Assembly (NCBI GenBank): GCA_902615855.1
Contig: CACMQN010000003.1
Location: 62,001-126,000 of the forward strand
DNA: 64,000 nt
Direction: 5' to 3'
From: an uncultured Candidatus Actinomarina sp.
GTDB taxonomy: Bacteria; Actinomycetota; Acidimicrobiia; Actinomarinales; Actinomarinaceae
Shown: piece after piece, positions 1 through 64,000 of the stretch
Numbering within the stretch: the first letter of the stretch is position 1
Layout: every line of letters starts with the position of its first letter
Position numbers and translations under genes: made by a program
Notes under the pieces: generated by a model
Database searches by the model: none
What the model was told of the DNA's origin: nothing
The model's input: only the letters and a program-made list of their open reading frames with translations

Positions 1-529
1 GAATAATTGGACCACCAGCAGAGTAATTGTATGCGGTAGAGCCAAGTGATGTTGACAGGATTAGACCATCAGCACGTAATTTTACTTTTTGTCCATACAT
101 AGTTAATTCCAAATCAAGAATCCTGGTTGGAGAATTTTTAATAATAACAACTTCATTGAAAGCAGGGAGGCTAAGGTCATTATTCTGAATTATTGCTTTT
201 CTTTTAACAACATCGTAATCCTCATTTTTCCAAGACTTAAGAATATTTTGAAGATTTTCAGAAGATGATACTAAATAACCTAATCTCCCAGGACCAATCG
301 TGATTAAGGAAGTATTTTTCTCCCACGCAACTCGCATTGCTTTTAGAGCTGTGCCGTCACCACCAATGCTTATAATTAAGTCGGGGTCAATCTTATTTAA
401 TTCTTTTGAATCTGATTCGACGTCAAATACATCGTATTTTAAATTGTTTTTCTCAACAGTTTTGAAAATGTCATCAGATATTTTTTTTGATAGGTACTTT
501 TTAGATGAAATTATTAATAAATTCTTCAC
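1..529 (-). CDS. nadK: NAD kinase, C-terminus cut by window edge
   Basis: Reverse-strand translation from GTG at 529: MKNLLIISSKKYLSKKISDD...DPDLIISIGGDGTALKAMRVAWEKNTSLITIGPGRLGYL. GGDGT motif. Open at the edge, so absent from the ORF track. Confidence 0.85.
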   Translation of the reverse strand, partial: MKNLLIISSKKYLSKKISDDIFKTVEKNNLKYDVFDVESDSKELNKIDPDLIISIGGDGTALKAMRVAWEKNTSLITIGPGRLGYLVSSSENLQNILKSWKNEDYDVVKRKAIIQNNDLSLPAFNEVVIIKNSPTRILDLELTMYGQKVKLRADGLILSTSLGSTAYNYSAGGPII

Positions 530-565
530 TAGGATATATTATACGTATCTTCTTAGGAGTACAAA

Positions 566-1273
566 GTGATACCAATTTCAGATATAAATCCAGCAAAAAG
601 AAATCCAATTATTTCAAGAATCTTTATTGTTGCTTCAATAATTGTTTACGTACTTATTCAGCCAAAAAATCCTAGTGAGCTTTTTAATTTTTTTTATGAA
701 TTTGCTGCTATACCTTGTGAGATTTTTAACAATAGACCATTGTCAATAGATCAGTACTATAACAATGATTGTTCCGCTCTAACCAGTAATATTGTTTTCG
801 AAAATAAAAATATTTTTTTAAGCCTATTCCTATCCAATATTTTCCACGCAAATTTTATACACATATTAGGAAACCTTTGGAGTTTTTGGATATTTGGAAA
901 CAATATAGAAGATGTTTTAGGAAAAGCTAGATTTATTATATTTCTTTTTATGACTGGATTGTTCAGCATGTTTGCTCACGTTTTTTTAAATTTTAATGAT
1001 ATTAATCCAATTGTTGGAGCATCAGGTATAGTATCGGCATTAATGGGTGCTTATGTATATTTATTTCCAAATGCTCAATTACTTGTTCTTGTTCCTTTTG
1101 GATTTTTATTTCCAACAACAATAAGAGCAAAATTCTTTATGATTTTTTGGTTTTTTTCTCAAATTGTTATAGCTTTACAAAATAATAATATTTCATGGGA
1201 AGCTCATATTGGAGGATTTTTAATTGGATATTTAGTTCTTAGAATTTTCAATTATAGAAGATACACTCTGTGA
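566..1273 (+). CDS. Rhomboid family intramembrane serine protease
   Basis: HANFIHILGNLWSFWIFG, GASGIVSALMGAY (catalytic GxSG) and EAHIGGFLIGY (catalytic His), several TM segments. Confidence 0.9.
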   Translation: MIPISDINPAKRNPIISRIFIVASIIVYVLIQPKNPSELFNFFYEFAAIPCEIFNNRPLSIDQYYNNDCSALTSNIVFENKNIFLSLFLSNIFHANFIHILGNLWSFWIFGNNIEDVLGKARFIIFLFMTGLFSMFAHVFLNFNDINPIVGASGIVSALMGAYVYLFPNAQLLVLVPFGFLFPTTIRAKFFMIFWFFSQIVIALQNNNISWEAHIGGFLIGYLVLRIFNYRRYTL

Positions 1274-1993
1274 AAAAGTATCGAACTTAAAATCTGCTAT
1301 ATCTTCATCCAAATAGTTTTTTATTGAAGATTCAACAAGATAAGATTTTGCATCAATCTTTTTTGCAAGTAACACATCCGTATCAACTCTATCTCCAATA
1401 ACAGCAAAAATCTTAGGGAATTGTTTTAACAAATACTCTAAATAGAAGGAATCTGGTTTTCCAAAAGAGTTAATACTTGATCCAACTAAGTTTTCAATTT
1501 CCCGTACTATCGCACCATTACCATCTTTAAATTCATGATCGTTAATTGGAAAAGTGAGATCTTTATTCATAGCAATAACATCAACGCCTCTGTTAAAAGC
1601 ATCCGCTATGTTTTCGACATCATATCGTGAAAATGAATCTGTTCTCCCTATTAGGATAGTTTCTGATTTATCAATTGGAAAAAGTTCAGTTGTTATGGTC
1701 TTTACATATTTTTGTAAATTGGATGAACCATGCACATAAATTTTATTATCTAAATTCTCTAGATAGTCTTTTAAAATTACTAATGGGCTAACAATATCAT
1801 TAAGATTTATTTCATTAGAAAGCATATTTTCTAATTTTCTTTTTATTTGATAAGGAGTCTCTGAACTGTTGTTTGTTATGAAAATAAATTTAAAATTATT
1901 ATTTTTAGCTTGGTTAATAGAATCTTTTACTCCAGGAATAATTTTTGATTGAAGATAAATAGTTCCATCAAGGTCTGTAGCGATTATGTTCAC
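1232..1993 (-). CDS. HAD-superfamily hydrolase, NagD-like (IIA)
   Basis: DLDGTIY N-terminus, FITNNSS, C-terminal AVIGDRVDTDV. Confidence 0.85.
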   Translation of the reverse strand: MNIIATDLDGTIYLQSKIIPGVKDSINQAKNNNFKFIFITNNSSETPYQIKRKLENMLSNEINLNDIVSPLVILKDYLENLDNKIYVHGSSNLQKYVKTITTELFPIDKSETILIGRTDSFSRYDVENIADAFNRGVDVIAMNKDLTFPINDHEFKDGNGAIVREIENLVGSSINSFGKPDSFYLEYLLKQFPKIFAVIGDRVDTDVLLAKKIDAKSYLVESSIKNYLDEDIADFKFDTFSQSVSSIIENSKN

Positions 1994-2426
1994 GTTTCTT
2001 TTCCATTATTAAAACTTTCGCTGTAATTGCATTACTTTCATAAAAATTTTTTGCTTGTCTATCACTTGGTAAGGCAAATGACCTAACTTCAAAATTTTTC
2101 ATATTTGCATTGTCTGCAATATATTCAAAAAGTTTTGTACCTAAACCAAGTTCTCTAAAATTATCCTTAATAAACAATTCATATACATTCCAGTAGAAAT
2201 CGGCCTCTTGAATTCTTGCATAGCCAACAATATCTGAATTACCCTTTCGAGAAGTTTTTAAAACAAAATAGTACGAATCAAAGTTTTCTGATATTTTTTG
2301 ATAATAGTTAAATAAAACACTATCAATATTTTGAATTTCTTTGTTAAATATTTTTTGAAGTACAACTGGTGAGCTTTCTTGTTGCACTATTTCAAAGTCT
2401 ATTCCAAAGTCTTGAAATTTTTTCAT
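1968..2426 (-). CDS. GNAT family N-acetyltransferase
   Basis: NFRELGLGTKLFEYIADNA acetyl-CoA site, ARNFYES-like C-terminus; ATG at 2426 overlaps the upstream TGA. Confidence 0.75.
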   Translation of the reverse strand: MKKFQDFGIDFEIVQQESSPVVLQKIFNKEIQNIDSVLFNYYQKISENFDSYYFVLKTSRKGNSDIVGYARIQEADFYWNVYELFIKDNFRELGLGTKLFEYIADNANMKNFEVRSFALPSDRQAKNFYESNAITAKVLIMEKKREHNRYRP

Positions 2427-2782
2427 ACACAGTCGTGACAAACCTTTGCCCGTGGTTTAGCTAGTTGCGTATTTTTTAGTACCAAGAAACAGATTGAACA
2501 TGTAAATTCATCTTCTTGAATGTCCTCTACAGTTTCGTCTAACTTAAGATCTGAGCTTTTAACATTCCTTTTTTCCGCGGCATCAACGGACATGAATGAT
2601 CCTTCTGCTTCATCATTGTCATCAACAGCCTTTTTTTTCTCTGTTTCTACCCTAGCTTCTAAAGACTCCGTCTCTACTTCTTCTTTCTCATCTTCTTCTT
2701 GAGGAGATTCAGGTTCATCTAAATCTTCCTCAAGATCCTCAATAGTAGGTTCTTCTATGTCTTCGATCTCTTTATCTGCCAT
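2423..2782 (-). CDS. DUF4193-like actinobacterial protein: acidic N-terminus plus C-terminal zinc ribbon
   Basis: Very Glu/Asp-rich N-terminus; C-terminal DEFTCSICFLVLKNTQLAKPRAKVCHDCV resembles the DUF4193 FTCSSCFLV...CxDC motif. Confidence 0.75.
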   Translation of the reverse strand: MADKEIEDIEEPTIEDLEEDLDEPESPQEEDEKEEVETESLEARVETEKKKAVDDNDEAEGSFMSVDAAEKRNVKSSDLKLDETVEDIQEDEFTCSICFLVLKNTQLAKPRAKVCHDCV

Positions 2783-2812
2783 AATTGTCCTTAAATTTCT
2801 GTAAGAATAATA

Positions 2813-3685
2813 CTAAATTTTTAGAAGTATAGCTTGTTTTTTAACAATAATCTCAGCAGGACCATTATCAAAATAATCACCATCAACTTCAATTGGACTT
2901 CTAGATTTTAGAGAAATCTTATTCATTCTTTTCAATATCACATCGGGATCCGTTAAATGTAGGCCTTTCTTTGCTAAAAAGAATAATTTCATTGCTTTAG
3001 TTTTTGTAACTTTAAATATTTGAGTATTTAACAATCCATCTTGCAAGCTTGATTTAGGAGAAATGTTCCAGCCACCACCAAAGTATTGTCCATTACAAAT
3101 TGAAATATTAAAGGCGATATCTCTGAATTCATACGAATCATTGCGGATTTCAAATATGTCACTCTTTGCTGGAAGCAGTTTTACCCAAAAACTAATTGGA
3201 TATCTAAATCTTTTAAAAACTCTTGGGAGTGCCTCGCTAGTTTTAACTGTGTCAGCTAAAAAACCAAAATTCAATACATTTACAAAATGTCTGGATTTAT
3301 TTTCTGATTTTATATATGCAACATCTATTTTATAATCTTGGTTCATTTTTAGTCTCTCAACGCCTTCATTGATGGTTTTTGGAAATGCAAATGTTCTCAT
3401 AAAATCCGAACCACTACCCGAAGGAAGGCATGCAACTTCTGGATTAGATATATTGTTTTTTAAAAGTACATCGATTAAATTACTAAGTGTTCCATCACCT
3501 CCAACAGCACAAAAAATAACCTCATCGTCAATATATTTTTTAATAATTACTTCAACTTCTTTAGATTGTTTTGTTTGATAAATATCACAATTTAATTGAT
3601 TATCGTCAAAAATCTTTTGTAAATTGGGACGCGTTAGTTTTTTACCTCTGGAATTTTTATTATGGATTACTACTATTTTCTTCAC
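2813..3685 (-). CDS. Diacylglycerol/lipid kinase family protein (YegS/DagK-like)
   Basis: HNKNSRGKK N-terminus, CAVGGDGTLSNLIDVLL, LPSGSGSDFMRTF. Confidence 0.85.
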   Translation of the reverse strand: MKKIVVIHNKNSRGKKLTRPNLQKIFDDNQLNCDIYQTKQSKEVEVIIKKYIDDEVIFCAVGGDGTLSNLIDVLLKNNISNPEVACLPSGSGSDFMRTFAFPKTINEGVERLKMNQDYKIDVAYIKSENKSRHFVNVLNFGFLADTVKTSEALPRVFKRFRYPISFWVKLLPAKSDIFEIRNDSYEFRDIAFNISICNGQYFGGGWNISPKSSLQDGLLNTQIFKVTKTKAMKLFFLAKKGLHLTDPDVILKRMNKISLKSRSPIEVDGDYFDNGPAEIIVKKQAILLKI

Positions 3686-5547
3686 AACATCGATTTTTGA
3701 ATAATATTATTTCTAAATTTATCTGAAATAAAATCAAAATTTTCATTTCCATAAATTAATGAAACTTTCTGTGATATTTCTGCTGCTTCTCTTGACGCCT
3801 TTATGAAATCTCCTAACGTAATATTAAATTTACTAATTGTGTATTCGATATTATTTGACTTTATATATTCATTAAAAATACTAAACCATGAGACATCTAA
3901 CGTGGTCTTATTTTTAACATTGTGTTTGGTTTCAAGTATGTTAACTGTTTCTTGAGTGATCAAAAATTTACTTAACAATTTACTATGCTTTTCATGAATT
4001 GGTATTTCATATTTTTGGTTTGAAATACCAGAAGATAAAAACATTAGACAAAATTCAATATCATTTAGTTTATCCAACAGCTCTATTCCAATTAGAAAAC
4101 TATCACGATAAGTTTCAGTTAGGAGTTTATTTTTTTTTGATTCTGTTAAATAACCAAGATCATTCAAAACTGAAATTTTTGCTCTAAAATTTTTTTCTAA
4201 TGATTGATCATTAATTTTATTTTGATAAGAATAAAAACTTTTTTTTATCATCTCTAATCCTTCATGTTCACCATATTTATTTTTAAGATTCAATACAGAT
4301 CCATATGAATTTGAATATGAAGAAATCAATTTATTTGGCTTTAAATTAAATAAATCATTAAACCAATTATTTTCAATCCTCCTGTCGTAATTAATGAAAG
4401 CAAAGCCCTTATTATCTATACCTCTTCTTCCTGCTCGGCCAGTTAATTGTAAAAATTCTGACTTTGAAATCAATCTAGTTCTTATACCGTCATACTTAAA
4501 AGATGAGTCAATCATGATTGATTTAGCTGGCATATTTATTCCTAAAGAAAGTGTCTCAGTAGCAAATAAAATATCAATATATCTATTAATAAATAAATGT
4601 TCCACAAATTCTTTGACAATTGGTGCCAGTCCAGCATGGTGAAAACCAATTCTTCTTGACCACATCCAAAAAAGTTCATCTAAATTTAAAAGATGAAATT
4701 CCTCACTTGTTAGATCCCCAAACACAGAATCGAATAACACTTTTAAGTCATGGTTATCAGTTTTTTTTCCAATTAAGTTTGATGCATGTCTAGCTTTGCT
4801 TTCAACCTTATCCCTTGAAAAAAAGAAAAATATCGAGGGTGTTGAATTCTTTAAAGATATGAATTCTAATTGGTTTGAAAGTGTTGGTTTTTTAAATCTT
4901 CTATATTTTTTATCAAATTGAAAAATTCGTTTATTTTTTTTATCTTTTGTTGATTTGATTGTTGTTATTTGATCATCATTCTGTGTTGCCGTAACTAATG
5001 AAATTTCTAGAGGAACAGGTCTTATGTTTGATTTTATCAAATCGGTTGGACCTCTTTGTGAAACAATCCAACTTAAAAACTCGTTCTCATTACCTATTGT
5101 TGCCGATAAACCAAGAATTTTTATTTTTTTGGGTAAATGAATGATAATTTCTTCCCAAGTCGCACCTCTTTCTTTGTCTGCTAGATAATGAACTTCATCT
5201 AAAATTACTAAACCAATTTCATTTATCCGTTCGTCCTCAGAAAATATCATATTTCTTAAAATCTCAGTAGTTGCAATTATTAAATTAGCGTTAGGGTTTT
5301 CATTTCTATCTCCTGTTAATAAGCCCGTGTCAATTCCTTCATTTTGAAAATCATTAAATTTTTGATTAGATAATGCTTTGATTGGCGTCGTATAAATGAC
5401 TTTTTTTCCATCTTCAATGTATTTTTCTATGCCTTTTTCTGCAATTAATGTTTTACCAGAACCTGTTGGAGCTGTAACTAAAACATTCAGGCCATCTAAT
5501 AATGATTTGATTGCTTGTTTTTGAAAATTATCAAGTTCAAATTTCAC
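3682..5547 (-). CDS. helY: DEAD/DEAH-box helicase, HelY/Ski2-like
   Basis: APTGSGKTL Walker A, DEVHYL, SATIGN, LTGRAGRRG; next to tatC as in actinobacteria; short (621 aa) for HelY. Confidence 0.85.
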   Translation of the reverse strand: MKFELDNFQKQAIKSLLDGLNVLVTAPTGSGKTLIAEKGIEKYIEDGKKVIYTTPIKALSNQKFNDFQNEGIDTGLLTGDRNENPNANLIIATTEILRNMIFSEDERINEIGLVILDEVHYLADKERGATWEEIIIHLPKKIKILGLSATIGNENEFLSWIVSQRGPTDLIKSNIRPVPLEISLVTATQNDDQITTIKSTKDKKNKRIFQFDKKYRRFKKPTLSNQLEFISLKNSTPSIFFFFSRDKVESKARHASNLIGKKTDNHDLKVLFDSVFGDLTSEEFHLLNLDELFWMWSRRIGFHHAGLAPIVKEFVEHLFINRYIDILFATETLSLGINMPAKSIMIDSSFKYDGIRTRLISKSEFLQLTGRAGRRGIDNKGFAFINYDRRIENNWFNDLFNLKPNKLISSYSNSYGSVLNLKNKYGEHEGLEMIKKSFYSYQNKINDQSLEKNFRAKISVLNDLGYLTESKKNKLLTETYRDSFLIGIELLDKLNDIEFCLMFLSSGISNQKYEIPIHEKHSKLLSKFLITQETVNILETKHNVKNKTTLDVSWFSIFNEYIKSNNIEYTISKFNITLGDFIKASREAAEISQKVSLIYGNENFDFISDKFRNNIIQKSML

Positions 5548-6242
5548 TTTGAACTTTTTTTATGTATAAAAATAGTAATTTCCATGAGTACATATAAAGG
5601 TATCGTGAAAACAAACAAACTAACGGGATCACCTGTGGGTGTAACAATTGCAGAAATTATTAATATGAATATAAATAATTCAGCTCTGTTTTCTGTAAGT
5701 AATTGAATATTTAATAATCTTTTATTTAAAAGAAATAATGTAACAAGAGGAAGTTGAAAAGTAATTGCAAATAAAAGAGCAACTCTTGTAATGAATTGAT
5801 AATAATTTTGCGATCTCAGAATGACTTCATTTTCATTAAATGAAAGTAGAAACTCAATGCCATATGAACCAAGATTCAATGCTGTGTATATTCCTAAATA
5901 GTAAAAAATAGTAAAAAATATATTGTAAAAAATAAAGGATAGCCACGATAAATCTACTAACGCGGGTTTTAGGAAAACACCAAGATTTAACAAGGTAAGT
6001 GGAAGTAATAAAATTAGTGAAATTAAAAAAACATTTGTAATTTTTACTTGAAACCCTTCATAAATAGTTAGTGCAAATATATTTGACTGATCGTATCCAG
6101 CATCAATTAATGGTTTATTTAGAATTTCAACAAAGAAGTGATACTCAATATATACATAAATTCCAAATATAAGAATTAATAACAGAGAAAATAAGATTCT
6201 AGTATTTAGTTCTTTAAGGTGATCAAAAAAAGGTTTCTTCAT
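5544..6242 (-). CDS. tatC: Twin-arginine translocase subunit TatC
   Basis: KKPFFDHLKELNTRIL N-terminus, six TM segments, SAIVTPTGDPVSLFVF; ATG at 6242 overlaps the TatA-like TGA. Confidence 0.92.
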   Translation of the reverse strand: MKKPFFDHLKELNTRILFSLLLILIFGIYVYIEYHFFVEILNKPLIDAGYDQSNIFALTIYEGFQVKITNVFLISLILLLPLTLLNLGVFLKPALVDLSWLSFIFYNIFFTIFYYLGIYTALNLGSYGIEFLLSFNENEVILRSQNYYQFITRVALLFAITFQLPLVTLFLLNKRLLNIQLLTENRAELFIFILIISAIVTPTGDPVSLFVFTIPLYVLMEITIFIHKKSSK

Positions 6243-6415
6243 TCTTCTTCGTTCTCTATCCATTCCCATTTTTGATTTAAGCTAGAATCACCAATTACTT
6301 TTCGAGTTGGTCCTTCGTTGAAATTCTGAAATGTTTCCATAAGTTTTTTTATACGTTTTTTATCGACTATCCCCAAGGAAATAAATAATATAATCAAAAG
6401 TTCAGTAAGACTCAT
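6239..6415 (-). CDS. tatA: TatA/TatB-like small translocase subunit, 58 aa
   Basis: Translated by hand: MSLTELLIILFISLGIVDKKRIKKLMETFQNFNEGPTRKVIGDSSLNQKWEWIENEEE. N-terminal TM then basic amphipathic helix; ATGA overlaps with pafC upstream and tatC downstream; below ORF-track length cutoff. Confidence 0.7.
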   Translation of the reverse strand: MSLTELLIILFISLGIVDKKRIKKLMETFQNFNEGPTRKVIGDSSLNQKWEWIENEEE

Positions 6416-7266
6416 AAATTTATCATATCTACTAAATTATTAATTCTTTTGTTGAATTCAATTTTTAATTTATTTGGTGAAACGATTTGTAGTTCTTGAA
6501 AATGCTCAAAGAAAAACTCTAATGCTACATTAAAATCTCTAAATGTGTAAATACACAATCCATCTTTAAAAAAGGTATTATCTTTATCTAACTTATTTAA
6601 AAAATTTTCGTTTTTGTATTTAAATTTTACTTCTATCGAATTGACTTTATCTTTATTACTTGAATTTATGAGATTTAATTCATTAACCTCAATTATTCTA
6701 TTAATTAAAAAAGTTTTAACTTTGTTATCAATTAAATCAATTGCTTCTAAAACATTTCCATCTTGATTGTTTGAAATGGAAATAGGTTTAATAGAGTATG
6801 TTTTAGGATCATCGTATCCGATTTTTAGATATTCTATATTTATATCTGTTAGTAAATGTATTGAAAGGTTATCTTCAAATTCTATATTTGACTTTTCATT
6901 AAAATACATATCAAGAATTTTAAAAAAATTATTGTAATCTTTTTTATTTATGTTTTGAATATTAAGATTTTGGTTACTTTTCAGTAAATTATAAATTTTA
7001 AACAATTCAAAATCGGTTATTGTATTCAATTCATTAAATGTAGATGAATATTCAAAAAAAATTATATTTTCAGACGAATCAATCTCAAAATTAATAAAAT
7101 TTTCACCATTAACTGAATAAACCTCGGACATAATATTGAGCATATATACAATTGTTTCAATATCTTTGCCAAGCTTTTTAGTTAAATCATCAATATTCCA
7201 TTTGTTACTATCTTTTAAAATATTGATGAAAAATGTGAAATCTTGTAATTGTAATTTATTTTTCAT
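6412..7266 (-). CDS. pafC: PafC-like transcriptional regulator (divergent)
   Basis: Between pafB and tatA/tatC as in actinobacteria; weak WYL-type core (GYDDPKTYSIKPISISNNQDGNVLEAIDLIDNKVKTFLINRI). Confidence 0.65.
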   Translation of the reverse strand: MKNKLQLQDFTFFINILKDSNKWNIDDLTKKLGKDIETIVYMLNIMSEVYSVNGENFINFEIDSSENIIFFEYSSTFNELNTITDFELFKIYNLLKSNQNLNIQNINKKDYNNFFKILDMYFNEKSNIEFEDNLSIHLLTDINIEYLKIGYDDPKTYSIKPISISNNQDGNVLEAIDLIDNKVKTFLINRIIEVNELNLINSSNKDKVNSIEVKFKYKNENFLNKLDKDNTFFKDGLCIYTFRDFNVALEFFFEHFQELQIVSPNKLKIEFNKRINNLVDMINL

Positions 7267-8086
7267 CTAAATACTCCAAAAACCTTTTTTTGTCGTTGCT
7301 AGTCATTTGTATTATTTTTGCGTCTGTGATTAAAATAAAAACGATTAATTTTTGAATATCATATGTTGAAATTTCAATATTTATTTTATTTCCATCGTCA
7401 TTGCTTTTAATTAACGAATGCTTAAAACTATTTTTTTGAACAATATAATGATCCTTTAATATTGATAAAGTAATGAAAATTGGTTGAATACTTTCCTCCC
7501 ATGAAAAATTAATTGTTTTTAACTCGATACCATGTAAGTCAGGTTTAGTTCCAAGTTTAAGATCATCTATGTTGTCAATTTTAAATGTCTTAAACTTTGA
7601 CTGTTCATTTGCTCCTACATACCATTGATTGTCATATTGTTTTAAACCAAGAGGATATACTTTTCTTAAAGAACTTTTATATTTGAACGATACTCTTCTT
7701 TTTTCATTTATAGCTTGCGTTATTTTTGATATATTTATATTTCTACTGTTAAATTGATAATCTGATTTAAAAAACTGTTTTATCAAGCGATAAGTATTTA
7801 TAAAATCATCAATATTGATAGCTTCGTTATTTTTTATATCATCAAATATCTGAGTGCCTGATAATTTATATCCATCATTAATTTTCCATTTATCATTTTC
7901 AAAATCCAATAAAAAACCCATGTCCTTTAATAAAGCTTTATCTCTTTCAAATGATCTTTTAAAAGCAGATTCACTTAATTCTCTGTATTCAATTACATTG
8001 TCTTTAATAAAATTTGTTGTTAAATTTTCATTATTTAAAGAGAATAAAGTTAATAATTTAAGACATCTTTTGAACACATTCTTCAT
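7256..8086 (-). CDS. pafB: PafB-like HTH/WYL-domain transcriptional regulator
   Basis: N-terminal HTH (LSESAFKRSFERDKALLKDMGF) and WYL core (RRVSFKYKSSLRKVYPLGLKQYDNQWYVGA). Confidence 0.78.
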   Translation of the reverse strand: MKNVFKRCLKLLTLFSLNNENLTTNFIKDNVIEYRELSESAFKRSFERDKALLKDMGFLLDFENDKWKINDGYKLSGTQIFDDIKNNEAINIDDFINTYRLIKQFFKSDYQFNSRNINISKITQAINEKRRVSFKYKSSLRKVYPLGLKQYDNQWYVGANEQSKFKTFKIDNIDDLKLGTKPDLHGIELKTINFSWEESIQPIFITLSILKDHYIVQKNSFKHSLIKSNDDGNKINIEISTYDIQKLIVFILITDAKIIQMTSNDKKRFLEYLDEK

Positions 8087-8176
8087 AGGTTTTCCTACTC
8101 TTATTTTATTTAATTCTGTATATTATTTTTTTACTCTTGTATTTGTATATAGCAAAATTAATGTATTATTGAATAT

Positions 8177-8425
8177 ATGAAAGTATGGATTGATCAAGAC
8201 CTATGCACTGGTGATGGCCTTTGCGAAGAAATATGTCCTGACGTTTTTGTTGGTAAAGATGATGGACTATTTTATGTTAAAGAAGGTGACAAAATTTTCT
8301 CAGAGGAAGATGGGAATGTAGGTGGTGCTGAAGGCTTAGCTGTTGTACCAAAAGGACAAGAGGAAGCTGTTATAGAGTCGGCAGAAGAGTGTCCTGGTGA
8401 ATGCATAATGATCGAGCCTAGTTAG
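8177..8425 (+). CDS. Ferredoxin, CxxDxxC type
   Basis: MKVWIDQDLCTGDGLCEEICPDVF...AEECPGECIMIEP. Confidence 0.88.
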   Translation: MKVWIDQDLCTGDGLCEEICPDVFVGKDDGLFYVKEGDKIFSEEDGNVGGAEGLAVVPKGQEEAVIESAEECPGECIMIEPS

Positions 8426-9197
8426 ACAAAAACCTAGCACTTACCACAAATCCTGTATGACCTACCATTTCATTTTTTGGTCTTACAATTTTTTTATCTA
8501 CAATCCATTCACGATTTAAAGTTTCCATGATTTTGATGTTTATGAAATTATGTTCATGGAGTTTGATGACAATTTTCTCTACTTGTGTAATTGATGGCAA
8601 ATAAGATACCCAATTTAAACTCTTTTTGATTTTATTTTTGATAAAAAACTCCCAAGGTTCAGGAATATCAGTAATTATAGTGTCTACCTCATCTGCAATA
8701 TCTTTAAAAGAAAAATTTGATAAATTAGTATTTATATAATTTACTTTTAAGAAATTATTATTGATTTTTGATGAAGTTAAGAATCGTTCAATTGTTTTTT
8801 GTGCTCTCCTTTGATTCCTTTTACTTTCATCTAAGGTAAACAGTTGGCTTTCTTTATCTAGAATTAAATTTAAATAAAGTGTTAAAGCTCCGGAACCAGT
8901 GCCAATTTCTAATATATTAGAATTTTTATTTATGTTGCCAGCGATCAATATTGATCCAATATCTTTTGGATATATAATCTGTGGTCCACGTTTCATAAGT
9001 AAAATAAACTCTTCGAATGTTGGAATATACACATGATATTCATGGTTATTAGAAGAAGTTATAACGGATGGTAATTCTTTTATATCATTAAATTTTATTA
9101 CACCGTTTTGTGTTACAAACTCTTGATCATCTTTTAAAACAGCTAAATGTTTATTTTTATTATTTTTAAGAACTACAACAGTGTTATCAAGACTCAC
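8418..9197 (-). CDS. trmI: tRNA (adenine-58-N1)-methyltransferase TrmI-like
   Basis: GPQIIYPKDIGSILIAGNINKNSNILEIGTGSGALTLYL SAM-binding region; GTG start. Confidence 0.85.
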   Translation of the reverse strand: MSLDNTVVVLKNNKNKHLAVLKDDQEFVTQNGVIKFNDIKELPSVITSSNNHEYHVYIPTFEEFILLMKRGPQIIYPKDIGSILIAGNINKNSNILEIGTGSGALTLYLNLILDKESQLFTLDESKRNQRRAQKTIERFLTSSKINNNFLKVNYINTNLSNFSFKDIADEVDTIITDIPEPWEFFIKNKIKKSLNWVSYLPSITQVEKIVIKLHEHNFINIKIMETLNREWIVDKKIVRPKNEMVGHTGFVVSARFLSN

Positions 9198-9203
9198 TTA
9201 GTA

Positions 9204-9293
9204 TCAAAGTAAGAGTAAAAAATAAGCAATTGTTGAGAGTACAACTCCAGCAGATATTGCAACAGCAACAAATTTCTGTAATGACTTATTCAT
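9204..9293 (-). CDS. 29-aa putative single-TM small protein
   Basis: MNKSLQKFVAVAISAGVVLSTIAYFLLLL; ATGA overlap with the preceding small ORF. Confidence 0.45.
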   Translation of the reverse strand: MNKSLQKFVAVAISAGVVLSTIAYFLLLL

Positions 9294-9442
9294 TTTCTAA
9301 ATTTCATTTTTTTTCTAAATTTTTTATATTTTTCTAAAAGTCTTCCAAGAATTATACCGTAAATTAGAAAACTGATAAGTTTAGAGTTTTCAGTGTTGAT
9401 ATTATTTTTTAAATCATTGTAATTGTCTTTAAACTCATTCAT
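9290..9442 (-). CDS. 50-aa putative small basic membrane-associated protein
   Basis: MNEFKDNYNDLKNNINTENSKLISFLIYGIILGRLLEKYKKFRKKMKFRK; ATGA overlaps at both ends; below ORF-track cutoff. Confidence 0.5.
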   Translation of the reverse strand: MNEFKDNYNDLKNNINTENSKLISFLIYGIILGRLLEKYKKFRKKMKFRK

Positions 9443-9732
9443 TTTAAAAGTCTCCAAATTATGAAACTAAATGCCAATATGCATAGAAAAGACATTGAGA
9501 AATATACCATAGCTTGAATAAAGTAATTTCCATTGAAAACCTGTGTAAGAACACTTGAAATACCAAAAATAATAAAAAAAGTAGCAATAGCAAAATAATT
9601 ACCAGCTTTAAAATTTTTTCTTAAAGACTTAATTGAGTCTTCAACTTCATCATATGTTTCTTCTTTAGCATGTTTAATTAATGAATCAGCTGTTTTAATT
9701 GCGTTTGTTGATAAATTTAAAAAACTATTCAC
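9439..9732 (-). CDS. Small two-TM protein, actinobacterial holin-X-like
   Basis: Charged N-terminal helix followed by two TM hairpin segments; overlaps the AI-2E gene. Confidence 0.45.
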   Translation of the reverse strand: MNSFLNLSTNAIKTADSLIKHAKEETYDEVEDSIKSLRKNFKAGNYFAIATFFIIFGISSVLTQVFNGNYFIQAMVYFSMSFLCILAFSFIIWRLLK

Positions 9733-10762
9733 TATTATCTCTATTTAACAAAATTATTTCTATTATTCCTTGAATTGTGGCTGCTATGGGTAAAGCTAAT
9801 ACAGCACCAATTACTCCTGCTGTATATGCTCCAAATATAGTAGCAAATACAGCTACTGCTGGATGGATGTCCATTGTGACTTTTGTAACTCTTGGACTAA
9901 TAAAATAATTCTCAACAAATTGATATGCAACTAAAACAACTAATGTATAAAGGATATAAGTTGGTCCTAATGATATAGAAGCTAGCACAGGGACAATACC
10001 TCCTAGGAATGTACCAACGGCAGGAACAAGTTGCGACAATAATCCTGCTGAAATTCCCAAGGCAAAGGGTGAAGGTAATCCGATAATTAAAAAAGAGATT
10101 GTGAATGCGATGCTTGCAAGAATTCCAAGAATTACTCTAGCTGCTATCCATGCTCCAGCTTTTGATACTCCAATTGTCCAGACTTGATCAATAGTTTTAG
10201 ACACATTACCTGGAAGAGCTTCTTTAAGACGGATTCTCCATCCATCACCTTCTGCAATAAGATAAAATGAAAAAAAGAATATAACAAAAAAATGAAACAT
10301 TGCGTTTAAGATTCCTCTTCCAGCAAAAACAACTGTGTTTCCTACAGTACTTCCATATTCTCTAAATAAATTATTAAATTCTTCCTCAAGATTCAATGAC
10401 TGATTCGATATTGAAAATCCCTCACTATTGAAATATTTCACGATATTATCAAAATATTCAGGCATGTTTGAGGACAAAAGATATAATTCTTGAACCATTA
10501 TTGGAATAATGGAAAATATTATTCCTCCAATGATCAAAATAATTGTTGCAACTGTAATAATTGTTGAAAGTCTCCTATTGAATCTTTTTGATAATCTATA
10601 AACTATTGGCTCAGCAAGCACTGATAAAACTACTGCTACAAACAAGTCGAAAAGTAATGCTCTAACTCTAAGAAATATAAAAAATGAAAACCCTATTAAA
10701 ACTATGTATAAAAAAGCCCTATTTAAAAGCGCCTGTCGTGTTTCACCTTTAAAATTATTCAC
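9725..10762 (-). CDS. AI-2E family transporter
   Basis: SPRVTKVTMDIHPAVAVFATIFGAYTAGVIGAVLALPIAA C-terminal signature; multiple TM. Confidence 0.88.
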   Translation of the reverse strand: MNNFKGETRQALLNRAFLYIVLIGFSFFIFLRVRALLFDLFVAVVLSVLAEPIVYRLSKRFNRRLSTIITVATIILIIGGIIFSIIPIMVQELYLLSSNMPEYFDNIVKYFNSEGFSISNQSLNLEEEFNNLFREYGSTVGNTVVFAGRGILNAMFHFFVIFFFSFYLIAEGDGWRIRLKEALPGNVSKTIDQVWTIGVSKAGAWIAARVILGILASIAFTISFLIIGLPSPFALGISAGLLSQLVPAVGTFLGGIVPVLASISLGPTYILYTLVVLVAYQFVENYFISPRVTKVTMDIHPAVAVFATIFGAYTAGVIGAVLALPIAATIQGIIEIILLNRDNSE

Positions 10763-10767
10763 GATAT

Positions 10768-12327
10768 TTAGACCGAATTAAGCGTTTTATAGTTACGATT
10801 TATAAACGCAATATACATAAAGAATATTATCAGCCCACCAGAAAAATAAAGCTCAAACTCTGAAATCTCATCAAACATTGTGTTTCTTATGATGAGAATA
10901 AGAGCTTGAAATGCTGCTGAGATTAGTAATATTCTAAACTTTAAATCAACCCTGCGTATTGTAAGGTTTAACAGTAACAGTCCTGTACCTAATTTAATTA
11001 GAGCTTCAAATGTATTACTCGAAATAAAATATAACTCTCTTAATGAGAAGAAGCCAGAAAGTCCAATACCGCCAAGAGTTATTTGAAATATTCCAATTAA
11101 AACCAATAGTGCGGATATCCATGACAAAGAAAAATTACTGTACGACAACTTTGCTCTAATTGGTGTTGGCCATGGTTGTAGTGGGTTTACTCTACTAATT
11201 ATATTTGATGATAATTTAAAGACTGAACGTTCGTAATCACCAAACATTATAGCAAATAATAAAAGTACCAATACGTACAAAAATGTTTGAATGTTGAGAA
11301 CATACATAAAGAATAAAATAAATATGTGCCAAAGAAACAACGTAAATATATTTGCATGAATATATGAAAATATATTCCATATGATTTTGATCTTTAATAC
11401 TTCTTCAATAGGTTTTCGTATAGTTAAAAATACAGACGATAAACCCAAAGAGGCTATTAAGTAATAAAGCGTTGGAGGATCTTCGTTAGAAGTTAGGATT
11501 AATCTGTAACTTGATAACGAAAGAAATTCATCCGAAGAGTTACTTTTATAAAATAAATATCCATAACTTAAAATAGATAATGATAAAAAGAATGAAATTT
11601 TAAATGAGAATATTTTTCCGTCTGCGAAAAAATATCCTAATTGATGAATTGCCAACCAAAACAATAGATAATTTATAAGTCTTATGTAACTAAAAGCTAG
11701 TGGAAACTCAAATGTATCAATTGCAACTGTTGAAAGAACAAAAACAGCTAATGTAAAATATGGATTTGTTTTATGCAGAAATAGTGTAAATGGACTAAAA
11801 ATAACGACTACTAAATATATAGACACTAACCATAATGGCCACATTATAAACTCAGTCAAAGGAACAACCCCATCATCTTGACTTGTAAAAAACAGGGGTA
11901 TATTTGTTGTTCGAATATATGTATTAAGCGATATGGTAATTACAAAAATCCAAACTATCACAGGTCCTAAAAGTGCGTTTACTCTATCAGTTAAAAATTT
12001 CCACTGACTTCCATCACGTCCAACATTTGAATACCATGCAATTTTATTTGTAAAACCCACAGAAAAGAAAAATAATGCCATCCCCACTGTGAACCATGTA
12101 TATGACGTTTTTAATGGATCATCAAATGAAAGATTATATATTAGATACTCTCCGAAGGAATCATTAAACCTTATAAGATAAGTTGTATTAAAGATAACCA
12201 TCAAAAGGCCTACGACTTTAATAAAATCTATGAATCGCTCCCTAGACATAGAAGTATTGTCAATCTCTTTTTTTATGTTCTTAAAACTCGTAAAACCTGG
12301 CAAAAATAATTTAAATATTTTTATCAC
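10768..12327 (-). CDS. Acyltransferase family (acyltransferase-3-like) integral membrane protein
   Basis: RERFIDFIKVVGLLMVIFNTT N-terminus, about 10 or more TM segments. Confidence 0.7.
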   Translation of the reverse strand: MIKIFKLFLPGFTSFKNIKKEIDNTSMSRERFIDFIKVVGLLMVIFNTTYLIRFNDSFGEYLIYNLSFDDPLKTSYTWFTVGMALFFFSVGFTNKIAWYSNVGRDGSQWKFLTDRVNALLGPVIVWIFVITISLNTYIRTTNIPLFFTSQDDGVVPLTEFIMWPLWLVSIYLVVVIFSPFTLFLHKTNPYFTLAVFVLSTVAIDTFEFPLAFSYIRLINYLLFWLAIHQLGYFFADGKIFSFKISFFLSLSILSYGYLFYKSNSSDEFLSLSSYRLILTSNEDPPTLYYLIASLGLSSVFLTIRKPIEEVLKIKIIWNIFSYIHANIFTLFLWHIFILFFMYVLNIQTFLYVLVLLLFAIMFGDYERSVFKLSSNIISRVNPLQPWPTPIRAKLSYSNFSLSWISALLVLIGIFQITLGGIGLSGFFSLRELYFISSNTFEALIKLGTGLLLLNLTIRRVDLKFRILLISAAFQALILIIRNTMFDEISEFELYFSGGLIIFFMYIAFINRNYKTLNSV

Positions 12328-12378
12328 ATTAAATATTTTACCGTCCTTATGGACGTTGAATAGGAATATAATATTTAT

Positions 12379-12825
12379 GTGGAGATTGTTTTATATAAAC
12401 CTGAAATTGCAGGAAATGTAGGTGCGTGTATAAGACTTTCAGCAAATACCGGTTTAGCATTAAATCTCATAAAACCATTTGGTTTTAGTTTTCAAGAAAA
12501 TAAAATCAGGCGAGCTGGACTGGATTATCATGACTTAGCCTCCGTCAGTGTTTTTGAAAATTGGAATAACTTTTATAGCGAAAATAAAGATAAAAAAATA
12601 TGTTTTTTATCAGTTAAAGGTAGTCGAAACATTTGGGATGCCAATTTAGATGAGTACGATTATATGATTTTTGGACCAGAATCAGTTGGTCTGCCAGATG
12701 ATATTCTTGCATTACAATATGAGACACTGTCAATTCCAATGAATGATAATTCTAGAAGTATTAATCTCGCAAATGCTGTTTCAATAGTAAGCTATGAGTT
12801 TCTCAGACAAAATTATAAAAATTAA
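12379..12825 (+). CDS. trmL: SPOUT tRNA (cytidine/uridine-34-2'-O)-methyltransferase
   Basis: EIVLYKPEIAGNVGACIRLSANTG, MIFGPESVGLP, LSIPMNDNSRSINLANAVSI knot motifs. Confidence 0.9.
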   Translation: MEIVLYKPEIAGNVGACIRLSANTGLALNLIKPFGFSFQENKIRRAGLDYHDLASVSVFENWNNFYSENKDKKICFLSVKGSRNIWDANLDEYDYMIFGPESVGLPDDILALQYETLSIPMNDNSRSINLANAVSIVSYEFLRQNYKN

Positions 12826-12839
12826 CGTAAAATTACATT

Positions 12840-13322
12840 ATGCCAACATTTGATATAACCTCAACATTTGATAAACAAGAAGTAACAAACGCAGTTGATC
12901 AAATGAATAGAGAATTAGTTAACAGATATGATTTTAGAGATACGAATACTTCTGCCTTGTTATCTGAAAATGTCATAACAATAAAAAGCACTACAGATGA
13001 AAGATTAAATGCAGCAGATCAAGTTCTGAGAGAAAAATTTGCTAAAAGAAATATTTCAATAAAATTTTTATCTGACTTTCAAGATGAAAAAACACCATCT
13101 GAATCAAAAAGAATTTATACTTTAAAATCTGGTATTAACAAAGATATAGCAAAAGAAATAGTTAAAGATTTAAAAGGTAATTTTAAAAAAATTCAAAGTA
13201 GCATTCAAGATGGTTCAATTAGAATTTCTGGGAAAAAAAGAGACGAATTGCAAGAAGTAATCACATTCTTAAAGTCAAATGAATACAACATATACTTAAA
13301 TTATGGAAATTTTAGAGATTAA
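12840..13322 (+). CDS. yajQ: YajQ family (UPF0234) nucleotide-binding protein
   Basis: PTFDITSTFDKQEVTNAVDQMNRELVNRYDFR. Confidence 0.93.
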   Translation: MPTFDITSTFDKQEVTNAVDQMNRELVNRYDFRDTNTSALLSENVITIKSTTDERLNAADQVLREKFAKRNISIKFLSDFQDEKTPSESKRIYTLKSGINKDIAKEIVKDLKGNFKKIQSSIQDGSIRISGKKRDELQEVITFLKSNEYNIYLNYGNFRD

Positions 13323-13527
13323 GTTTATTCTTAAATGCCTTATATCCTATTCGTGATAAAAATATTGAGAATATAAAGATCATACCTGTTTCATATACAT
13401 TTAAAGAAAGCTCTCTTGAAAAATAGTATGCAAATATGACAATAAAAAAACCATAGATTGCTCTAAAAATTGAAAATATAAAAAATGATTTGAATATAGG
13501 ATTCTTTAAAAACTTCTGGAATATCAA
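13312..13527 (-). CDS. Small membrane protein, unknown
   Basis: 71 aa, two predicted TM segments, overlaps the DCC gene. Confidence 0.5.
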   Translation of the reverse strand: MIFQKFLKNPIFKSFFIFSIFRAIYGFFIVIFAYYFSRELSLNVYETGMIFIFSIFLSRIGYKAFKNKLNL

Positions 13528-13841
13528 TTTGATTTAAATATTCTATGTCGATTTTTAGATATAAATTTATAAATGATATCTCTAAAAATTTTTGGGAATA
13601 TCTTTAATGCAAAAATTACTTTGTAAAAGCCACCTAGATCATATGTAGACTGTATGAAAGCTTCTGCACCATAAAATCTAAGATTATCTCTCTCATAAAC
13701 TATTTCGTCTCTTTCAATATCTTCTTTGGAAAGTTCTAACTGATTTTTTATTGATATGTCTGACGATCTTTTTTGAAGAAAATTTCCATAAGTTTGACAC
13801 ATTACACATTCTTGATCTATATAAGCTTTATTCATTCTCAT
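13524..13841 (-). CDS. DCC-family (DUF393) thiol-disulfide oxidoreductase-like protein
   Basis: [16 protein letters not shown] (DxxCxxC), [11 protein letters not shown]. Confidence 0.8.
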
Positions 13842-14199
13842 TAAAACTTAAGCTTAAGGAGTTTACACAATATCTTAGTCCGGTTGGTCGTGGTCCATCT
13901 GGAAAAACATGACCAAGGTGAGCATTACAATTACGACAACTTATTTCAACTCTTTTCATGCCATAAGAAAGATCTTCTTTAGTTGTAATCGTATCATCAA
14001 GTGCGTCATAAAAACTAGGCCATCCAGTTCCTGATTCAAATTTTGTATCTGATTCAAAAAGTGAAAAGTCACAAACTACACAACTATAAATACCTTCTCT
14101 TTTTTCATAAAGAAGTTCTCCCGAGAAAGGTGGTTCAGTACCGCAGTTTTGGGTAACTTCAAATTGTTCCTGGCTTAAATGATTTTTATTTAATTCCAT
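13828..14199 (-). CDS. msrB: Peptide-methionine (R)-S-oxide reductase
   Basis: [12 protein letters not shown], CxxC zinc site, [16 protein letters not shown]. Confidence 0.95.
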
Positions 14200-14213
14200 A
14201 TAGTAATTTTAAA

Positions 14214-15119
14214 TCAAGCAGGATTAAAGTAAATTTCTGTAATTTCTTCAAAATCTGCGAAAATTTTATTTTTGAGTTCTGAATTTACATTTACAACATC
14301 GCTATCTTGTGCTGTATCTAAATAATCTAATGTACAAAGTACCAAATATTTATTTGCACCAATAGAAATAATTTTTAATGACTCTATATTCTTTATCATG
14401 TCATTTTGTTCGATAATATCGAAAATCTTAGCTTTTGTTTTAGTATTAACTGTTTCCCCAGTAATTAAATGCTTCATTTCGTATCCTAGAAACAATCCAG
14501 AAACCATTAAAAGTATTCCTATTAAAATGGAGCTTGCAGCATCATATACAGGGTTAGATGTTAAATTTGCAAGAATCGAGCCAACTAATGCTATTCCCAA
14601 TCCAAGCGTAGCTGCAAAGTCTTCGACAACGATTGCTATCAAAGGTCCATCTGTTGATTCTTTAAGTAATTTAAAGACAGAAGTTGTGTCTGTTTTAGAT
14701 TTGCTCCTAAGTTCTTTTACTGCTTTATAAAGAACATAGAGCTCTAAAACAATTGATATTGATAATACAACAATGGATATAAATAGGTTTTTTAATTCTT
14801 TTGGATGAGATAAAGCTTCAATACCATGCTCTAAAGAAACTAGCCCACCAATCGTAAAAATTAACACTGCGACTACTAATGTCCAAAAATATTCTTCTTT
14901 ACCTCTTCCGAGAGGATAAATTAATTTGTTTGGCTTTTTCGACTGTTTAATCCCAAACCACAATATGAATTGATTGCCTGAATCAACATATGAGTGTACA
15001 GCTTCAGAAAACATTGCAGATGATGACGTTATAACAGCAATAACAGTCTTTACACCAGCTATGAAAAAATTAACTGAAAATGCTAGAAAAACAGTCTTCG
15101 AAGATCCGTTAGAAGCCAT
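14214..15119 (-). CDS. Cation diffusion facilitator family transporter
   Basis: SSSAMFSEAVHSYVDSGNQFILWFG metal-site helix; GRGKEEYFW; start at internal ATG (MASNGSS). Confidence 0.88.
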   Translation of the reverse strand: MASNGSSKTVFLAFSVNFFIAGVKTVIAVITSSSAMFSEAVHSYVDSGNQFILWFGIKQSKKPNKLIYPLGRGKEEYFWTLVVAVLIFTIGGLVSLEHGIEALSHPKELKNLFISIVVLSISIVLELYVLYKAVKELRSKSKTDTTSVFKLLKESTDGPLIAIVVEDFAATLGLGIALVGSILANLTSNPVYDAASSILIGILLMVSGLFLGYEMKHLITGETVNTKTKAKIFDIIEQNDMIKNIESLKIISIGANKYLVLCTLDYLDTAQDSDVVNVNSELKNKIFADFEEITEIYFNPA

Positions 15120-15345
15120 TGTCCTCAAACCAAGTTACAAGTTGTGGAAAACCACCAATCCTTTGATCATTAATATATATTTGAGGGACTGTACTTACAC
15201 CTTCCCCTACTTTTTTATAAAATGCTTGTCTTTCATTATCATCAGATAAATCAATTTCATCATAGGATAAATCAACAGAAGCGAGAAGATTTTTTGCTCT
15301 ATCGCACCATACGCAATTATCTTTTGAATAAACTGTTATATTCAA
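15109..15345 (-). CDS. Glutaredoxin
   Basis: VYSKDNCVWCDRAKNLL, VSTVPQIYINDQRIGGFPQL. Confidence 0.95.
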   Translation of the reverse strand: MNITVYSKDNCVWCDRAKNLLASVDLSYDEIDLSDDNERQAFYKKVGEGVSTVPQIYINDQRIGGFPQLVTWFEDNGF

Positions 15346-16388
15346 TTGTTTTCACTTCCTGTGTAAATTTCATTCGTAGTTTGAGTAACCCTTATAAATG
15401 TAGTGCTTTTGGGTAGGTCTTTAAGTTTTTTTGCACCAACGTAAGAACAGGCTGAACGCATTCCACCTAATATCTTTTGAACAGTGTTATCTAAGTCTCC
15501 CTTATATTTAAGCCTTACTTTCTTACCTTCGGCAGCTCTGTGTTCAGCTAGATCACCATAATAAGTTTGTTGAGCTTTTGTCGAAGACATTCCGTAAAAA
15601 TCTTTATATCCAATCCCATCATCATCTGTGACCAGCTCTCCCCCCGATTCTTTATGTCCGGCAAACATACCTCCTAGCATTACATAATCAGCTCCTGCAC
15701 CAAAAGCTTTTGAAATATCGCCTGGATATTTACAACCTCCATCAGCCATTACATGACCTCCTAAACCGTGAGCAGCATCAGAACATTCTGAAATTGAAGA
15801 TAGCTGAGGGTAACCCACACCAGCAACACTTCTAGTGGTACACACAGAACCTGGACCAATTCCAATTTTTACAATATCTGCACCAGCAAGAATTAATGCT
15901 TCTGTCATCTCTCGAGTTGCAACATTGCCTGCAATAATAATTTTGTTAGGAAATGTTTCTCTATAATTTTTTACTGAATCAATAAAATCTTCTCTGTATC
16001 CATTTGCAACATCAATACATAAATATTTTATGCTATTGTTTAATTCAAATATTTTTTTTCCTAGATTTAAATCTTCATCTGATTGACCGACTGTTACAGA
16101 AATAAATTCTGGATCTAGTTTTTCGATATTATTTTCCCATTCTTCTAAAGAATAAAATTTATGGATAGCTGTTAGCATTTTATGTTTTTGTAAAGTTATT
16201 GCTGTTTCGAATGTACCTGTTGTGTCCATATTTGCAGAGAAAATTGGAACACCCGTCCAAGTCAGATTAGTATGTTTAAATTTAAAATCTCTCTCTAAAA
16301 TAACTTCTGATCTTGAAACTAATGTACTTCTTTTTGGCCTAATCAGTACATCATCAAAAGTTAATTTAATCTCATCTTCAATTCTCAT
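15342..16388 (-). CDS. guaC: GMP reductase
   Basis: [48 protein letters not shown], no CBS domains, E. coli GuaC-like length. Confidence 0.88.
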
Positions 16389-16425
16389 TATCTTTAAATA
16401 TCCCTTATCCTAAATACCAGAAATT

Positions 16426-17007
16426 ATGATAGTTGAATTCCCATTTTTTGGAGCTGGTATTAATTATTTTCCTACTGAAATATCAGCATTAAGAGTTTTT
16501 GAACCTAGATATTTGCTATTGATAGCTGATTCAATAAAAAATCAAACAACTTTTTGTGTTGGTGGTAATTTAGAATCCATTGGACAGATAGTGTCTGAAG
16601 TTGAAATTGTTGAACATCAAGACATTTCAAATGCTGAACAGCTTGTAGTAGTTCAATGTATAAATATTCATAAAGTATCTGATATAGACCTTCAAAAGGA
16701 ATATCCAACTTGTTTTGTTGATGAAATCATAGATATTGGTCTACCCCCATCTGAAGAAGAACTATTACAACTACAATCAGACATAAAAAAAGTAATAAGT
16801 ATGTTGATTGAACAAGGTTTAGATATGCAATTACCTGATTTTGAAATAGATACTGAGAGTAGAATTATTAGTCTTTGGAATTTATGTACAAAAGTGCCAA
16901 TGTCAATAGAAATGAGAAATAAACTTCTTTCACATAATTCAATAGACGATCGATTTGAAGAATTAAATAACTATGTACAACTTATATTAAAAAAGTCATT
17001 CAACTAG
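16426..17007 (+). CDS. Stand-alone LON peptidase N-terminal substrate-binding domain protein
   Basis: EFPFFGAGINYFPTEISALRVFEPRYLLLIADS. Confidence 0.8.
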   Translation: MIVEFPFFGAGINYFPTEISALRVFEPRYLLLIADSIKNQTTFCVGGNLESIGQIVSEVEIVEHQDISNAEQLVVVQCINIHKVSDIDLQKEYPTCFVDEIIDIGLPPSEEELLQLQSDIKKVISMLIEQGLDMQLPDFEIDTESRIISLWNLCTKVPMSIEMRNKLLSHNSIDDRFEELNNYVQLILKKSFN

Positions 17008-17656
17008 CTATCCATTTATCAAACAAAGAATTCACAGAAATTGAAATTTCGGACTCGTTTGCTTTGATTCTCTTAAATTCCTTATCAATATCAAAATTTT
17101 CAAGTTCTTTTTTAGTTTTTTCACCTACGTACCATTTTTCAAATAAATTTTCGTTTATCTCAGGATGAAATTGAATTCCGAAAGTTTTCTTTATTGAATA
17201 TATTTGAGGGAATGATGTTTTTGCAATTAATTTCGCATTTGAAGGTAGTTTGAATGTATCTCTATGCCATGTAAAGACTTCAATATTTTTGAAATCTTCA
17301 AAAATAACGTTTGTATCCATGAACTCTAATTTTTTAAATCCAAATTCAATATTGTCTGAAAGATATGCTTTTCCATCAAGTGCGTCTGCAATTAGTTGAG
17401 CTCCCAAACAAATACCTAAAACTTTATAGTTATCATTTACAGCTTTTAAAATCCACTTCTTTTCTTCTTCCAAATAAGGATAATCAGAAGTATCATAAGC
17501 TCCCATATGACCACCTAAGAGGATATAACTATACTCTGGTGTGAGATCGCTCCAATTAACCTCCCAAGCATTTAATAAAATTATGTTTCTTTTTTCAAGA
17601 TGTCCTAACGTAACTTCAGGGTCGTTTATTATTCCAATAACTTGAGACTTATTCAT
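17000..17656 (-). CDS. Class I glutamine amidotransferase domain protein
   Basis: VLGICLGAQLIADAL nucleophile elbow; FGIQFHPEI. Confidence 0.88.
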   Translation of the reverse strand: MNKSQVIGIINDPEVTLGHLEKRNIILLNAWEVNWSDLTPEYSYILLGGHMGAYDTSDYPYLEEEKKWILKAVNDNYKVLGICLGAQLIADALDGKAYLSDNIEFGFKKLEFMDTNVIFEDFKNIEVFTWHRDTFKLPSNAKLIAKTSFPQIYSIKKTFGIQFHPEINENLFEKWYVGEKTKKELENFDIDKEFKRIKANESEISISVNSLFDKWIAS

Positions 17657-17663
17657 AAATATG

Positions 17664-17747
17664 TGCGCGGAAGAGGACTCGAACCTCCACGGGTTTTACC
17701 CCACAGGATCCTTAATCCTGCGCGTCTACCAGTTCCGCCACCCGCGC
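17664..17747 (-). tRNA. tRNA-Leu(UAA)
   Basis: GCGCGGGUGGCGGAACUGGUAGACGCGC-AGGAUUAAGGAUCCU-...-GGUUCGAGUCC...UCCGCGCA; anticodon UAA, long variable arm, 7-bp acceptor stem; CCA not encoded. Confidence 0.95.
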
Positions 17748-17752
17748 TTGTG

Positions 17753-17989
17753 TCAATCTAAAAACCAAAATAAAGATAATGTTGTAACAGCAAACAAGAA
17801 TGCTACAAATGCTGTTATTCTGCTTAAATTTCGCTCTGCAAGAGTTTGGCCAATATTTCCAGACGCACCAGGTCCACCAAGCATATCAGATAACCCACCG
17901 CCTTTTCCACTATTTAATAAGACCAAAGCAATGAGTGCTATCGATACGACAATATGAACTGCTATTAGTACTGCTGTTACTGTATCCAT
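17753..17989 (-). CDS. secG: Preprotein translocase subunit SecG
   Basis: LLNSGKGGGLSDMLGG...ERNLSRITAFVAFLFAVTTL. Confidence 0.92.
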   Translation of the reverse strand: MDTVTAVLIAVHIVVSIALIALVLLNSGKGGGLSDMLGGPGASGNIGQTLAERNLSRITAFVAFLFAVTTLSLFWFLD

Positions 17990-17992
17990 AAA

Positions 17993-18739
17993 TTAACCCT
18001 TTGTTATTCTAGATTGTTGTTCAACTTCTTTTTGTAATTTTTTAATTTGTTCTTGTTCACCAAGATAACCAATTTTAGATACTTTATCATCTTGAACATT
18101 AAATGCCAATGGTATTCCAGTTGGAATATTTACATTAACAATATCTTTATCTGAAATATCTTCAATTATCTTCAAAATAGCTCTAATACTATTACCGTGT
18201 GCAACGACTAAAACATTGTTATTTTTTGCTTTGTCAATGATTGTTTCCAATGTCTTTTCAACTCTTGATACAACATCCTCTAATGATTCTCCTAGTGGTA
18301 ATTGAATATCAATACCCTTATATAAATCGTCATTATTTGGATCAAATTCTGAATTCTCACTTGCTAGTGGTGGCTGTATATTAAAACTTCTTCTCCATTG
18401 AAGGACCTTATCTTCTCCAAATTTCTTTGCAGTTTCTGATTTATCTAAGCCTTGTAAAGATCCATAATGACGCTCATTTAGCCTCCAATCTCTAATCAAT
18501 TGAAAATTGTTATTTAATTTATTTTCATATTTATTTAACAAAATATCAGCAGTATCTATAGATCTTTTGAGAAACGACGTAAAGCAAATATCTGGGATAA
18601 ATTTTTTATTAATTAATAAATCACCAGCATTTGAGGCTTCTTTTACCCCATTTTCTGATAAGCCTACATCAACCCATCCAGTAAATTTGTTCTCTAAATT
18701 CCAAACACTTTGCCCATGTCTAACAAAAATTAAATTCAT
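17993..18739 (-). CDS. gpmA: 2,3-bisphosphoglycerate-dependent phosphoglycerate mutase
   Basis: FVRHGQSVWNLENKFTGWVDVGLSENG, ERHYGSLQGLDKSETAKKFGE, VAHGNSIRAI. Confidence 0.95.
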   Translation of the reverse strand: MNLIFVRHGQSVWNLENKFTGWVDVGLSENGVKEASNAGDLLINKKFIPDICFTSFLKRSIDTADILLNKYENKLNNNFQLIRDWRLNERHYGSLQGLDKSETAKKFGEDKVLQWRRSFNIQPPLASENSEFDPNNDDLYKGIDIQLPLGESLEDVVSRVEKTLETIIDKAKNNNVLVVAHGNSIRAILKIIEDISDKDIVNVNIPTGIPLAFNVQDDKVSKIGYLGEQEQIKKLQKEVEQQSRITKG

Positions 18740-19506
18740 AATTCAATTGATTCAATTATTTTTACAAATTGTTCTACATCAAGTGATGCTCCGCCTACCA
18801 AGGCACCATTAATAATATTAGAGTTTAAAATTTCCTCTGAATTATTTGGTGAGACACTACCTCCGTATACGAATTTTATTTTTTCTTCATTATAAAAAGG
18901 CTTGGACTCGATAAATTTTTTAACTTCAGAAACTACTTCAATAATATCTTGTAATGATGCCGTCTCCCCTGTTCCAATTGCCCATATTGGTTCATAAGCA
19001 AAAACTATCTCATCAACCTTATCTTTTCTAAGTCCTTTTGTAGCACTATCAACTTGTTTAATTATGTAATCCAAATACTTACCACTGTTTCTTTGTTCAA
19101 TACTTTCGCCAAAACAAATTATTGGAGTGATCTTCTTGTTTACTAAATTATGGACCTTTAGATTAATTGACTCGTCTGTTTCTTTAAAATGCTGTCTTCT
19201 TTCAGAATGACCAACAATACAATAAGAAACTTTTAATTTTATTAACTGTTCGGATGAAACTTCACCAGTATATGCGCCCTCAACAAACTCCGAAACATTT
19301 TGAGAAGATAAAAATAAATTTAACTTATCTGCTTCAATTATTGTTTGAATAGACCTAAGTGAAGTAAATGAAGGGGCAACAACAATATCAATTTTCTTGT
19401 CTACATCGTTGTTTAGTGAGTAATTTAATTTTTGGAAAAGCTGTATAGCCTCTAAATGATCTAAATTCAGCTTCCAGTTTCCAATAATTATTTTTTTCAT
19501 TATCAA
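18736..19506 (-). CDS. tpiA: Triosephosphate isomerase
   Basis: IIGNWKLN, YCIVGHSERRQHF, AYEPIWAIGTGETA, VYGGSVSPNN. Confidence 0.97.
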   Translation of the reverse strand: MIMKKIIIGNWKLNLDHLEAIQLFQKLNYSLNNDVDKKIDIVVAPSFTSLRSIQTIIEADKLNLFLSSQNVSEFVEGAYTGEVSSEQLIKLKVSYCIVGHSERRQHFKETDESINLKVHNLVNKKITPIICFGESIEQRNSGKYLDYIIKQVDSATKGLRKDKVDEIVFAYEPIWAIGTGETASLQDIIEVVSEVKKFIESKPFYNEEKIKFVYGGSVSPNNSEEILNSNIINGALVGGASLDVEQFVKIIESIEL

Positions 19507-20669
19507 ATTATAAGTGGTTTATAAATGTTAACTCCCGGTAATTTTTTACCTTCTAAAAACTCTAGGGAGGCTCCACCACCAGTAGAAATATGATTAAACT
19601 TTTTTCTGTCAGAAAACTTGTTGATAGCACTCACAGAGTCTCCTCCTCCAACAGAGGAATATGCTTGAGACATTGATATAACTTTTGTAATTTCTCTCGT
19701 ACCAGTACTGTATTCATCAATTTCAAAAATACCCATCGGCCCATTCCAAAAAATATATTTTGAAGCATTTAATATTCTTGAAAATTCAGATAACGTTTCA
19801 TTTCCGATATCTACTCCAATATGGTTTTCTTGGAAATCTTCAACTTTTATATTCGATCGAATATTACTTTCAATGGATTCAGTAACTCCAAAATCAGTAG
19901 GTAATACTATTTTGTTTCCGTACTTTGAATCCATTAAAAATTTAGCTTTTGCAACAAACGATTCTTCAAAAATCGAATTGCCAATTTCATAACCTAGTGC
20001 TTTTAGAAATGTGAAACACATTCCTCCGCCGATCATTAATTTTTCTACTTTTGGAAGTAAATTCTCAATTAAAGATAACTTATCTGATATTTTTGCACCT
20101 CCTAGTAAAACCGAATATCCTGATTCATTTGTATTTAATATTTTGTTTAATTCCTCTAATTCTTCACTTACCAGTGGTCCTTGATAAGAGTTAAGAAAAT
20201 TCCCAAAGCTTACAACTGATGCATGCTCTCTATGAGCTGCTCCAAATGCGTCAAAAATATATGTTTGAAAAGGCTTTGTTACATTCGCAGCGAAATCAAA
20301 ACTATTATTTATTTCGCCTTCATCAAATCGCAGGTTCTCGAGAAGAAATATTTTTGATTTTTGATTTTTTATTGCCTCCTCAACTTTTGCGCCGTAAATT
20401 GCATCAATAAACATTACTTTTTCGTTATCTAGTAACTCTGACATTGCATCAGCTATTTTAATAAGTGAGAAATTTGGGTCACTATTATTCGGTCTACCAA
20501 GATGACTTGTAAAAGTAATTGTTCTTGAGGATTCATAAATACTATTAATAATGTTGATTGATTTAGAAATTCTAAATTTATCAGTAATTTCATTATTTAT
20601 CATTGGTACATTTAAATCTGACCTAATTAAAACGTCTCCTAAGTCTGTATGATTATTTGGCTTGCTCAT
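19503..20669 (-). CDS. pgk: Phosphoglycerate kinase
   Basis: VLIRSDLNVPM, TSHLGRP, LLENLRFDEGE, GGGDSVSAI, STGGGASLEFLEGKKLPG. Confidence 0.97.
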   Translation of the reverse strand: MSKPNNHTDLGDVLIRSDLNVPMINNEITDKFRISKSINIINSIYESSRTITFTSHLGRPNNSDPNFSLIKIADAMSELLDNEKVMFIDAIYGAKVEEAIKNQKSKIFLLENLRFDEGEINNSFDFAANVTKPFQTYIFDAFGAAHREHASVVSFGNFLNSYQGPLVSEELEELNKILNTNESGYSVLLGGAKISDKLSLIENLLPKVEKLMIGGGMCFTFLKALGYEIGNSIFEESFVAKAKFLMDSKYGNKIVLPTDFGVTESIESNIRSNIKVEDFQENHIGVDIGNETLSEFSRILNASKYIFWNGPMGIFEIDEYSTGTREITKVISMSQAYSSVGGGDSVSAINKFSDRKKFNHISTGGGASLEFLEGKKLPGVNIYKPLII

Positions 20670-20704
20670 TGTTTGAAGATAATAATGTAATCTAAATTAA
20701 ACAA

Positions 20705-21571
20705 TTATGATTCTTTCATATCTCTATGAATAATCACTGCGTCCTTACCATCACTTTTTAACCATTTGCCAATTTCTTCAGTCATAACAACACTTCTATG
20801 CTTTCCACCTGTACAGCCAATTGCAATACCTACATATGACTTTCCTTCAGATGTAAAACGAGGTAGAAGGAAATCAATCATATCTTTGGTCTTATCAAGA
20901 AATGTTTGAGCATCTTCAAAAGAGAGAACATAATTTCTAACCATAGGGGCTTGTCCGGTTGAATCTCTTAACTCGTCTCTCCAATGTGGATTAGGAAGAA
21001 ATCTAACGTCTAATACCAAATCGGCGTCCCTTGGAGATCCATTTTTAAATCCAAATGATGTGACAGAAATTTTTAGATCTTGACTACTGGCGGTGCCTTG
21101 AAATCCTTCAATAATTCTTTTTCTCAAATCATGGACATTCATATCAGATGTATCAATAACCAAGTCAGCCAATTCTCTTATAGGCTTAAGTAATTCTCTT
21201 TCATTTTTAACAGATTGTTCTAATGAGTCTTTTGCCATTGGATGAGGACGTCTATTTTCTTCATATCTCTCTATAAGCGTGTCGTTGTCAGCATCCAAGA
21301 ATATTACTCTGGTTAACACACCAGACTGACTTAACCTATCAAGACTTTTTGTTAGCTCACTTTGTGATGAGCTCTCCTTAGCGTCTACAGTTAAAACTAA
21401 TTGCTTGTTTGTTTCAGCAACATCATTGGACTCAACAACTGATTGAATTAAATTGGTTGGTAAATTTTCAATCACGTAATAACCAAGATCTTCGAAAACA
21501 TTAGCACTTGCAGAGCGACCAGCTCCCGACATTCCAACTAGTAATAATACTTCAGGGCGTTTTGATACCAT
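20705..21571 (-). CDS. rapZ: RapZ family P-loop nucleotide-binding protein
   Basis: LLVGMSGAGRSASANVFEDLGYYVIENLP, LVLDVRFLPNPHW, IAIGCTGGKHRSV. Confidence 0.95.
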   Translation of the reverse strand: MVSKRPEVLLLVGMSGAGRSASANVFEDLGYYVIENLPTNLIQSVVESNDVAETNKQLVLTVDAKESSSQSELTKSLDRLSQSGVLTRVIFLDADNDTLIERYEENRRPHPMAKDSLEQSVKNERELLKPIRELADLVIDTSDMNVHDLRKRIIEGFQGTASSQDLKISVTSFGFKNGSPRDADLVLDVRFLPNPHWRDELRDSTGQAPMVRNYVLSFEDAQTFLDKTKDMIDFLLPRFTSEGKSYVGIAIGCTGGKHRSVVMTEEIGKWLKSDGKDAVIIHRDMKES

Positions 21572-21643
21572 ATTTAATCTAATGATATTCTAATTGCCCT
21601 ATGTTTACATGGAAAAATTTATTATTGTTTGGTATAAATTAAT

Positions 21644-23455
21644 CTAAAAATCACCATTGAAATATGAATATACTTTCCTCGCTATACTATCTGAAACTAC
21701 TTCTCTCAGCTCCTCATATGTGGCTTTTGAGAGCCTAGAGACGTCCTTAAACCTTTTTAATAAGATATCTGATGATTTAACGCCAACGCCATTAATACTC
21801 AATAATGTTTGATCATCAAAATTTTTTATTCTTAGTCTTCTATTTTCGGTAATTGCAAATCTATGTGCTTCATCTCTTATATTTTGTAATAAAAACATTG
21901 ATTCAGAACTTTTATCAAGAATAAATGGGTCTTTACGATTAGGTTTAAAAATCTCCTCAAACTTTTTAGCTAAACCAATTACTTCAATATCTAACTCAAA
22001 ATGATCAATTACACTTTTTGCAGATGATAATTGGCCTTTACCACCATCAATTAGAATTAAGTCGGGTTTACGTTTGAAACTTTTATCTTTTTCATCAGGT
22101 TTTATTAATCTTTTTAATCTTCTGAACAAAACTTCTTCCATGGATTTAAAATCATCCTGACCAGTAAATGATTTTATATGGAATTTGCGATACATAGAAG
22201 GTTTACAAATTCCATCATCCATTACAACCATTGATCCAGCTCTGTATTCGGCACCTAAATTTGAGATGTCGAAAGCTTCAATGCGAAAAGGAATCTGTTT
22301 AAGGTCTAGATTATTTCTTAACTGCTCTAAAGATTGAGATCTGAACTCAAGATCTGTTCTTCTTCTAAAATTTACAACTCTTCTAATTTCTTTTGCATCT
22401 AAAATTGCAGTTTCAAGAAGATCTTTTTTCCATCCCTTGACAGGTGTTTTTAACACGATACTTTTATCCCATTTTTCTGATAAATTTTTCTGTACTGTTT
22501 CCACAAAAGGAAAATTATGACTCACCAATATTTCATCCGATGGTTGGTTTTCTGAGAAAATTGAAAGAATAATTTGTGGTAGATATTCTTCGTACTGCTC
22601 TGTATCAATTGGTTCAAGTGTCTTTTTAACCTCTCCAATTATTCTCCCATTTCTAATCAACAGACATGAAATCACAACGTCAAAATTGCTTATATCAATA
22701 CCAACTACATCGACAGATTTTTTATCAGCAACCATAAGTGTTTGTGTAGTTCTTGCGTTTTCAAGATGCGAAATTATATTTTTTGCTTGTTGTGCTTTTT
22801 CATATTCTTGATTTTTAGAGAAAGTCATCATTTCATTTACTTTTTCATCAATATACTGATCTGACTTACCAGAATAAAAATTTTCTAATTTAGCTGTTAA
22901 TTCTTTATAATCTGTTTCACTTATAGCGCCAATACATGGTCCTGCACATTTTTTGATGTCATAGAGCAAGCAAGCTTTTTCTAGTTTTTGGTGTCTTTCA
23001 AAGACATTTTTAGAACAAGTCCTTACAGGAAATATATTTATTAAGTGATCTAGTGAACGCCTAGCTGAGCCGATAAAAGGGAACGGTCCAAAGTTTTTAT
23101 TTCTTTGACTTATTCGTCTTGATATATATGCCCTAGGCCATTCTTCATTGGATAATGTTACGTATGGATAGGATTTGTCATCTTTGAACTGTACATTGTA
23201 CTTTGGTTTATATTCTTGAATAAAAGAATACTCGGCAAGTAATGCATCTGCCTCATTTTTAGATACAACAAAACTTAAGTCTTTTGATTCAGCTACAAGT
23301 CTTTTTATTTTCCAAGAAGATTTTTCTCTAAAGTATGATGGAACTCTTTTTCTTAGATTTTTTGCTTTTCCAACATATAAAGGTTCTTCATACTCATCTT
23401 TGAAAATATAAATACCTGGACTTGTCGGAATTTCTTTGATATCTATTTTTTGCAT
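21644..23455 (-). CDS. uvrC: Excinuclease ABC subunit C
   Basis: SPGIYIFKDEYEEPLYVGKAKNLRKRV GIY-YIG domain, KCAGPCIG, C-terminal HhH. Confidence 0.97.
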   Translation of the reverse strand: MQKIDIKEIPTSPGIYIFKDEYEEPLYVGKAKNLRKRVPSYFREKSSWKIKRLVAESKDLSFVVSKNEADALLAEYSFIQEYKPKYNVQFKDDKSYPYVTLSNEEWPRAYISRRISQRNKNFGPFPFIGSARRSLDHLINIFPVRTCSKNVFERHQKLEKACLLYDIKKCAGPCIGAISETDYKELTAKLENFYSGKSDQYIDEKVNEMMTFSKNQEYEKAQQAKNIISHLENARTTQTLMVADKKSVDVVGIDISNFDVVISCLLIRNGRIIGEVKKTLEPIDTEQYEEYLPQIILSIFSENQPSDEILVSHNFPFVETVQKNLSEKWDKSIVLKTPVKGWKKDLLETAILDAKEIRRVVNFRRRTDLEFRSQSLEQLRNNLDLKQIPFRIEAFDISNLGAEYRAGSMVVMDDGICKPSMYRKFHIKSFTGQDDFKSMEEVLFRRLKRLIKPDEKDKSFKRKPDLILIDGGKGQLSSAKSVIDHFELDIEVIGLAKKFEEIFKPNRKDPFILDKSSESMFLLQNIRDEAHRFAITENRRLRIKNFDDQTLLSINGVGVKSSDILLKRFKDVSRLSKATYEELREVVSDSIARKVYSYFNGDF

Positions 23456-26265
23456 TATAAGACTGACTTTAAATGATGCCCTGTCAGAGAGGTTTTATCA
23501 GTAGCGATACTTTCAGGTGTACCCTCTGAGACAATTTTTCCACCATTTTCTCCTCCCTCAGGACCTAAGTCAATTACCCAATCAGAGTTTTTAATTACAT
23601 CTAGATTGTGTTCAATGACTAATACTGTATTGCCTTTGTCAACAAGCATATGTAAAACTTCTAAAAGCTTTTGAACATCAGCAAAATGTAATCCTGTTGT
23701 AGGCTCATCTAAGATATACATGGTTCTTCCCGTTGATCTCTTACTTAATTCTTTTGCAAGCTTTACTCTCTGTGCTTCACCACCAGACAAAGTCGTAGCT
23801 GATTGTCCTAATGTAATATATGACAATCCAACATCATCTAATGTTTTAATAATTCTTGAAATTTGGGGCTGGTTTTCAAAGATTTTCAGTGAATTTTCAA
23901 CAGTTGAATTTAATATATCAGCAATAGTATTGCCTTTCCAACGAATATTTAAAGTTTCATTGTTATATCTTGAACCGTTACAATCTTCACACATTACATA
24001 GACATCAGGTAGAAAATACATCTCAACTTTTATTGTCCCGTCTCCCTTACATAGCTCGCACCTTCCACCAGGAACATTAAATGAGAATCTACCAGGTTTA
24101 TATCCTCTAATCTTGGCTTCTTCAGTTTGTGAATATAAAGAACGTATCATGTCAAATACTCCTGAATAAGTAGCAGGATTTGATCTTGGTGTACGACCAA
24201 TTGGAGATTGATCTATTTCAATTAACTTGTCAATATAATTTAAGCCACTAATGCTTTTATGAATACCTGGAGGATTCCAGTTTTTACGATTAAATTCGTT
24301 TTGAATTGCTTTTGATAGAATTTCTGAGACAAGAGTTGATTTTCCGCTTCCAGATACACCTGTAACCGAAATAAATTTTCCTAATGGAAATTCAGCTGTT
24401 AAATTCTTTAGGTTATTTTCTTTTGCTCCTCGTACAACAATTTTTTCATTGTTACCTTTTCTTCTATTTTTGGGATATGGAACAATCTGTTTTCCTGATA
24501 AGTATTGACCAGTAATAGATTTTTTATTTTTGGATATTGATTCACAGTCACCTGTGGCAACTATATTTCCACCTTCTTCACCTGCTCCCCAACCGATATC
24601 AATAATAAAATCTGAACTTCTCATTGTTTCTTCATCATGTTCAACAACAAGCACTGTGTTTCCTAAATTCTTTAACCTAAGTAAAGTTTCTATTAATTTT
24701 TTGTTATCAGACTGGTGGAGGCCGATGGAGGGCTCATCCAAAACATAGAGCACACCCGTCAAACCGGATCCTATTTGAGTGGCTAATCTAATTCTTTGTG
24801 CTTCACCACCAGATAAAGTAGCCGCACCTCTATTTAACTGTAAGTAACTAAGTCCAACTTCATTAAGAAAAAGCAATCTTTCATTTATTTCCCTAAGTAT
24901 TGTCTCAGCTATTTCTTTTTCGTTTCCTGTAAGTTTGAGATTTTGAATTATTTCGCTGGCTTTTTGAATTGATAATTTGTTAAACTCTCCAAGTGTTAGT
25001 GATTTTACCTTTACATTTCTTGACCGTGAATTTAATCTTTCACCTTCACAATCGCTACATGGCAATTCTCTCATAAATTGCATATAATATTCTCTTCTAT
25101 GGTCTGAGTCAGTTTCTTCGTATATTTTTTTAAACAATGGGATTACTCCTGGAAAAGCTCTTTCCCATGTTCTGGAATTTCCAAATCTGTTTGTATATCT
25201 TATAGGAGTTTTTATACCATCTGATCCAAACAGCAGTATATATTTATCATTGTCAGATAAATCTTTGTATGGAATATTTCTAGGTATATTGAAATATTCG
25301 CAAACACCATATATTTGAGCGCGAAAATATTTTCTCTTTGACATTTCAGGAAAAACATTGTCATCAATTGCTTGCTCGGAATCCTTAATAAGCAAGTTTT
25401 CATCTATTTCATAATTAATACCAATCCCGTTGCATGACTCACAAGCACCAAATGGTGAGTTGAATGAAAAATCTCTGGGTTCAAGTTTTCCATAAGAAGT
25501 TCCACATTCTTTACAGCCAAGATTTTGACTAAAGTTTTTAATTTCTTCATCGATTTTTACATCAATCAAACCATTTGTAAGATTTATTGCTGCTTCAACA
25601 GATTGTGGCAATCTCCTACCACCTGTTTTTTTTATTTTTACTCTATCGACAACAACTGATATGTTGTGATTAAAATATCGATCTAGTCGTTTGGCTTCAT
25701 CTAATCTTATAAGTTCCCCGTCAACATAAGCTCTACTGAACCCTTGTTTTAGAAGATCTTTAAACAATGTTTCAAATTCACCTTTTCGTGATTTTACAAC
25801 TGGTGCAAGTATCTCTACATTTATGTCTTCTCCAATCTCTAATATTTGATTTACGATAAAATCAGTTGATTGTTTCTCGATTTTTGATCCACAATTTGGA
25901 CAATAACTAATCCCTATTCTTGCCCACAAAAGCCTTAAATAGTCATGGATTTCAGTCACAGTTCCAACTGTTGATCTAGGACTTCTTGAAGACGTTTTTT
26001 GATCAATTGCTATTGCTGGAGATAATCCTTCAATCTGTTCGACATTTGGTTTTTCCATTTGGCCAAGAAATTGACGTGCATATGCAGATAAACTCTCCAC
26101 ATATCTTCTTTGGCCTTCTGCATATATTGTGTCAAAAGCTAAAGAAGATTTTCCCGAGCCTGATAGACCCGTTATTACTACCAATTGATTTTTAGGTATA
26201 TCAACACTGATATCTTTTAAATTATGTTCTTTTGCACCTTTAACTTTTAAATACTCATTTTTCAT
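23455..26265 (-). CDS. uvrA: Excinuclease ABC subunit A
   Basis: GLSGSGKSSLAFDTIYAEGQRRYVESLSAYARQFLGQMEKP; two ABC cassettes and zinc fingers. Confidence 0.98.
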   Translation of the reverse strand: MKNEYLKVKGAKEHNLKDISVDIPKNQLVVITGLSGSGKSSLAFDTIYAEGQRRYVESLSAYARQFLGQMEKPNVEQIEGLSPAIAIDQKTSSRSPRSTVGTVTEIHDYLRLLWARIGISYCPNCGSKIEKQSTDFIVNQILEIGEDINVEILAPVVKSRKGEFETLFKDLLKQGFSRAYVDGELIRLDEAKRLDRYFNHNISVVVDRVKIKKTGGRRLPQSVEAAINLTNGLIDVKIDEEIKNFSQNLGCKECGTSYGKLEPRDFSFNSPFGACESCNGIGINYEIDENLLIKDSEQAIDDNVFPEMSKRKYFRAQIYGVCEYFNIPRNIPYKDLSDNDKYILLFGSDGIKTPIRYTNRFGNSRTWERAFPGVIPLFKKIYEETDSDHRREYYMQFMRELPCSDCEGERLNSRSRNVKVKSLTLGEFNKLSIQKASEIIQNLKLTGNEKEIAETILREINERLLFLNEVGLSYLQLNRGAATLSGGEAQRIRLATQIGSGLTGVLYVLDEPSIGLHQSDNKKLIETLLRLKNLGNTVLVVEHDEETMRSSDFIIDIGWGAGEEGGNIVATGDCESISKNKKSITGQYLSGKQIVPYPKNRRKGNNEKIVVRGAKENNLKNLTAEFPLGKFISVTGVSGSGKSTLVSEILSKAIQNEFNRKNWNPPGIHKSISGLNYIDKLIEIDQSPIGRTPRSNPATYSGVFDMIRSLYSQTEEAKIRGYKPGRFSFNVPGGRCELCKGDGTIKVEMYFLPDVYVMCEDCNGSRYNNETLNIRWKGNTIADILNSTVENSLKIFENQPQISRIIKTLDDVGLSYITLGQSATTLSGGEAQRVKLAKELSKRSTGRTMYILDEPTTGLHFADVQKLLEVLHMLVDKGNTVLVIEHNLDVIKNSDWVIDLGPEGGENGGKIVSEGTPESIATDKTSLTGHHLKSVL

Positions 26266-28262
26266 TAACTAGGAAGCTCCATTATTTCTTTTTTTATTTC
26301 TTTTAATTCGTCCCTTAATCTAGCAGCGACTTCAAATTCTAATAAATCTGCAGCTACTTTCATTTCTTTTTCTATGTCTTTTGAAATTTTGTATAAATCT
26401 TCTCTTGATGCATTTTTTAGATTTATATTTGATCTAAATGATATATCTTCTTTAGAAGGTCTATTTCTCTCAACTATTTCTAGAATATCAGTGATTTCTT
26501 TCTTTACCGTAGTTGGATTGATGTTGTATTTCTCATTATGTTGTTTTTGAATTTCTCTTCGTCTTTTTGTCTCATTAACAGATTTAGTTATTGAGTCTGT
26601 AACTTTATCAGCGTACATAATGACATATCCATCTTTATTTCTTGCAGCTCTTCCTACTGTTTGTATAAGACTGGTCTCAGATCTTAAAAAACCTTCTTTA
26701 TCAGCATCCATAATGGCTACCAATTGGACTTCTGGTAAATCTAATCCCTCTCTGAGTAAATTAATACCAACTAAAACATCAAACTCACCTTTTCTTAAAT
26801 CCCTTAGGATTTCAATTCTTTCTAAAGTATCTATGTCTGAATGAAGATATCTTGTTTTAATTCCCATTTTTAAAAAATAGTCACTTAGTGCCTCACTCAT
26901 TTTTTTAGTAAGAGTCGTGACTAATACTCTATTACCATTATCAATAACTGATTTTATCTCACTTAATAAATCTTCAATTTGATTTTTGGTTGGTCTAACA
27001 AAAATATTTGGATCTAATAATCCTGTAGGCCTAATAATTTGCTCAATAAAAATTTCAGAATTTTCGTTTTCCCATTTTCCAGGAGTAGCCGAAACTAAAA
27101 CAGTTGAGTTTACTTTATTTTTCCACTCATCAAATTTTAATGGTCGATTGTCCAATGCAGCTGGCAATCTAAATCCATAATCTACAAGTGTTGATTTTCT
27201 TGATTTATCGCCTTCATATTGGCCTCTAATCTGAGGTATTGCAATATGACTTTCATCGACAACCATTAGAAAATCTTTTGGAAAAAAATCGATCAATGTA
27301 TATGGTGCTTCGCCAGGTTTTCTTCCGTCAAAATATCTTGAATAATTTTCAATTCCGGAACATACACCTAATTCAGTTAACATTTCTAAATCAAACATTG
27401 TTCTTTGCTTTATACGCTGTGCTTCTAATAACTTATTTTCGCTCTCAAATTTTGCAATTTGCTTAGATAAATCAGTTTCAATTTCTTTTAATGCACTTTT
27501 TCTTTCATCATCAGATGTCACATAATGAGATGCGGGGAATATTGCTAACTCACTTAGTTTTTCAAGTATTTCACCAGTTACTGGATCAATACGTGATATT
27601 TTTTCAATTTCATCACCGTAAAATTCAACTCTAAATATTGTTTCCTCGTAGACGGGAAATATATCCAATGTATCACCTTTTAATCTAAATGTTCCTCTTG
27701 TTACTACGAGATCATTTCTAATATATTGTTGTTTTATAAGCTGACTTATCAAATCATCTAAATCAAATTCATTACCTTGGATTATTGGGATTATTTTATT
27801 TTTATATTCTTTAGGGGAACCAAGTCCATAAATACAAGAAACAGAGGAAACTACTATAACATCATTTCTCAAAAGTAGAGCACTTGTAGCAGCGTGTCTT
27901 AACCTGTCTATTTCCTCATTTATGTTTGCATCTTTTTCAATAAACGTATCAGTTCGAGGTACATATGCTTCTGGTTGGTAATAGTCATAGTAAGAAACAA
28001 AGTACTCAACCCTGTTTTCAGGAAAAAATTGTTTAAATTCATTTGCAAGTTGTGCAGCCAAAGCTTTGTTTGGTGCCAAAACAAGAGTGGGTTTCTGAAT
28101 TTCCTCTATAAGCCATGCAATAGTTGCAGATTTTCCAGAACCTGTAATCCCCATTAATGTTTGAAAGTCAATATTATTGTCTATACCATTTTTTAGTTTT
28201 TTGATTGCAGAAGGTTGATCTCCTTTGGGTGTAAATTCCGAAATGACTTTAAATTTTTTCAT
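26265..28262 (-). CDS. uvrB: Excinuclease ABC subunit B
   Basis: [29 protein letters not shown]-terminal UVR motif. Confidence 0.98.
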
Positions 28263-28816
28263 AATAACTTTTGAATTTCATGAATTAATTTATTTTCTAA
28301 GTCTTCGATTTTATTATTTTCAATCAGTGTACCAATGGAGTACCACCACTCATCATTAGGTTGGTTATTTATTCGATTTGTAATATCTTCTTCATCCATT
28401 CCTCTATCAAGCAATCTCTTTATGCGTACCTCTTTTGGACTCCAAATCACAACACATTTAAATAAGTCTATAACACTTTTTGGTGCTGATACTTCAATAA
28501 AAGTAAATCCTTTATTTTTTTCTAAAATAGATAATAAATTTTCTTGTACTTTTGGATGTAAAAAGCTCTCAAGTATATTTAATTGATCTTTGTTTTTAAA
28601 AACAATGTTTGCCAGCCTTGTTCTGTCTATACTATTTTCGTTTATACAATCAGGAAAAGTTGAATCTAAAAATTTAATTCCTTCATCGCTTTCTAGGATT
28701 TCATTTGATATAACATCAAGATCAACTGTAAGATAACCTAGTTTTTTAATTATTTTTAAAGCCTCTGATTTACCAGAACCAATAGGTCCAGTAATAACTA
28801 TTCCATTTTTAAACAT
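28259..28816 (-). CDS. coaE: Dephospho-CoA kinase
   Basis: [37 protein letters not shown]; between rpsA and uvrB. Confidence 0.88.
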
Positions 28817-28856
28817 ATATATAAGATTAAGGAAAATTAGAATTTAACTTTAATTG

Positions 28857-30125
28857 TTAATTACTTCCAATTCCTCTTTCTTTAAGTTCCTGCAATATAT
28901 TTTCAAGGGATTCATCAACACCTTCAACGGTTTGTCTTTCTGCAGGTTTATCATCTGATTGTGATGAGTGAGTTTTTGGCTTATTTTTTTCTTCTTCTTT
29001 AACTTCCCAATTAGGATCGGCTTGTTTAATTGATAGATTTACTCTTCTCTTTGGTATATCAAGTTCCATAATTTTAATTTTTACACCTTGTCCAATGGCT
29101 AACGTAAGTTCTGGAGATTCAATTTTATCTACAGAGATTTCTGAAACATGGACCAGTCCCTCAACACCTTTGCCTATTGTTACAAATGCACCAAAAGGTA
29201 CAACTTTTGTAACTTCTCCATCTACAACATCACCTTCATTAAAATTTAGTTCAAAATCTAACCAAGGATCTTCGGTAACCTGTTTAATTGATAATGATAT
29301 CCTTTCCTTATCATTATCAATTTCTAAAACTTTAACTGTTACTGCATCACCAACTTTTACTATTTCATTTGGGTTTTCAACATGTCTCCATGACAATTCT
29401 GAAACATGGACAAGTCCATCCATTCCACCAATATCTACAAACGCGCCGAAATTTACAATAGATGATATCTTGCCATCTTTTACATCGCCAACTTGTAAGT
29501 CACCTAAAAATCCTTGTCTCTCTTCAGAAAGTTCTTCTTCTAAATGTGCTTTTCTCGAAAGAACTATGTTATTTCTTTGTTTATCTAATTCTAATATTTT
29601 CGCTTCAACCTCTTCACCGACATATGAACTAAGCTCCTTGACTCTTCTTACATCTATCAATGATGCAGGTAGAAATCCTCTTACGCCAATATCAACAATT
29701 AGACCTCCTTTGACGGATTCAATAACTGTTCCTTTTACTGACTTATTTTGATCTGAAATTGTCTGAATGTCTCCCCAGGCTTTTTCATATATTGCTCTTT
29801 TTACAGATAAAATTAGCCTTCCTTCATCATCTTCTTTTTCAAGAACAAGAGCTTGTACTTTATCACCAACATTAAATACTTCGTTAGGATTTATTGATTT
29901 TCTAACTGATAATTCTCTGGATGGAATTACACCTTCGGACTTATAACCAACATCAACCATTACTTCATTTCTGTCAATCCTGACCACGGTCCCTTCAATA
30001 ACATCACCATTTTTAAAAGATACAAGTGTTTGTTCTAATAATTCTGGAAAATCATCAGGGCTGATGTCTTCAGGAAGGGTTACGTCATTGATTGGCTTTA
30101 CTGCCTCATTTTGGCTATCTGACAT
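28857..30125 (-). CDS. rpsA: 30S ribosomal protein S1
   Basis: Repeated S1 domains (GAFVDIGGMDGLVHVSELSW); start taken at MSDSQNE. Confidence 0.96.
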   Translation of the reverse strand: MSDSQNEAVKPINDVTLPEDISPDDFPELLEQTLVSFKNGDVIEGTVVRIDRNEVMVDVGYKSEGVIPSRELSVRKSINPNEVFNVGDKVQALVLEKEDDEGRLILSVKRAIYEKAWGDIQTISDQNKSVKGTVIESVKGGLIVDIGVRGFLPASLIDVRRVKELSSYVGEEVEAKILELDKQRNNIVLSRKAHLEEELSEERQGFLGDLQVGDVKDGKISSIVNFGAFVDIGGMDGLVHVSELSWRHVENPNEIVKVGDAVTVKVLEIDNDKERISLSIKQVTEDPWLDFELNFNEGDVVDGEVTKVVPFGAFVTIGKGVEGLVHVSEISVDKIESPELTLAIGQGVKIKIMELDIPKRRVNLSIKQADPNWEVKEEEKNKPKTHSSQSDDKPAERQTVEGVDESLENILQELKERGIGSN

Positions 30126-30193
30126 ATGTTTTATTAATTCCAATCATAGTATTGCGTTTCTTAGGATAACATATTTGTGTAATTTGCAAGTAA

Positions 30194-32692
30194 TTAATTT
30201 AAATTTGATAAGTTTATATTTTCTTTTATATCAACAAAAAGTGGAACTTTTAATTTAGAGGCACCCTCCATCTCCTTTTTAACTATCTTTGATACTTTAT
30301 TGGCAGATTCTTTGGGTGTCTGAATAATAATCTCATCATGTATTTGTAAAAGAAGATCGGTTGATTTTATTTTTTGAATTTCTTTATTAAGCTTTATCAT
30401 TGCAATTTTCATAATGTCTGAAGCTGTTCCTTGTATAGGTGCATTCATAGCAATTCTTTTTCCCATTGCTTTTAACTGAAAGTTAGATGATGCTAATTCT
30501 TTAATATATCTTTTTCTACCATATAGCGTTTCGGTAAAGGTGTTTGTGGTTGCGTCATCGACTATTTTGTCAAGAAAACCTTTTATCTTTGGAAATTGTG
30601 AAAAGTATGCTTCTATTAGCTCCTCGGCTTCTTTTTTTGAAATATTTAAGCTTTTAGAGAGACCAAACGATTCCATTCCATAAATTAAACCAAAATTAAC
30701 TTCCTTAGCCTTTCTTCTCATATCTTTTGTTACAGATTCAATATTTGTTTGAAAAATTTTTGAAGCAGTCTCTGAGTGAATATCAGATTCTCTATTTTGT
30801 AACATATCAATCATTGATTTATCGTTACTTAAATGAGCGAGAACTCTCAACTCTATTTGTGAATAATCAGCAATAACAAAAACATGCTTAGAATCTGCGA
30901 TAAAAAATTCTCTTATTCTTTGACCCATGTCTGTTTTATTTGGAATATTTTGTAAATTTGGTTTTTCTGAAGAAAGACGGCCTGTTGTTGTTCCAAATAA
31001 ATTGTAACTGGTATGTACTCTATTCTTAACAACTTCATTTTTTAAGCCTTCGATGTATGTAGAGCGTAACTTTTCATACTCTCTATATTTTAAAATTAGT
31101 TTTGGAAGCTCATGAGATTTTGAGAGCTCTTCTAGGACTGATGCATCAGTCGATGGTGCTCCTTTTGGAGTTTTTTTAAGAACAGGATATTTCATGTCTT
31201 CGTAAAGAATTTCAGATAGTTGTTTTGGAGAATTTAAATTAAAGTCTTTTTTTGTGATTGACTTTATAGCGTTTTTATAATTTTCTAATTCATGATTTAT
31301 CTCCTCTGAAAGTATCTCAATTTTTTTTAATGATATTCTTACACCCTTCTTGTTCATTGAATCTAAAATTTTTAACATTGGATAATCTAGATCTTCATAG
31401 ATTAGATTTAGTTTTTTATCTTTTCTAAATTTACTAATTTCTTTGTCAATAAATTCAATATTTTTTTGGAAAAATTGAAGATATTCATAAACTTCTGACT
31501 TCTTAGTTAGACCTGATGTTCTATTGATATGCTTACAAATACTTAAAAGATTATCAGGCCTTATGCTTGGATCTTTTAGAAATAAAATGCAATCATATGC
31601 CTCTGCCTCTTCAAAATTAATTTTTTCATCTATTATTTCCAAAATACTTTGAGAGTTTAAGAATACTAATTTCTTTAGATCTGAAATTTTGCCAATATAT
31701 TTTCCAAAACTATCTTTTTGTATGAAATATATCTCTTCTTCAAAATTTAGTAAGTATGCTTTACCTTCTATGTTTTTATTTTCAGATATATCTTCTTTTG
31801 AATCATTTTCATTCTCTACCTCGATATTTTCATCTTGAGATATTGTGTATTTATTAAGTTCTAGATTTAAGACTTTTTCTTGAGCTTCAAGTAATACCTG
31901 ATCAGATAAATATGCAGTTTCGCTAGTTTTTACTGTTGGCAATTCCAGATCTAAATCAGTTTTTATAGTTGCTAACTCCTTACTTATAAATAAAATTTCT
32001 TTATTTTCTTCAAATGAGTTTTTCAACTTAGGAGTTAACTCTTCAAGGTTTTTATATATTCTGTCAATATTCTCATACTGTTGGAGAAGTGAAATTGCTG
32101 TTTTTTCTCCCACCCCTGCAAGCCCAGGTATGTTATCAGAAGGGTCACCTTTTAAAGCTAAATACTCTATGTATTGTGATGGCTTAATGCCAAACTTATT
32201 TTTAAAAAATGATTCATCTACTTTATCAGTATCCGAAATCCCTCTTTTTGTATATAAAATATTTGTTTTTTTTGTTATTAATTGAAAAGTATCTCTATCT
32301 CCAGTCACTATCAATACATTTTCATTATTTTGATTAAAAAGGTTGGATAAAGAACCTAAAACATCATCAGCCTCATGTCCTTCAACTGAAACTTGTGGAA
32401 TATTAAATGATTCAATGAGTTCATGTAATAAAGGAATTTGAACGTTAAAGTTGTCAGGTGCTGGAGACCTATTTGCTTTATACTCTTTATATATGTCATT
32501 CCTAAATGTTTTTCCTGGTAGATCCCACGTAATTATTATTTGTTTAGGATCATAATCATTTACAACTTTATTAATCATGGATAAAAAACCATGTATAACG
32601 TTTGTAGGCGTTCCAGTTGAAGTCATTAAGGTCTCTGGTAGTGCATAAAAAGCTCTAAACGCAACACTGAAACCATCTATGAGAACTATCAC
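30194..32692 (-). CDS. polA: DNA polymerase I
   Basis: 5'-3' exonuclease N-terminus, GTTTGRLSSEKPNLQNIPN, DYSQIELRVLAHLS, EVNFGLIYGMESFGL; proofreading region looks degenerate. Confidence 0.96.
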   Translation of the reverse strand: MIVLIDGFSVAFRAFYALPETLMTSTGTPTNVIHGFLSMINKVVNDYDPKQIIITWDLPGKTFRNDIYKEYKANRSPAPDNFNVQIPLLHELIESFNIPQVSVEGHEADDVLGSLSNLFNQNNENVLIVTGDRDTFQLITKKTNILYTKRGISDTDKVDESFFKNKFGIKPSQYIEYLALKGDPSDNIPGLAGVGEKTAISLLQQYENIDRIYKNLEELTPKLKNSFEENKEILFISKELATIKTDLDLELPTVKTSETAYLSDQVLLEAQEKVLNLELNKYTISQDENIEVENENDSKEDISENKNIEGKAYLLNFEEEIYFIQKDSFGKYIGKISDLKKLVFLNSQSILEIIDEKINFEEAEAYDCILFLKDPSIRPDNLLSICKHINRTSGLTKKSEVYEYLQFFQKNIEFIDKEISKFRKDKKLNLIYEDLDYPMLKILDSMNKKGVRISLKKIEILSEEINHELENYKNAIKSITKKDFNLNSPKQLSEILYEDMKYPVLKKTPKGAPSTDASVLEELSKSHELPKLILKYREYEKLRSTYIEGLKNEVVKNRVHTSYNLFGTTTGRLSSEKPNLQNIPNKTDMGQRIREFFIADSKHVFVIADYSQIELRVLAHLSNDKSMIDMLQNRESDIHSETASKIFQTNIESVTKDMRRKAKEVNFGLIYGMESFGLSKSLNISKKEAEELIEAYFSQFPKIKGFLDKIVDDATTNTFTETLYGRKRYIKELASSNFQLKAMGKRIAMNAPIQGTASDIMKIAMIKLNKEIQKIKSTDLLLQIHDEIIIQTPKESANKVSKIVKKEMEGASKLKVPLFVDIKENINLSNLN

Positions 32693-32743
32693 TTCACCAT
32701 TTTAAACTTAAAAAATAAATTCTCTTATTTTATATATATCAAA

Positions 32744-32749
32744 TATAAT
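32744..32749 (+). promoter_or_regulatory. Putative -10 box of the tRNA-Leu(CAA) gene
   Basis: Perfect TATAAT 10 nt before the mature tRNA 5' end; no clear -35. Confidence 0.4.
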
Positions 32750-32759
32750 CTTTAGATAG

Positions 32760-32841
32760 GCCCGGATGGCGGAATTGGCAGACGCGCTGGACTCAAAATC
32801 CAGTATCTTCGGATGTGGGGGTTCGACTCCCCCTCCGGGTA
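32760..32841 (+). tRNA. tRNA-Leu(CAA)
   Basis: GCCCGGAUGGCGGAAUUGGCAGACGCG-CUGGACUCAAAAUCCAG-...-GGGGGUUCGACUCCCCC-UCCGGGUA; anticodon CAA, long variable arm. Confidence 0.95.
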
Positions 32842-32881
32842 CATTTTAAAAACTAAAATATTTAATGGACAATAATGTAGT

Positions 32882-33256
32882 GTGAAGAAAATTCCTTTAA
32901 TAAGTGTGATAGTTTTTATAATCCTAAGTATTTCATTTATAATTTATCAAAATTTTTCAAGTGATTCATTTGGAAGTGAATTTGTTGAACAAATTAGAAT
33001 TGCAGATGCTGAAGATACTCTAGATAACATTCCTGAAAATACTTTAATTAATATAGGAAAAAATATATGCATATCTTCTGTGGATTGGACTGATGTAGAG
33101 ACTTCAGAAAATCTTATTAGGAATGAATTAATTAATAACGAGATCATTGTCGATGAAAAAAATAGAATTATTCCAATTCTAAGGTTTCAATCAATTTATG
33201 AACTATGTCCAGAGAATATCCCTTATCTTGAACAAATTTTCATAATTAATGAGTAA
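32882..33256 (+). CDS. Signal-anchored protein of unknown function
   Basis: GTG start; N-terminal TM (IPLISVIVFIILSISFIIY) then a soluble domain. Confidence 0.55.
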   Translation: MKKIPLISVIVFIILSISFIIYQNFSSDSFGSEFVEQIRIADAEDTLDNIPENTLINIGKNICISSVDWTDVETSENLIRNELINNEIIVDEKNRIIPILRFQSIYELCPENIPYLEQIFIINE

Positions 33257-33845
33257 GAAAATTTTAAAGAGGCTTCCACAATGTTTCTTCGGCCTGTTTC
33301 TATGTGGAATAGGTCTTGCGTTTACGATAGAGGCTAAGTTAGGACTTAACCCATGGGATGTATTCCATGATGGTTTTAGTCAGTTAATAAATGTAAGAAT
33401 TGGCTTTGCCGGGGTAATTACTGGATTCATTGTTTTATTAGGTTGGATTCCACTGAAACAAAAGCCATTTCTTGGCACGATTCTAAACATTTTAACTATT
33501 GGAAATGTACTTGACTTAACAATGTATTTCATACCAACGCCTCAGGAAATTTGGATAAGACATATATACCTATACTTTGGAACCGTGCTATTTGCTATGG
33601 GTGTTGGAATATACATAGGTTCAGGATTAGGTCCTGGTCCAAGAGATGGAATTATGACAGGCATTGCAAAGCGAGGCCCAAGTGTTCGAGCAACAAGAAT
33701 CGGAATTGATTTCACAGCATTCTTAACTGGAGTTTTACTTGGCGGTTCGTATGGATACGGAACAATATTTATGGTTATAGTTGTTGGACCAATAGTTCAA
33801 TTCTCTCTAAAACGATATGATAAAGGTGCTATCTTTTCTTTATAG
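33249..33845 (+). CDS. YczE/YitT-like membrane protein
   Basis: GIGLAFTIEAKLGLNPWDVFHDGFSQ, GLGPGPRDGIMTGIAKRGPSVRATRIGID. Confidence 0.75.
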   Translation: MSKKILKRLPQCFFGLFLCGIGLAFTIEAKLGLNPWDVFHDGFSQLINVRIGFAGVITGFIVLLGWIPLKQKPFLGTILNILTIGNVLDLTMYFIPTPQEIWIRHIYLYFGTVLFAMGVGIYIGSGLGPGPRDGIMTGIAKRGPSVRATRIGIDFTAFLTGVLLGGSYGYGTIFMVIVVGPIVQFSLKRYDKGAIFSL

Positions 33846-34137
33846 ATATATTTGTTTTTAAGTTAATTTCACCTTTTTCCTTCTTAATTAATTTTTTTTC
33901 AAAATAAATTAATCTGGAGATTGATGAGACAATTTCAAATTTATTTGTATTTGATGAAACAATATCATTCACTGAAATCCATTCCTTGCTTACTAAATTA
34001 AGAACAAATTTATTTGTATTTAGAATATCACTCTTATTTTTAAATTTTTGTTTACATTTTTTAGAGCAGAGAAAATATTTATCAGATCTATTAATGTGTA
34101 AAATTCTTCCACAATAATCGCAACGGTCCATTTTCAA
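33829..34137 (-). CDS. Small zinc-finger protein, unknown
   Basis: CDYCGRILHINRSDKYFLCSKKCKQKF followed by a basic region. Confidence 0.55.
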   Translation of the reverse strand: MKMDRCDYCGRILHINRSDKYFLCSKKCKQKFKNKSDILNTNKFVLNLVSKEWISVNDIVSSNTNKFEIVSSISRLIYFEKKLIKKEKGEINLKTNISIKKR

Positions 34138-34697
34138 ATTTTTATTATTTCTTGAATACCTGATTCATTTGTAACAAGCATTCTTCTAGACTTTCCTCTA
34201 AATTTTATTCTTGATGCTTGTTCTTGTCCAAGAAAGCATCCTTTCTCAAAATCAACAAAGAAATCTAACCATTTTGTTTCATTGGGCAGTAGGCCAGTAT
34301 TTACTATTTCTTTTGTGGGTAGCTCGTTATTTAATTCAAAATCACTCCAAGAGACTGACTCTTCTTTCGTTTCAATTGTTTTAAATGTTGCTTTATCAAG
34401 ATCAACTTGTAAAGTAATTTTGCTGTCTTCAATTTCAAAATTACAGTCAATTCTTATGGCATATTTTCTCAAACTATCCAATATAAAATTCAATTCTCTC
34501 TTGTCTTGATATACAAATACTTCTTTGTTTTTTTCTTCTATTAAAAACCAATGATTAATTTTTCCATCGGGTCCGAGTAAAAATGAGGGCTTGATGCTAT
34601 CTACTTCGATATTATTTGAAATTATAGAGTCAAGGAATGTTACATTATCACTACCAGTAATTTTTAAAACCTTTTCAGTTTGAATATTTGAAGTCAT
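34134..34697 (-). CDS. ygfZ: YgfZ/GcvT-like folate-binding protein
   Basis: FEKGCFLGQEQASRIKFRGKSRR matches the YgfZ KGCYxGQE motif. Confidence 0.8.
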   Translation of the reverse strand: MTSNIQTEKVLKITGSDNVTFLDSIISNNIEVDSIKPSFLLGPDGKINHWFLIEEKNKEVFVYQDKRELNFILDSLRKYAIRIDCNFEIEDSKITLQVDLDKATFKTIETKEESVSWSDFELNNELPTKEIVNTGLLPNETKWLDFFVDFEKGCFLGQEQASRIKFRGKSRRMLVTNESGIQEIIKI

Positions 34698-34699
34698 AA

Positions 34700-35408
34700 T
34701 TAAATATTACTTAGACGCTCTAAGTTGAGACGAATGAATATGTCTTGAAAGAAAGAAGCAAGTATGTACATTCTATCAGAAAAAATAAGTGCACCTATTG
34801 CAACCAATGTTGTTCCTGATATATAAGAAGAGTATCTTTTGAAAAAAGTAAATATTTTTGATTTTAAATTTACCTTTGTTGAAAATATTGGTAACAAAAT
34901 AAATGGAATCGCTAATCCAAAAGAGTAAAAGATTAATAGCGATATCCCTTGGTTAATTGTGTTACTACTTGAAGAAAGTGTTAGAAGTGCTCCTAACACA
35001 GGGCCAATGCATGGTGTAAATCCAAAAGCAAAGGTTAGACCAAGAACAAAATTTTTCATTCTATTAAAGTTTTTAATATCTATGTAATTCGAACTATAAA
35101 AATACTTATTGTTTAAAGATGGAATCATTAACATTAGGCCGAAAAATATGATTATCAAGCCACTTACCCTAGACAAAGATTCAGAGTTTCTGCTAAAAAA
35201 AGATCCTATATTTGTTGCTATAGCTGCAAGCGAGATGAAAACTAAAGAAAATCCTAATGTAAATTGTACTGATCCAAATAAGCGGGTTTTAATGTCATCT
35301 TCTGATTCTGAAAATATAGCCAGATAACCAGGCACAAGGGGAAGAACACAAGGAGAAACAAATGATAAAAACCCAAATATAAACGCAATAAAAAAAATTG
35401 ACTTCCAT
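34700..35408 (-). CDS. ccdA: CcdA-like cytochrome c biogenesis / thiol-disulfide membrane protein; apparent frameshift at a T8 tract near the start
   Basis: Upstream in-frame extension of the track ORF reads IFFIAFIFGFLSFVSPCVLPLVPGYLAIFS; FGFTPCIGPVLGALL; ATG at 35408 abuts the nth stop but is out of frame across T8. Confidence 0.75.
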
Positions 35409-36041
35409 TTATTTCATATCTTTTCTTCCATACTTGCTACATATTGGACATAATTCTTTTTTATGTGAAATCGCAGGGCAATATTCTCTTCCAAAAAAAA
35501 TAATTTGTAAATGAAGTTTATTCCATGAATTTTCTGGAAATAATCTTTTTAAATCCTTTTCAGTTTGCTCAACACTTCTTCTTGTAGAAAGCCCCCATCT
35601 CCAAGCAAGTCTATGAATATGAGTATCAACTGGAAATGTTTGGACTCCAAAAGCTTGGCCCATCACAACAGATGCACTTTTATGACCGATCCCTGGAAGA
35701 GATTCTAAATCATCGAAGTTATCTGGGACTTTTCCATTATATTTTTTTACTAAGATTTTTGATAGATTTGATATTGCTTTTGACTTCTGTGGTGAAAGTC
35801 CACAAGGTTTGACGATTTTTCTAATCGTCCTGACATCTATTTTGGACATGTCTTTTGGATTATCTGCGATCTTAAACAGTTCAGGAGTAACTTCATTTAC
35901 TTTTTTATCAGTACATCTTGCTGATAACAAAACTGCAATTAATAACGTATAAGCATCTTTGTGATTTAATGGTTTTTGAGGTTTTGGATAAAGTTCATCT
36001 AAAATTTTATGAATTTTTTTTACCTTATCTTGTTTTTTCAT
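35409..36041 (-). CDS. nth: Endonuclease III
   Basis: LLSARCTDKKVNEVTPELF, LPGIGHKSASVVMGQAFG, FeS cysteines C-x6-C-x2-C. Confidence 0.95.
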   Translation of the reverse strand: MKKQDKVKKIHKILDELYPKPQKPLNHKDAYTLLIAVLLSARCTDKKVNEVTPELFKIADNPKDMSKIDVRTIRKIVKPCGLSPQKSKAISNLSKILVKKYNGKVPDNFDDLESLPGIGHKSASVVMGQAFGVQTFPVDTHIHRLAWRWGLSTRRSVEQTEKDLKRLFPENSWNKLHLQIIFFGREYCPAISHKKELCPICSKYGRKDMK

Positions 36042-36081
36042 ATCATTATTTTATACAAGATATTAATGTTCACTTATTCGG

Positions 36082-36909
36082 ATGATTTTAAATAATAAAA
36101 ATATTGCAATTGTAGCTTTGGTTACATCCGCTTTATTATTTGGATCAACCTTTGCTGTTGTAAAAGATTTAATAACTTCAATTAGTCCTGTAAATATAGT
36201 TTTCTTGAGATATGTTATTGCAGCAATGTTATTTTTAATCATTGGTGGAATTCCCGAAAAAACGTACATATTTCCTGGCTTGCTTATGGGTGTATTCTTA
36301 TGGATTGGCTATATAACACAAACAATTGGTCTTGAAACAACTTCAACGATTAATTCTGGAGTTGTGACAGGGTTTTATATTGTCTTAACTCCTATTTTTT
36401 CAAAATTTATAAATAACAAAACTATTCAGAGAAAAAATTTAATTGGATCAGTATCAGGTTTTTTTGGAATTTTATTAATTGCTTTAAACGATTTAGATCA
36501 ATTATTTGGTAATTTATTTACATTAATTTGTGCAACTGGATATGCCTTACATATAGTTATGGTTGAAAGATATATTAAAAATATGAGCATTTCAAAATTG
36601 ATGTTCATACAATCATTATCAGGAGCGATTTTTTGCTTACCCTTTTTAAACTTTACAAACTTAGGCTTAGCTAGCGATTTTATATTTCCAATCTTGTTTT
36701 TAGGATTTGTTGTTAATTTTTGTGCGTTTTATCTTCAACTATTTGGACAGAAAAGTATAAATGCATCTACAGCATCTTTATTATTTGGATTAGAAGGAGT
36801 TTTTGCTTTACTAATAGGTGTTTTTTTTGTTGGAGAAGTTTTAAATTTAATTAATTGGCTCGGAGTGATTGTTATATTAATTTCAATATTTTATGTAATT
36901 AAAGAATAG
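36082..36909 (+). CDS. EamA/DMT family transporter
   Basis: Ten-TM pattern; LLFGSTFAVVKDLI, LLFGLEGVFALLIGVFFVGEVL. Confidence 0.88.
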   Translation: MILNNKNIAIVALVTSALLFGSTFAVVKDLITSISPVNIVFLRYVIAAMLFLIIGGIPEKTYIFPGLLMGVFLWIGYITQTIGLETTSTINSGVVTGFYIVLTPIFSKFINNKTIQRKNLIGSVSGFFGILLIALNDLDQLFGNLFTLICATGYALHIVMVERYIKNMSISKLMFIQSLSGAIFCLPFLNFTNLGLASDFIFPILFLGFVVNFCAFYLQLFGQKSINASTASLLFGLEGVFALLIGVFFVGEVLNLINWLGVIVILISIFYVIKE

Positions 36910-37162
36910 TTTGTTCATTATTAATATTGTTCAAATATTTCATTATTGCTCTCAAAACAGCGACTAAAAAGAAAAAAGTAATAATTAAAATAACAAGAAT
37001 TCTTGGTCCTTCTAGAAATGGGATTTCACAGGTAATTAAATCACTACAAAGACCAAACCCATCACCACCATTTGCAAGATTGAAAATAATTAAAAGTGGA
37101 TATGCGAGAATGACAACTAACGATACTAAAATTAGAAAAACTACTACTCTTAATAAAAACAT
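36899..37162 (-). CDS. Small membrane protein, unknown
   Basis: 87 aa, two TM segments. Confidence 0.45.
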   Translation of the reverse strand: MFLLRVVVFLILVSLVVILAYPLLIIFNLANGGDGFGLCSDLITCEIPFLEGPRILVILIITFFFLVAVLRAIMKYLNNINNEQTIL

Positions 37163-37191
37163 AATTAAATTATTTTAATATATTATTTGAA

Positions 37192-37854
37192 ATGAAAGTA
37201 AAGTTAATAAGTTATTCAAAGCCAACTGATTCTATTAGTGATGAAGGAATAGATAATGCACAGGAACTTGTTGCTTTTTGTGCGAGGGTTTCAAATCCAT
37301 CAAACCAGTTAAATACTGAAACCAGTGAAAAATTAATTAATTATTTAATTAAAAATGCACATTGGTCACCACTAGAAATGGTAAGTGCTTGTCTTGAGAT
37401 TGAAACAACAAGGGACATAGCTAGACAAATTCTCCGTCATAGATCATTCAGCTTTCAAGAATTTAGTCAAAGATATGCAAATCCTGTTGAAGATTTAGAG
37501 TTTGTTATTAGAGAGGCAAGATTACAAGATCCAAAAAACAGACAGAACTCTATAGAGACTGAAGATGAGAAGATAATTGATGAATGGGAAAAATTACAAA
37601 ATAGCTTAATCGAAAGTGCTAAAGAAGTTTACAATTGGGCAATTAAAAATGGCATAGCAAAAGAACAAGCAAGATCGGTTTTACCTGAAGGGAATACAGT
37701 TAGTCGTATTTATATGAATGGTACTTTAAGAAGTTGGATTCACTATATTCAACTTAGAGAAGCTAACGGTACCCAAAAAGAACATATGGAAATTGCAAAG
37801 GCGTGTGCTGAGGTTATAAATAAAATATTTCCAATGGGTAAAGATTTAACTTAA
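37192..37854 (+). CDS. thyX: FAD-dependent thymidylate synthase
   Basis: RQILRHRSFSFQEFSQRYA (RHRx7S motif), SVLPEGNTVSRIYMNGTLRSW. Confidence 0.96.
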   Translation: MKVKLISYSKPTDSISDEGIDNAQELVAFCARVSNPSNQLNTETSEKLINYLIKNAHWSPLEMVSACLEIETTRDIARQILRHRSFSFQEFSQRYANPVEDLEFVIREARLQDPKNRQNSIETEDEKIIDEWEKLQNSLIESAKEVYNWAIKNGIAKEQARSVLPEGNTVSRIYMNGTLRSWIHYIQLREANGTQKEHMEIAKACAEVINKIFPMGKDLT

Positions 37855-38060
37855 TTATCTAATTTATATTTAAAAATTAAGTATTCATCAGTTATTTCAA
37901 ATTCTGAATCTGAAATAATCATATAATCTTGATAATCCAATTCAGCCTGCTTTATAAACTGCATTCTCTCATCCCCACCTATTGGAGGCATTGGTCTATC
38001 TTTAACAGCATTTGCTCTGTCTTTGAATCTATTTATAAATTCTTCAACATTAAAGGACAT
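37851..38060 (-). CDS. Small conserved-looking protein, unknown
   Basis: 69 aa, sits upstream-adjacent to dnaE product end, good AT-rich codon usage. Confidence 0.5.
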   Translation of the reverse strand: MSFNVEEFINRFKDRANAVKDRPMPPIGGDERMQFIKQAELDYQDYMIISDSEFEITDEYLIFKYKLDN

Positions 38061-38073
38061 GATTAAATTTTAA

Positions 38074-41000
38074 CTACTTAGTAAGTAATGTATTAATTTC
38101 ATTTTTAAGTTGCTGAGTTTTTTTTATTTTGATCGATTTTAATTCGAGTAACTTAACTCCCTCAGGTGAGTTAACTTCCAGTTCTACTTTTGAATTACCA
38201 GGATATTTTTGGAGCAACTCCTTCAATAACAAGAGATTTTGTTTATCAAGTATCTCTTCTTCAACTGAAATTCGCATTGGAGTGGTATCCATGTCATTTA
38301 ACATTTTTGATGGTTCTATAAGTACTAGATCTCGTGCTCTAATAATATTTTCCGATCCACCAACATAACTTCCAGAGACTTTAAGGTAATTTTCTCCATC
38401 AATTTCATTGTTAAACTTATCAACTAGCTTATTAAATAACAAAACTCCTACTGTTCCGGTAATGTCTTGAACATCAAATTGAATCCATGGATTTCCTCTT
38501 CTTGAAACCCTTTTTTGAACATTGGAGAATAAACCAGATATAGTAACATTTACCTCTTCATCCTCACCAAACTCTAGTAAATCAGTTATTGAATGTGTAG
38601 ATTCAGATCGTAAAACTTCACCATAACCATCTAACGGATCTTCGCTTACAAAGAAGCCAAGCATTTCTCTTTCTCTATCAAGATATTCCTTCTTTTCCCA
38701 TTCAATGTTTTCAATAATTGTTTCACTGTCAACATTGTCGTTTAAATCAAACAAAGAACCTTGTGAATTGTTTTTATTTTGTTTTAATTCTTTTGCATCT
38801 TCAATTAAATCTGGAATTTTTTCAAAGATACCTTTTCTTGGAAAACCAAACTTATCAAATGCACCACCTTGAACTAAAGCTTCGACACCTCTTTTATTAA
38901 GGGATCTTGATTCGATCCTAGATAAAAAATCTTGGATACTTTCAAATTTGGAGCCGTCGCGTTCAATTATTATTTTTTGAGCTGTAATGTCTCCAACGTT
39001 TCTAATTGCAGATAAACCAAATAAAATTTCACCATCGTTCACAGAAAAATCTTCGAGGCTCAAATTTATATCGGGAGTGTTTACCTTTACATTCATTTCC
39101 CTTGCTTCGGATAAAAAGATTGCAGTTCTATCTTTATCTCTTTTTACTGCAGTTAAACAAGCTGAAAGATATTCTGCAGGATAATTTGCTTTCAAAAATG
39201 CAGTTTGATAGGCCAGTAAAGCGTATGGAACTGAGTGACTTTTGTTAAAACCATATCCTGCAAAATATGCTATCTGATCAAAAAGTTCGATGGAAAACTG
39301 TTCAGAATAACCATTTTTTAATGCACCCTCAGTAAATTTATTTCTTTGTTGTTCCATAACTTTTGGAATTTTCTTTCCCATTGCTTTTCTTAAATCATCA
39401 GCTTCATCTAGTTCAAAACCAGATATTCTTTGGGCTATTTGCATTACCTGTTCCTGATAAAGTATTACACCATAGGTCTCCTCTAAAATTTCTTCCAAAT
39501 CTGAATGCAAATATTCTATTTCTTTTCTTCCGGTCGCTCTGTCAGCAAATTCATTGTGCATTCCTGCGCCTAATGGACCAGGTCTTATGAGTGCAACCAA
39601 AGCAACCAAATCCTCAAATCTTTTTGGTTTAAGGCTTCTAGCAATGGACTGTGCAACTCTGCTTTCTAATTGAAATACACCTGTCATTTTTCCTTGTGAA
39701 AACAATTTGAATGTAGATTCATCATCCAATGGAATATTATCAATATCTAAATCTTTTTCACCAATTAGTTCAATTGCCCTATCAATAATCGACAGATTTC
39801 GAAGACCTAAAAAATCCATTTTTAACAAACCCAGTTGTTCAACAGTGTGCATCTCGTATTGTGTGACAAGCTCTGCTCCCTCTCCTTTCTGCTGTATTGG
39901 TAGAAAGTTGGTAATACTATCTGGAGAAATTACTACAGCAGCTGCATGGATTCCATCTTGCCTTCGAAGTCCTTCAAGGCCCAATGCGATATCAATAATC
40001 TTCTTAACTTCTTCACTTTCTTTATACTGTTTTCTAAGCTCTGAAGAAGCAGAATAAAATTCTTTGCTATACCCATTTTGAGTTGTTTCATTTGAATCTA
40101 AGCATTCTCCTAGTGTTGCAGAAACTCCAAGAATCATTGGTGGCATAAGCTTAGCTACTTTATCTCCAGAAGAAAAAGGTAAACCTAAAACACGCGCAGC
40201 ATCTCTAATTGCTTGTTTTGCTTTAATTGTTGCAAATGTAATAATATGTGCAACCCTGTCATCTCCATATTTTTTTGAAACATAATCTATGACATCATTT
40301 CTGTATCTTTCGTCAAAATCCATATCGATATCAGGAAGTTCTTTTCTTCCCTTGTTTAAAAAACGTTCAAATAAAAGTCCATACTTTAATGGTTCAATCC
40401 CAGTTATTCCTAAACAATATGACACGATTGATCCAGCTGCTGAACCTCTACCTGCCCCTGTTCTTATACCATTTGATTTTGCATAATTAATGAGATCTCC
40501 AACAATCAAAAAATATGATGCAAACCCCATTGACTCAATAACTTCTAACTCATAATTTATTCTTTCTTCAAGATCAGAAGTGAGCTCACCATAAAGATTA
40601 TTTGCTCCCTTATATACCTTATCTCTCAAATACTCATCAACATTTTTATTACCGTCTTCTATTGGAAAATCAGGTAAATAGTAAGTATCTTTTTTAAACT
40701 CATAATCGACTCTCTCTAATATTTTTAAAGTGTTATTACATGCATTAGGAAAATCCTGATTTGGAAATAACTCTCTCATTTCTTCAGATGATTTTATATA
40801 GTATCCACTCCCATCAAATTTAAATCTATTTTCATCATCCAAAGTCGCATTTGTTTGTACACAAAGTAATGCGTCATGAGCTGAAGCATCGTCTTGATGG
40901 ACATAGTGTGAGTCATTTGTTGCTACAAGTGGTGCTGAAAGTTCCTCTGAAATCTTGAGTAAATCAGGAATAATATCTTCTTGTTGTTTAATCCCATGTT

Positions 41001-41568
41001 TATGTAGTTCAATGAAAAAATTATTTTCTCCAAAAATAGATTGATAAAATTCCGCTTTTTTTAATGCATCATCAAAACTTCTTGTCTGTCCTTGGTTTCC
41101 TTCTTCAACAGATCCATCAGGTGCTAACAACTGGGCAATTTCTCCACCAAGACATCCAGATAAAGCTATTATCCCTTCGCTATATTTTTTTAATAGCTCA
41201 TAGTCGATTCTTGGCTTATAGTAGTAACCCTCTGTGAATGCTTTACTTGCCATTTCAACAAGATTCCAATATCCTGTGGTATTTTCTGCTAATAAAGTTA
41301 AATGGTATCTCTTGTTATTTTCACGATCTGGTCTTTCAAATCGACTATCAGAAATTACATAAGCTTCATATCCAATTATTGGTTTAAGTTTTTTATTAAT
41401 TGCAGAGTTATAAAACTCTAATGCACCATATAAATTACCATGATCAGTTATTGCAGCACCAGGTTGTTTTAACTCAAGTATTCGATTTAGAAAAGGTTCT
41501 ATTTTTGCTGCACCATCCAACATAGAATATTCGGTATGAGCATGAAGATGTACAAAAGATTTTTCCAT
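38074..41568 (-). CDS. dnaE: DNA polymerase III alpha subunit
   Basis: [18 protein letters not shown] PHP domain, [40 protein letters not shown]. Confidence 0.97.
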   Translation of the reverse strand: [1164 protein letters not shown]

Positions 41569-41595
41569 AAATTTATTTTAAAGGATTTAACTTAA

Positions 41596-42264
41596 TTAAA
41601 CATTTAAGAAGTCATTAAAAAAACTTGGTTCATCCGCTTCAAATTTATAATTTTTATTTTTAATCTCAAATCTAATTTTTTTTGAGTGTAGACAGATCTG
41701 ATTTTCATTAAGCTGGGGCACCTTCTTTGCTCCATATAAAACATCGTTGACTATTGGATTTCCTATATATTCCATTTGTGATCTAATTTGATGATTCCTT
41801 CCAGTTATAATCTCAATTTTTAATTTGCTAAATGTATTACTTTCATAAATAACTTCAAAGTTTGATGAGGAGACTTTACCATCACTGCTTACTTCTCTTT
41901 TTACTCTGTTTTTTCTAGAGCGACTTAGAGGCACTTCAATTTTGCCTGATTGTGTTCTTAACTTACCTTCAACTATACAAATATATTCTTTATAAATATT
42001 TCTATTTTTGAATGATGATTGAAGTAATGTAAATACCTCATGATTTAACGCACAAACAATCAAACCTGATGTTTGCTTATCTAACCTATGAACGATCCCT
42101 TCTCTGTCTGGAATACCCCATTCTTTAATCGATGGTTCAATATCAAGAAGTTGATCACGAACAGTAAAGTTATCGGTTGAATTGTCAGGGTGTGTCAGTA
42201 CACCATTAGGCTTATTAAAAATAATGAATTCTTCATTCTGAAAAATAGTTTCAATTTTTAAAAT
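41596..42264 (-). CDS. rluD: RluA/RluD family pseudouridine synthase with apparent AUU start
   Basis: Frame extends upstream of the 155-aa track ORF: (AUU)LKIETIFQNEEFIIFNKPNGVLTHPDN...GIVHRLDKQTSGLIVCALNHE; catalytic HRLDKxTSG; in-frame stop just upstream of the AUU. Confidence 0.8.
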   Translation of the reverse strand: MLKIETIFQNEEFIIFNKPNGVLTHPDNSTDNFTVRDQLLDIEPSIKEWGIPDREGIVHRLDKQTSGLIVCALNHEVFTLLQSSFKNRNIYKEYICIVEGKLRTQSGKIEVPLSRSRKNRVKREVSSDGKVSSSNFEVIYESNTFSKLKIEIITGRNHQIRSQMEYIGNPIVNDVLYGAKKVPQLNENQICLHSKKIRFEIKNKNYKFEADEPSFFNDFLNV

Positions 42265-42727
42265 TTGTTAACTCCGAGATAATTAAAAGTGAAATTCCAA
42301 TCGTAATAAATGAATCAGCGAGGTTAAAGGAAGGAATAAATAGAAGCTCTATGAAATCTGTTACCTTTCCATTATTTCCATTGAGTAAATTAATAAATCG
42401 TTCACCTAAATTTCCAAAAGCTCCTCCAAGTACAAATATAAAAGCATATTCTTCAATCTTGCTTGTAAATTTATTTTTAAATTGAAAAATCAACCATATT
42501 AATACTACGAAAGATAAAACAAAGGTAAATTCCGCTCTGTCTTTTAAAATTCCAAATGCGATTCCTGTATTGTAATTTAAGTCAATTTCTAAAATATTTT
42601 CTATTAAAACTAAATCGTTATAGTCTTTTGACCTAATATAAGCTTTCAATATATTATCAACGATTCCTAAAATAATTGAAATAATTAATGGTATTTTATT
42701 TGATTTAAGAATCGATAAGAGCTGCAC
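42251..42727 (-). CDS. lspA: Lipoprotein signal peptidase (start uncertain)
   Basis: NYNTGIAFGIL, GGAFGNLGERFINLL, FNLADSFITIGISLLI; track start lies inside the upstream gene, GTG at 42727 is a better guess. Confidence 0.88.
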   Translation of the reverse strand: MQLLSILKSNKIPLIISIILGIVDNILKAYIRSKDYNDLVLIENILEIDLNYNTGIAFGILKDRAEFTFVLSFVVLIWLIFQFKNKFTSKIEEYAFIFVLGGAFGNLGERFINLLNGNNGKVTDFIELLFIPSFNLADSFITIGISLLIISELTNFKN

Positions 42728-43082
42728 AGTCTTTACAGTAGTTAGAGTATGGAAGGGCTTCAAGTCTTGCCACTGGTATTGGTTTTGAACAGCTTTCGCA
42801 GATCCCATACTTTTTTTTCTTTATCAACACTAGAGCGTGCTCTATTTGATTTAGCAAATGTTTTGTATTTTCGTCAAGAGTAAGCTCTTTTTCTAATTCA
42901 AAAGCCATCGAACCACCGTCTGCAGAGGATGGATCTGGACTTCTTTCAGCTGAAGCTTCTGAGAGCCTAATTCTTTCTCTCTCTTCTTGATGTCTTTCAA
43001 GCAAGCTTTTTAATTGTTCTTGTTCAGCTAAAAGCTTTTTTTTGAACTTATTAACTGTATTTTGTGATAATTTTCGTGTCAT
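42705..43082 (-). CDS. TraR/DksA-type zinc finger protein
   Basis: YGICESCSKPIPVARLEALPYSNYCKDCA. Confidence 0.92.
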   Translation of the reverse strand: MTRKLSQNTVNKFKKKLLAEQEQLKSLLERHQEERERIRLSEASAERSPDPSSADGGSMAFELEKELTLDENTKHLLNQIEHALVLIKKKKYGICESCSKPIPVARLEALPYSNYCKDCAALIDS

Positions 43083-43203
43083 AGTTTATTTATTAATGAA
43101 TGTATATTAGTAAAAATTAAATTAAAGAAAAGGGATTTTAGATAATTTAAATTATTTTAAAATAAAAAGTCTTTACACAAATAAACATTAAAATTCTAAG
43201 GAT

Positions 43204-46200
43204 ATGTTCAAAAGAATTGAAAATAATATAGATTTTGCTAAAAATGAAGATAAGATATCAAATTATTGGAGTGATATTGATGCTTTTCAAAAATCACTAG
43301 AAATAAGAAAAGAATCTAAAATATTTAGATTTTATGATGGTCCCCCATTTCCAACAGGAAGTCCTCATTACGGAAACTTACTTGCGGGCGTAATTAAGGA
43401 TATTGTTCCAAGATATTGGACTATGAGAGGATACTTCGTAGAAAGAAGATTTGGATGGGATGTACATGGGTTACCAATTGAAATGGAGGTACAAAAAGAA
43501 CTTGGATTAGAAGACCCTCAAGATATTGATGATTATGGTATTGATAAATTTAATGAGGCTTGTAGAAGTCAGGTACAAACGAATACAGAAAACTGGGAAA
43601 AAATTACTCGTAAAATTGGAAGATGGGTCGATTTTGAAAATGATTATAAAACTATGGATGTTGGTTTTATGGAGAGTGTCTGGTGGGTTTTCAAAGTATT
43701 ATTTGATAAAAATTTAATTTACAAAGACTATAAAGTATTACCTTATTCATGGGCAGCATCAACTCCTTTGTCAAATTTTGAAGCAAACATGGACTATCGG
43801 GATGTGGAAGATCCGTCAATATTTTTTAAGCTAAAAGCAAGAAAAGACTTCAATAAGGTGTCGAAAGACGATTACTTTCTAGTTTGGACGACTACTCCAT
43901 GGTGTATACCTGGCAACTTAGCTATTGCTGTTGGTAAAGATATTGAATATTCAAGAGTTGAGATTGAAAATGAATTTTACTGGATCGCAACAGAGAGACT
44001 ACATGAACTTGATGAATTTGACATTAAAGAGATAGAAACTTCAATTGGAAAAGATTTAATTGGTGCAGAATATGTACCTGCTTATTCAGAATTTGAAGAT
44101 GAAAATTTAGGTAAAGCATTTAAATTAATTCATAGTGATGACACAAATACTGCATCTGGGTCAGGATTAGTATCTCAAGCTCCTGCTTATGGAGAAAGTG
44201 ATTTTTACTCACTCAAAAATGCTGGCATTTCTGTAATTGTTGATCCAGTAACTTTGGCTGGAAAGTTTGATACAACCGTTAAAGGTTTAGAAGATATGTA
44301 TGTTAAAGATGCTGATGTAAAAATAATTGAACAATTAGACGAACGTGGATTACTTTTTTCTTCAAAAAGAGAAATGCATTCGTATCCTTTCTGTTGGAGA
44401 ACTGGAACACCGCTTATATATAAAGCGATACCTACCTGGTTTGTGAATGTTGAAAAAATTAGTGAGAGAATGGTTGAACTAAATTCTCAAACTCATTGGG
44501 TTCCTGGTTTTATAGGTGAAAAACGCTTTTCAAATTGGTTGGCCGATGCAAGAGATTGGGCAATAAGCAGAAATAGATATTGGGGAAGCTGTATACCTAT
44601 TTGGATAAATGATGATGACCCTGAAGATATAATTTGTGTAGGCTCAATTGAAGAGCTTAAAGATTTATCTGGTGTTGAAGTAACTGATCTTCATAAACAT
44701 TTTTTAGATGAAATCAAGATAGACATCAACGGTAAAACATATACTAGAACTCCCGAAGTTCTTGATTGCTGGTTTGAATCAGGCTCAATGCCTTACGGTC
44801 AACAACATTACCCATTTGAAAATGCTGATGAATTCATGGACGGTTTCCCAGCAGATTTCATAGCTGAAGGTTTAGACCAAACAAGAGGATGGTTTTATAC
44901 ATTAACTGTTTTGGCAGTTGCATTATTTGATTCTGTCGCTTTCAAGAATTGTATTACAACTGGAATGATTCTTGCAGAGGATGGAAGAAAAATGAGTAAA
45001 AGTCTTAAAAACTATCCTGACCCTGAAGACTTACTAAACAAATATGGTGGCGATAGCCTTAGAGCTTATCTGATCAATTCTCCAGTTGTTAGGGGTGAGC
45101 CTCTTAAATTTTCTGAAGAAGGTGTAAAACTAGTTACAAGAAACGTAATACTCCCCCTTTGGAATAGTTTTTCTTTCTTTTCAAATTATGCCAACGCTGA
45201 CAACATTACTAATGAAGAATTATCAAAAGCTTCACCTGTGAACGAGAGATCACTCATGGATCAATGGATTGTATCAAGTCTTCAATCTTTAATAAAGACG
45301 GTAAACGAGAAAATGGAAAACTATTACCTTTATGAGGTTATACCTCCATTAATTGACTTTATTGATGAATTAACCAATTGGTATGTTCGTACTAACCGTA
45401 AAAGATTTTGGAAAGAAAAAGACACTAATGATATTGATAAATTAAATGCATTCAAGACACTTCACGAGGTTCTTCTTGAGTTTTCAAAAACAATGGCGCC
45501 TGTGTTGCCATTTATATGTGAAGAGATTTATCAGGGTTTAACAAATGAGGACAATAAAAGTATTCACTTAGAAAATTATCCAGAAGCAAACCTAGATGTT
45601 ATTAATCAAGAACTTGAGAGGCAAGTCAAAATAGCTAAAAACATTATCAGAACTGCTAGAAATGTTCGATTGAATTTGAATTTACCAAATAAACAACCTC
45701 TTCAGAAAATATCAATTATTTCAAATAGCAAATCTCTTAAAAATGATATTGAAGCAGTTAAAGACATAATACTTGATGAACTAAACATAAAAGATATTGA
45801 GTACATCAATAAGGTTGAAGAATGGTACAAGTATGAATGTAAACCAGACTTTTCAAAATTAGGCCCAAAGATGGGTAAAGGTATTGGAAAATTTTCGGCT
45901 TATCTGGAAAAACTTTCACAAAAAGAAATTAAAACCTTAATTAAAAAACAAACTTTGATATTTGAAGAATATGATGTCTCATTATCAGAACTAGATTTAA
46001 GAATTGTGCGTGAAAATATATCAGACAGTCATGAAATTGTTGACAATTTTAGTATTAATTTAGATACTGAAATCAATGATGAGTTATATTTTGAAAGAAT
46101 ATCGAGAGAAATTGTTTCTGTTGTTCAAAACCAAAGGAAAGAGCTTGGATTCGACATTACAGATAGAATTAAATTAGAAATAATCTCAGATGACAACAAA

Positions 46201-46347
46201 GCTCTAAAGGGAGTCGAGATGTTCCAAAATTACATTTGTAAAGAAACTTTAACAAAAGAATTTAATATTACGCAAAAAAAAGGTAAAAACACACTTCTTG
46301 ATTTTAATTTAGATACCAATATTGAAAAATTAACAAACAAATCTTAA
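43204..46347 (+). CDS. ileS: Isoleucyl-tRNA synthetase
   Basis: DGPPFPTGSPHYGNLLAGVIKD (HIGH-type), WDVHGLPIE, KMSKSLKNYPDP (KMSKS). Confidence 0.98.
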   Translation: MFKRIENNIDFAKNEDKISNYWSDIDAFQKSLEIRKESKIFRFYDGPPFPTGSPHYGNLLAGVIKDIVPRYWTMRGYFVERRFGWDVHGLPIEMEVQKELGLEDPQDIDDYGIDKFNEACRSQVQTNTENWEKITRKIGRWVDFENDYKTMDVGFMESVWWVFKVLFDKNLIYKDYKVLPYSWAASTPLSNFEANMDYRDVEDPSIFFKLKARKDFNKVSKDDYFLVWTTTPWCIPGNLAIAVGKDIEYSRVEIENEFYWIATERLHELDEFDIKEIETSIGKDLIGAEYVPAYSEFEDENLGKAFKLIHSDDTNTASGSGLVSQAPAYGESDFYSLKNAGISVIVDPVTLAGKFDTTVKGLEDMYVKDADVKIIEQLDERGLLFSSKREMHSYPFCWRTGTPLIYKAIPTWFVNVEKISERMVELNSQTHWVPGFIGEKRFSNWLADARDWAISRNRYWGSCIPIWINDDDPEDIICVGSIEELKDLSGVEVTDLHKHFLDEIKIDINGKTYTRTPEVLDCWFESGSMPYGQQHYPFENADEFMDGFPADFIAEGLDQTRGWFYTLTVLAVALFDSVAFKNCITTGMILAEDGRKMSKSLKNYPDPEDLLNKYGGDSLRAYLINSPVVRGEPLKFSEEGVKLVTRNVILPLWNSFSFFSNYANADNITNEELSKASPVNERSLMDQWIVSSLQSLIKTVNEKMENYYLYEVIPPLIDFIDELTNWYVRTNRKRFWKEKDTNDIDKLNAFKTLHEVLLEFSKTMAPVLPFICEEIYQGLTNEDNKSIHLENYPEANLDVINQELERQVKIAKNIIRTARNVRLNLNLPNKQPLQKISIISNSKSLKNDIEAVKDIILDELNIKDIEYINKVEEWYKYECKPDFSKLGPKMGKGIGKFSAYLEKLSQKEIKTLIKKQTLIFEEYDVSLSELDLRIVRENISDSHEIVDNFSINLDTEINDELYFERISREIVSVVQNQRKELGFDITDRIKLEIISDDNKALKGVEMFQNYICKETLTKEFNITQKKGKNTLLDFNLDTNIEKLTNKS

Positions 46348-46596
46348 GACAATTGGTTGTATAAAGTTTACTCCCAAAATCAAAATTATTGGAGATAAAT
46401 CTATTCCTGCCATTCCAAATCTAATTGCTGGTATTCTCTCCCGAATAGGTTCTAGCAATCTACCATAAAACTTATCTAGAATAAATTTAATTTGTCCAAT
46501 AGGATGGTCTGAAGAAACTTGTATCCAGCTTAAAATTATCCAAACAAATAATGAATAACTAAAAAGCCTAAAAAATAACAAAAAAAGGCTACACAT
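46330..46596 (-). CDS. yggT: YggT family membrane protein
   Basis: SWIQVSSDHPIGQIKFILDKFYGRLLEPIRERIPAIRFGMAGIDLSPIILIL. Confidence 0.9.
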   Translation of the reverse strand: MCSLFLLFFRLFSYSLFVWIILSWIQVSSDHPIGQIKFILDKFYGRLLEPIRERIPAIRFGMAGIDLSPIILILGVNFIQPIVLRFVC

Positions 46597-47026
46597 TAAT
46601 TTTGTATAAACCTAAATTTTGAAGTCTTTCTCTTTCTGAGCTTGGAAGAGAGGATGTAGCGGGCAATATTAAAAAAACTCCATCTCTATTAATAGATCTT
46701 ATTGTAGAGTTACTTACAAAAGCCATACCTGTCACAAAATCTAGTATTCTTCTTCTTTCATTCTGGTCATCTATATCTCTAATGTCCATAGCAACTGTAT
46801 AGTCATCTTTTATAGCTACACCAAGACCATGAATCTCAGAAAAATTTTTTAAAACTTTAATTTCAACTTCATCCTTTGGTTGGTGTATCTTTAAGTCACC
46901 AGTGTATTCTTCATTTGTGAACCTATTCTCTGAAGATGGTCTTACAGTACGAGTGTTTTCTTTATTACTTTCTTCAATGTAATCTGGCTGTTTAAGCCCA
47001 ATTGATATTAAAAACTTTTCTAACAT
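46589..47026 (-). CDS. sepF: Cell division protein SepF
   Basis: VEIKVLKNFSEIHGLGVAIKDDYTVAMDIRDIDDQNERRRILDFVTGMAF. Confidence 0.9.
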   Translation of the reverse strand: MLEKFLISIGLKQPDYIEESNKENTRTVRPSSENRFTNEEYTGDLKIHQPKDEVEIKVLKNFSEIHGLGVAIKDDYTVAMDIRDIDDQNERRRILDFVTGMAFVSNSTIRSINRDGVFLILPATSSLPSSERERLQNLGLYKINV

Positions 47027-47652
47027 TACTTAAAAATTTTACTACCTATGCGTATTATTGTAGCACCATAATCTAATGCAATTTTATAGTCATTAGACAT
47101 TCCCATTGAAAGATCACCTTTATAATTTTTGTAATCTTTTTTAATTTTTTCATTAATTTTTTGCATATTTGAAAATGAAATTTTAGGGTCATAATCAAAA
47201 TTTGGTATACACATTAATCCAACTGGGAAAAAATTATAATTTTCAAACATACTAAAAAAAGATTCGACATCTTCTGGCTTAAGTCCACTTTTGTTTTTAT
47301 CATTATCTATATTTATTTGAACAAAAATTTTTTGATTAGTAAAATTTTCATTTATTATATCTGCTTCTTTTTTTCTAGATAGAGTATGAATAGAAACACA
47401 ATTTCTCATAATTTCAACTATTTTTCTTGACTGCAATGGAGCAATAAAGTGAAACTTTGCATCCGCAAATTTTTTTTTATGAGCAAATAATTCATTTAAC
47501 CTATTCTCCCCAAATTCTCTAAAACCAAACTCATATATCTTTTTTACTTCATTGTCTGTTCTACCTTTAATTACTGGCAATAATTGCGCATTATATTTTT
47601 CTACCTCATTACTAATATCATTTAATTTTGTTAAATCCATGCAAAGCTCCAT
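47026..47652 (-). CDS. yggS: YggS/PLPBP pyridoxal-phosphate homeostasis protein
   Basis: LLPVIKGRTDNEVKKIYEFGFREFGENRLNEL; HFIAPLQSRKIVEI; start may be the internal ATG at 47640. Confidence 0.88.
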   Translation of the reverse strand: MELCMDLTKLNDISNEVEKYNAQLLPVIKGRTDNEVKKIYEFGFREFGENRLNELFAHKKKFADAKFHFIAPLQSRKIVEIMRNCVSIHTLSRKKEADIINENFTNQKIFVQINIDNDKNKSGLKPEDVESFFSMFENYNFFPVGLMCIPNFDYDPKISFSNMQKINEKIKKDYKNYKGDLSMGMSNDYKIALDYGATIIRIGSKIFK

Positions 47653-48206
47653 TGCCTGTCATTAGTTTGATCCCTTCTATATGAATTATATTTTTCGTCG
47701 CAAATAGTACATATTTCAGAAACTTCTATTGGCCAATTATTCATTCTGCAAAACTCTATAATTGCTTTGCTTAAATTTAAAAATATTTTTTTATCTTTAC
47801 TAATGCAATACGGTTTTAAAGATAGATTAGATTCTAAGTCCTCTTTAACTTCATAACAACATTTTTGAGCATGAGGTCCAATAGAAACTTTGAGATTCGA
47901 TAAATTGAAATATTTAAGTGATCTTGAAAATATTCTATTTTCTAATCCTCTCCAACCAATATGTAAAGCTCCAACTTTTTTTTCATCGTACATTAATACA
48001 GGCATACAGTCAGCAGTTTGTACGACCACAGCTAATTTTTTTTCTTCAGTTATTATTCCATCTGCTTTATATGTTCCAGGTTTCCTAACTTCTACAACAA
48101 TATCACTATGAAATTGTTTCATTAATGCATATCTAGATATCTGTGGCTTTTGAAAAGCATCAGAGTTGTTAAACTTTCCGTTAGGAATTAATTTGGATTG
48201 AATCAT
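47631..48206 (-). CDS. pgeF: Polyphenol oxidase family / PgeF-like protein (short)
   Basis: [53 protein letters not shown]. Confidence 0.88.
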
Positions 48207-49372
48207 CCTCTGATGAAATCAGGGAGGCTATCTCCACCGTTTTCATCAAATTCAGAGGAAACTCTTCTATTTGGTCTCTGACCAAATCCAGCAGCAACAA
48301 CTGTTACTTCAACAGTATCACCTAAAGATTCATCAACTAAATGTCCAAATATAATTTCAGCATTATCATCTGCTCTTTCAGTAATAACTCTTGCTGCTTC
48401 ATTTACTTCTTGTAATTTTAGATCTTCTGATCCAGCAATTGTAATTAGAACACCCTCTGCTCCGTCCATATTAGCTTCTAAAAGAGGTGAAGATATGGCA
48501 GCTTGTGCAGCATTAGGAGCTCTTTGTTCTCCAGTTGAGCGGCCTATGCCTAAAACTGCGTTTCCAGCATCTTTTAAAATAGTTTTTACATCTGCAAAAT
48601 CAACATTTATAACACCTGGGTTTGTAATTAATCCAGTTATGCCACGAACACCATTAGCCAGTATTTCGTCAGACTTAAGATAAGCTTCACTTATTTTTAT
48701 ATCTTTATCACTTATCTGTAATAACCTATCATTAGGAATTACTATTAAGGTGTCAACAACATCCCTCAATGCTTGAATTCCCTCTTCTGCTTGTACGGAT
48801 CTTCTTCTACCTTCAAAACCAAAAGGTCTTGTTACAACACCTACTGTTAATGCTCCCATCTCATGTGCTATGTTTGCTAGAATCGGGGATGCACCTGTAC
48901 CAGTACCTCCTCCTTCTCCAGCGGCAATAAAGACCATGTCTGCTCCTTTAAGTGCTTCATTGATTAATTCATCGGAGTCAACGGCCGCTTGTCTTCCAAC
49001 TTCAGGATTAGCTCCTGCTCCAAGACCTCTTGTAGACTTTCTTCCTAGGTCTAACTTCAAATCTGCTTTTGAACCAAGTAAACTTTGAGCATCTGTATTA
49101 CAAGCTATAAAGTCAACACCTTTTATGCCCATTTTGATCATTCGATTGACAGCATTAGTACCTCCGCCACCAACACCAACTACCTTAATTACAGCTGCAT
49201 AATTTCTTGGTCTCATATTTAAATTAACTCCTTTTTGTTTAACATTTTTTCTTGAAGATGAAGTCTTTTTCAAATTAGGCTTCTTCTTTGAAGATTTAGA
49301 TCCTCGTGTCTTTTTGGGATCACTTTTTGTAGTTTTTTTTGTAGTTTTTTTTGTAGTTTTTTTTGTTGCCAT
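48203..49372 (-). CDS. ftsZ: Cell division protein FtsZ with unusual N-terminal basic extension
   Basis: [36 protein letters not shown] tubulin signature; N-term [32 protein letters not shown]-term SLPDFIRG. Confidence 0.97.
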
Positions 49373-49460
49373 ATTTTTACCTTCTTAAAAGATTATCAAG
49401 AAATTAAGATTAAACAAAAAGTTTTTATATTTTTATCTATATCTAAACTTTAGATTTAGA

Positions 49461-50159
49461 TTATTCACATGTAAATAATGCTTCGATGTCCTCATCTTTG
49501 GTGTCCAGGATTGTTACGCTGCCCTTGCAGTTACCCTGTTCAAGAATGTAACCAATGACGGTACCTTTTCTTGACAGGTCAAAAGTGGAGCCTATGTTTA
49601 TCTCGGTATCAATATAGTTTGCGATCAGGCTCTCTCCGTTATAAGTCAATTTCAATTCCTCAAGGTTAACCTCATATTTTTTAAGAGTTAATATTAATGA
49701 AATTAAATCACTATAGAACCCATCAGGTATGGGACCATTAGTAATCTGCAAACTCGGTAATAAATCAGATTCAATTTTTTCGCTAATCAGTAAATTTTTG
49801 TATAAAGTTTTCACTTTAGGTAGTGTGCTTCTAAAGTCTGTAAAGTGTAATATCTTTTCGTGAGTTGAAATTTCAATTTCTAATGTGTTTGGAAACTGTT
49901 TTGAAATAAGAAGTCTTTCGACAACTAAGTTTGAAGAATAAAATTCTTCAAAATCGCTTTCATTTATGAACCATATAGATTTATATTTCAAAGTTTCAAA
50001 ACTTTCAAAATTTAAACTTAAAGAATTGTCGTAATTAATATTCATTACTCTGTATTTTGAGGAATTAGTAATCATAAAAATAAATGAAAATATCAAACAA
50101 AATAGAATAAAAATCAGGAATGATTTATATGACCTCCTTTCTGCTTCATTAAAATTCAT
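49461..50159 (-). CDS. ftsQ: FtsQ/DivIB-like cell division protein
   Basis: Single N-terminal TM, POTRA-like region, position between murB and ftsZ. Confidence 0.75.
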   Translation of the reverse strand: MNFNEAERRSYKSFLIFILFCLIFSFIFMITNSSKYRVMNINYDNSLSLNFESFETLKYKSIWFINESDFEEFYSSNLVVERLLISKQFPNTLEIEISTHEKILHFTDFRSTLPKVKTLYKNLLISEKIESDLLPSLQITNGPIPDGFYSDLISLILTLKKYEVNLEELKLTYNGESLIANYIDTEINIGSTFDLSRKGTVIGYILEQGNCKGSVTILDTKDEDIEALFTCE

Positions 50160-50162
50160 AGG

Positions 50163-51020
50163 CTATTGAAATTCACCAACAAAAATAATTTCTTCTTCTA
50201 AATCAACTCCAAATTTTGATAAGACACTTTCTTTTACATGCTGAACTAACTTATATAAAGAAGAAGCCTTAGCATTTTTTTTAGCTATAAAAAAGTTTGC
50301 ATGCTTTTCGCTTACACTTACACCATCAATGTCATATCCTTTTAAGCCAGCTTTTTCAATTAACTCCCCTGCGTAAAATTGGCTTGTGTTCTTAAAGACA
50401 CTTCCTGCATTGTAAATTCCAGGAGGTTGGGTATCTTTTCGTATTTTATTATATTTCGATAAAAGTTTGTTTATTTCCTTAGTATCTCCCTGTTCAATTT
50501 TTAATCCAGCACTTAAAATAATTTTATTATCTAGATTTTCAGCTCTTCTGTAAGAAAAGTTAAGATCTTTTTTTTCTATTTCTTGGACCTCAAAACTGTT
50601 TAAGTCAAAATACCTTATAGAGTTAACTAAATCTGAAAACTCCCAACCGTAAGCACCAGCGTTCATCTTAACTGCTCCTCCAACTGTCCCTGGTATACCA
50701 ATTAAAAATTCACCATTAGCAATCATGTTTGCCTTAAAAAACCTTGAGAGTTTTGGTAAAAATACTCCTGACCCAACAATAATTTCGGATTCATTTTTCG
50801 TTTCAATCTGATCGAATTGTGGAAGAATAACGTTTCCATTAAAACCTCTATCAGAAAATGCGATGTTTGAACCTTTTCCTATGACAAAGTTAGTTTTGTT
50901 TTGTAATAAATTTTTTAATTTAGGTAAGTCATTTTCTGAATCAAGGATAATAAAGTTTTCACAGACACCCCCAAATCTATAGGTTGTTACATCTGAAAGT
51001 TTTACACTATTTATTTTCAT
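50163..51020 (-). CDS. murB: UDP-N-acetylenolpyruvoylglucosamine reductase
   Basis: TTYRFGG, VIGKGSNIAFSDRGF, IGIPGTVGGAVKMNAGAYG, PPGIYNAGSVFKN. Confidence 0.96.
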   Translation of the reverse strand: MKINSVKLSDVTTYRFGGVCENFIILDSENDLPKLKNLLQNKTNFVIGKGSNIAFSDRGFNGNVILPQFDQIETKNESEIIVGSGVFLPKLSRFFKANMIANGEFLIGIPGTVGGAVKMNAGAYGWEFSDLVNSIRYFDLNSFEVQEIEKKDLNFSYRRAENLDNKIILSAGLKIEQGDTKEINKLLSKYNKIRKDTQPPGIYNAGSVFKNTSQFYAGELIEKAGLKGYDIDGVSVSEKHANFFIAKKNAKASSLYKLVQHVKESVLSKFGVDLEEEIIFVGEFQ

Positions 51021-52317
51021 CTAAATACCTTAATATCTTTGGGCCAAGTAATGTGATATCTCCAGCTCCTAATGTTAATATTACATCTCCAGGTTTTACT
51101 TTTTGAGCTAAATATTCTGGTACAAATCTTATTGATTCAAGATATTTAACATTCTTTCCCTCAAAGTTTTTACTAGTTATACCTGGAATAGGAGATTCAC
51201 CCGCAGGATAAATGTCTAGTACTATCGAAAAATCCGAACTTTGCAAAGATTTTTTAAATTCATTAAAGTATTCTTTAGTCCTTGTGTAGCGATGTGGTTG
51301 AAAAATAACATATAATTTATTCTTTGCAATATTTTTCATTGCCTTTATTGTTGCGTTCATTTCTGTAGGATGATGGCCATAATCATCATAAACATAGATG
51401 GAATCTGCTATACCAATCAGTTCAGTTCTTCTTTTAACACCTGGAAAAGATTTAACTGCCTTTAAAGAATCTTCGATTTTGACTCCATTTTGATAGGCAA
51501 GTATTACTGCTCCAATTATGTTTGATTTAAAATGGTCTCCAATTAATTTTGTTTCAAAATTGTATTTCGTTTTATTATGTATAAAACTATCTTTAGTTTT
51601 AATGTAAAAATCGGCATTTTTAGTTTTTCCATAGGTTGCAGTTTTTTTCTGTGATTTGAATCCTTTTAAATTTTTGTCATCATTATTTAAAACTAGATTG
51701 TCAATAACATTATGCATAACGTTGTAAAATGCAGATTTATAATTCTCAAAATCTCCAAAAAAATCAAGATGATCGCTGTCAATATTTAAAACTAACAAAT
51801 CTGAAATTTTTATATTTTTAAAAGTATTAAATGCCTCATCAGTTTCCAAGATAATAGGCAATGTATCGCTACCATAATGACCACCTATTCCATTAAATGA
51901 TGTGACACCTCCGTATAAGTATGAAACATTTATATTGTTGAAGTGAAAAATATGAGCAAGTAATGCTGTTGTTGAAGTTTTTCCATGCGTTCCAGTAATA
52001 CCAATAATTTTATTATCTTGGGATAATCTTTCTAGATACTTTGGCCGTGAAATAACATTATCTCTATTATCAAATCTAGAAAATTTATCTGACTTTAAGT
52101 TTATAGCACTTGAATATATGTAAAGACATTCATTATCAAAAGGTATCATCTTTTCATCAAATATGACTTTAATTCCATCCTGGTTGAGTAAGTTTGTGAT
52201 GTAAGATTTTCTTTGATCATACCCCGTAACATCGAAGCCTTTTTGTTTTAGATACTTTGCAATTGAGCTCATACCTGAACCCCCTACTCCAAGAATGAAA
52301 ACTTTTTTAAATTTCAT
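51007..52317 (-). CDS. murC: UDP-N-acetylmuramate--L-alanine ligase
   Basis: FILGVGGSGMSSIAKYLKQKGFDVTGYD, GITGTHGKTSTTAL, YDDYGHHPTEM; start set at internal ATG (MKFKKV). Confidence 0.96.
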   Translation of the reverse strand: MKFKKVFILGVGGSGMSSIAKYLKQKGFDVTGYDQRKSYITNLLNQDGIKVIFDEKMIPFDNECLYIYSSAINLKSDKFSRFDNRDNVISRPKYLERLSQDNKIIGITGTHGKTSTTALLAHIFHFNNINVSYLYGGVTSFNGIGGHYGSDTLPIILETDEAFNTFKNIKISDLLVLNIDSDHLDFFGDFENYKSAFYNVMHNVIDNLVLNNDDKNLKGFKSQKKTATYGKTKNADFYIKTKDSFIHNKTKYNFETKLIGDHFKSNIIGAVILAYQNGVKIEDSLKAVKSFPGVKRRTELIGIADSIYVYDDYGHHPTEMNATIKAMKNIAKNKLYVIFQPHRYTRTKEYFNEFKKSLQSSDFSIVLDIYPAGESPIPGITSKNFEGKNVKYLESIRFVPEYLAQKVKPGDVILTLGAGDITLLGPKILRYLDENK

Positions 52318-53341
52318 TCTTGAGTTCACTAATTATGCTATTGATGATTTTGTCATTTCCGCTTGTAAATAATTCATTTTTTTTGATATGTTTAAACCAG
52401 TCTTTTTTTAAACTATCTAATTTTAAAATCTCTGATTCAAAATCCTCATAACTTTCGCATATTTTTGCGAGTTTTTTATTAACAAGATACTCAGCGTTTT
52501 TTTGTTGGTGGTTTGAAGTTGTACCGTATCTATATGGTACCAAAATTAAAGGTATCCCTAAAATAACTGGCTCAAGAACACCCCCTCCAGATCTTGAAAT
52601 TTGGATATCAATTTCTGAATAAAAATCATTCATATTTTCAACATAATCTATCTGTTTGTATCCTTTATAAATTCTTGTAGAGTCAATATTTTTTGGACCA
52701 ACAATATGAATAAACTTGATATTTTTTAATTCATAATTATCTAAAAATCTAAACAATAAGTTATTAATTTCTCTTGATCCTTGACTACCACCCATAACAC
52801 CAATAACTAATTTATCTTCAATAATTTTATTTCTTGTTAAATTGCTACTCATTATTGGTCCTACATAACTTATTCTTTTTTTATTGATTTTTTGTGTATC
52901 TGGAAAGGATGTAAAAACTGTACCGTTTACATATGATGCTATTTGATTTCCTAGCCCTGCATAAATATTTTGTTCTTGTATAAAAATAGTCTTCTTATGA
53001 ATTAAAGCTATTGCAGCTGCGAAAGGGGCTATGTATGATCCTGTTGTAAATATTGCTTTAGTATTATCGAGATCCATTTCTTTTTTTATATTTATATAAG
53101 TGTTAATTTGTTTAAATATGTTTAGAAAATATCCAATCTTTCCAATTTCTGATCTGTAAATATTTATAGTGGAAATTTTTATATCTAAATCTGAAAGAAA
53201 TTTAGCACCTCTTTTGTCAGTGATAACTTCAATTAAATCCCTTTGAAAACCCTTATTGAGTAAATCTGATATTAAATATTTAACAGGTAGTACATGTCCG
53301 CCTGTACCAACACAAAAAAAGGCTATTTTATTATGTTTCAT
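52307..53341 (-). CDS. murG: MurG glycosyltransferase
   Basis: CVGTGGHVLPVKYLI, IQEQNIYAGLGNQIASYV, GVMGGSQGSREIN, SRSGGGVLEPVILGIPLILVPY. Confidence 0.95.
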   Translation of the reverse strand: MKHNKIAFFCVGTGGHVLPVKYLISDLLNKGFQRDLIEVITDKRGAKFLSDLDIKISTINIYRSEIGKIGYFLNIFKQINTYINIKKEMDLDNTKAIFTTGSYIAPFAAAIALIHKKTIFIQEQNIYAGLGNQIASYVNGTVFTSFPDTQKINKKRISYVGPIMSSNLTRNKIIEDKLVIGVMGGSQGSREINNLLFRFLDNYELKNIKFIHIVGPKNIDSTRIYKGYKQIDYVENMNDFYSEIDIQISRSGGGVLEPVILGIPLILVPYRYGTTSNHQQKNAEYLVNKKLAKICESYEDFESEILKLDSLKKDWFKHIKKNELFTSGNDKIINSIISELKNEI

Positions 53342-54426
53342 AATTTAGAATAACCAATTGCTAAACCAGCAAATAAAGCCACCATGGCACTACTACCATA
53401 AGAAATAAAAGGAAGGACAATACCGGTTATTGGTAATAATCCAACAGCACCGCCAAGGTTAATCACTACTTGTATCAAGACCCATGCTCCTAATCCAGAA
53501 AATACAAGTTTTTTAAATTCACTTTCTGTTGATATTGATAATCCAAATAAAGATACAATTAAAAGGCTTAGGATAATCATAAAAATTACTAAACCTACAA
53601 ATCCATACTCTTCGCCAATTATAGATACAATAAAATCAGTATGAGAATTAGGAAGCATCCCCCATCTTGCACGAGATGTACCAGGTCCCAAACCAAACAT
53701 ACCGCCCGAACTTATGGCTATTCTACTTTGATTGAGTTGAAAGCAGTCACCTAATAAATCTATACCCTTGTCACAGTCTCCATTTATCCAAGTTAAGATT
53801 CTGTTCCATCGGTAATTTCCAGATATTGCAAGAAAATATAATGGAACTATTGATAAAGATAAGATACCAACTGGAAACTTTAAATTGATTTTTGAGAACA
53901 GAATTTGTGCTAGAACTATACCAAATATAGTAATTGTTGTTCCATAGTCTGGTTGAAGATAGATAAAAAGACAACACATTAAAGGAAGAATCATCGCTCT
54001 TTTTAAATAAAATAATTCAGAATATTTTGAATCCATGTTCGATAATTGATAAGCAATCCACAATATAATCAACGGTTTAGCTATTTCACTTGGTTGAAAG
54101 TTTATTACACCTAAATCAACCCATCTTCGACTTCCACCTCTAACAATTCCATAAGTTAAAACAAAAAATAGTGATGTTGTAATAAATAAAATAGAAAGAT
54201 TAATCAATTTTTCCCGTATTGAAATATTTATTTTTTTACCAATATTGAATATCACGATACCAATTAAAACAGCAGCAATATGTCTTTTTATAAAATAAAA
54301 GTTATCACTGTATTGATTCATTCCTTGAACAGACGAAGCTGAAATATTTACTAAAACACCAAAGGTTACAAGAAACCAAATGGAGAAAAGATTTAATCTT
54401 TGAAAAAATAAATATGAAAGGTTCAA
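53338..54426 (-). CDS. ftsW: FtsW peptidoglycan glycosyltransferase (SEDS)
   Basis: GSRRWVDLGVINFQPSEIAKPLIILWIAY, LQPDYGTTITIF, LPNSHTDFIVSIIGEEYG, LPFISYGSSAMV. Confidence 0.95.
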   Translation of the reverse strand: MNLSYLFFQRLNLFSIWFLVTFGVLVNISASSVQGMNQYSDNFYFIKRHIAAVLIGIVIFNIGKKINISIREKLINLSILFITTSLFFVLTYGIVRGGSRRWVDLGVINFQPSEIAKPLIILWIAYQLSNMDSKYSELFYLKRAMILPLMCCLFIYLQPDYGTTITIFGIVLAQILFSKINLKFPVGILSLSIVPLYFLAISGNYRWNRILTWINGDCDKGIDLLGDCFQLNQSRIAISSGGMFGLGPGTSRARWGMLPNSHTDFIVSIIGEEYGFVGLVIFMIILSLLIVSLFGLSISTESEFKKLVFSGLGAWVLIQVVINLGGAVGLLPITGIVLPFISYGSSAMVALFAGLAIGYSKL

Positions 54427-55634
54427 TTTAGCCCCCTTTTTATATTTTTCACTATTGATTTAAAGAAATCACCTCTTGCAATGTAATTTTTAAAATCGTT
54501 AAAACTTGAACCGCCACACGAAAACAAAATATTATCAAATCTTTCAAATTCTTTCTGAAGGATGTCCTCTAAATCAAAAATTGTTTCTATTTCTTCAACT
54601 TCACAATTAAATAAATCTTTATTGAGATTCATATCTTTAGGAATGATTACTTTTTTGATTTCATCAGATAAAATAAGGTCACTTGTAGGAATTTTTTTTG
54701 TTATTCCATGCATGATGAGTAAAGCATTTTTCACTCGTTGACTTGCTGATGATACTGAGTGAAAATTTGTTGACTTTGAGTCATTAATGAAATTTGTACC
54801 ATTAATATTTTCAAAATTTTCAAATCGATGTTCTGTATATAATTTAATTTTTAAAAATTTATATGCTTCTTCTAAATCAAGATTTAATTTGTTAACAATT
54901 TTAAGGAATGCAAGGGAAGTATCAATCGGGTAGTTCGATAATTTAAGATCAAACTTTTTAATAAAATTTCTATTTATTTTTTCCTCTGATGGAATTCGTA
55001 AAATATCTTCAAGTTTTAATGAAGATATTGTATTTTTACCAACAATAAGATTTTCATTTGTTTCTAAAAAAGACAATAACTTTATTTTTGAATTTTTATA
55101 TTCTTCTATATTTCCATGCCAATCAAGATGATCAGAATGAAAATTCAAAAAAACTCCAAAGTCTATTTTAAGATTTTTTGAATAAAAAAGTTGAAAACTT
55201 GAAAGTTCTACAACAGCATAATTTTTTTGATTAGATTTAAACTCAAGTGGAGAAATACCTACATTTCCACATGCAATTGATTCGATTCCATTTTCATTTA
55301 GAAAATTGGATAATAAATTAACAAAAGTTGTTTTACCATTTGTCCCAGTCACTCCAATAAACACTCCTTCAAATTTACTAGAAAATAAGTCAATATCAGT
55401 GAATACTTTTTTTTCAGGAAATTCATTTAGCAATTTATGATCGGGTTTGATCCCGGGAGAAACTATTATTTCTTCAATTTGTTTTAATTGTGATTCTTTA
55501 AATACTAATTTTTCGTTTATACCTTTTAATAAATCTAGATTATCATCGTAAATTAAATATTCTTTGGATATTGTCTTTAGATATTTTTCAACAGATTGGC
55601 CTGTCTTGCCGTAGCCAAGAATCAAAGATTTCAC
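54423..55634 (-). CDS. murD: UDP-N-acetylmuramoylalanine--D-glutamate ligase
   Basis: GVTGTNGKTTFVNLL, LNFHSDHLDWHGNIEEYKNSK, FINDSKSTN. Confidence 0.94.
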   Translation of the reverse strand: MKSLILGYGKTGQSVEKYLKTISKEYLIYDDNLDLLKGINEKLVFKESQLKQIEEIIVSPGIKPDHKLLNEFPEKKVFTDIDLFSSKFEGVFIGVTGTNGKTTFVNLLSNFLNENGIESIACGNVGISPLEFKSNQKNYAVVELSSFQLFYSKNLKIDFGVFLNFHSDHLDWHGNIEEYKNSKIKLLSFLETNENLIVGKNTISSLKLEDILRIPSEEKINRNFIKKFDLKLSNYPIDTSLAFLKIVNKLNLDLEEAYKFLKIKLYTEHRFENFENINGTNFINDSKSTNFHSVSSASQRVKNALLIMHGITKKIPTSDLILSDEIKKVIIPKDMNLNKDLFNCEVEEIETIFDLEDILQKEFERFDNILFSCGGSSFNDFKNYIARGDFFKSIVKNIKRGLN

Positions 55635-56693
55635 TTAATTTCCAAACAATACCCAGTCTGCATAAAATAGACCGAGCCCCATTACGATAAATATACCGTT
55701 AATTATCCAAAATCTAACAATAATTGTTGTCTCTGCCCAATTACTCATCTCGAAATGATGATGAATTGGTGTCATTTTAAAAATTCTTTTCTGTTTGAAT
55801 TTAAATGAAGATACCTGCAGAATGACTGATAGAGCTTCAAATATATAAAGGAAACAAAAAAAGAAAATTAAGCCATCGGCACCCAATGATATTAAAATTA
55901 TCGGAAACATAGCACCTATAAAATGAGATCCCACATCTCCCATAATTATTTTTGCAGGATTTGTATTCCACCATAAAAAACCAAGTGTAGAACCAGCTAA
56001 AGCGGATATAAGTGTTGATAGTTCGAGACCGACCATTTCATTATTCATAAAACTTACGTAATAATCTGGGTGTCTAAAAATCCAAAATGAAATAATCAAA
56101 ATACCTCCAAAAGAAACCGAGGATGAACCTGCTACAAGACCATCTAAACCGTCTGTCAAATTTGTTGAATTAGTTATACCTACAATTAGAAAAACTACAA
56201 TAAGCCACTTTATAAATCCAACTTCAAAACCAAATCCACTAAAAAAATAAAATGTTGATGAGTAATCAAGATTGTAAAAATACAAGCTTACGATAGAACC
56301 TACTAAAATTTGTAAAAATATTTTGTAAGTTGGTTTAAGTCCTAAATTTCTATTTTTTCTAACCTTTAAAAGATCATCTATTAATCCAACTAAAGCCATT
56401 AGTGTGCCGAACAAAAGGAGATTAAAAATTACAGAATTAATTGGTATCAATTCAATCTTAAAACCTTTACCAATTGTCCAAAAATTTATATGAGATAATA
56501 CATAACCGGCATAAGTTCCCAAAATGATAAATACACCTCCCATTGTTGGAGTACCTTTTTTATGATCATGAAAGACAACCTCCTCTTGAATGGGTTGGCC
56601 AATATTTCTTGATTTGAAATAATTAACACCAATAGATGTTGACATAATTACGAATAAGAAAGAAATTGCTCCAGATACAATAATTGCAATCAA
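55635..56693 (-). CDS. mraY: Phospho-N-acetylmuramoyl-pentapeptide-transferase
   Basis: KKGTPTMGGVFII, NSTNLTDGLDGLVAGSS, NTNPAKIIMGDVGSHFIGA, MTPIHHHFE. Confidence 0.97.
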   Translation of the reverse strand: MIAIIVSGAISFLFVIMSTSIGVNYFKSRNIGQPIQEEVVFHDHKKGTPTMGGVFIILGTYAGYVLSHINFWTIGKGFKIELIPINSVIFNLLLFGTLMALVGLIDDLLKVRKNRNLGLKPTYKIFLQILVGSIVSLYFYNLDYSSTFYFFSGFGFEVGFIKWLIVVFLIVGITNSTNLTDGLDGLVAGSSSVSFGGILIISFWIFRHPDYYVSFMNNEMVGLELSTLISALAGSTLGFLWWNTNPAKIIMGDVGSHFIGAMFPIILISLGADGLIFFFCFLYIFEALSVILQVSSFKFKQKRIFKMTPIHHHFEMSNWAETTIIVRFWIINGIFIVMGLGLFYADWVLFGN

Positions 56694-58093
56694 AAAAAGC
56701 CTCCAATAGTCTTATTGATGAAATCATTATCATTAAATGGAATCTGTGAATCATTTATTTCTTGATACATTTCATGCCCTTTACCTAATACTAATAAAAC
56801 TGAATTATCCTTGAGTTCATTTATTCCAGATGTTATAGCCTCTTTTCTGTTAAGAATTACAGAAGTTTTTGATAAATCACATCCATTTAAAATATCATCT
56901 GATATTTGGCTAGGATCTTCATCCCTTGGATTATCATTTGTAATTATTACTCTATCTGCTTGTTGGGAAGCAATACCCATAAGTTTTCTTTTGTCTTTAT
57001 CTCTATTTCCTCCAGCACCAAACAAAACGATTACTTTTGAAAAATAAGGATTTACATATTCTATAATTTGAGATATTGATTCTGGAGTGTGGGCATAATC
57101 TACAATTATCTTATTCGTTTTAAAACTAATCAATTCAAACCTTCCTTTAGGATTTTTAAGTTTTGAACTATTTTCAATGATTTGATCTAATTTTTTAACT
57201 TTTGAATAATATGCCATAGAAAAAGCTAGTAAAAAATTTTGATAAAAACTTGGACCAGCAATATCTAATTCAAAATCGTGTATTTTATTATCAATTTCTA
57301 TTTTTAAAATAGTTTTAGGATATGATTCTTTCTCTAGAATTCGTAAATCAGCAGAAGCGTCCGAACCAATTTTAAAAGATGGCAGGGATGAGTTTTCAGA
57401 AATTTTACTACCCCATTGATTGTCTATGTATACATACTTGTCAGATAATTTTTCGGTGAATAATTTCAATTTTGAACTAAAATAATTTTTAATATTTTGG
57501 TGATAATCAAAATGGTCTTGAGACAAATTTGTAAACCCCGATGTATTAAATCTAATTCCATTAAATCTATCTTGATCTAATGCATGAGATGAAGCTTCAA
57601 GAATTATATTGTTATATTTTCTAAAATCTGAGCTTCCAAGTAATTTAAGAATATTAAATAATTTAGGTGAGGTTAAATGCTTTTCATTTGTTATTTCGGA
57701 AAATAAATTTTCTTCATTTGTTCCAATAAAAAGACTATCAGATCCTAATAGTTCTTTTAGATAAAATCCGGTAGTCGTTTTTCCATTTGTTCCTGTAATT
57801 CCAAAGTATTTTTTCGATTTATAGTCATTACAAAGGTAACTGTATGATTCGATAAGTACTTCATCATAATTTTTTGCTTTAATAACTTTCTTATCGTTAA
57901 AACTGCATTTCGAAGATGTAATGACTAGTTTTGCTTTCTTTTTTAAGGATTCGTCTACATATTTGTCAAGCTTATCTTTCCCATCATTATTAATAAATAG
58001 TACTGATCCTTCCTTTACATCTAATGAGCTGTTAACAAAATTTTCAACATCTTTTTGGGAAAATTGTAAATTTGACAACTTTAATTCTTTCAT
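56690..58093 (-). CDS. murE: UDP-N-acetylmuramoyl-tripeptide synthetase (meso-DAP type motif)
   Basis: GITGTNGKTTTGFYL, NLSQDHFDYHQNIKNYFSSK, TNDNPRDEDP (DNPR motif). Confidence 0.95.
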   Translation of the reverse strand: MKELKLSNLQFSQKDVENFVNSSLDVKEGSVLFINNDGKDKLDKYVDESLKKKAKLVITSSKCSFNDKKVIKAKNYDEVLIESYSYLCNDYKSKKYFGITGTNGKTTTGFYLKELLGSDSLFIGTNEENLFSEITNEKHLTSPKLFNILKLLGSSDFRKYNNIILEASSHALDQDRFNGIRFNTSGFTNLSQDHFDYHQNIKNYFSSKLKLFTEKLSDKYVYIDNQWGSKISENSSLPSFKIGSDASADLRILEKESYPKTILKIEIDNKIHDFELDIAGPSFYQNFLLAFSMAYYSKVKKLDQIIENSSKLKNPKGRFELISFKTNKIIVDYAHTPESISQIIEYVNPYFSKVIVLFGAGGNRDKDKRKLMGIASQQADRVIITNDNPRDEDPSQISDDILNGCDLSKTSVILNRKEAITSGINELKDNSVLLVLGKGHEMYQEINDSQIPFNDNDFINKTIGGFF

Positions 58094-58094
58094 T

Positions 58095-59771
58095 TTATTT
58101 ATCCGGAACTAGATTTCTTACAATATTTTTAAATATTGGTGCAGCTGTAGAACCGCCTGTTACATACTCTGAAATAGGAGATCCTTTTGCACCCCATAAA
58201 ATTACTGAACCTACAATTGGTCCTTCATTAGTTTCTATAAATCCTGTAAAAGATGTAGTGAAGCGGTTATCTGAATATCCAATTCCTTCCAAATATGTAC
58301 GACTAGTCCCAGTTTTACCACCTATTACATATCCATTCATTTTTAAGGACTTACCTGTACCATTTTCTCCCTCTACTACCTTAATAAGTAATTTTTTCAA
58401 TCTATTTGATAAATCTGTTGTGATGATTGATTTTTTATTTATACTCTGATTTGATTTTCTTAATAATGATAGTTGAATATCTCTACCGCCATTTGCAATT
58501 ATGCTGTATGCCTTAACCATTTGATATTGGGTGGTGTTAATTGAATAACCTATAGCGAGCGAGCTAAGGCAGGTTTTACATGTATTGTATTCTGTAAATG
58601 AACCTCTAGATTCTCCAGATAGCTCTACACCTGTTCTTGAACCAAACCCAAACTTTTTTAAAAATTCTTCTATATCATCAATATTGGAATTTTCTACAAT
58701 TTTTATAGTTCCAACATTAGATGATCTTTCTATAATTTCTTCAACAGTAATGTTAAACGGCTCATGCTTTAAAAAATCTTTGAAACATCCTTGTAGACCT
58801 TCATAATTATCATTACATGATCCTTCAATAATTTCTATCTCATCTTCAACTAGGTATGATTTTTTCTCATTTACATGATCAGAATCTAATAAAGACCCAA
58901 TAGTGAATATTTTTAGCGCCGAACCGGGTTCGTAGTTTGCTCGTAAACTTATTAAGTCAATATTAAAATATTTGTTATCTGAAGATGATACTTCTGAAGA
59001 AATCAAAACTTCGCCTGTTAAAGAATTTGCAAAAACAACTGAACACTTAAATGCTCCAGTATCAATTAATGCATTATTACAAAGATTTTCTGTCAAATAT
59101 TGTAACTCTGAGTCGATCGAAAGAATTAAATCTTCTCCATGTTTTGGTTGAATTGTTTTAATCTCACCTTGTGGAATTATTGCCCCATTTGGCGCTGATT
59201 CATATCTTAATTCTCCATTTTCTCCCTGTAGATGATTATCAAAATATAGCTCAATCCCCTCAATTCCATTTCCATCTGGATCAACTAACCCTATCAAATT
59301 TGACGTTGATTCATCATAGACATTTCTTTTGTTTGATTGCTCTAAATGTACTCCTTTATAATTCCAAGATTTTATTTTTTGACCAGTTTCAAATTCTACA
59401 TTACGTTTAAGATAAAAAAAGGTAGGATTTTGTGATATTTTTTTTAAAATTTTATTCTCATCGATTCCTAATATCGGTGATAGTACTTTGACGAAACTCA
59501 AATCGCTTATTTCGTTTGGTTTTACCGCTACATTGTAAGATTGAATGCTACTAGCTAGAACATTAAAATGTTTATCATAAATTGTTCCTCTTTTTGCTTC
59601 AAGAACTTCCACTCTTTCTCGGTAAGATAATGCTTGATTTTCAAAATAATCAGATTCAATAAATTGTAAAGAATATATTTTTTGAATAAATAGAAATGAA
59701 CCAAAAATTACGAAAGAAAATATTGTTAAGAATAAAAAATTTAACTTTAATCTGTTTCTATTGAATCTCAT
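58095..59771 (-). CDS. ftsI: Penicillin-binding protein / FtsI transpeptidase
   Basis: RGTIYDKHFNVLA, ANYEPGSALKIFTI (SxxK), SSNVGTIKI, GGKTGTSRTY. Confidence 0.95.
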   Translation of the reverse strand: MRFNRNRLKLNFLFLTIFSFVIFGSFLFIQKIYSLQFIESDYFENQALSYRERVEVLEAKRGTIYDKHFNVLASSIQSYNVAVKPNEISDLSFVKVLSPILGIDENKILKKISQNPTFFYLKRNVEFETGQKIKSWNYKGVHLEQSNKRNVYDESTSNLIGLVDPDGNGIEGIELYFDNHLQGENGELRYESAPNGAIIPQGEIKTIQPKHGEDLILSIDSELQYLTENLCNNALIDTGAFKCSVVFANSLTGEVLISSEVSSSDNKYFNIDLISLRANYEPGSALKIFTIGSLLDSDHVNEKKSYLVEDEIEIIEGSCNDNYEGLQGCFKDFLKHEPFNITVEEIIERSSNVGTIKIVENSNIDDIEEFLKKFGFGSRTGVELSGESRGSFTEYNTCKTCLSSLAIGYSINTTQYQMVKAYSIIANGGRDIQLSLLRKSNQSINKKSIITTDLSNRLKKLLIKVVEGENGTGKSLKMNGYVIGGKTGTSRTYLEGIGYSDNRFTTSFTGFIETNEGPIVGSVILWGAKGSPISEYVTGGSTAAPIFKNIVRNLVPDK

Positions 59772-60091
59772 CTACTGAACCCCATTACTGTAGGATTCAT
59801 TTCTTCAATATCACTAAATTTGTAGGGTGTTTCAAGATCAAGGTTTAAATTATTGACACTAAGTTTGACATAGGACTTAACTTTGGATATGTTTTCAATA
59901 TTTTCAAAAGAATATTTTTTAATGTATTCAACATTTACACTTGCTTTAGTAAGCTCGAGTTCTACTATTTCATAATTAATTGATGAAAGTTCATTTGAAA
60001 TTTCATTTATTTTTATATTTATTATCAACGAAAAAATAACTGATATAGACAAAAGTAAATACACTAAACGAAAGACATATTTTTTTCTCAT
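59768..60091 (-). CDS. FtsL-like small bitopic protein
   Basis: 107 aa, single N-terminal TM plus coiled-coil-like region, between rsmH and ftsI. Confidence 0.65.
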   Translation of the reverse strand: MRKKYVFRLVYLLLSISVIFSLIINIKINEISNELSSINYEIVELELTKASVNVEYIKKYSFENIENISKVKSYVKLSVNNLNLDLETPYKFSDIEEMNPTVMGFSR

Positions 60092-61005
60092 AATTTAACC
60101 ACATACCTTAAGGTTGCAGATTTTGCTCTTGAATTAGTTTTTATTTCTTCATTACTGGGGTAATACTTTTTTTTATTGGGAAACTTAAAACTTTCTACTT
60201 TATTACAAACACATATTGCAATTGAAGGATCACAAGTACAACCAATAGTCAACCCGTTCATAAAATTCTTCACAATTTTATCTTCTAGGGAATGATAAGA
60301 AATACAAATTATCACTCCCTTTTTTAAAATTACATCTTTTATACTTGTTAATGATTTTTTTAACTCATTTATCTCATCATTAACTTGAATCCTGATAGCT
60401 TGAAAGATTCGTCGGATGCTTTTTTCAATGTAAATAGGATTTTGCTTTGGTAGAGCGTCTTTAATAAGTTTTATCAATTCCTTTGTTTTGTAAATAGGCC
60501 GATTGTCTATAATTTTCTTTGCAATTAATTTTGAATATCTTTCCTCTCCATAATTTTGGAAAATTAATGTTAGCTCTTCATAAGAATATGAGTTAAGTAT
60601 ATTTTCAGCTGTTAAAGATTGTTGTTGATTCATTCTCATATCTAAATCTGAATCAATTGAATATGAAAAACCTCTTGAAGGCGTATCTATTTGATGACTT
60701 GAAACACCAAGGTCATATAGAATTCCACTGATTGGAGTAAATGAATTATCTTCTAAAAAGTCGTATATTTTTGAAAAGTTTAAATGAACTACATTATGGT
60801 TGTTCTTACTATTCGCAACAGAATCAAAATCTCGATCAAAACCAATAGCGGTAAATTTATTTTCTGAATCAATAAATTCAAAATGAGATCCATCGCCATA
60901 AGTTGCATCAATGAAATAACCCCCTGGGACATCTTTTAGTAAAGAAGAGATTTCTTCTTTCATAACGCCAACATGTGGCATGTACCCAACCCTGTTTCTG
61001 TTCAT
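60088..61005 (-). CDS. rsmH: 16S rRNA (cytosine-1402-N4)-methyltransferase; start may be ATG at 60981
   Basis: HVGVMKEEISSLLKDVPGGYFIDATYGDGSHFEF, GILYDLGVSSHQIDTPSRGFSYS, CISYHSLEDKIVKNFM. Confidence 0.96.
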   Translation of the reverse strand: MNRNRVGYMPHVGVMKEEISSLLKDVPGGYFIDATYGDGSHFEFIDSENKFTAIGFDRDFDSVANSKNNHNVVHLNFSKIYDFLEDNSFTPISGILYDLGVSSHQIDTPSRGFSYSIDSDLDMRMNQQQSLTAENILNSYSYEELTLIFQNYGEERYSKLIAKKIIDNRPIYKTKELIKLIKDALPKQNPIYIEKSIRRIFQAIRIQVNDEINELKKSLTSIKDVILKKGVIICISYHSLEDKIVKNFMNGLTIGCTCDPSIAICVCNKVESFKFPNKKKYYPSNEEIKTNSRAKSATLRYVVKL

Positions 61006-61092
61006 ACCCAGCTCTCTAGAACTGGCACCAATTGGAAAGTTGGGCGGAGTAAGGGTGTTCCAATTTAGTTGTCTAGAGAGCTGGCTATGAAC
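61000..61092 (-). promoter_or_regulatory. Structured 5' leader between mraZ and rsmH: 21-bp outer stem (one mismatch) with nested 8-bp stem
   Basis: 61000-61020 GTTCATACCCAGCTCTCTAGA vs 61072-61092 TCTAGAGAGCTGGCTATGAAC (20/21 complementary); inner 61030-61037 AATTGGAA vs 61058-61065 TTCCAATT. Confidence 0.85.
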
Positions 61093-61518
61093 TTATCCTT
61101 TCACTTCGTTAATGTTTGCAAATTCATGATCTGCTTCATTTTGAATTTTTTTCCAGACCTTTGAAGACCAAATTTCAATTGTGTTTCCTGTACCTGTAAC
61201 AGTAACGTCCCCATTAATTGGAATACTGCTGTAATCTCTCAAGTTTTCAGGAATTTGGATCCTTCCAGCTGAATCAAGCTTTGAGTCAACAGCGCCACTA
61301 AATATGGCTCTTCTTAGTTGACGTGATGATTTTTCAGTTACAGGAAGGTCAGCCATTCTTTCTGAGAGAAGTGACCAACTTTTCTTTGTAAGTATCTGTA
61401 GACAGTTATCTTGTCCCTTGGTGACTACACAGCCCTGTTGGAGCTCTCTTCTAAACTTCGATGGAATAACTACTCTACCCTTCGAGTCCATTGTGTGTTG
61501 ATACTCACCAAGGAACAC
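61093..61518 (-). CDS. mraZ: Transcriptional regulator MraZ, GTG start
   Basis: (V/M)FLGEYQHTMDSKGRVVIPSKFRREL...; GTG at 61518 with AGGCGG upstream; the track ATG at 61557 lies within the promoter. Confidence 0.95.
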   Translation of the reverse strand: MFLGEYQHTMDSKGRVVIPSKFRRELQQGCVVTKGQDNCLQILTKKSWSLLSERMADLPVTEKSSRQLRRAIFSGAVDSKLDSAGRIQIPENLRDYSSIPINGDVTVTGTGNTIEIWSSKVWKKIQNEADHEFANINEVKG

Positions 61519-61543
61519 TTTTATCCGCCTTTCGTGCCTTGAA

Positions 61544-61590
61544 CCACTTTGTGTCATTATATGACACTATATGACACTTTGCAACACAAT
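61544..61590 (-). promoter_or_regulatory. mraZ promoter with five-copy MraZ-box-like repeat
   Basis: Reverse strand ATTGTGTTGC/AAAGTGTCAT/ATAGTGTCAT/ATAATGACAC/AAAGTGG, exact 10-nt period; TTGCAA (61579-61584) - 17 nt - TATAAT (61556-61561). Confidence 0.75.
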
Positions 61591-61602
61591 TTTAAAAAAA
61601 AT

Positions 61603-62115
61603 TTATGCTGAAATGAGAAACTCTTTCCACTCCGGATCTGGGTTAGAACCAATAATTGTTTTAATCCAAAAATTACCTTCTGGCTTTAAAGGTGCTTGAA
61701 CTAGCTTTAATATTGTTTGATTTAAATACTTGTCTGCTTTTATAAGATTACATTTTTTACAGCATGCAACAACATTCTGCCATTCGTGTTGTCCCCCTTT
61801 TGATTTTGGAATAATATGATCAATTGACTCTGCTTGGTTACCACAATATTGACAAATATATTTGTCTCGTATAAAAATATTCTCGCGATTTAAAGCAACT
61901 CTTCTAGCATACGGTGCTTTAACATAATAATTCAAGGTAGCAACTTTTGGAATAGTGATTGTTGATGACTCAGATCTTATTTCAAAATTTGAATTTTTTA
62001 TGACATTTATTTTGTTGGATAGTAAAAGTGATATTGATCTCTTGGCTGATGCAATAGAAAGTGGCTGATAAGTTGCATTAAGTATCAACGTTCTATGATT
62101 TTCAAAATTGTTCAT
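61603..62115 (-). CDS. HNH endonuclease domain protein
   Basis: RDKYICQYCGNQAESIDHIIPKSKGGQHEWQNVVACCKKCNLIKADK. Confidence 0.92.
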   Translation of the reverse strand: MNNFENHRTLILNATYQPLSIASAKRSISLLLSNKINVIKNSNFEIRSESSTITIPKVATLNYYVKAPYARRVALNRENIFIRDKYICQYCGNQAESIDHIIPKSKGGQHEWQNVVACCKKCNLIKADKYLNQTILKLVQAPLKPEGNFWIKTIIGSNPDPEWKEFLISA

Positions 62116-62142
62116 AATTAGATTTTAGAAGAGAAAAAGTAA

Positions 62143-62634
62143 TTACGCTTGTAACTGTTGAGATTGGATATCATCTTCAACTCTTGTTAAAAGATTTAAG
62201 AATCTCTCTTTATCAAGCTCGAACTTCGAAATGTCTTCTTCAACTTCTTTGGCAACAAAATCAATAGTTTCAAAGAATGCCAATTGCCCTTGCTTTAGAG
62301 CGTCAAAAACTTCGTTTTCCTCGACTGAATAAATTGTTTCTCCGTCAGAAATAAGTTTTGTTTTTGATAACTGATCTTGTAAATCACCATTTCTGGTTAA
62401 ATACCTCCATGCACGTCTTACTCTTTGAATACTCATTCCATTATCTAATAATGTTTTGATAACTTTAAGTGAAACAATATCTCTAAATGAATATAGTTTT
62501 GGAACTCCTGGCTTACCGAAAGAAGACTGAATACTTGGAGAAACTAATTTAACTTTGTCCCAATACCTTAGTTGATGAGATGTACATCCTGATAAATAGC
62601 ATGCTTGTTTAGATGTAAACGCGTCTTTCTTCAA
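62143..62634 (-). CDS. MerR-family transcriptional regulator (FtsR/Rv1828-like)
   Basis: TSKQACYLSGCTSHQLRYWDKVKLVSPS...YSFRDIVSLKVIKTLLDNGMSIQRVRRAWRYL. Confidence 0.85.
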   Translation of the reverse strand: MKKDAFTSKQACYLSGCTSHQLRYWDKVKLVSPSIQSSFGKPGVPKLYSFRDIVSLKVIKTLLDNGMSIQRVRRAWRYLTRNGDLQDQLSKTKLISDGETIYSVEENEVFDALKQGQLAFFETIDFVAKEVEEDISKFELDKERFLNLLTRVEDDIQSQQLQA

Positions 62635-62682
62635 TCCCTTACTCCTTATTAAAATCAGACGTATTATTTAATCTAATTAATA

Positions 62683-63033
62683 CTATTTGTTTTGTCTAGA
62701 GGTATCTTTGTTTCTTACCAATTTATAGATTTGTTTAAAATTCCACTCCTGAATATTTTCAGCATTGAGTAGCGATCTAGTGTTGGTGACAAAAACATAT
62801 CCTGACAAGGCCATTACTACAAATCCAACAACTGCAAATGCAGCTTGTATTGTATAAGTTCCAATCATTGTGAAAAATCCAAGAATAAAAGTTATGAATG
62901 AAATTGATATTCTAGCTCTTGAAAAATTTGACAATGTTAAATTTTCAACAGCTTTCTCAAGTTTTGGATCATCTTTAGACAGACCCAATTCTATTTGCTT
63001 TAATATTTCTTCTTCTTTTTTATTCAAACCCAT
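62683..63033 (-). CDS. DUF3040-like membrane protein
   Basis: MGLNKKEEEILKQIELGLSKDDPKL then two TM segments. Confidence 0.75.
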   Translation of the reverse strand: MGLNKKEEEILKQIELGLSKDDPKLEKAVENLTLSNFSRARISISFITFILGFFTMIGTYTIQAAFAVVGFVVMALSGYVFVTNTRSLLNAENIQEWNFKQIYKLVRNKDTSRQNK

Positions 63034-63074
63034 ATGAAGATTTTAATATATTCTGAAACTACTCTGTAATTAAG

Positions 63075-63623
63075 ATGAATATATTTTTAAGGCATGGAGA
63101 AGTTAAAAATCCTAAAGATATTTTATATTACAATATACCCGGTTATGAACTTTCAAAACTCGGAAAGTCTCAAGCTGAACATTCTGCTGAAGTTTTATCA
63201 AAAGATTTTAAAATAGAACAGATCATTTCCTCACCACTCCTCAGAGCTAGACAGACATCTGAAATAGTTAGCAATAAATTAGAATTGGAATTTTCAATAT
63301 CTGAGAAAATAACAGAATGGGATGGATTGTTAAATTGGAAAGGTTATACATTTGATGAAATTACTGAAACTAATGAATATTTAATCTACAATGATGATCC
63401 GACTGAACTCAGTACCAATGAAACTTTTTTTGAAACATTTCAAAGAGTTGAGGAGTTGTACAACAATAATAACCATACATTATTTGTAACACATCAGGAC
63501 ACAATTAGATCATTCATGTTTTATAAATTAAAGTCTAAGAAATTTAACCAAGATAAACCGAGCCATTGTGAATTACAATATATTGAAAATGATACTCTCC
63601 AAAAATATATTAACCCTGTCTAG
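63075..63623 (+). CDS. Histidine phosphatase family protein
   Basis: FLRHGEVKNP, SSPLLRARQTSEIV, FVTHQDTIRSFM. Confidence 0.88.
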   Translation: MNIFLRHGEVKNPKDILYYNIPGYELSKLGKSQAEHSAEVLSKDFKIEQIISSPLLRARQTSEIVSNKLELEFSISEKITEWDGLLNWKGYTFDEITETNEYLIYNDDPTELSTNETFFETFQRVEELYNNNNHTLFVTHQDTIRSFMFYKLKSKKFNQDKPSHCELQYIENDTLQKYINPV

Positions 63624-63835
63624 GTAAGTATATTATAAAGTATTATTAAAAAAATTCCAAAAAATGAGCAAAAACTAATTACTCCAACCAATGGTTCTAT
63701 TGTTCTTAATATTTTTGAGTTGACTTTTTCAAGATAATATAAGACTAAATACTTACTCCCAAGAAAAGATAGGAACCCTGCAGCGATGAAATATACAAAA
63801 CTAAATAACGATAACCATGGATTTACAAAATTCAT
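63620..63835 (-). CDS. Small membrane protein, unknown
   Basis: 71 aa, two TM segments. Confidence 0.45.
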   Translation of the reverse strand: MNFVNPWLSLFSFVYFIAAGFLSFLGSKYLVLYYLEKVNSKILRTIEPLVGVISFCSFFGIFLIILYNILT

Positions 63836-63852
63836 CTTATATTACAATACTC

Positions 63853-64000
63853 ATGCGTATGGTATTTAGTAAAAAATTTAAATTTATTGTATATTTTGTA
63901 GTAATTCTTTTGTCTATTTATATAGGTTACGTATTGGGTGTTACTTTTTGTTCACAAAACTGTCAAACTACAATTTTTATTAACATTTTTATAACTATTG
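63853..64000 (+). CDS. N-terminus of a membrane-anchored protein, cut by window edge
   Basis: MRMVFSKKFKFIVYFVVILLSIYIGYVLGVTFCSQNCQTTIFINIFITI open to the edge. Confidence 0.45.
   Translation, partial: MRMVFSKKFKFIVYFVVILLSIYIGYVLGVTFCSQNCQTTIFINIFITI

Follow-up and report, generated by a model that had tools for sequence, protein, structure and literature searches.

A putative MraZ operator of five boxes in 10-nt register on the mraZ promoter of Candidatus Actinomarina

The promoter of mraZ in an uncultured Candidatus Actinomarina sp. carries an array of five boxes which, as read from its sequence, very probably serves as the operator through which MraZ represses its own dcw operon, this being the most likely of the explanations considered. 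The array is an operator of known kind, though unusually tidy and strictly conserved. It was found in a stretch of 64,000 nucleotides (the window), whose closest named records are genomes of Candidatus Actinomarina / OCS155, their MraZ being up to 99% identical; the assignment to an actinobacterium, made in a first-pass annotation from the letters of the DNA, is thus confirmed, the genome belonging to Candidatus Actinomarina (Acidimicrobiia). The relevant features are given below, the boxes being putative MraZ sites and the fractions referring to distinct genus loci.

50163..61005, minus strand: dcw cluster downstream of mraZ, tightly packed, on the mraZ strand
61093..61518, minus strand: mraZ, 141 aa, with a conserved GTG start; TIGR00242, PF02381
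61525..61530, minus strand: Shine-Dalgarno (SD) sequence AGGCGG, one mismatch to the canonical anti-SD at the 16S 3' end, CACCTCCTTTCT
61525..61548, minus strand: invariant leader AGTGGTTCAAGGCACGAAAGGCGG, 24 nt from box 5 to the SD, genus-specific
61544..61550, minus strand: MraZ box 5, AAAGTGG, at the expected transcription start; GTGG invariant (37/37)
61554..61560, minus strand: MraZ box 4, ATAATGA, degenerate and merged with the -10; TG 37/37
61556..61561, minus strand: -10 hexamer TATAAT (37/37)
61564..61570, minus strand: MraZ box 3, ATAGTGT; TG 37/37, core base 1 G in 35 and A in 2
61574..61580, minus strand: MraZ box 2, AAAGTGT; TG 37/37, core base 1 G in 32 and A in 5, core base 4 T in 29 and G in 8
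61579..61584, minus strand: -35 hexamer TTGCAA; TTGC 37/37
61584..61590, minus strand: MraZ box 1, ATTGTGT, its final T being the first base of the -35; GTGTTGC invariant (37/37)
61594..61601, minus strand: T tract in the AT-only DNA between the stop of an HNH gene and box 1; five T invariant (37/37)

The five heptads noted in the first-pass annotation lie at exact 10-nt steps on the minus strand, from 61590 to 61544, and the promoter which they were said to overlap, TTGCAA-N17-TATAAT, was recovered by a mechanical promoter scan as the same pair of hexamers with a 17-nt spacer. Spaced by about one helical turn, the TG-centred boxes all face the same side of the DNA, the array reaching from a little upstream of the -35 as far as the expected start. 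The count of five requires qualification: four boxes are good, the remaining one, box 4 (ATAATGA), being degenerate because it is sited on the -10, with which it is merged. Among the 37 genus loci its first core base is always A, and its fourth is T in 27 and A in 10. The 64-kb window holds a single match to the array pattern, against none in 60 dinucleotide-preserving shuffles, and three GTGK cores at 10-nt steps have a single match in the window's genome, at mraZ. The T tract upstream of box 1 is possibly an UP-like element. A separate observation concerns an inverted repeat, TGTCAT-ATA-ATGACA, which is centred on the -10 (61566-61552) and confined to the window's subclade, about 10 of the 37 loci.

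Failure of the repeats to be conserved in close relatives had been set beforehand as grounds for abandoning the operator; the TG of all five boxes is, however, invariant in 37 distinct genus loci, which are close relatives and so not independent. Unlike the box TGs, most inter-box columns are variable among these loci. The invariant TG of box 4 includes the G just after TATAAT, and a further stretch, TGTCATATAATG, is likewise invariant in all 37 (columns counted from the -10). Among GTG-GTG distances in the genus, those of 10, 20, 30 and 40 nt form peaks, with 46, 50, 24 and 27 occurrences vs about 0.7 expected. In 28 of the 39 genus genomes the three-box pattern has a single match per genome, located at mraZ with one stray exception; the others have variants such as GATGT in box 2, or the contig is possibly missing.

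The suggestion that the mraZ start had been misplaced in the open reading frame track proved correct, the start being GTG 61518 and not ATG 61557, and the AGGCGG was found where it had been seen, 6 nt upstream of the GTG. The final two bases of the -10 are also part of the ATG, which should therefore lie upstream of the transcription start, outside the transcript. An in-frame ATG at -39 is present in only 11 of the 37 distinct genus loci, 16 of them have a stop at -33 without any upstream start, and the SD-GTG interval differs by 1-2 nt between relatives, which breaks the upstream frame; the GTG itself is conserved in 66/66 genus loci. The protein started there aligns from residue 1 with the TIGR00242 profile (116.5 bits, curated cut-off 98.35) and, at about 30% identity, with solved Mollicutes MraZ chains, including M. 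genitalium 9QLR. PF02381 matches it in two stretches, corresponding to two half-domains, and both the D-x-K-x-R and the D-x-x-[GN]-R loops are present. A conserved arginine occupies position 15, like that of the E. coli protein, and D11, K13, R15, R23, D82 and R86 are the same in the proteins of M. pneumoniae, M. genitalium and E. coli.

Between box 5 and the start codon lies the leader AGTGGTTCAAGGCACGAAAGGCGG, whose first bases belong to box 5 and whose last bases form the SD; no other invariant run is as long when the 37 genus loci are aligned over 1.7 kb. The first four codons of mraZ (61520-61505) are each represented by one codon in 66/66 loci; at fourfold-degenerate sites of the gene, 26 of 30 vary in the genus. 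All members of the genus carry the AGGCGG mismatch, despite a canonical 16S 3' end (CACCTCCTTTCT). Pairing of CAAGGCAC with the start region GUGUUCCUUG in an RNA hairpin was considered and rejected: it appears in some minimum-energy folds, with z-scores of about 0, and both arms are invariant, which makes covariation impossible. The leader was likewise dismissed as a repeated element, as it remained single-copy in the genome even when matches of 14 nt with one mismatch were allowed.

The box array sits at the mraZ / dcw operon promoter, mraZ heading the dcw cluster and being followed by rsmH, a small ORF at the ftsL position, ftsI, murE, mraY, murD, ftsW, murG, murC and one further ORF; murE aside, the Mur ligases were assigned by Pfam domains and gene order. 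No murF is found between murE and mraY (window 55635-58093); the best MurF-like match of the genome is on another contig (G000:C1:35610-36620), and MurF-like matches were below the curated cut-off in 20/20 genus genomes searched. Directly upstream of mraZ, genes for a small HNH protein and a MerR-type regulator (61603-62634) are preceded by an SCO2097-like gene (62683-63033, below cut-off), and the region is alignable in genus loci.

In the first-pass annotation the boxes were taken for the Mollicutes type, AAAGTG[T/G], set against a TGGGN type of E. coli. This contrast did not hold: the E. coli K-12 mraZ promoter reads CAGTGGGAAATTGTGGGGCAAAGTGGG, i.e., GTGG heptads at 10-nt steps, so that the box type proved neither restricted to Mollicutes nor distinct from that of E. 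coli. AAAGTGG or GTGG cores at 10-nt steps were found in E. coli, the Bacillota lineage, Neomarinimicrobiota and Actinomycetota, and a GTG motif common to B. subtilis, E. coli and mycoplasmas has been described (PMC7761207). Among 89 non-genus Actinomycetota loci, at least two consecutive boxes lie upstream of mraZ in 87 and at least three in 69, vs 0.2 expected from mononucleotide shuffles, and GTG-GTG distances in the class and phylum peak at 10, 20 and 30 nt. A further set of 31 loci, with 30 taken from the same phylum as a Peptococcaceae genome (Bacillota lineage) and one from Neomarinimicrobiota, has at least three boxes in 30/31, almost all GTGG. Since the boxes are common to E. coli, the Bacillota lineage and Actinomycetota, the heptad marks no Mollicutes link; of the claim of a Mollicutes-type heptad in an actinobacterium there remains a contrast in the fourth core base, AAAGTGG-like boxes being widespread.

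This base is T in 108 of 139 Actinomarina boxes (78%) vs 24 of 333 in the rest of the phylum (7%), and G in 309 of the 333 boxes of other Actinomycetota and in 97 of 98 in the Bacillota-lineage set. Comparison with Mollicutes and E. coli MraZ, of the kind proposed earlier as a check, shows residue 84 in the second D-x-x-G-R loop to be Ala in Actinomarina, Mollicutes and E. coli. It is A in 66/66 Actinomarina MraZ, and Q in 48/48 sequences from other Actinomycetota and in 30/30 scored Bacillota-lineage loci (one was not scored). It can be proposed, with rather less than even confidence and from sequence comparison, that a change of Gln84 to Ala relaxed the reading of the fourth base and allowed box 1 to share its T with the -35 TTG, giving the unbroken five-box register. 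In the Actinomycetota and Bacillota-lineage counts Q84 goes with G-ending and A84 with T-ending boxes, and Mollicutes MraZ, also A84, likewise use T or G (PMC5282649). Simple AT drift as the sole cause of GTGT was rejected, as low-GC actinobacteria retain GTGG, with G in 27 of 31 boxes. On the other hand, E. coli has A at residue 84, yet its boxes are GTGG, and Ala would therefore be at most permissive; moreover, within the phylum the loss of Gln84 with T-ending boxes is a single evolutionary event.

Other Actinomycetota mraZ promoters share the AAAGTGG-like arrays and, in part, their register. In the 89 non-genus loci TTG[AC][CA] keeps a set distance from the boxes, the first box core lying at +7 in 23 and at +17 in 28, and any other tested offset accounting for at most 7; shared letters (CA-AGTGG) account for part of the overlap of the first box with the -35. 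In the 23 loci with the +7 offset, which are related and represent fewer than 23 independent cases, the hexamer that follows after 17 nt always carries A at position 2 and T at position 6 (23/23 each) and nearly always G at position 5 (22/23), as in CAAAGT or TAAAGT, such that the -10 coincides with a later box and shares bases with it. The same register, present in about a quarter of the loci (23/89), is found in Actinomarina, with the difference that the -10 there is TATAAT and box 4 lacks the G which the others keep. The box upstream of the -35 stands more often at the GTGG-TTG distance in other Actinomycetota; the GTGT of Actinomarina shares its T with the TTG of the -35 and keeps the 10-nt step. 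The same phasing of the boxes on the -35 was not seen in the Bacillota-lineage loci. A bolder reading, which we regard as rather improbable, would treat box array and sigma hexamers of Actinomycetota as a single composite element, with the -10 serving as one of the boxes; Actinomarina would have broken this compromise by a consensus -10 and, through the loss of Gln84, by GTGT boxes in perfect 10-nt register, and the invariant 24-nt leader with the four invariant initial codons of mraZ would be a second, post-transcriptional layer of dcw control.

With regard to mechanism, an oligomer of MraZ, the product of the first gene of the operon, would bind consecutive boxes side by side and, judging from work in other bacteria, cover the -35, the -10 and the start site, such that transcription of mraZ itself and of rsmH-ftsI-mur-ftsW downstream would be lowered by negative feedback. 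The conflict over the bases shared by box 4 and the -10 would have been settled for the consensus TATAAT, with the box TG kept. That MraZ binds repeats of this kind has been demonstrated experimentally in other bacteria (PMC8475190, PMC5282649, PMC7761207), and deletion of mraZ in M. genitalium led to higher mraW and ftsZ transcripts (PMC8475190). MraZ could nevertheless activate or tune transcription instead of repressing it, and the G after the -10 could have been selected as a discriminator and not as part of box 4.

The repeats might alternatively be the site of another regulator, with MraZ acting elsewhere. The MerR-family gene at 62143-62634 lies close by, two genes upstream of mraZ and on the same strand, and MerR-like proteins such as BldC bind direct repeats. 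We consider this explanation highly improbable, as the same boxes precede mraZ in Actinomycetota, the Bacillota lineage, Neomarinimicrobiota and E. coli and the motif equals the published MraZ site (PMC5282649). Chance periodicity of AT-rich promoter DNA, devoid of a regulatory role, would be in keeping with single heptads that are short and, in one case, degenerate; its probability is negligible, however, in view of the absence of the pattern from all 60 shuffles and of strict box TGs amid variable inter-box columns.

The autorepression operator proposed here can be placed beside those already described. The Mollicutes site, used in these comparisons as quoted from papers, is AAAGTG[T/G] with repeats (AAAGTGKN3)n (Fisunov et al. 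2016, quoted in PMC5282649 and PMC8475190), or (AAAGTGKN3)3 with K being G or T (PMC5282649). As far as it is quoted there, it resembles the Actinomarina array in its direct repeats of a 7-nt box and a 3-nt spacer at the mraZ promoter, in an A84 MraZ, and in being the sole occurrence in the M. genitalium genome, as the array is in its own; it differs in phylum and in having three boxes in the published core formula instead of five, the Actinomarina array being known from sequence alone. The E. coli promoter likewise has its cores at 10-nt steps upstream of mraZ, but these are GTGG and not GTGT, and they are described as lying downstream of the -10 (PMC7761207), whereas the Actinomarina boxes span the -35 to the start. 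The dcw operator of Burkholderia cenocepacia, with four repeats and demonstrated MraZ binding to the fragment, shares 7-nt repeats, 3-nt spacers, the GTG core and a position over the transcription start; its boxes too are located downstream of the -10, in contrast to those of Actinomarina, which lie across the whole core promoter (PMC7761207).

The cross-phylum surprise is thereby mostly removed, and three lineage-specific features remain: T-ending boxes, Ala84 and the invariant 24-nt leader. For an uncultured marine lineage the mraZ start is corrected, and the 10-nt box array emerges as general in the sampled Actinomycetota, the comparison giving its register on the promoter as well. MraZ sites have been tested experimentally in only a few bacteria, and the natural contrast between Q84 with GTGG and A84 with GTGT offers a handle on how MraZ reads its site.
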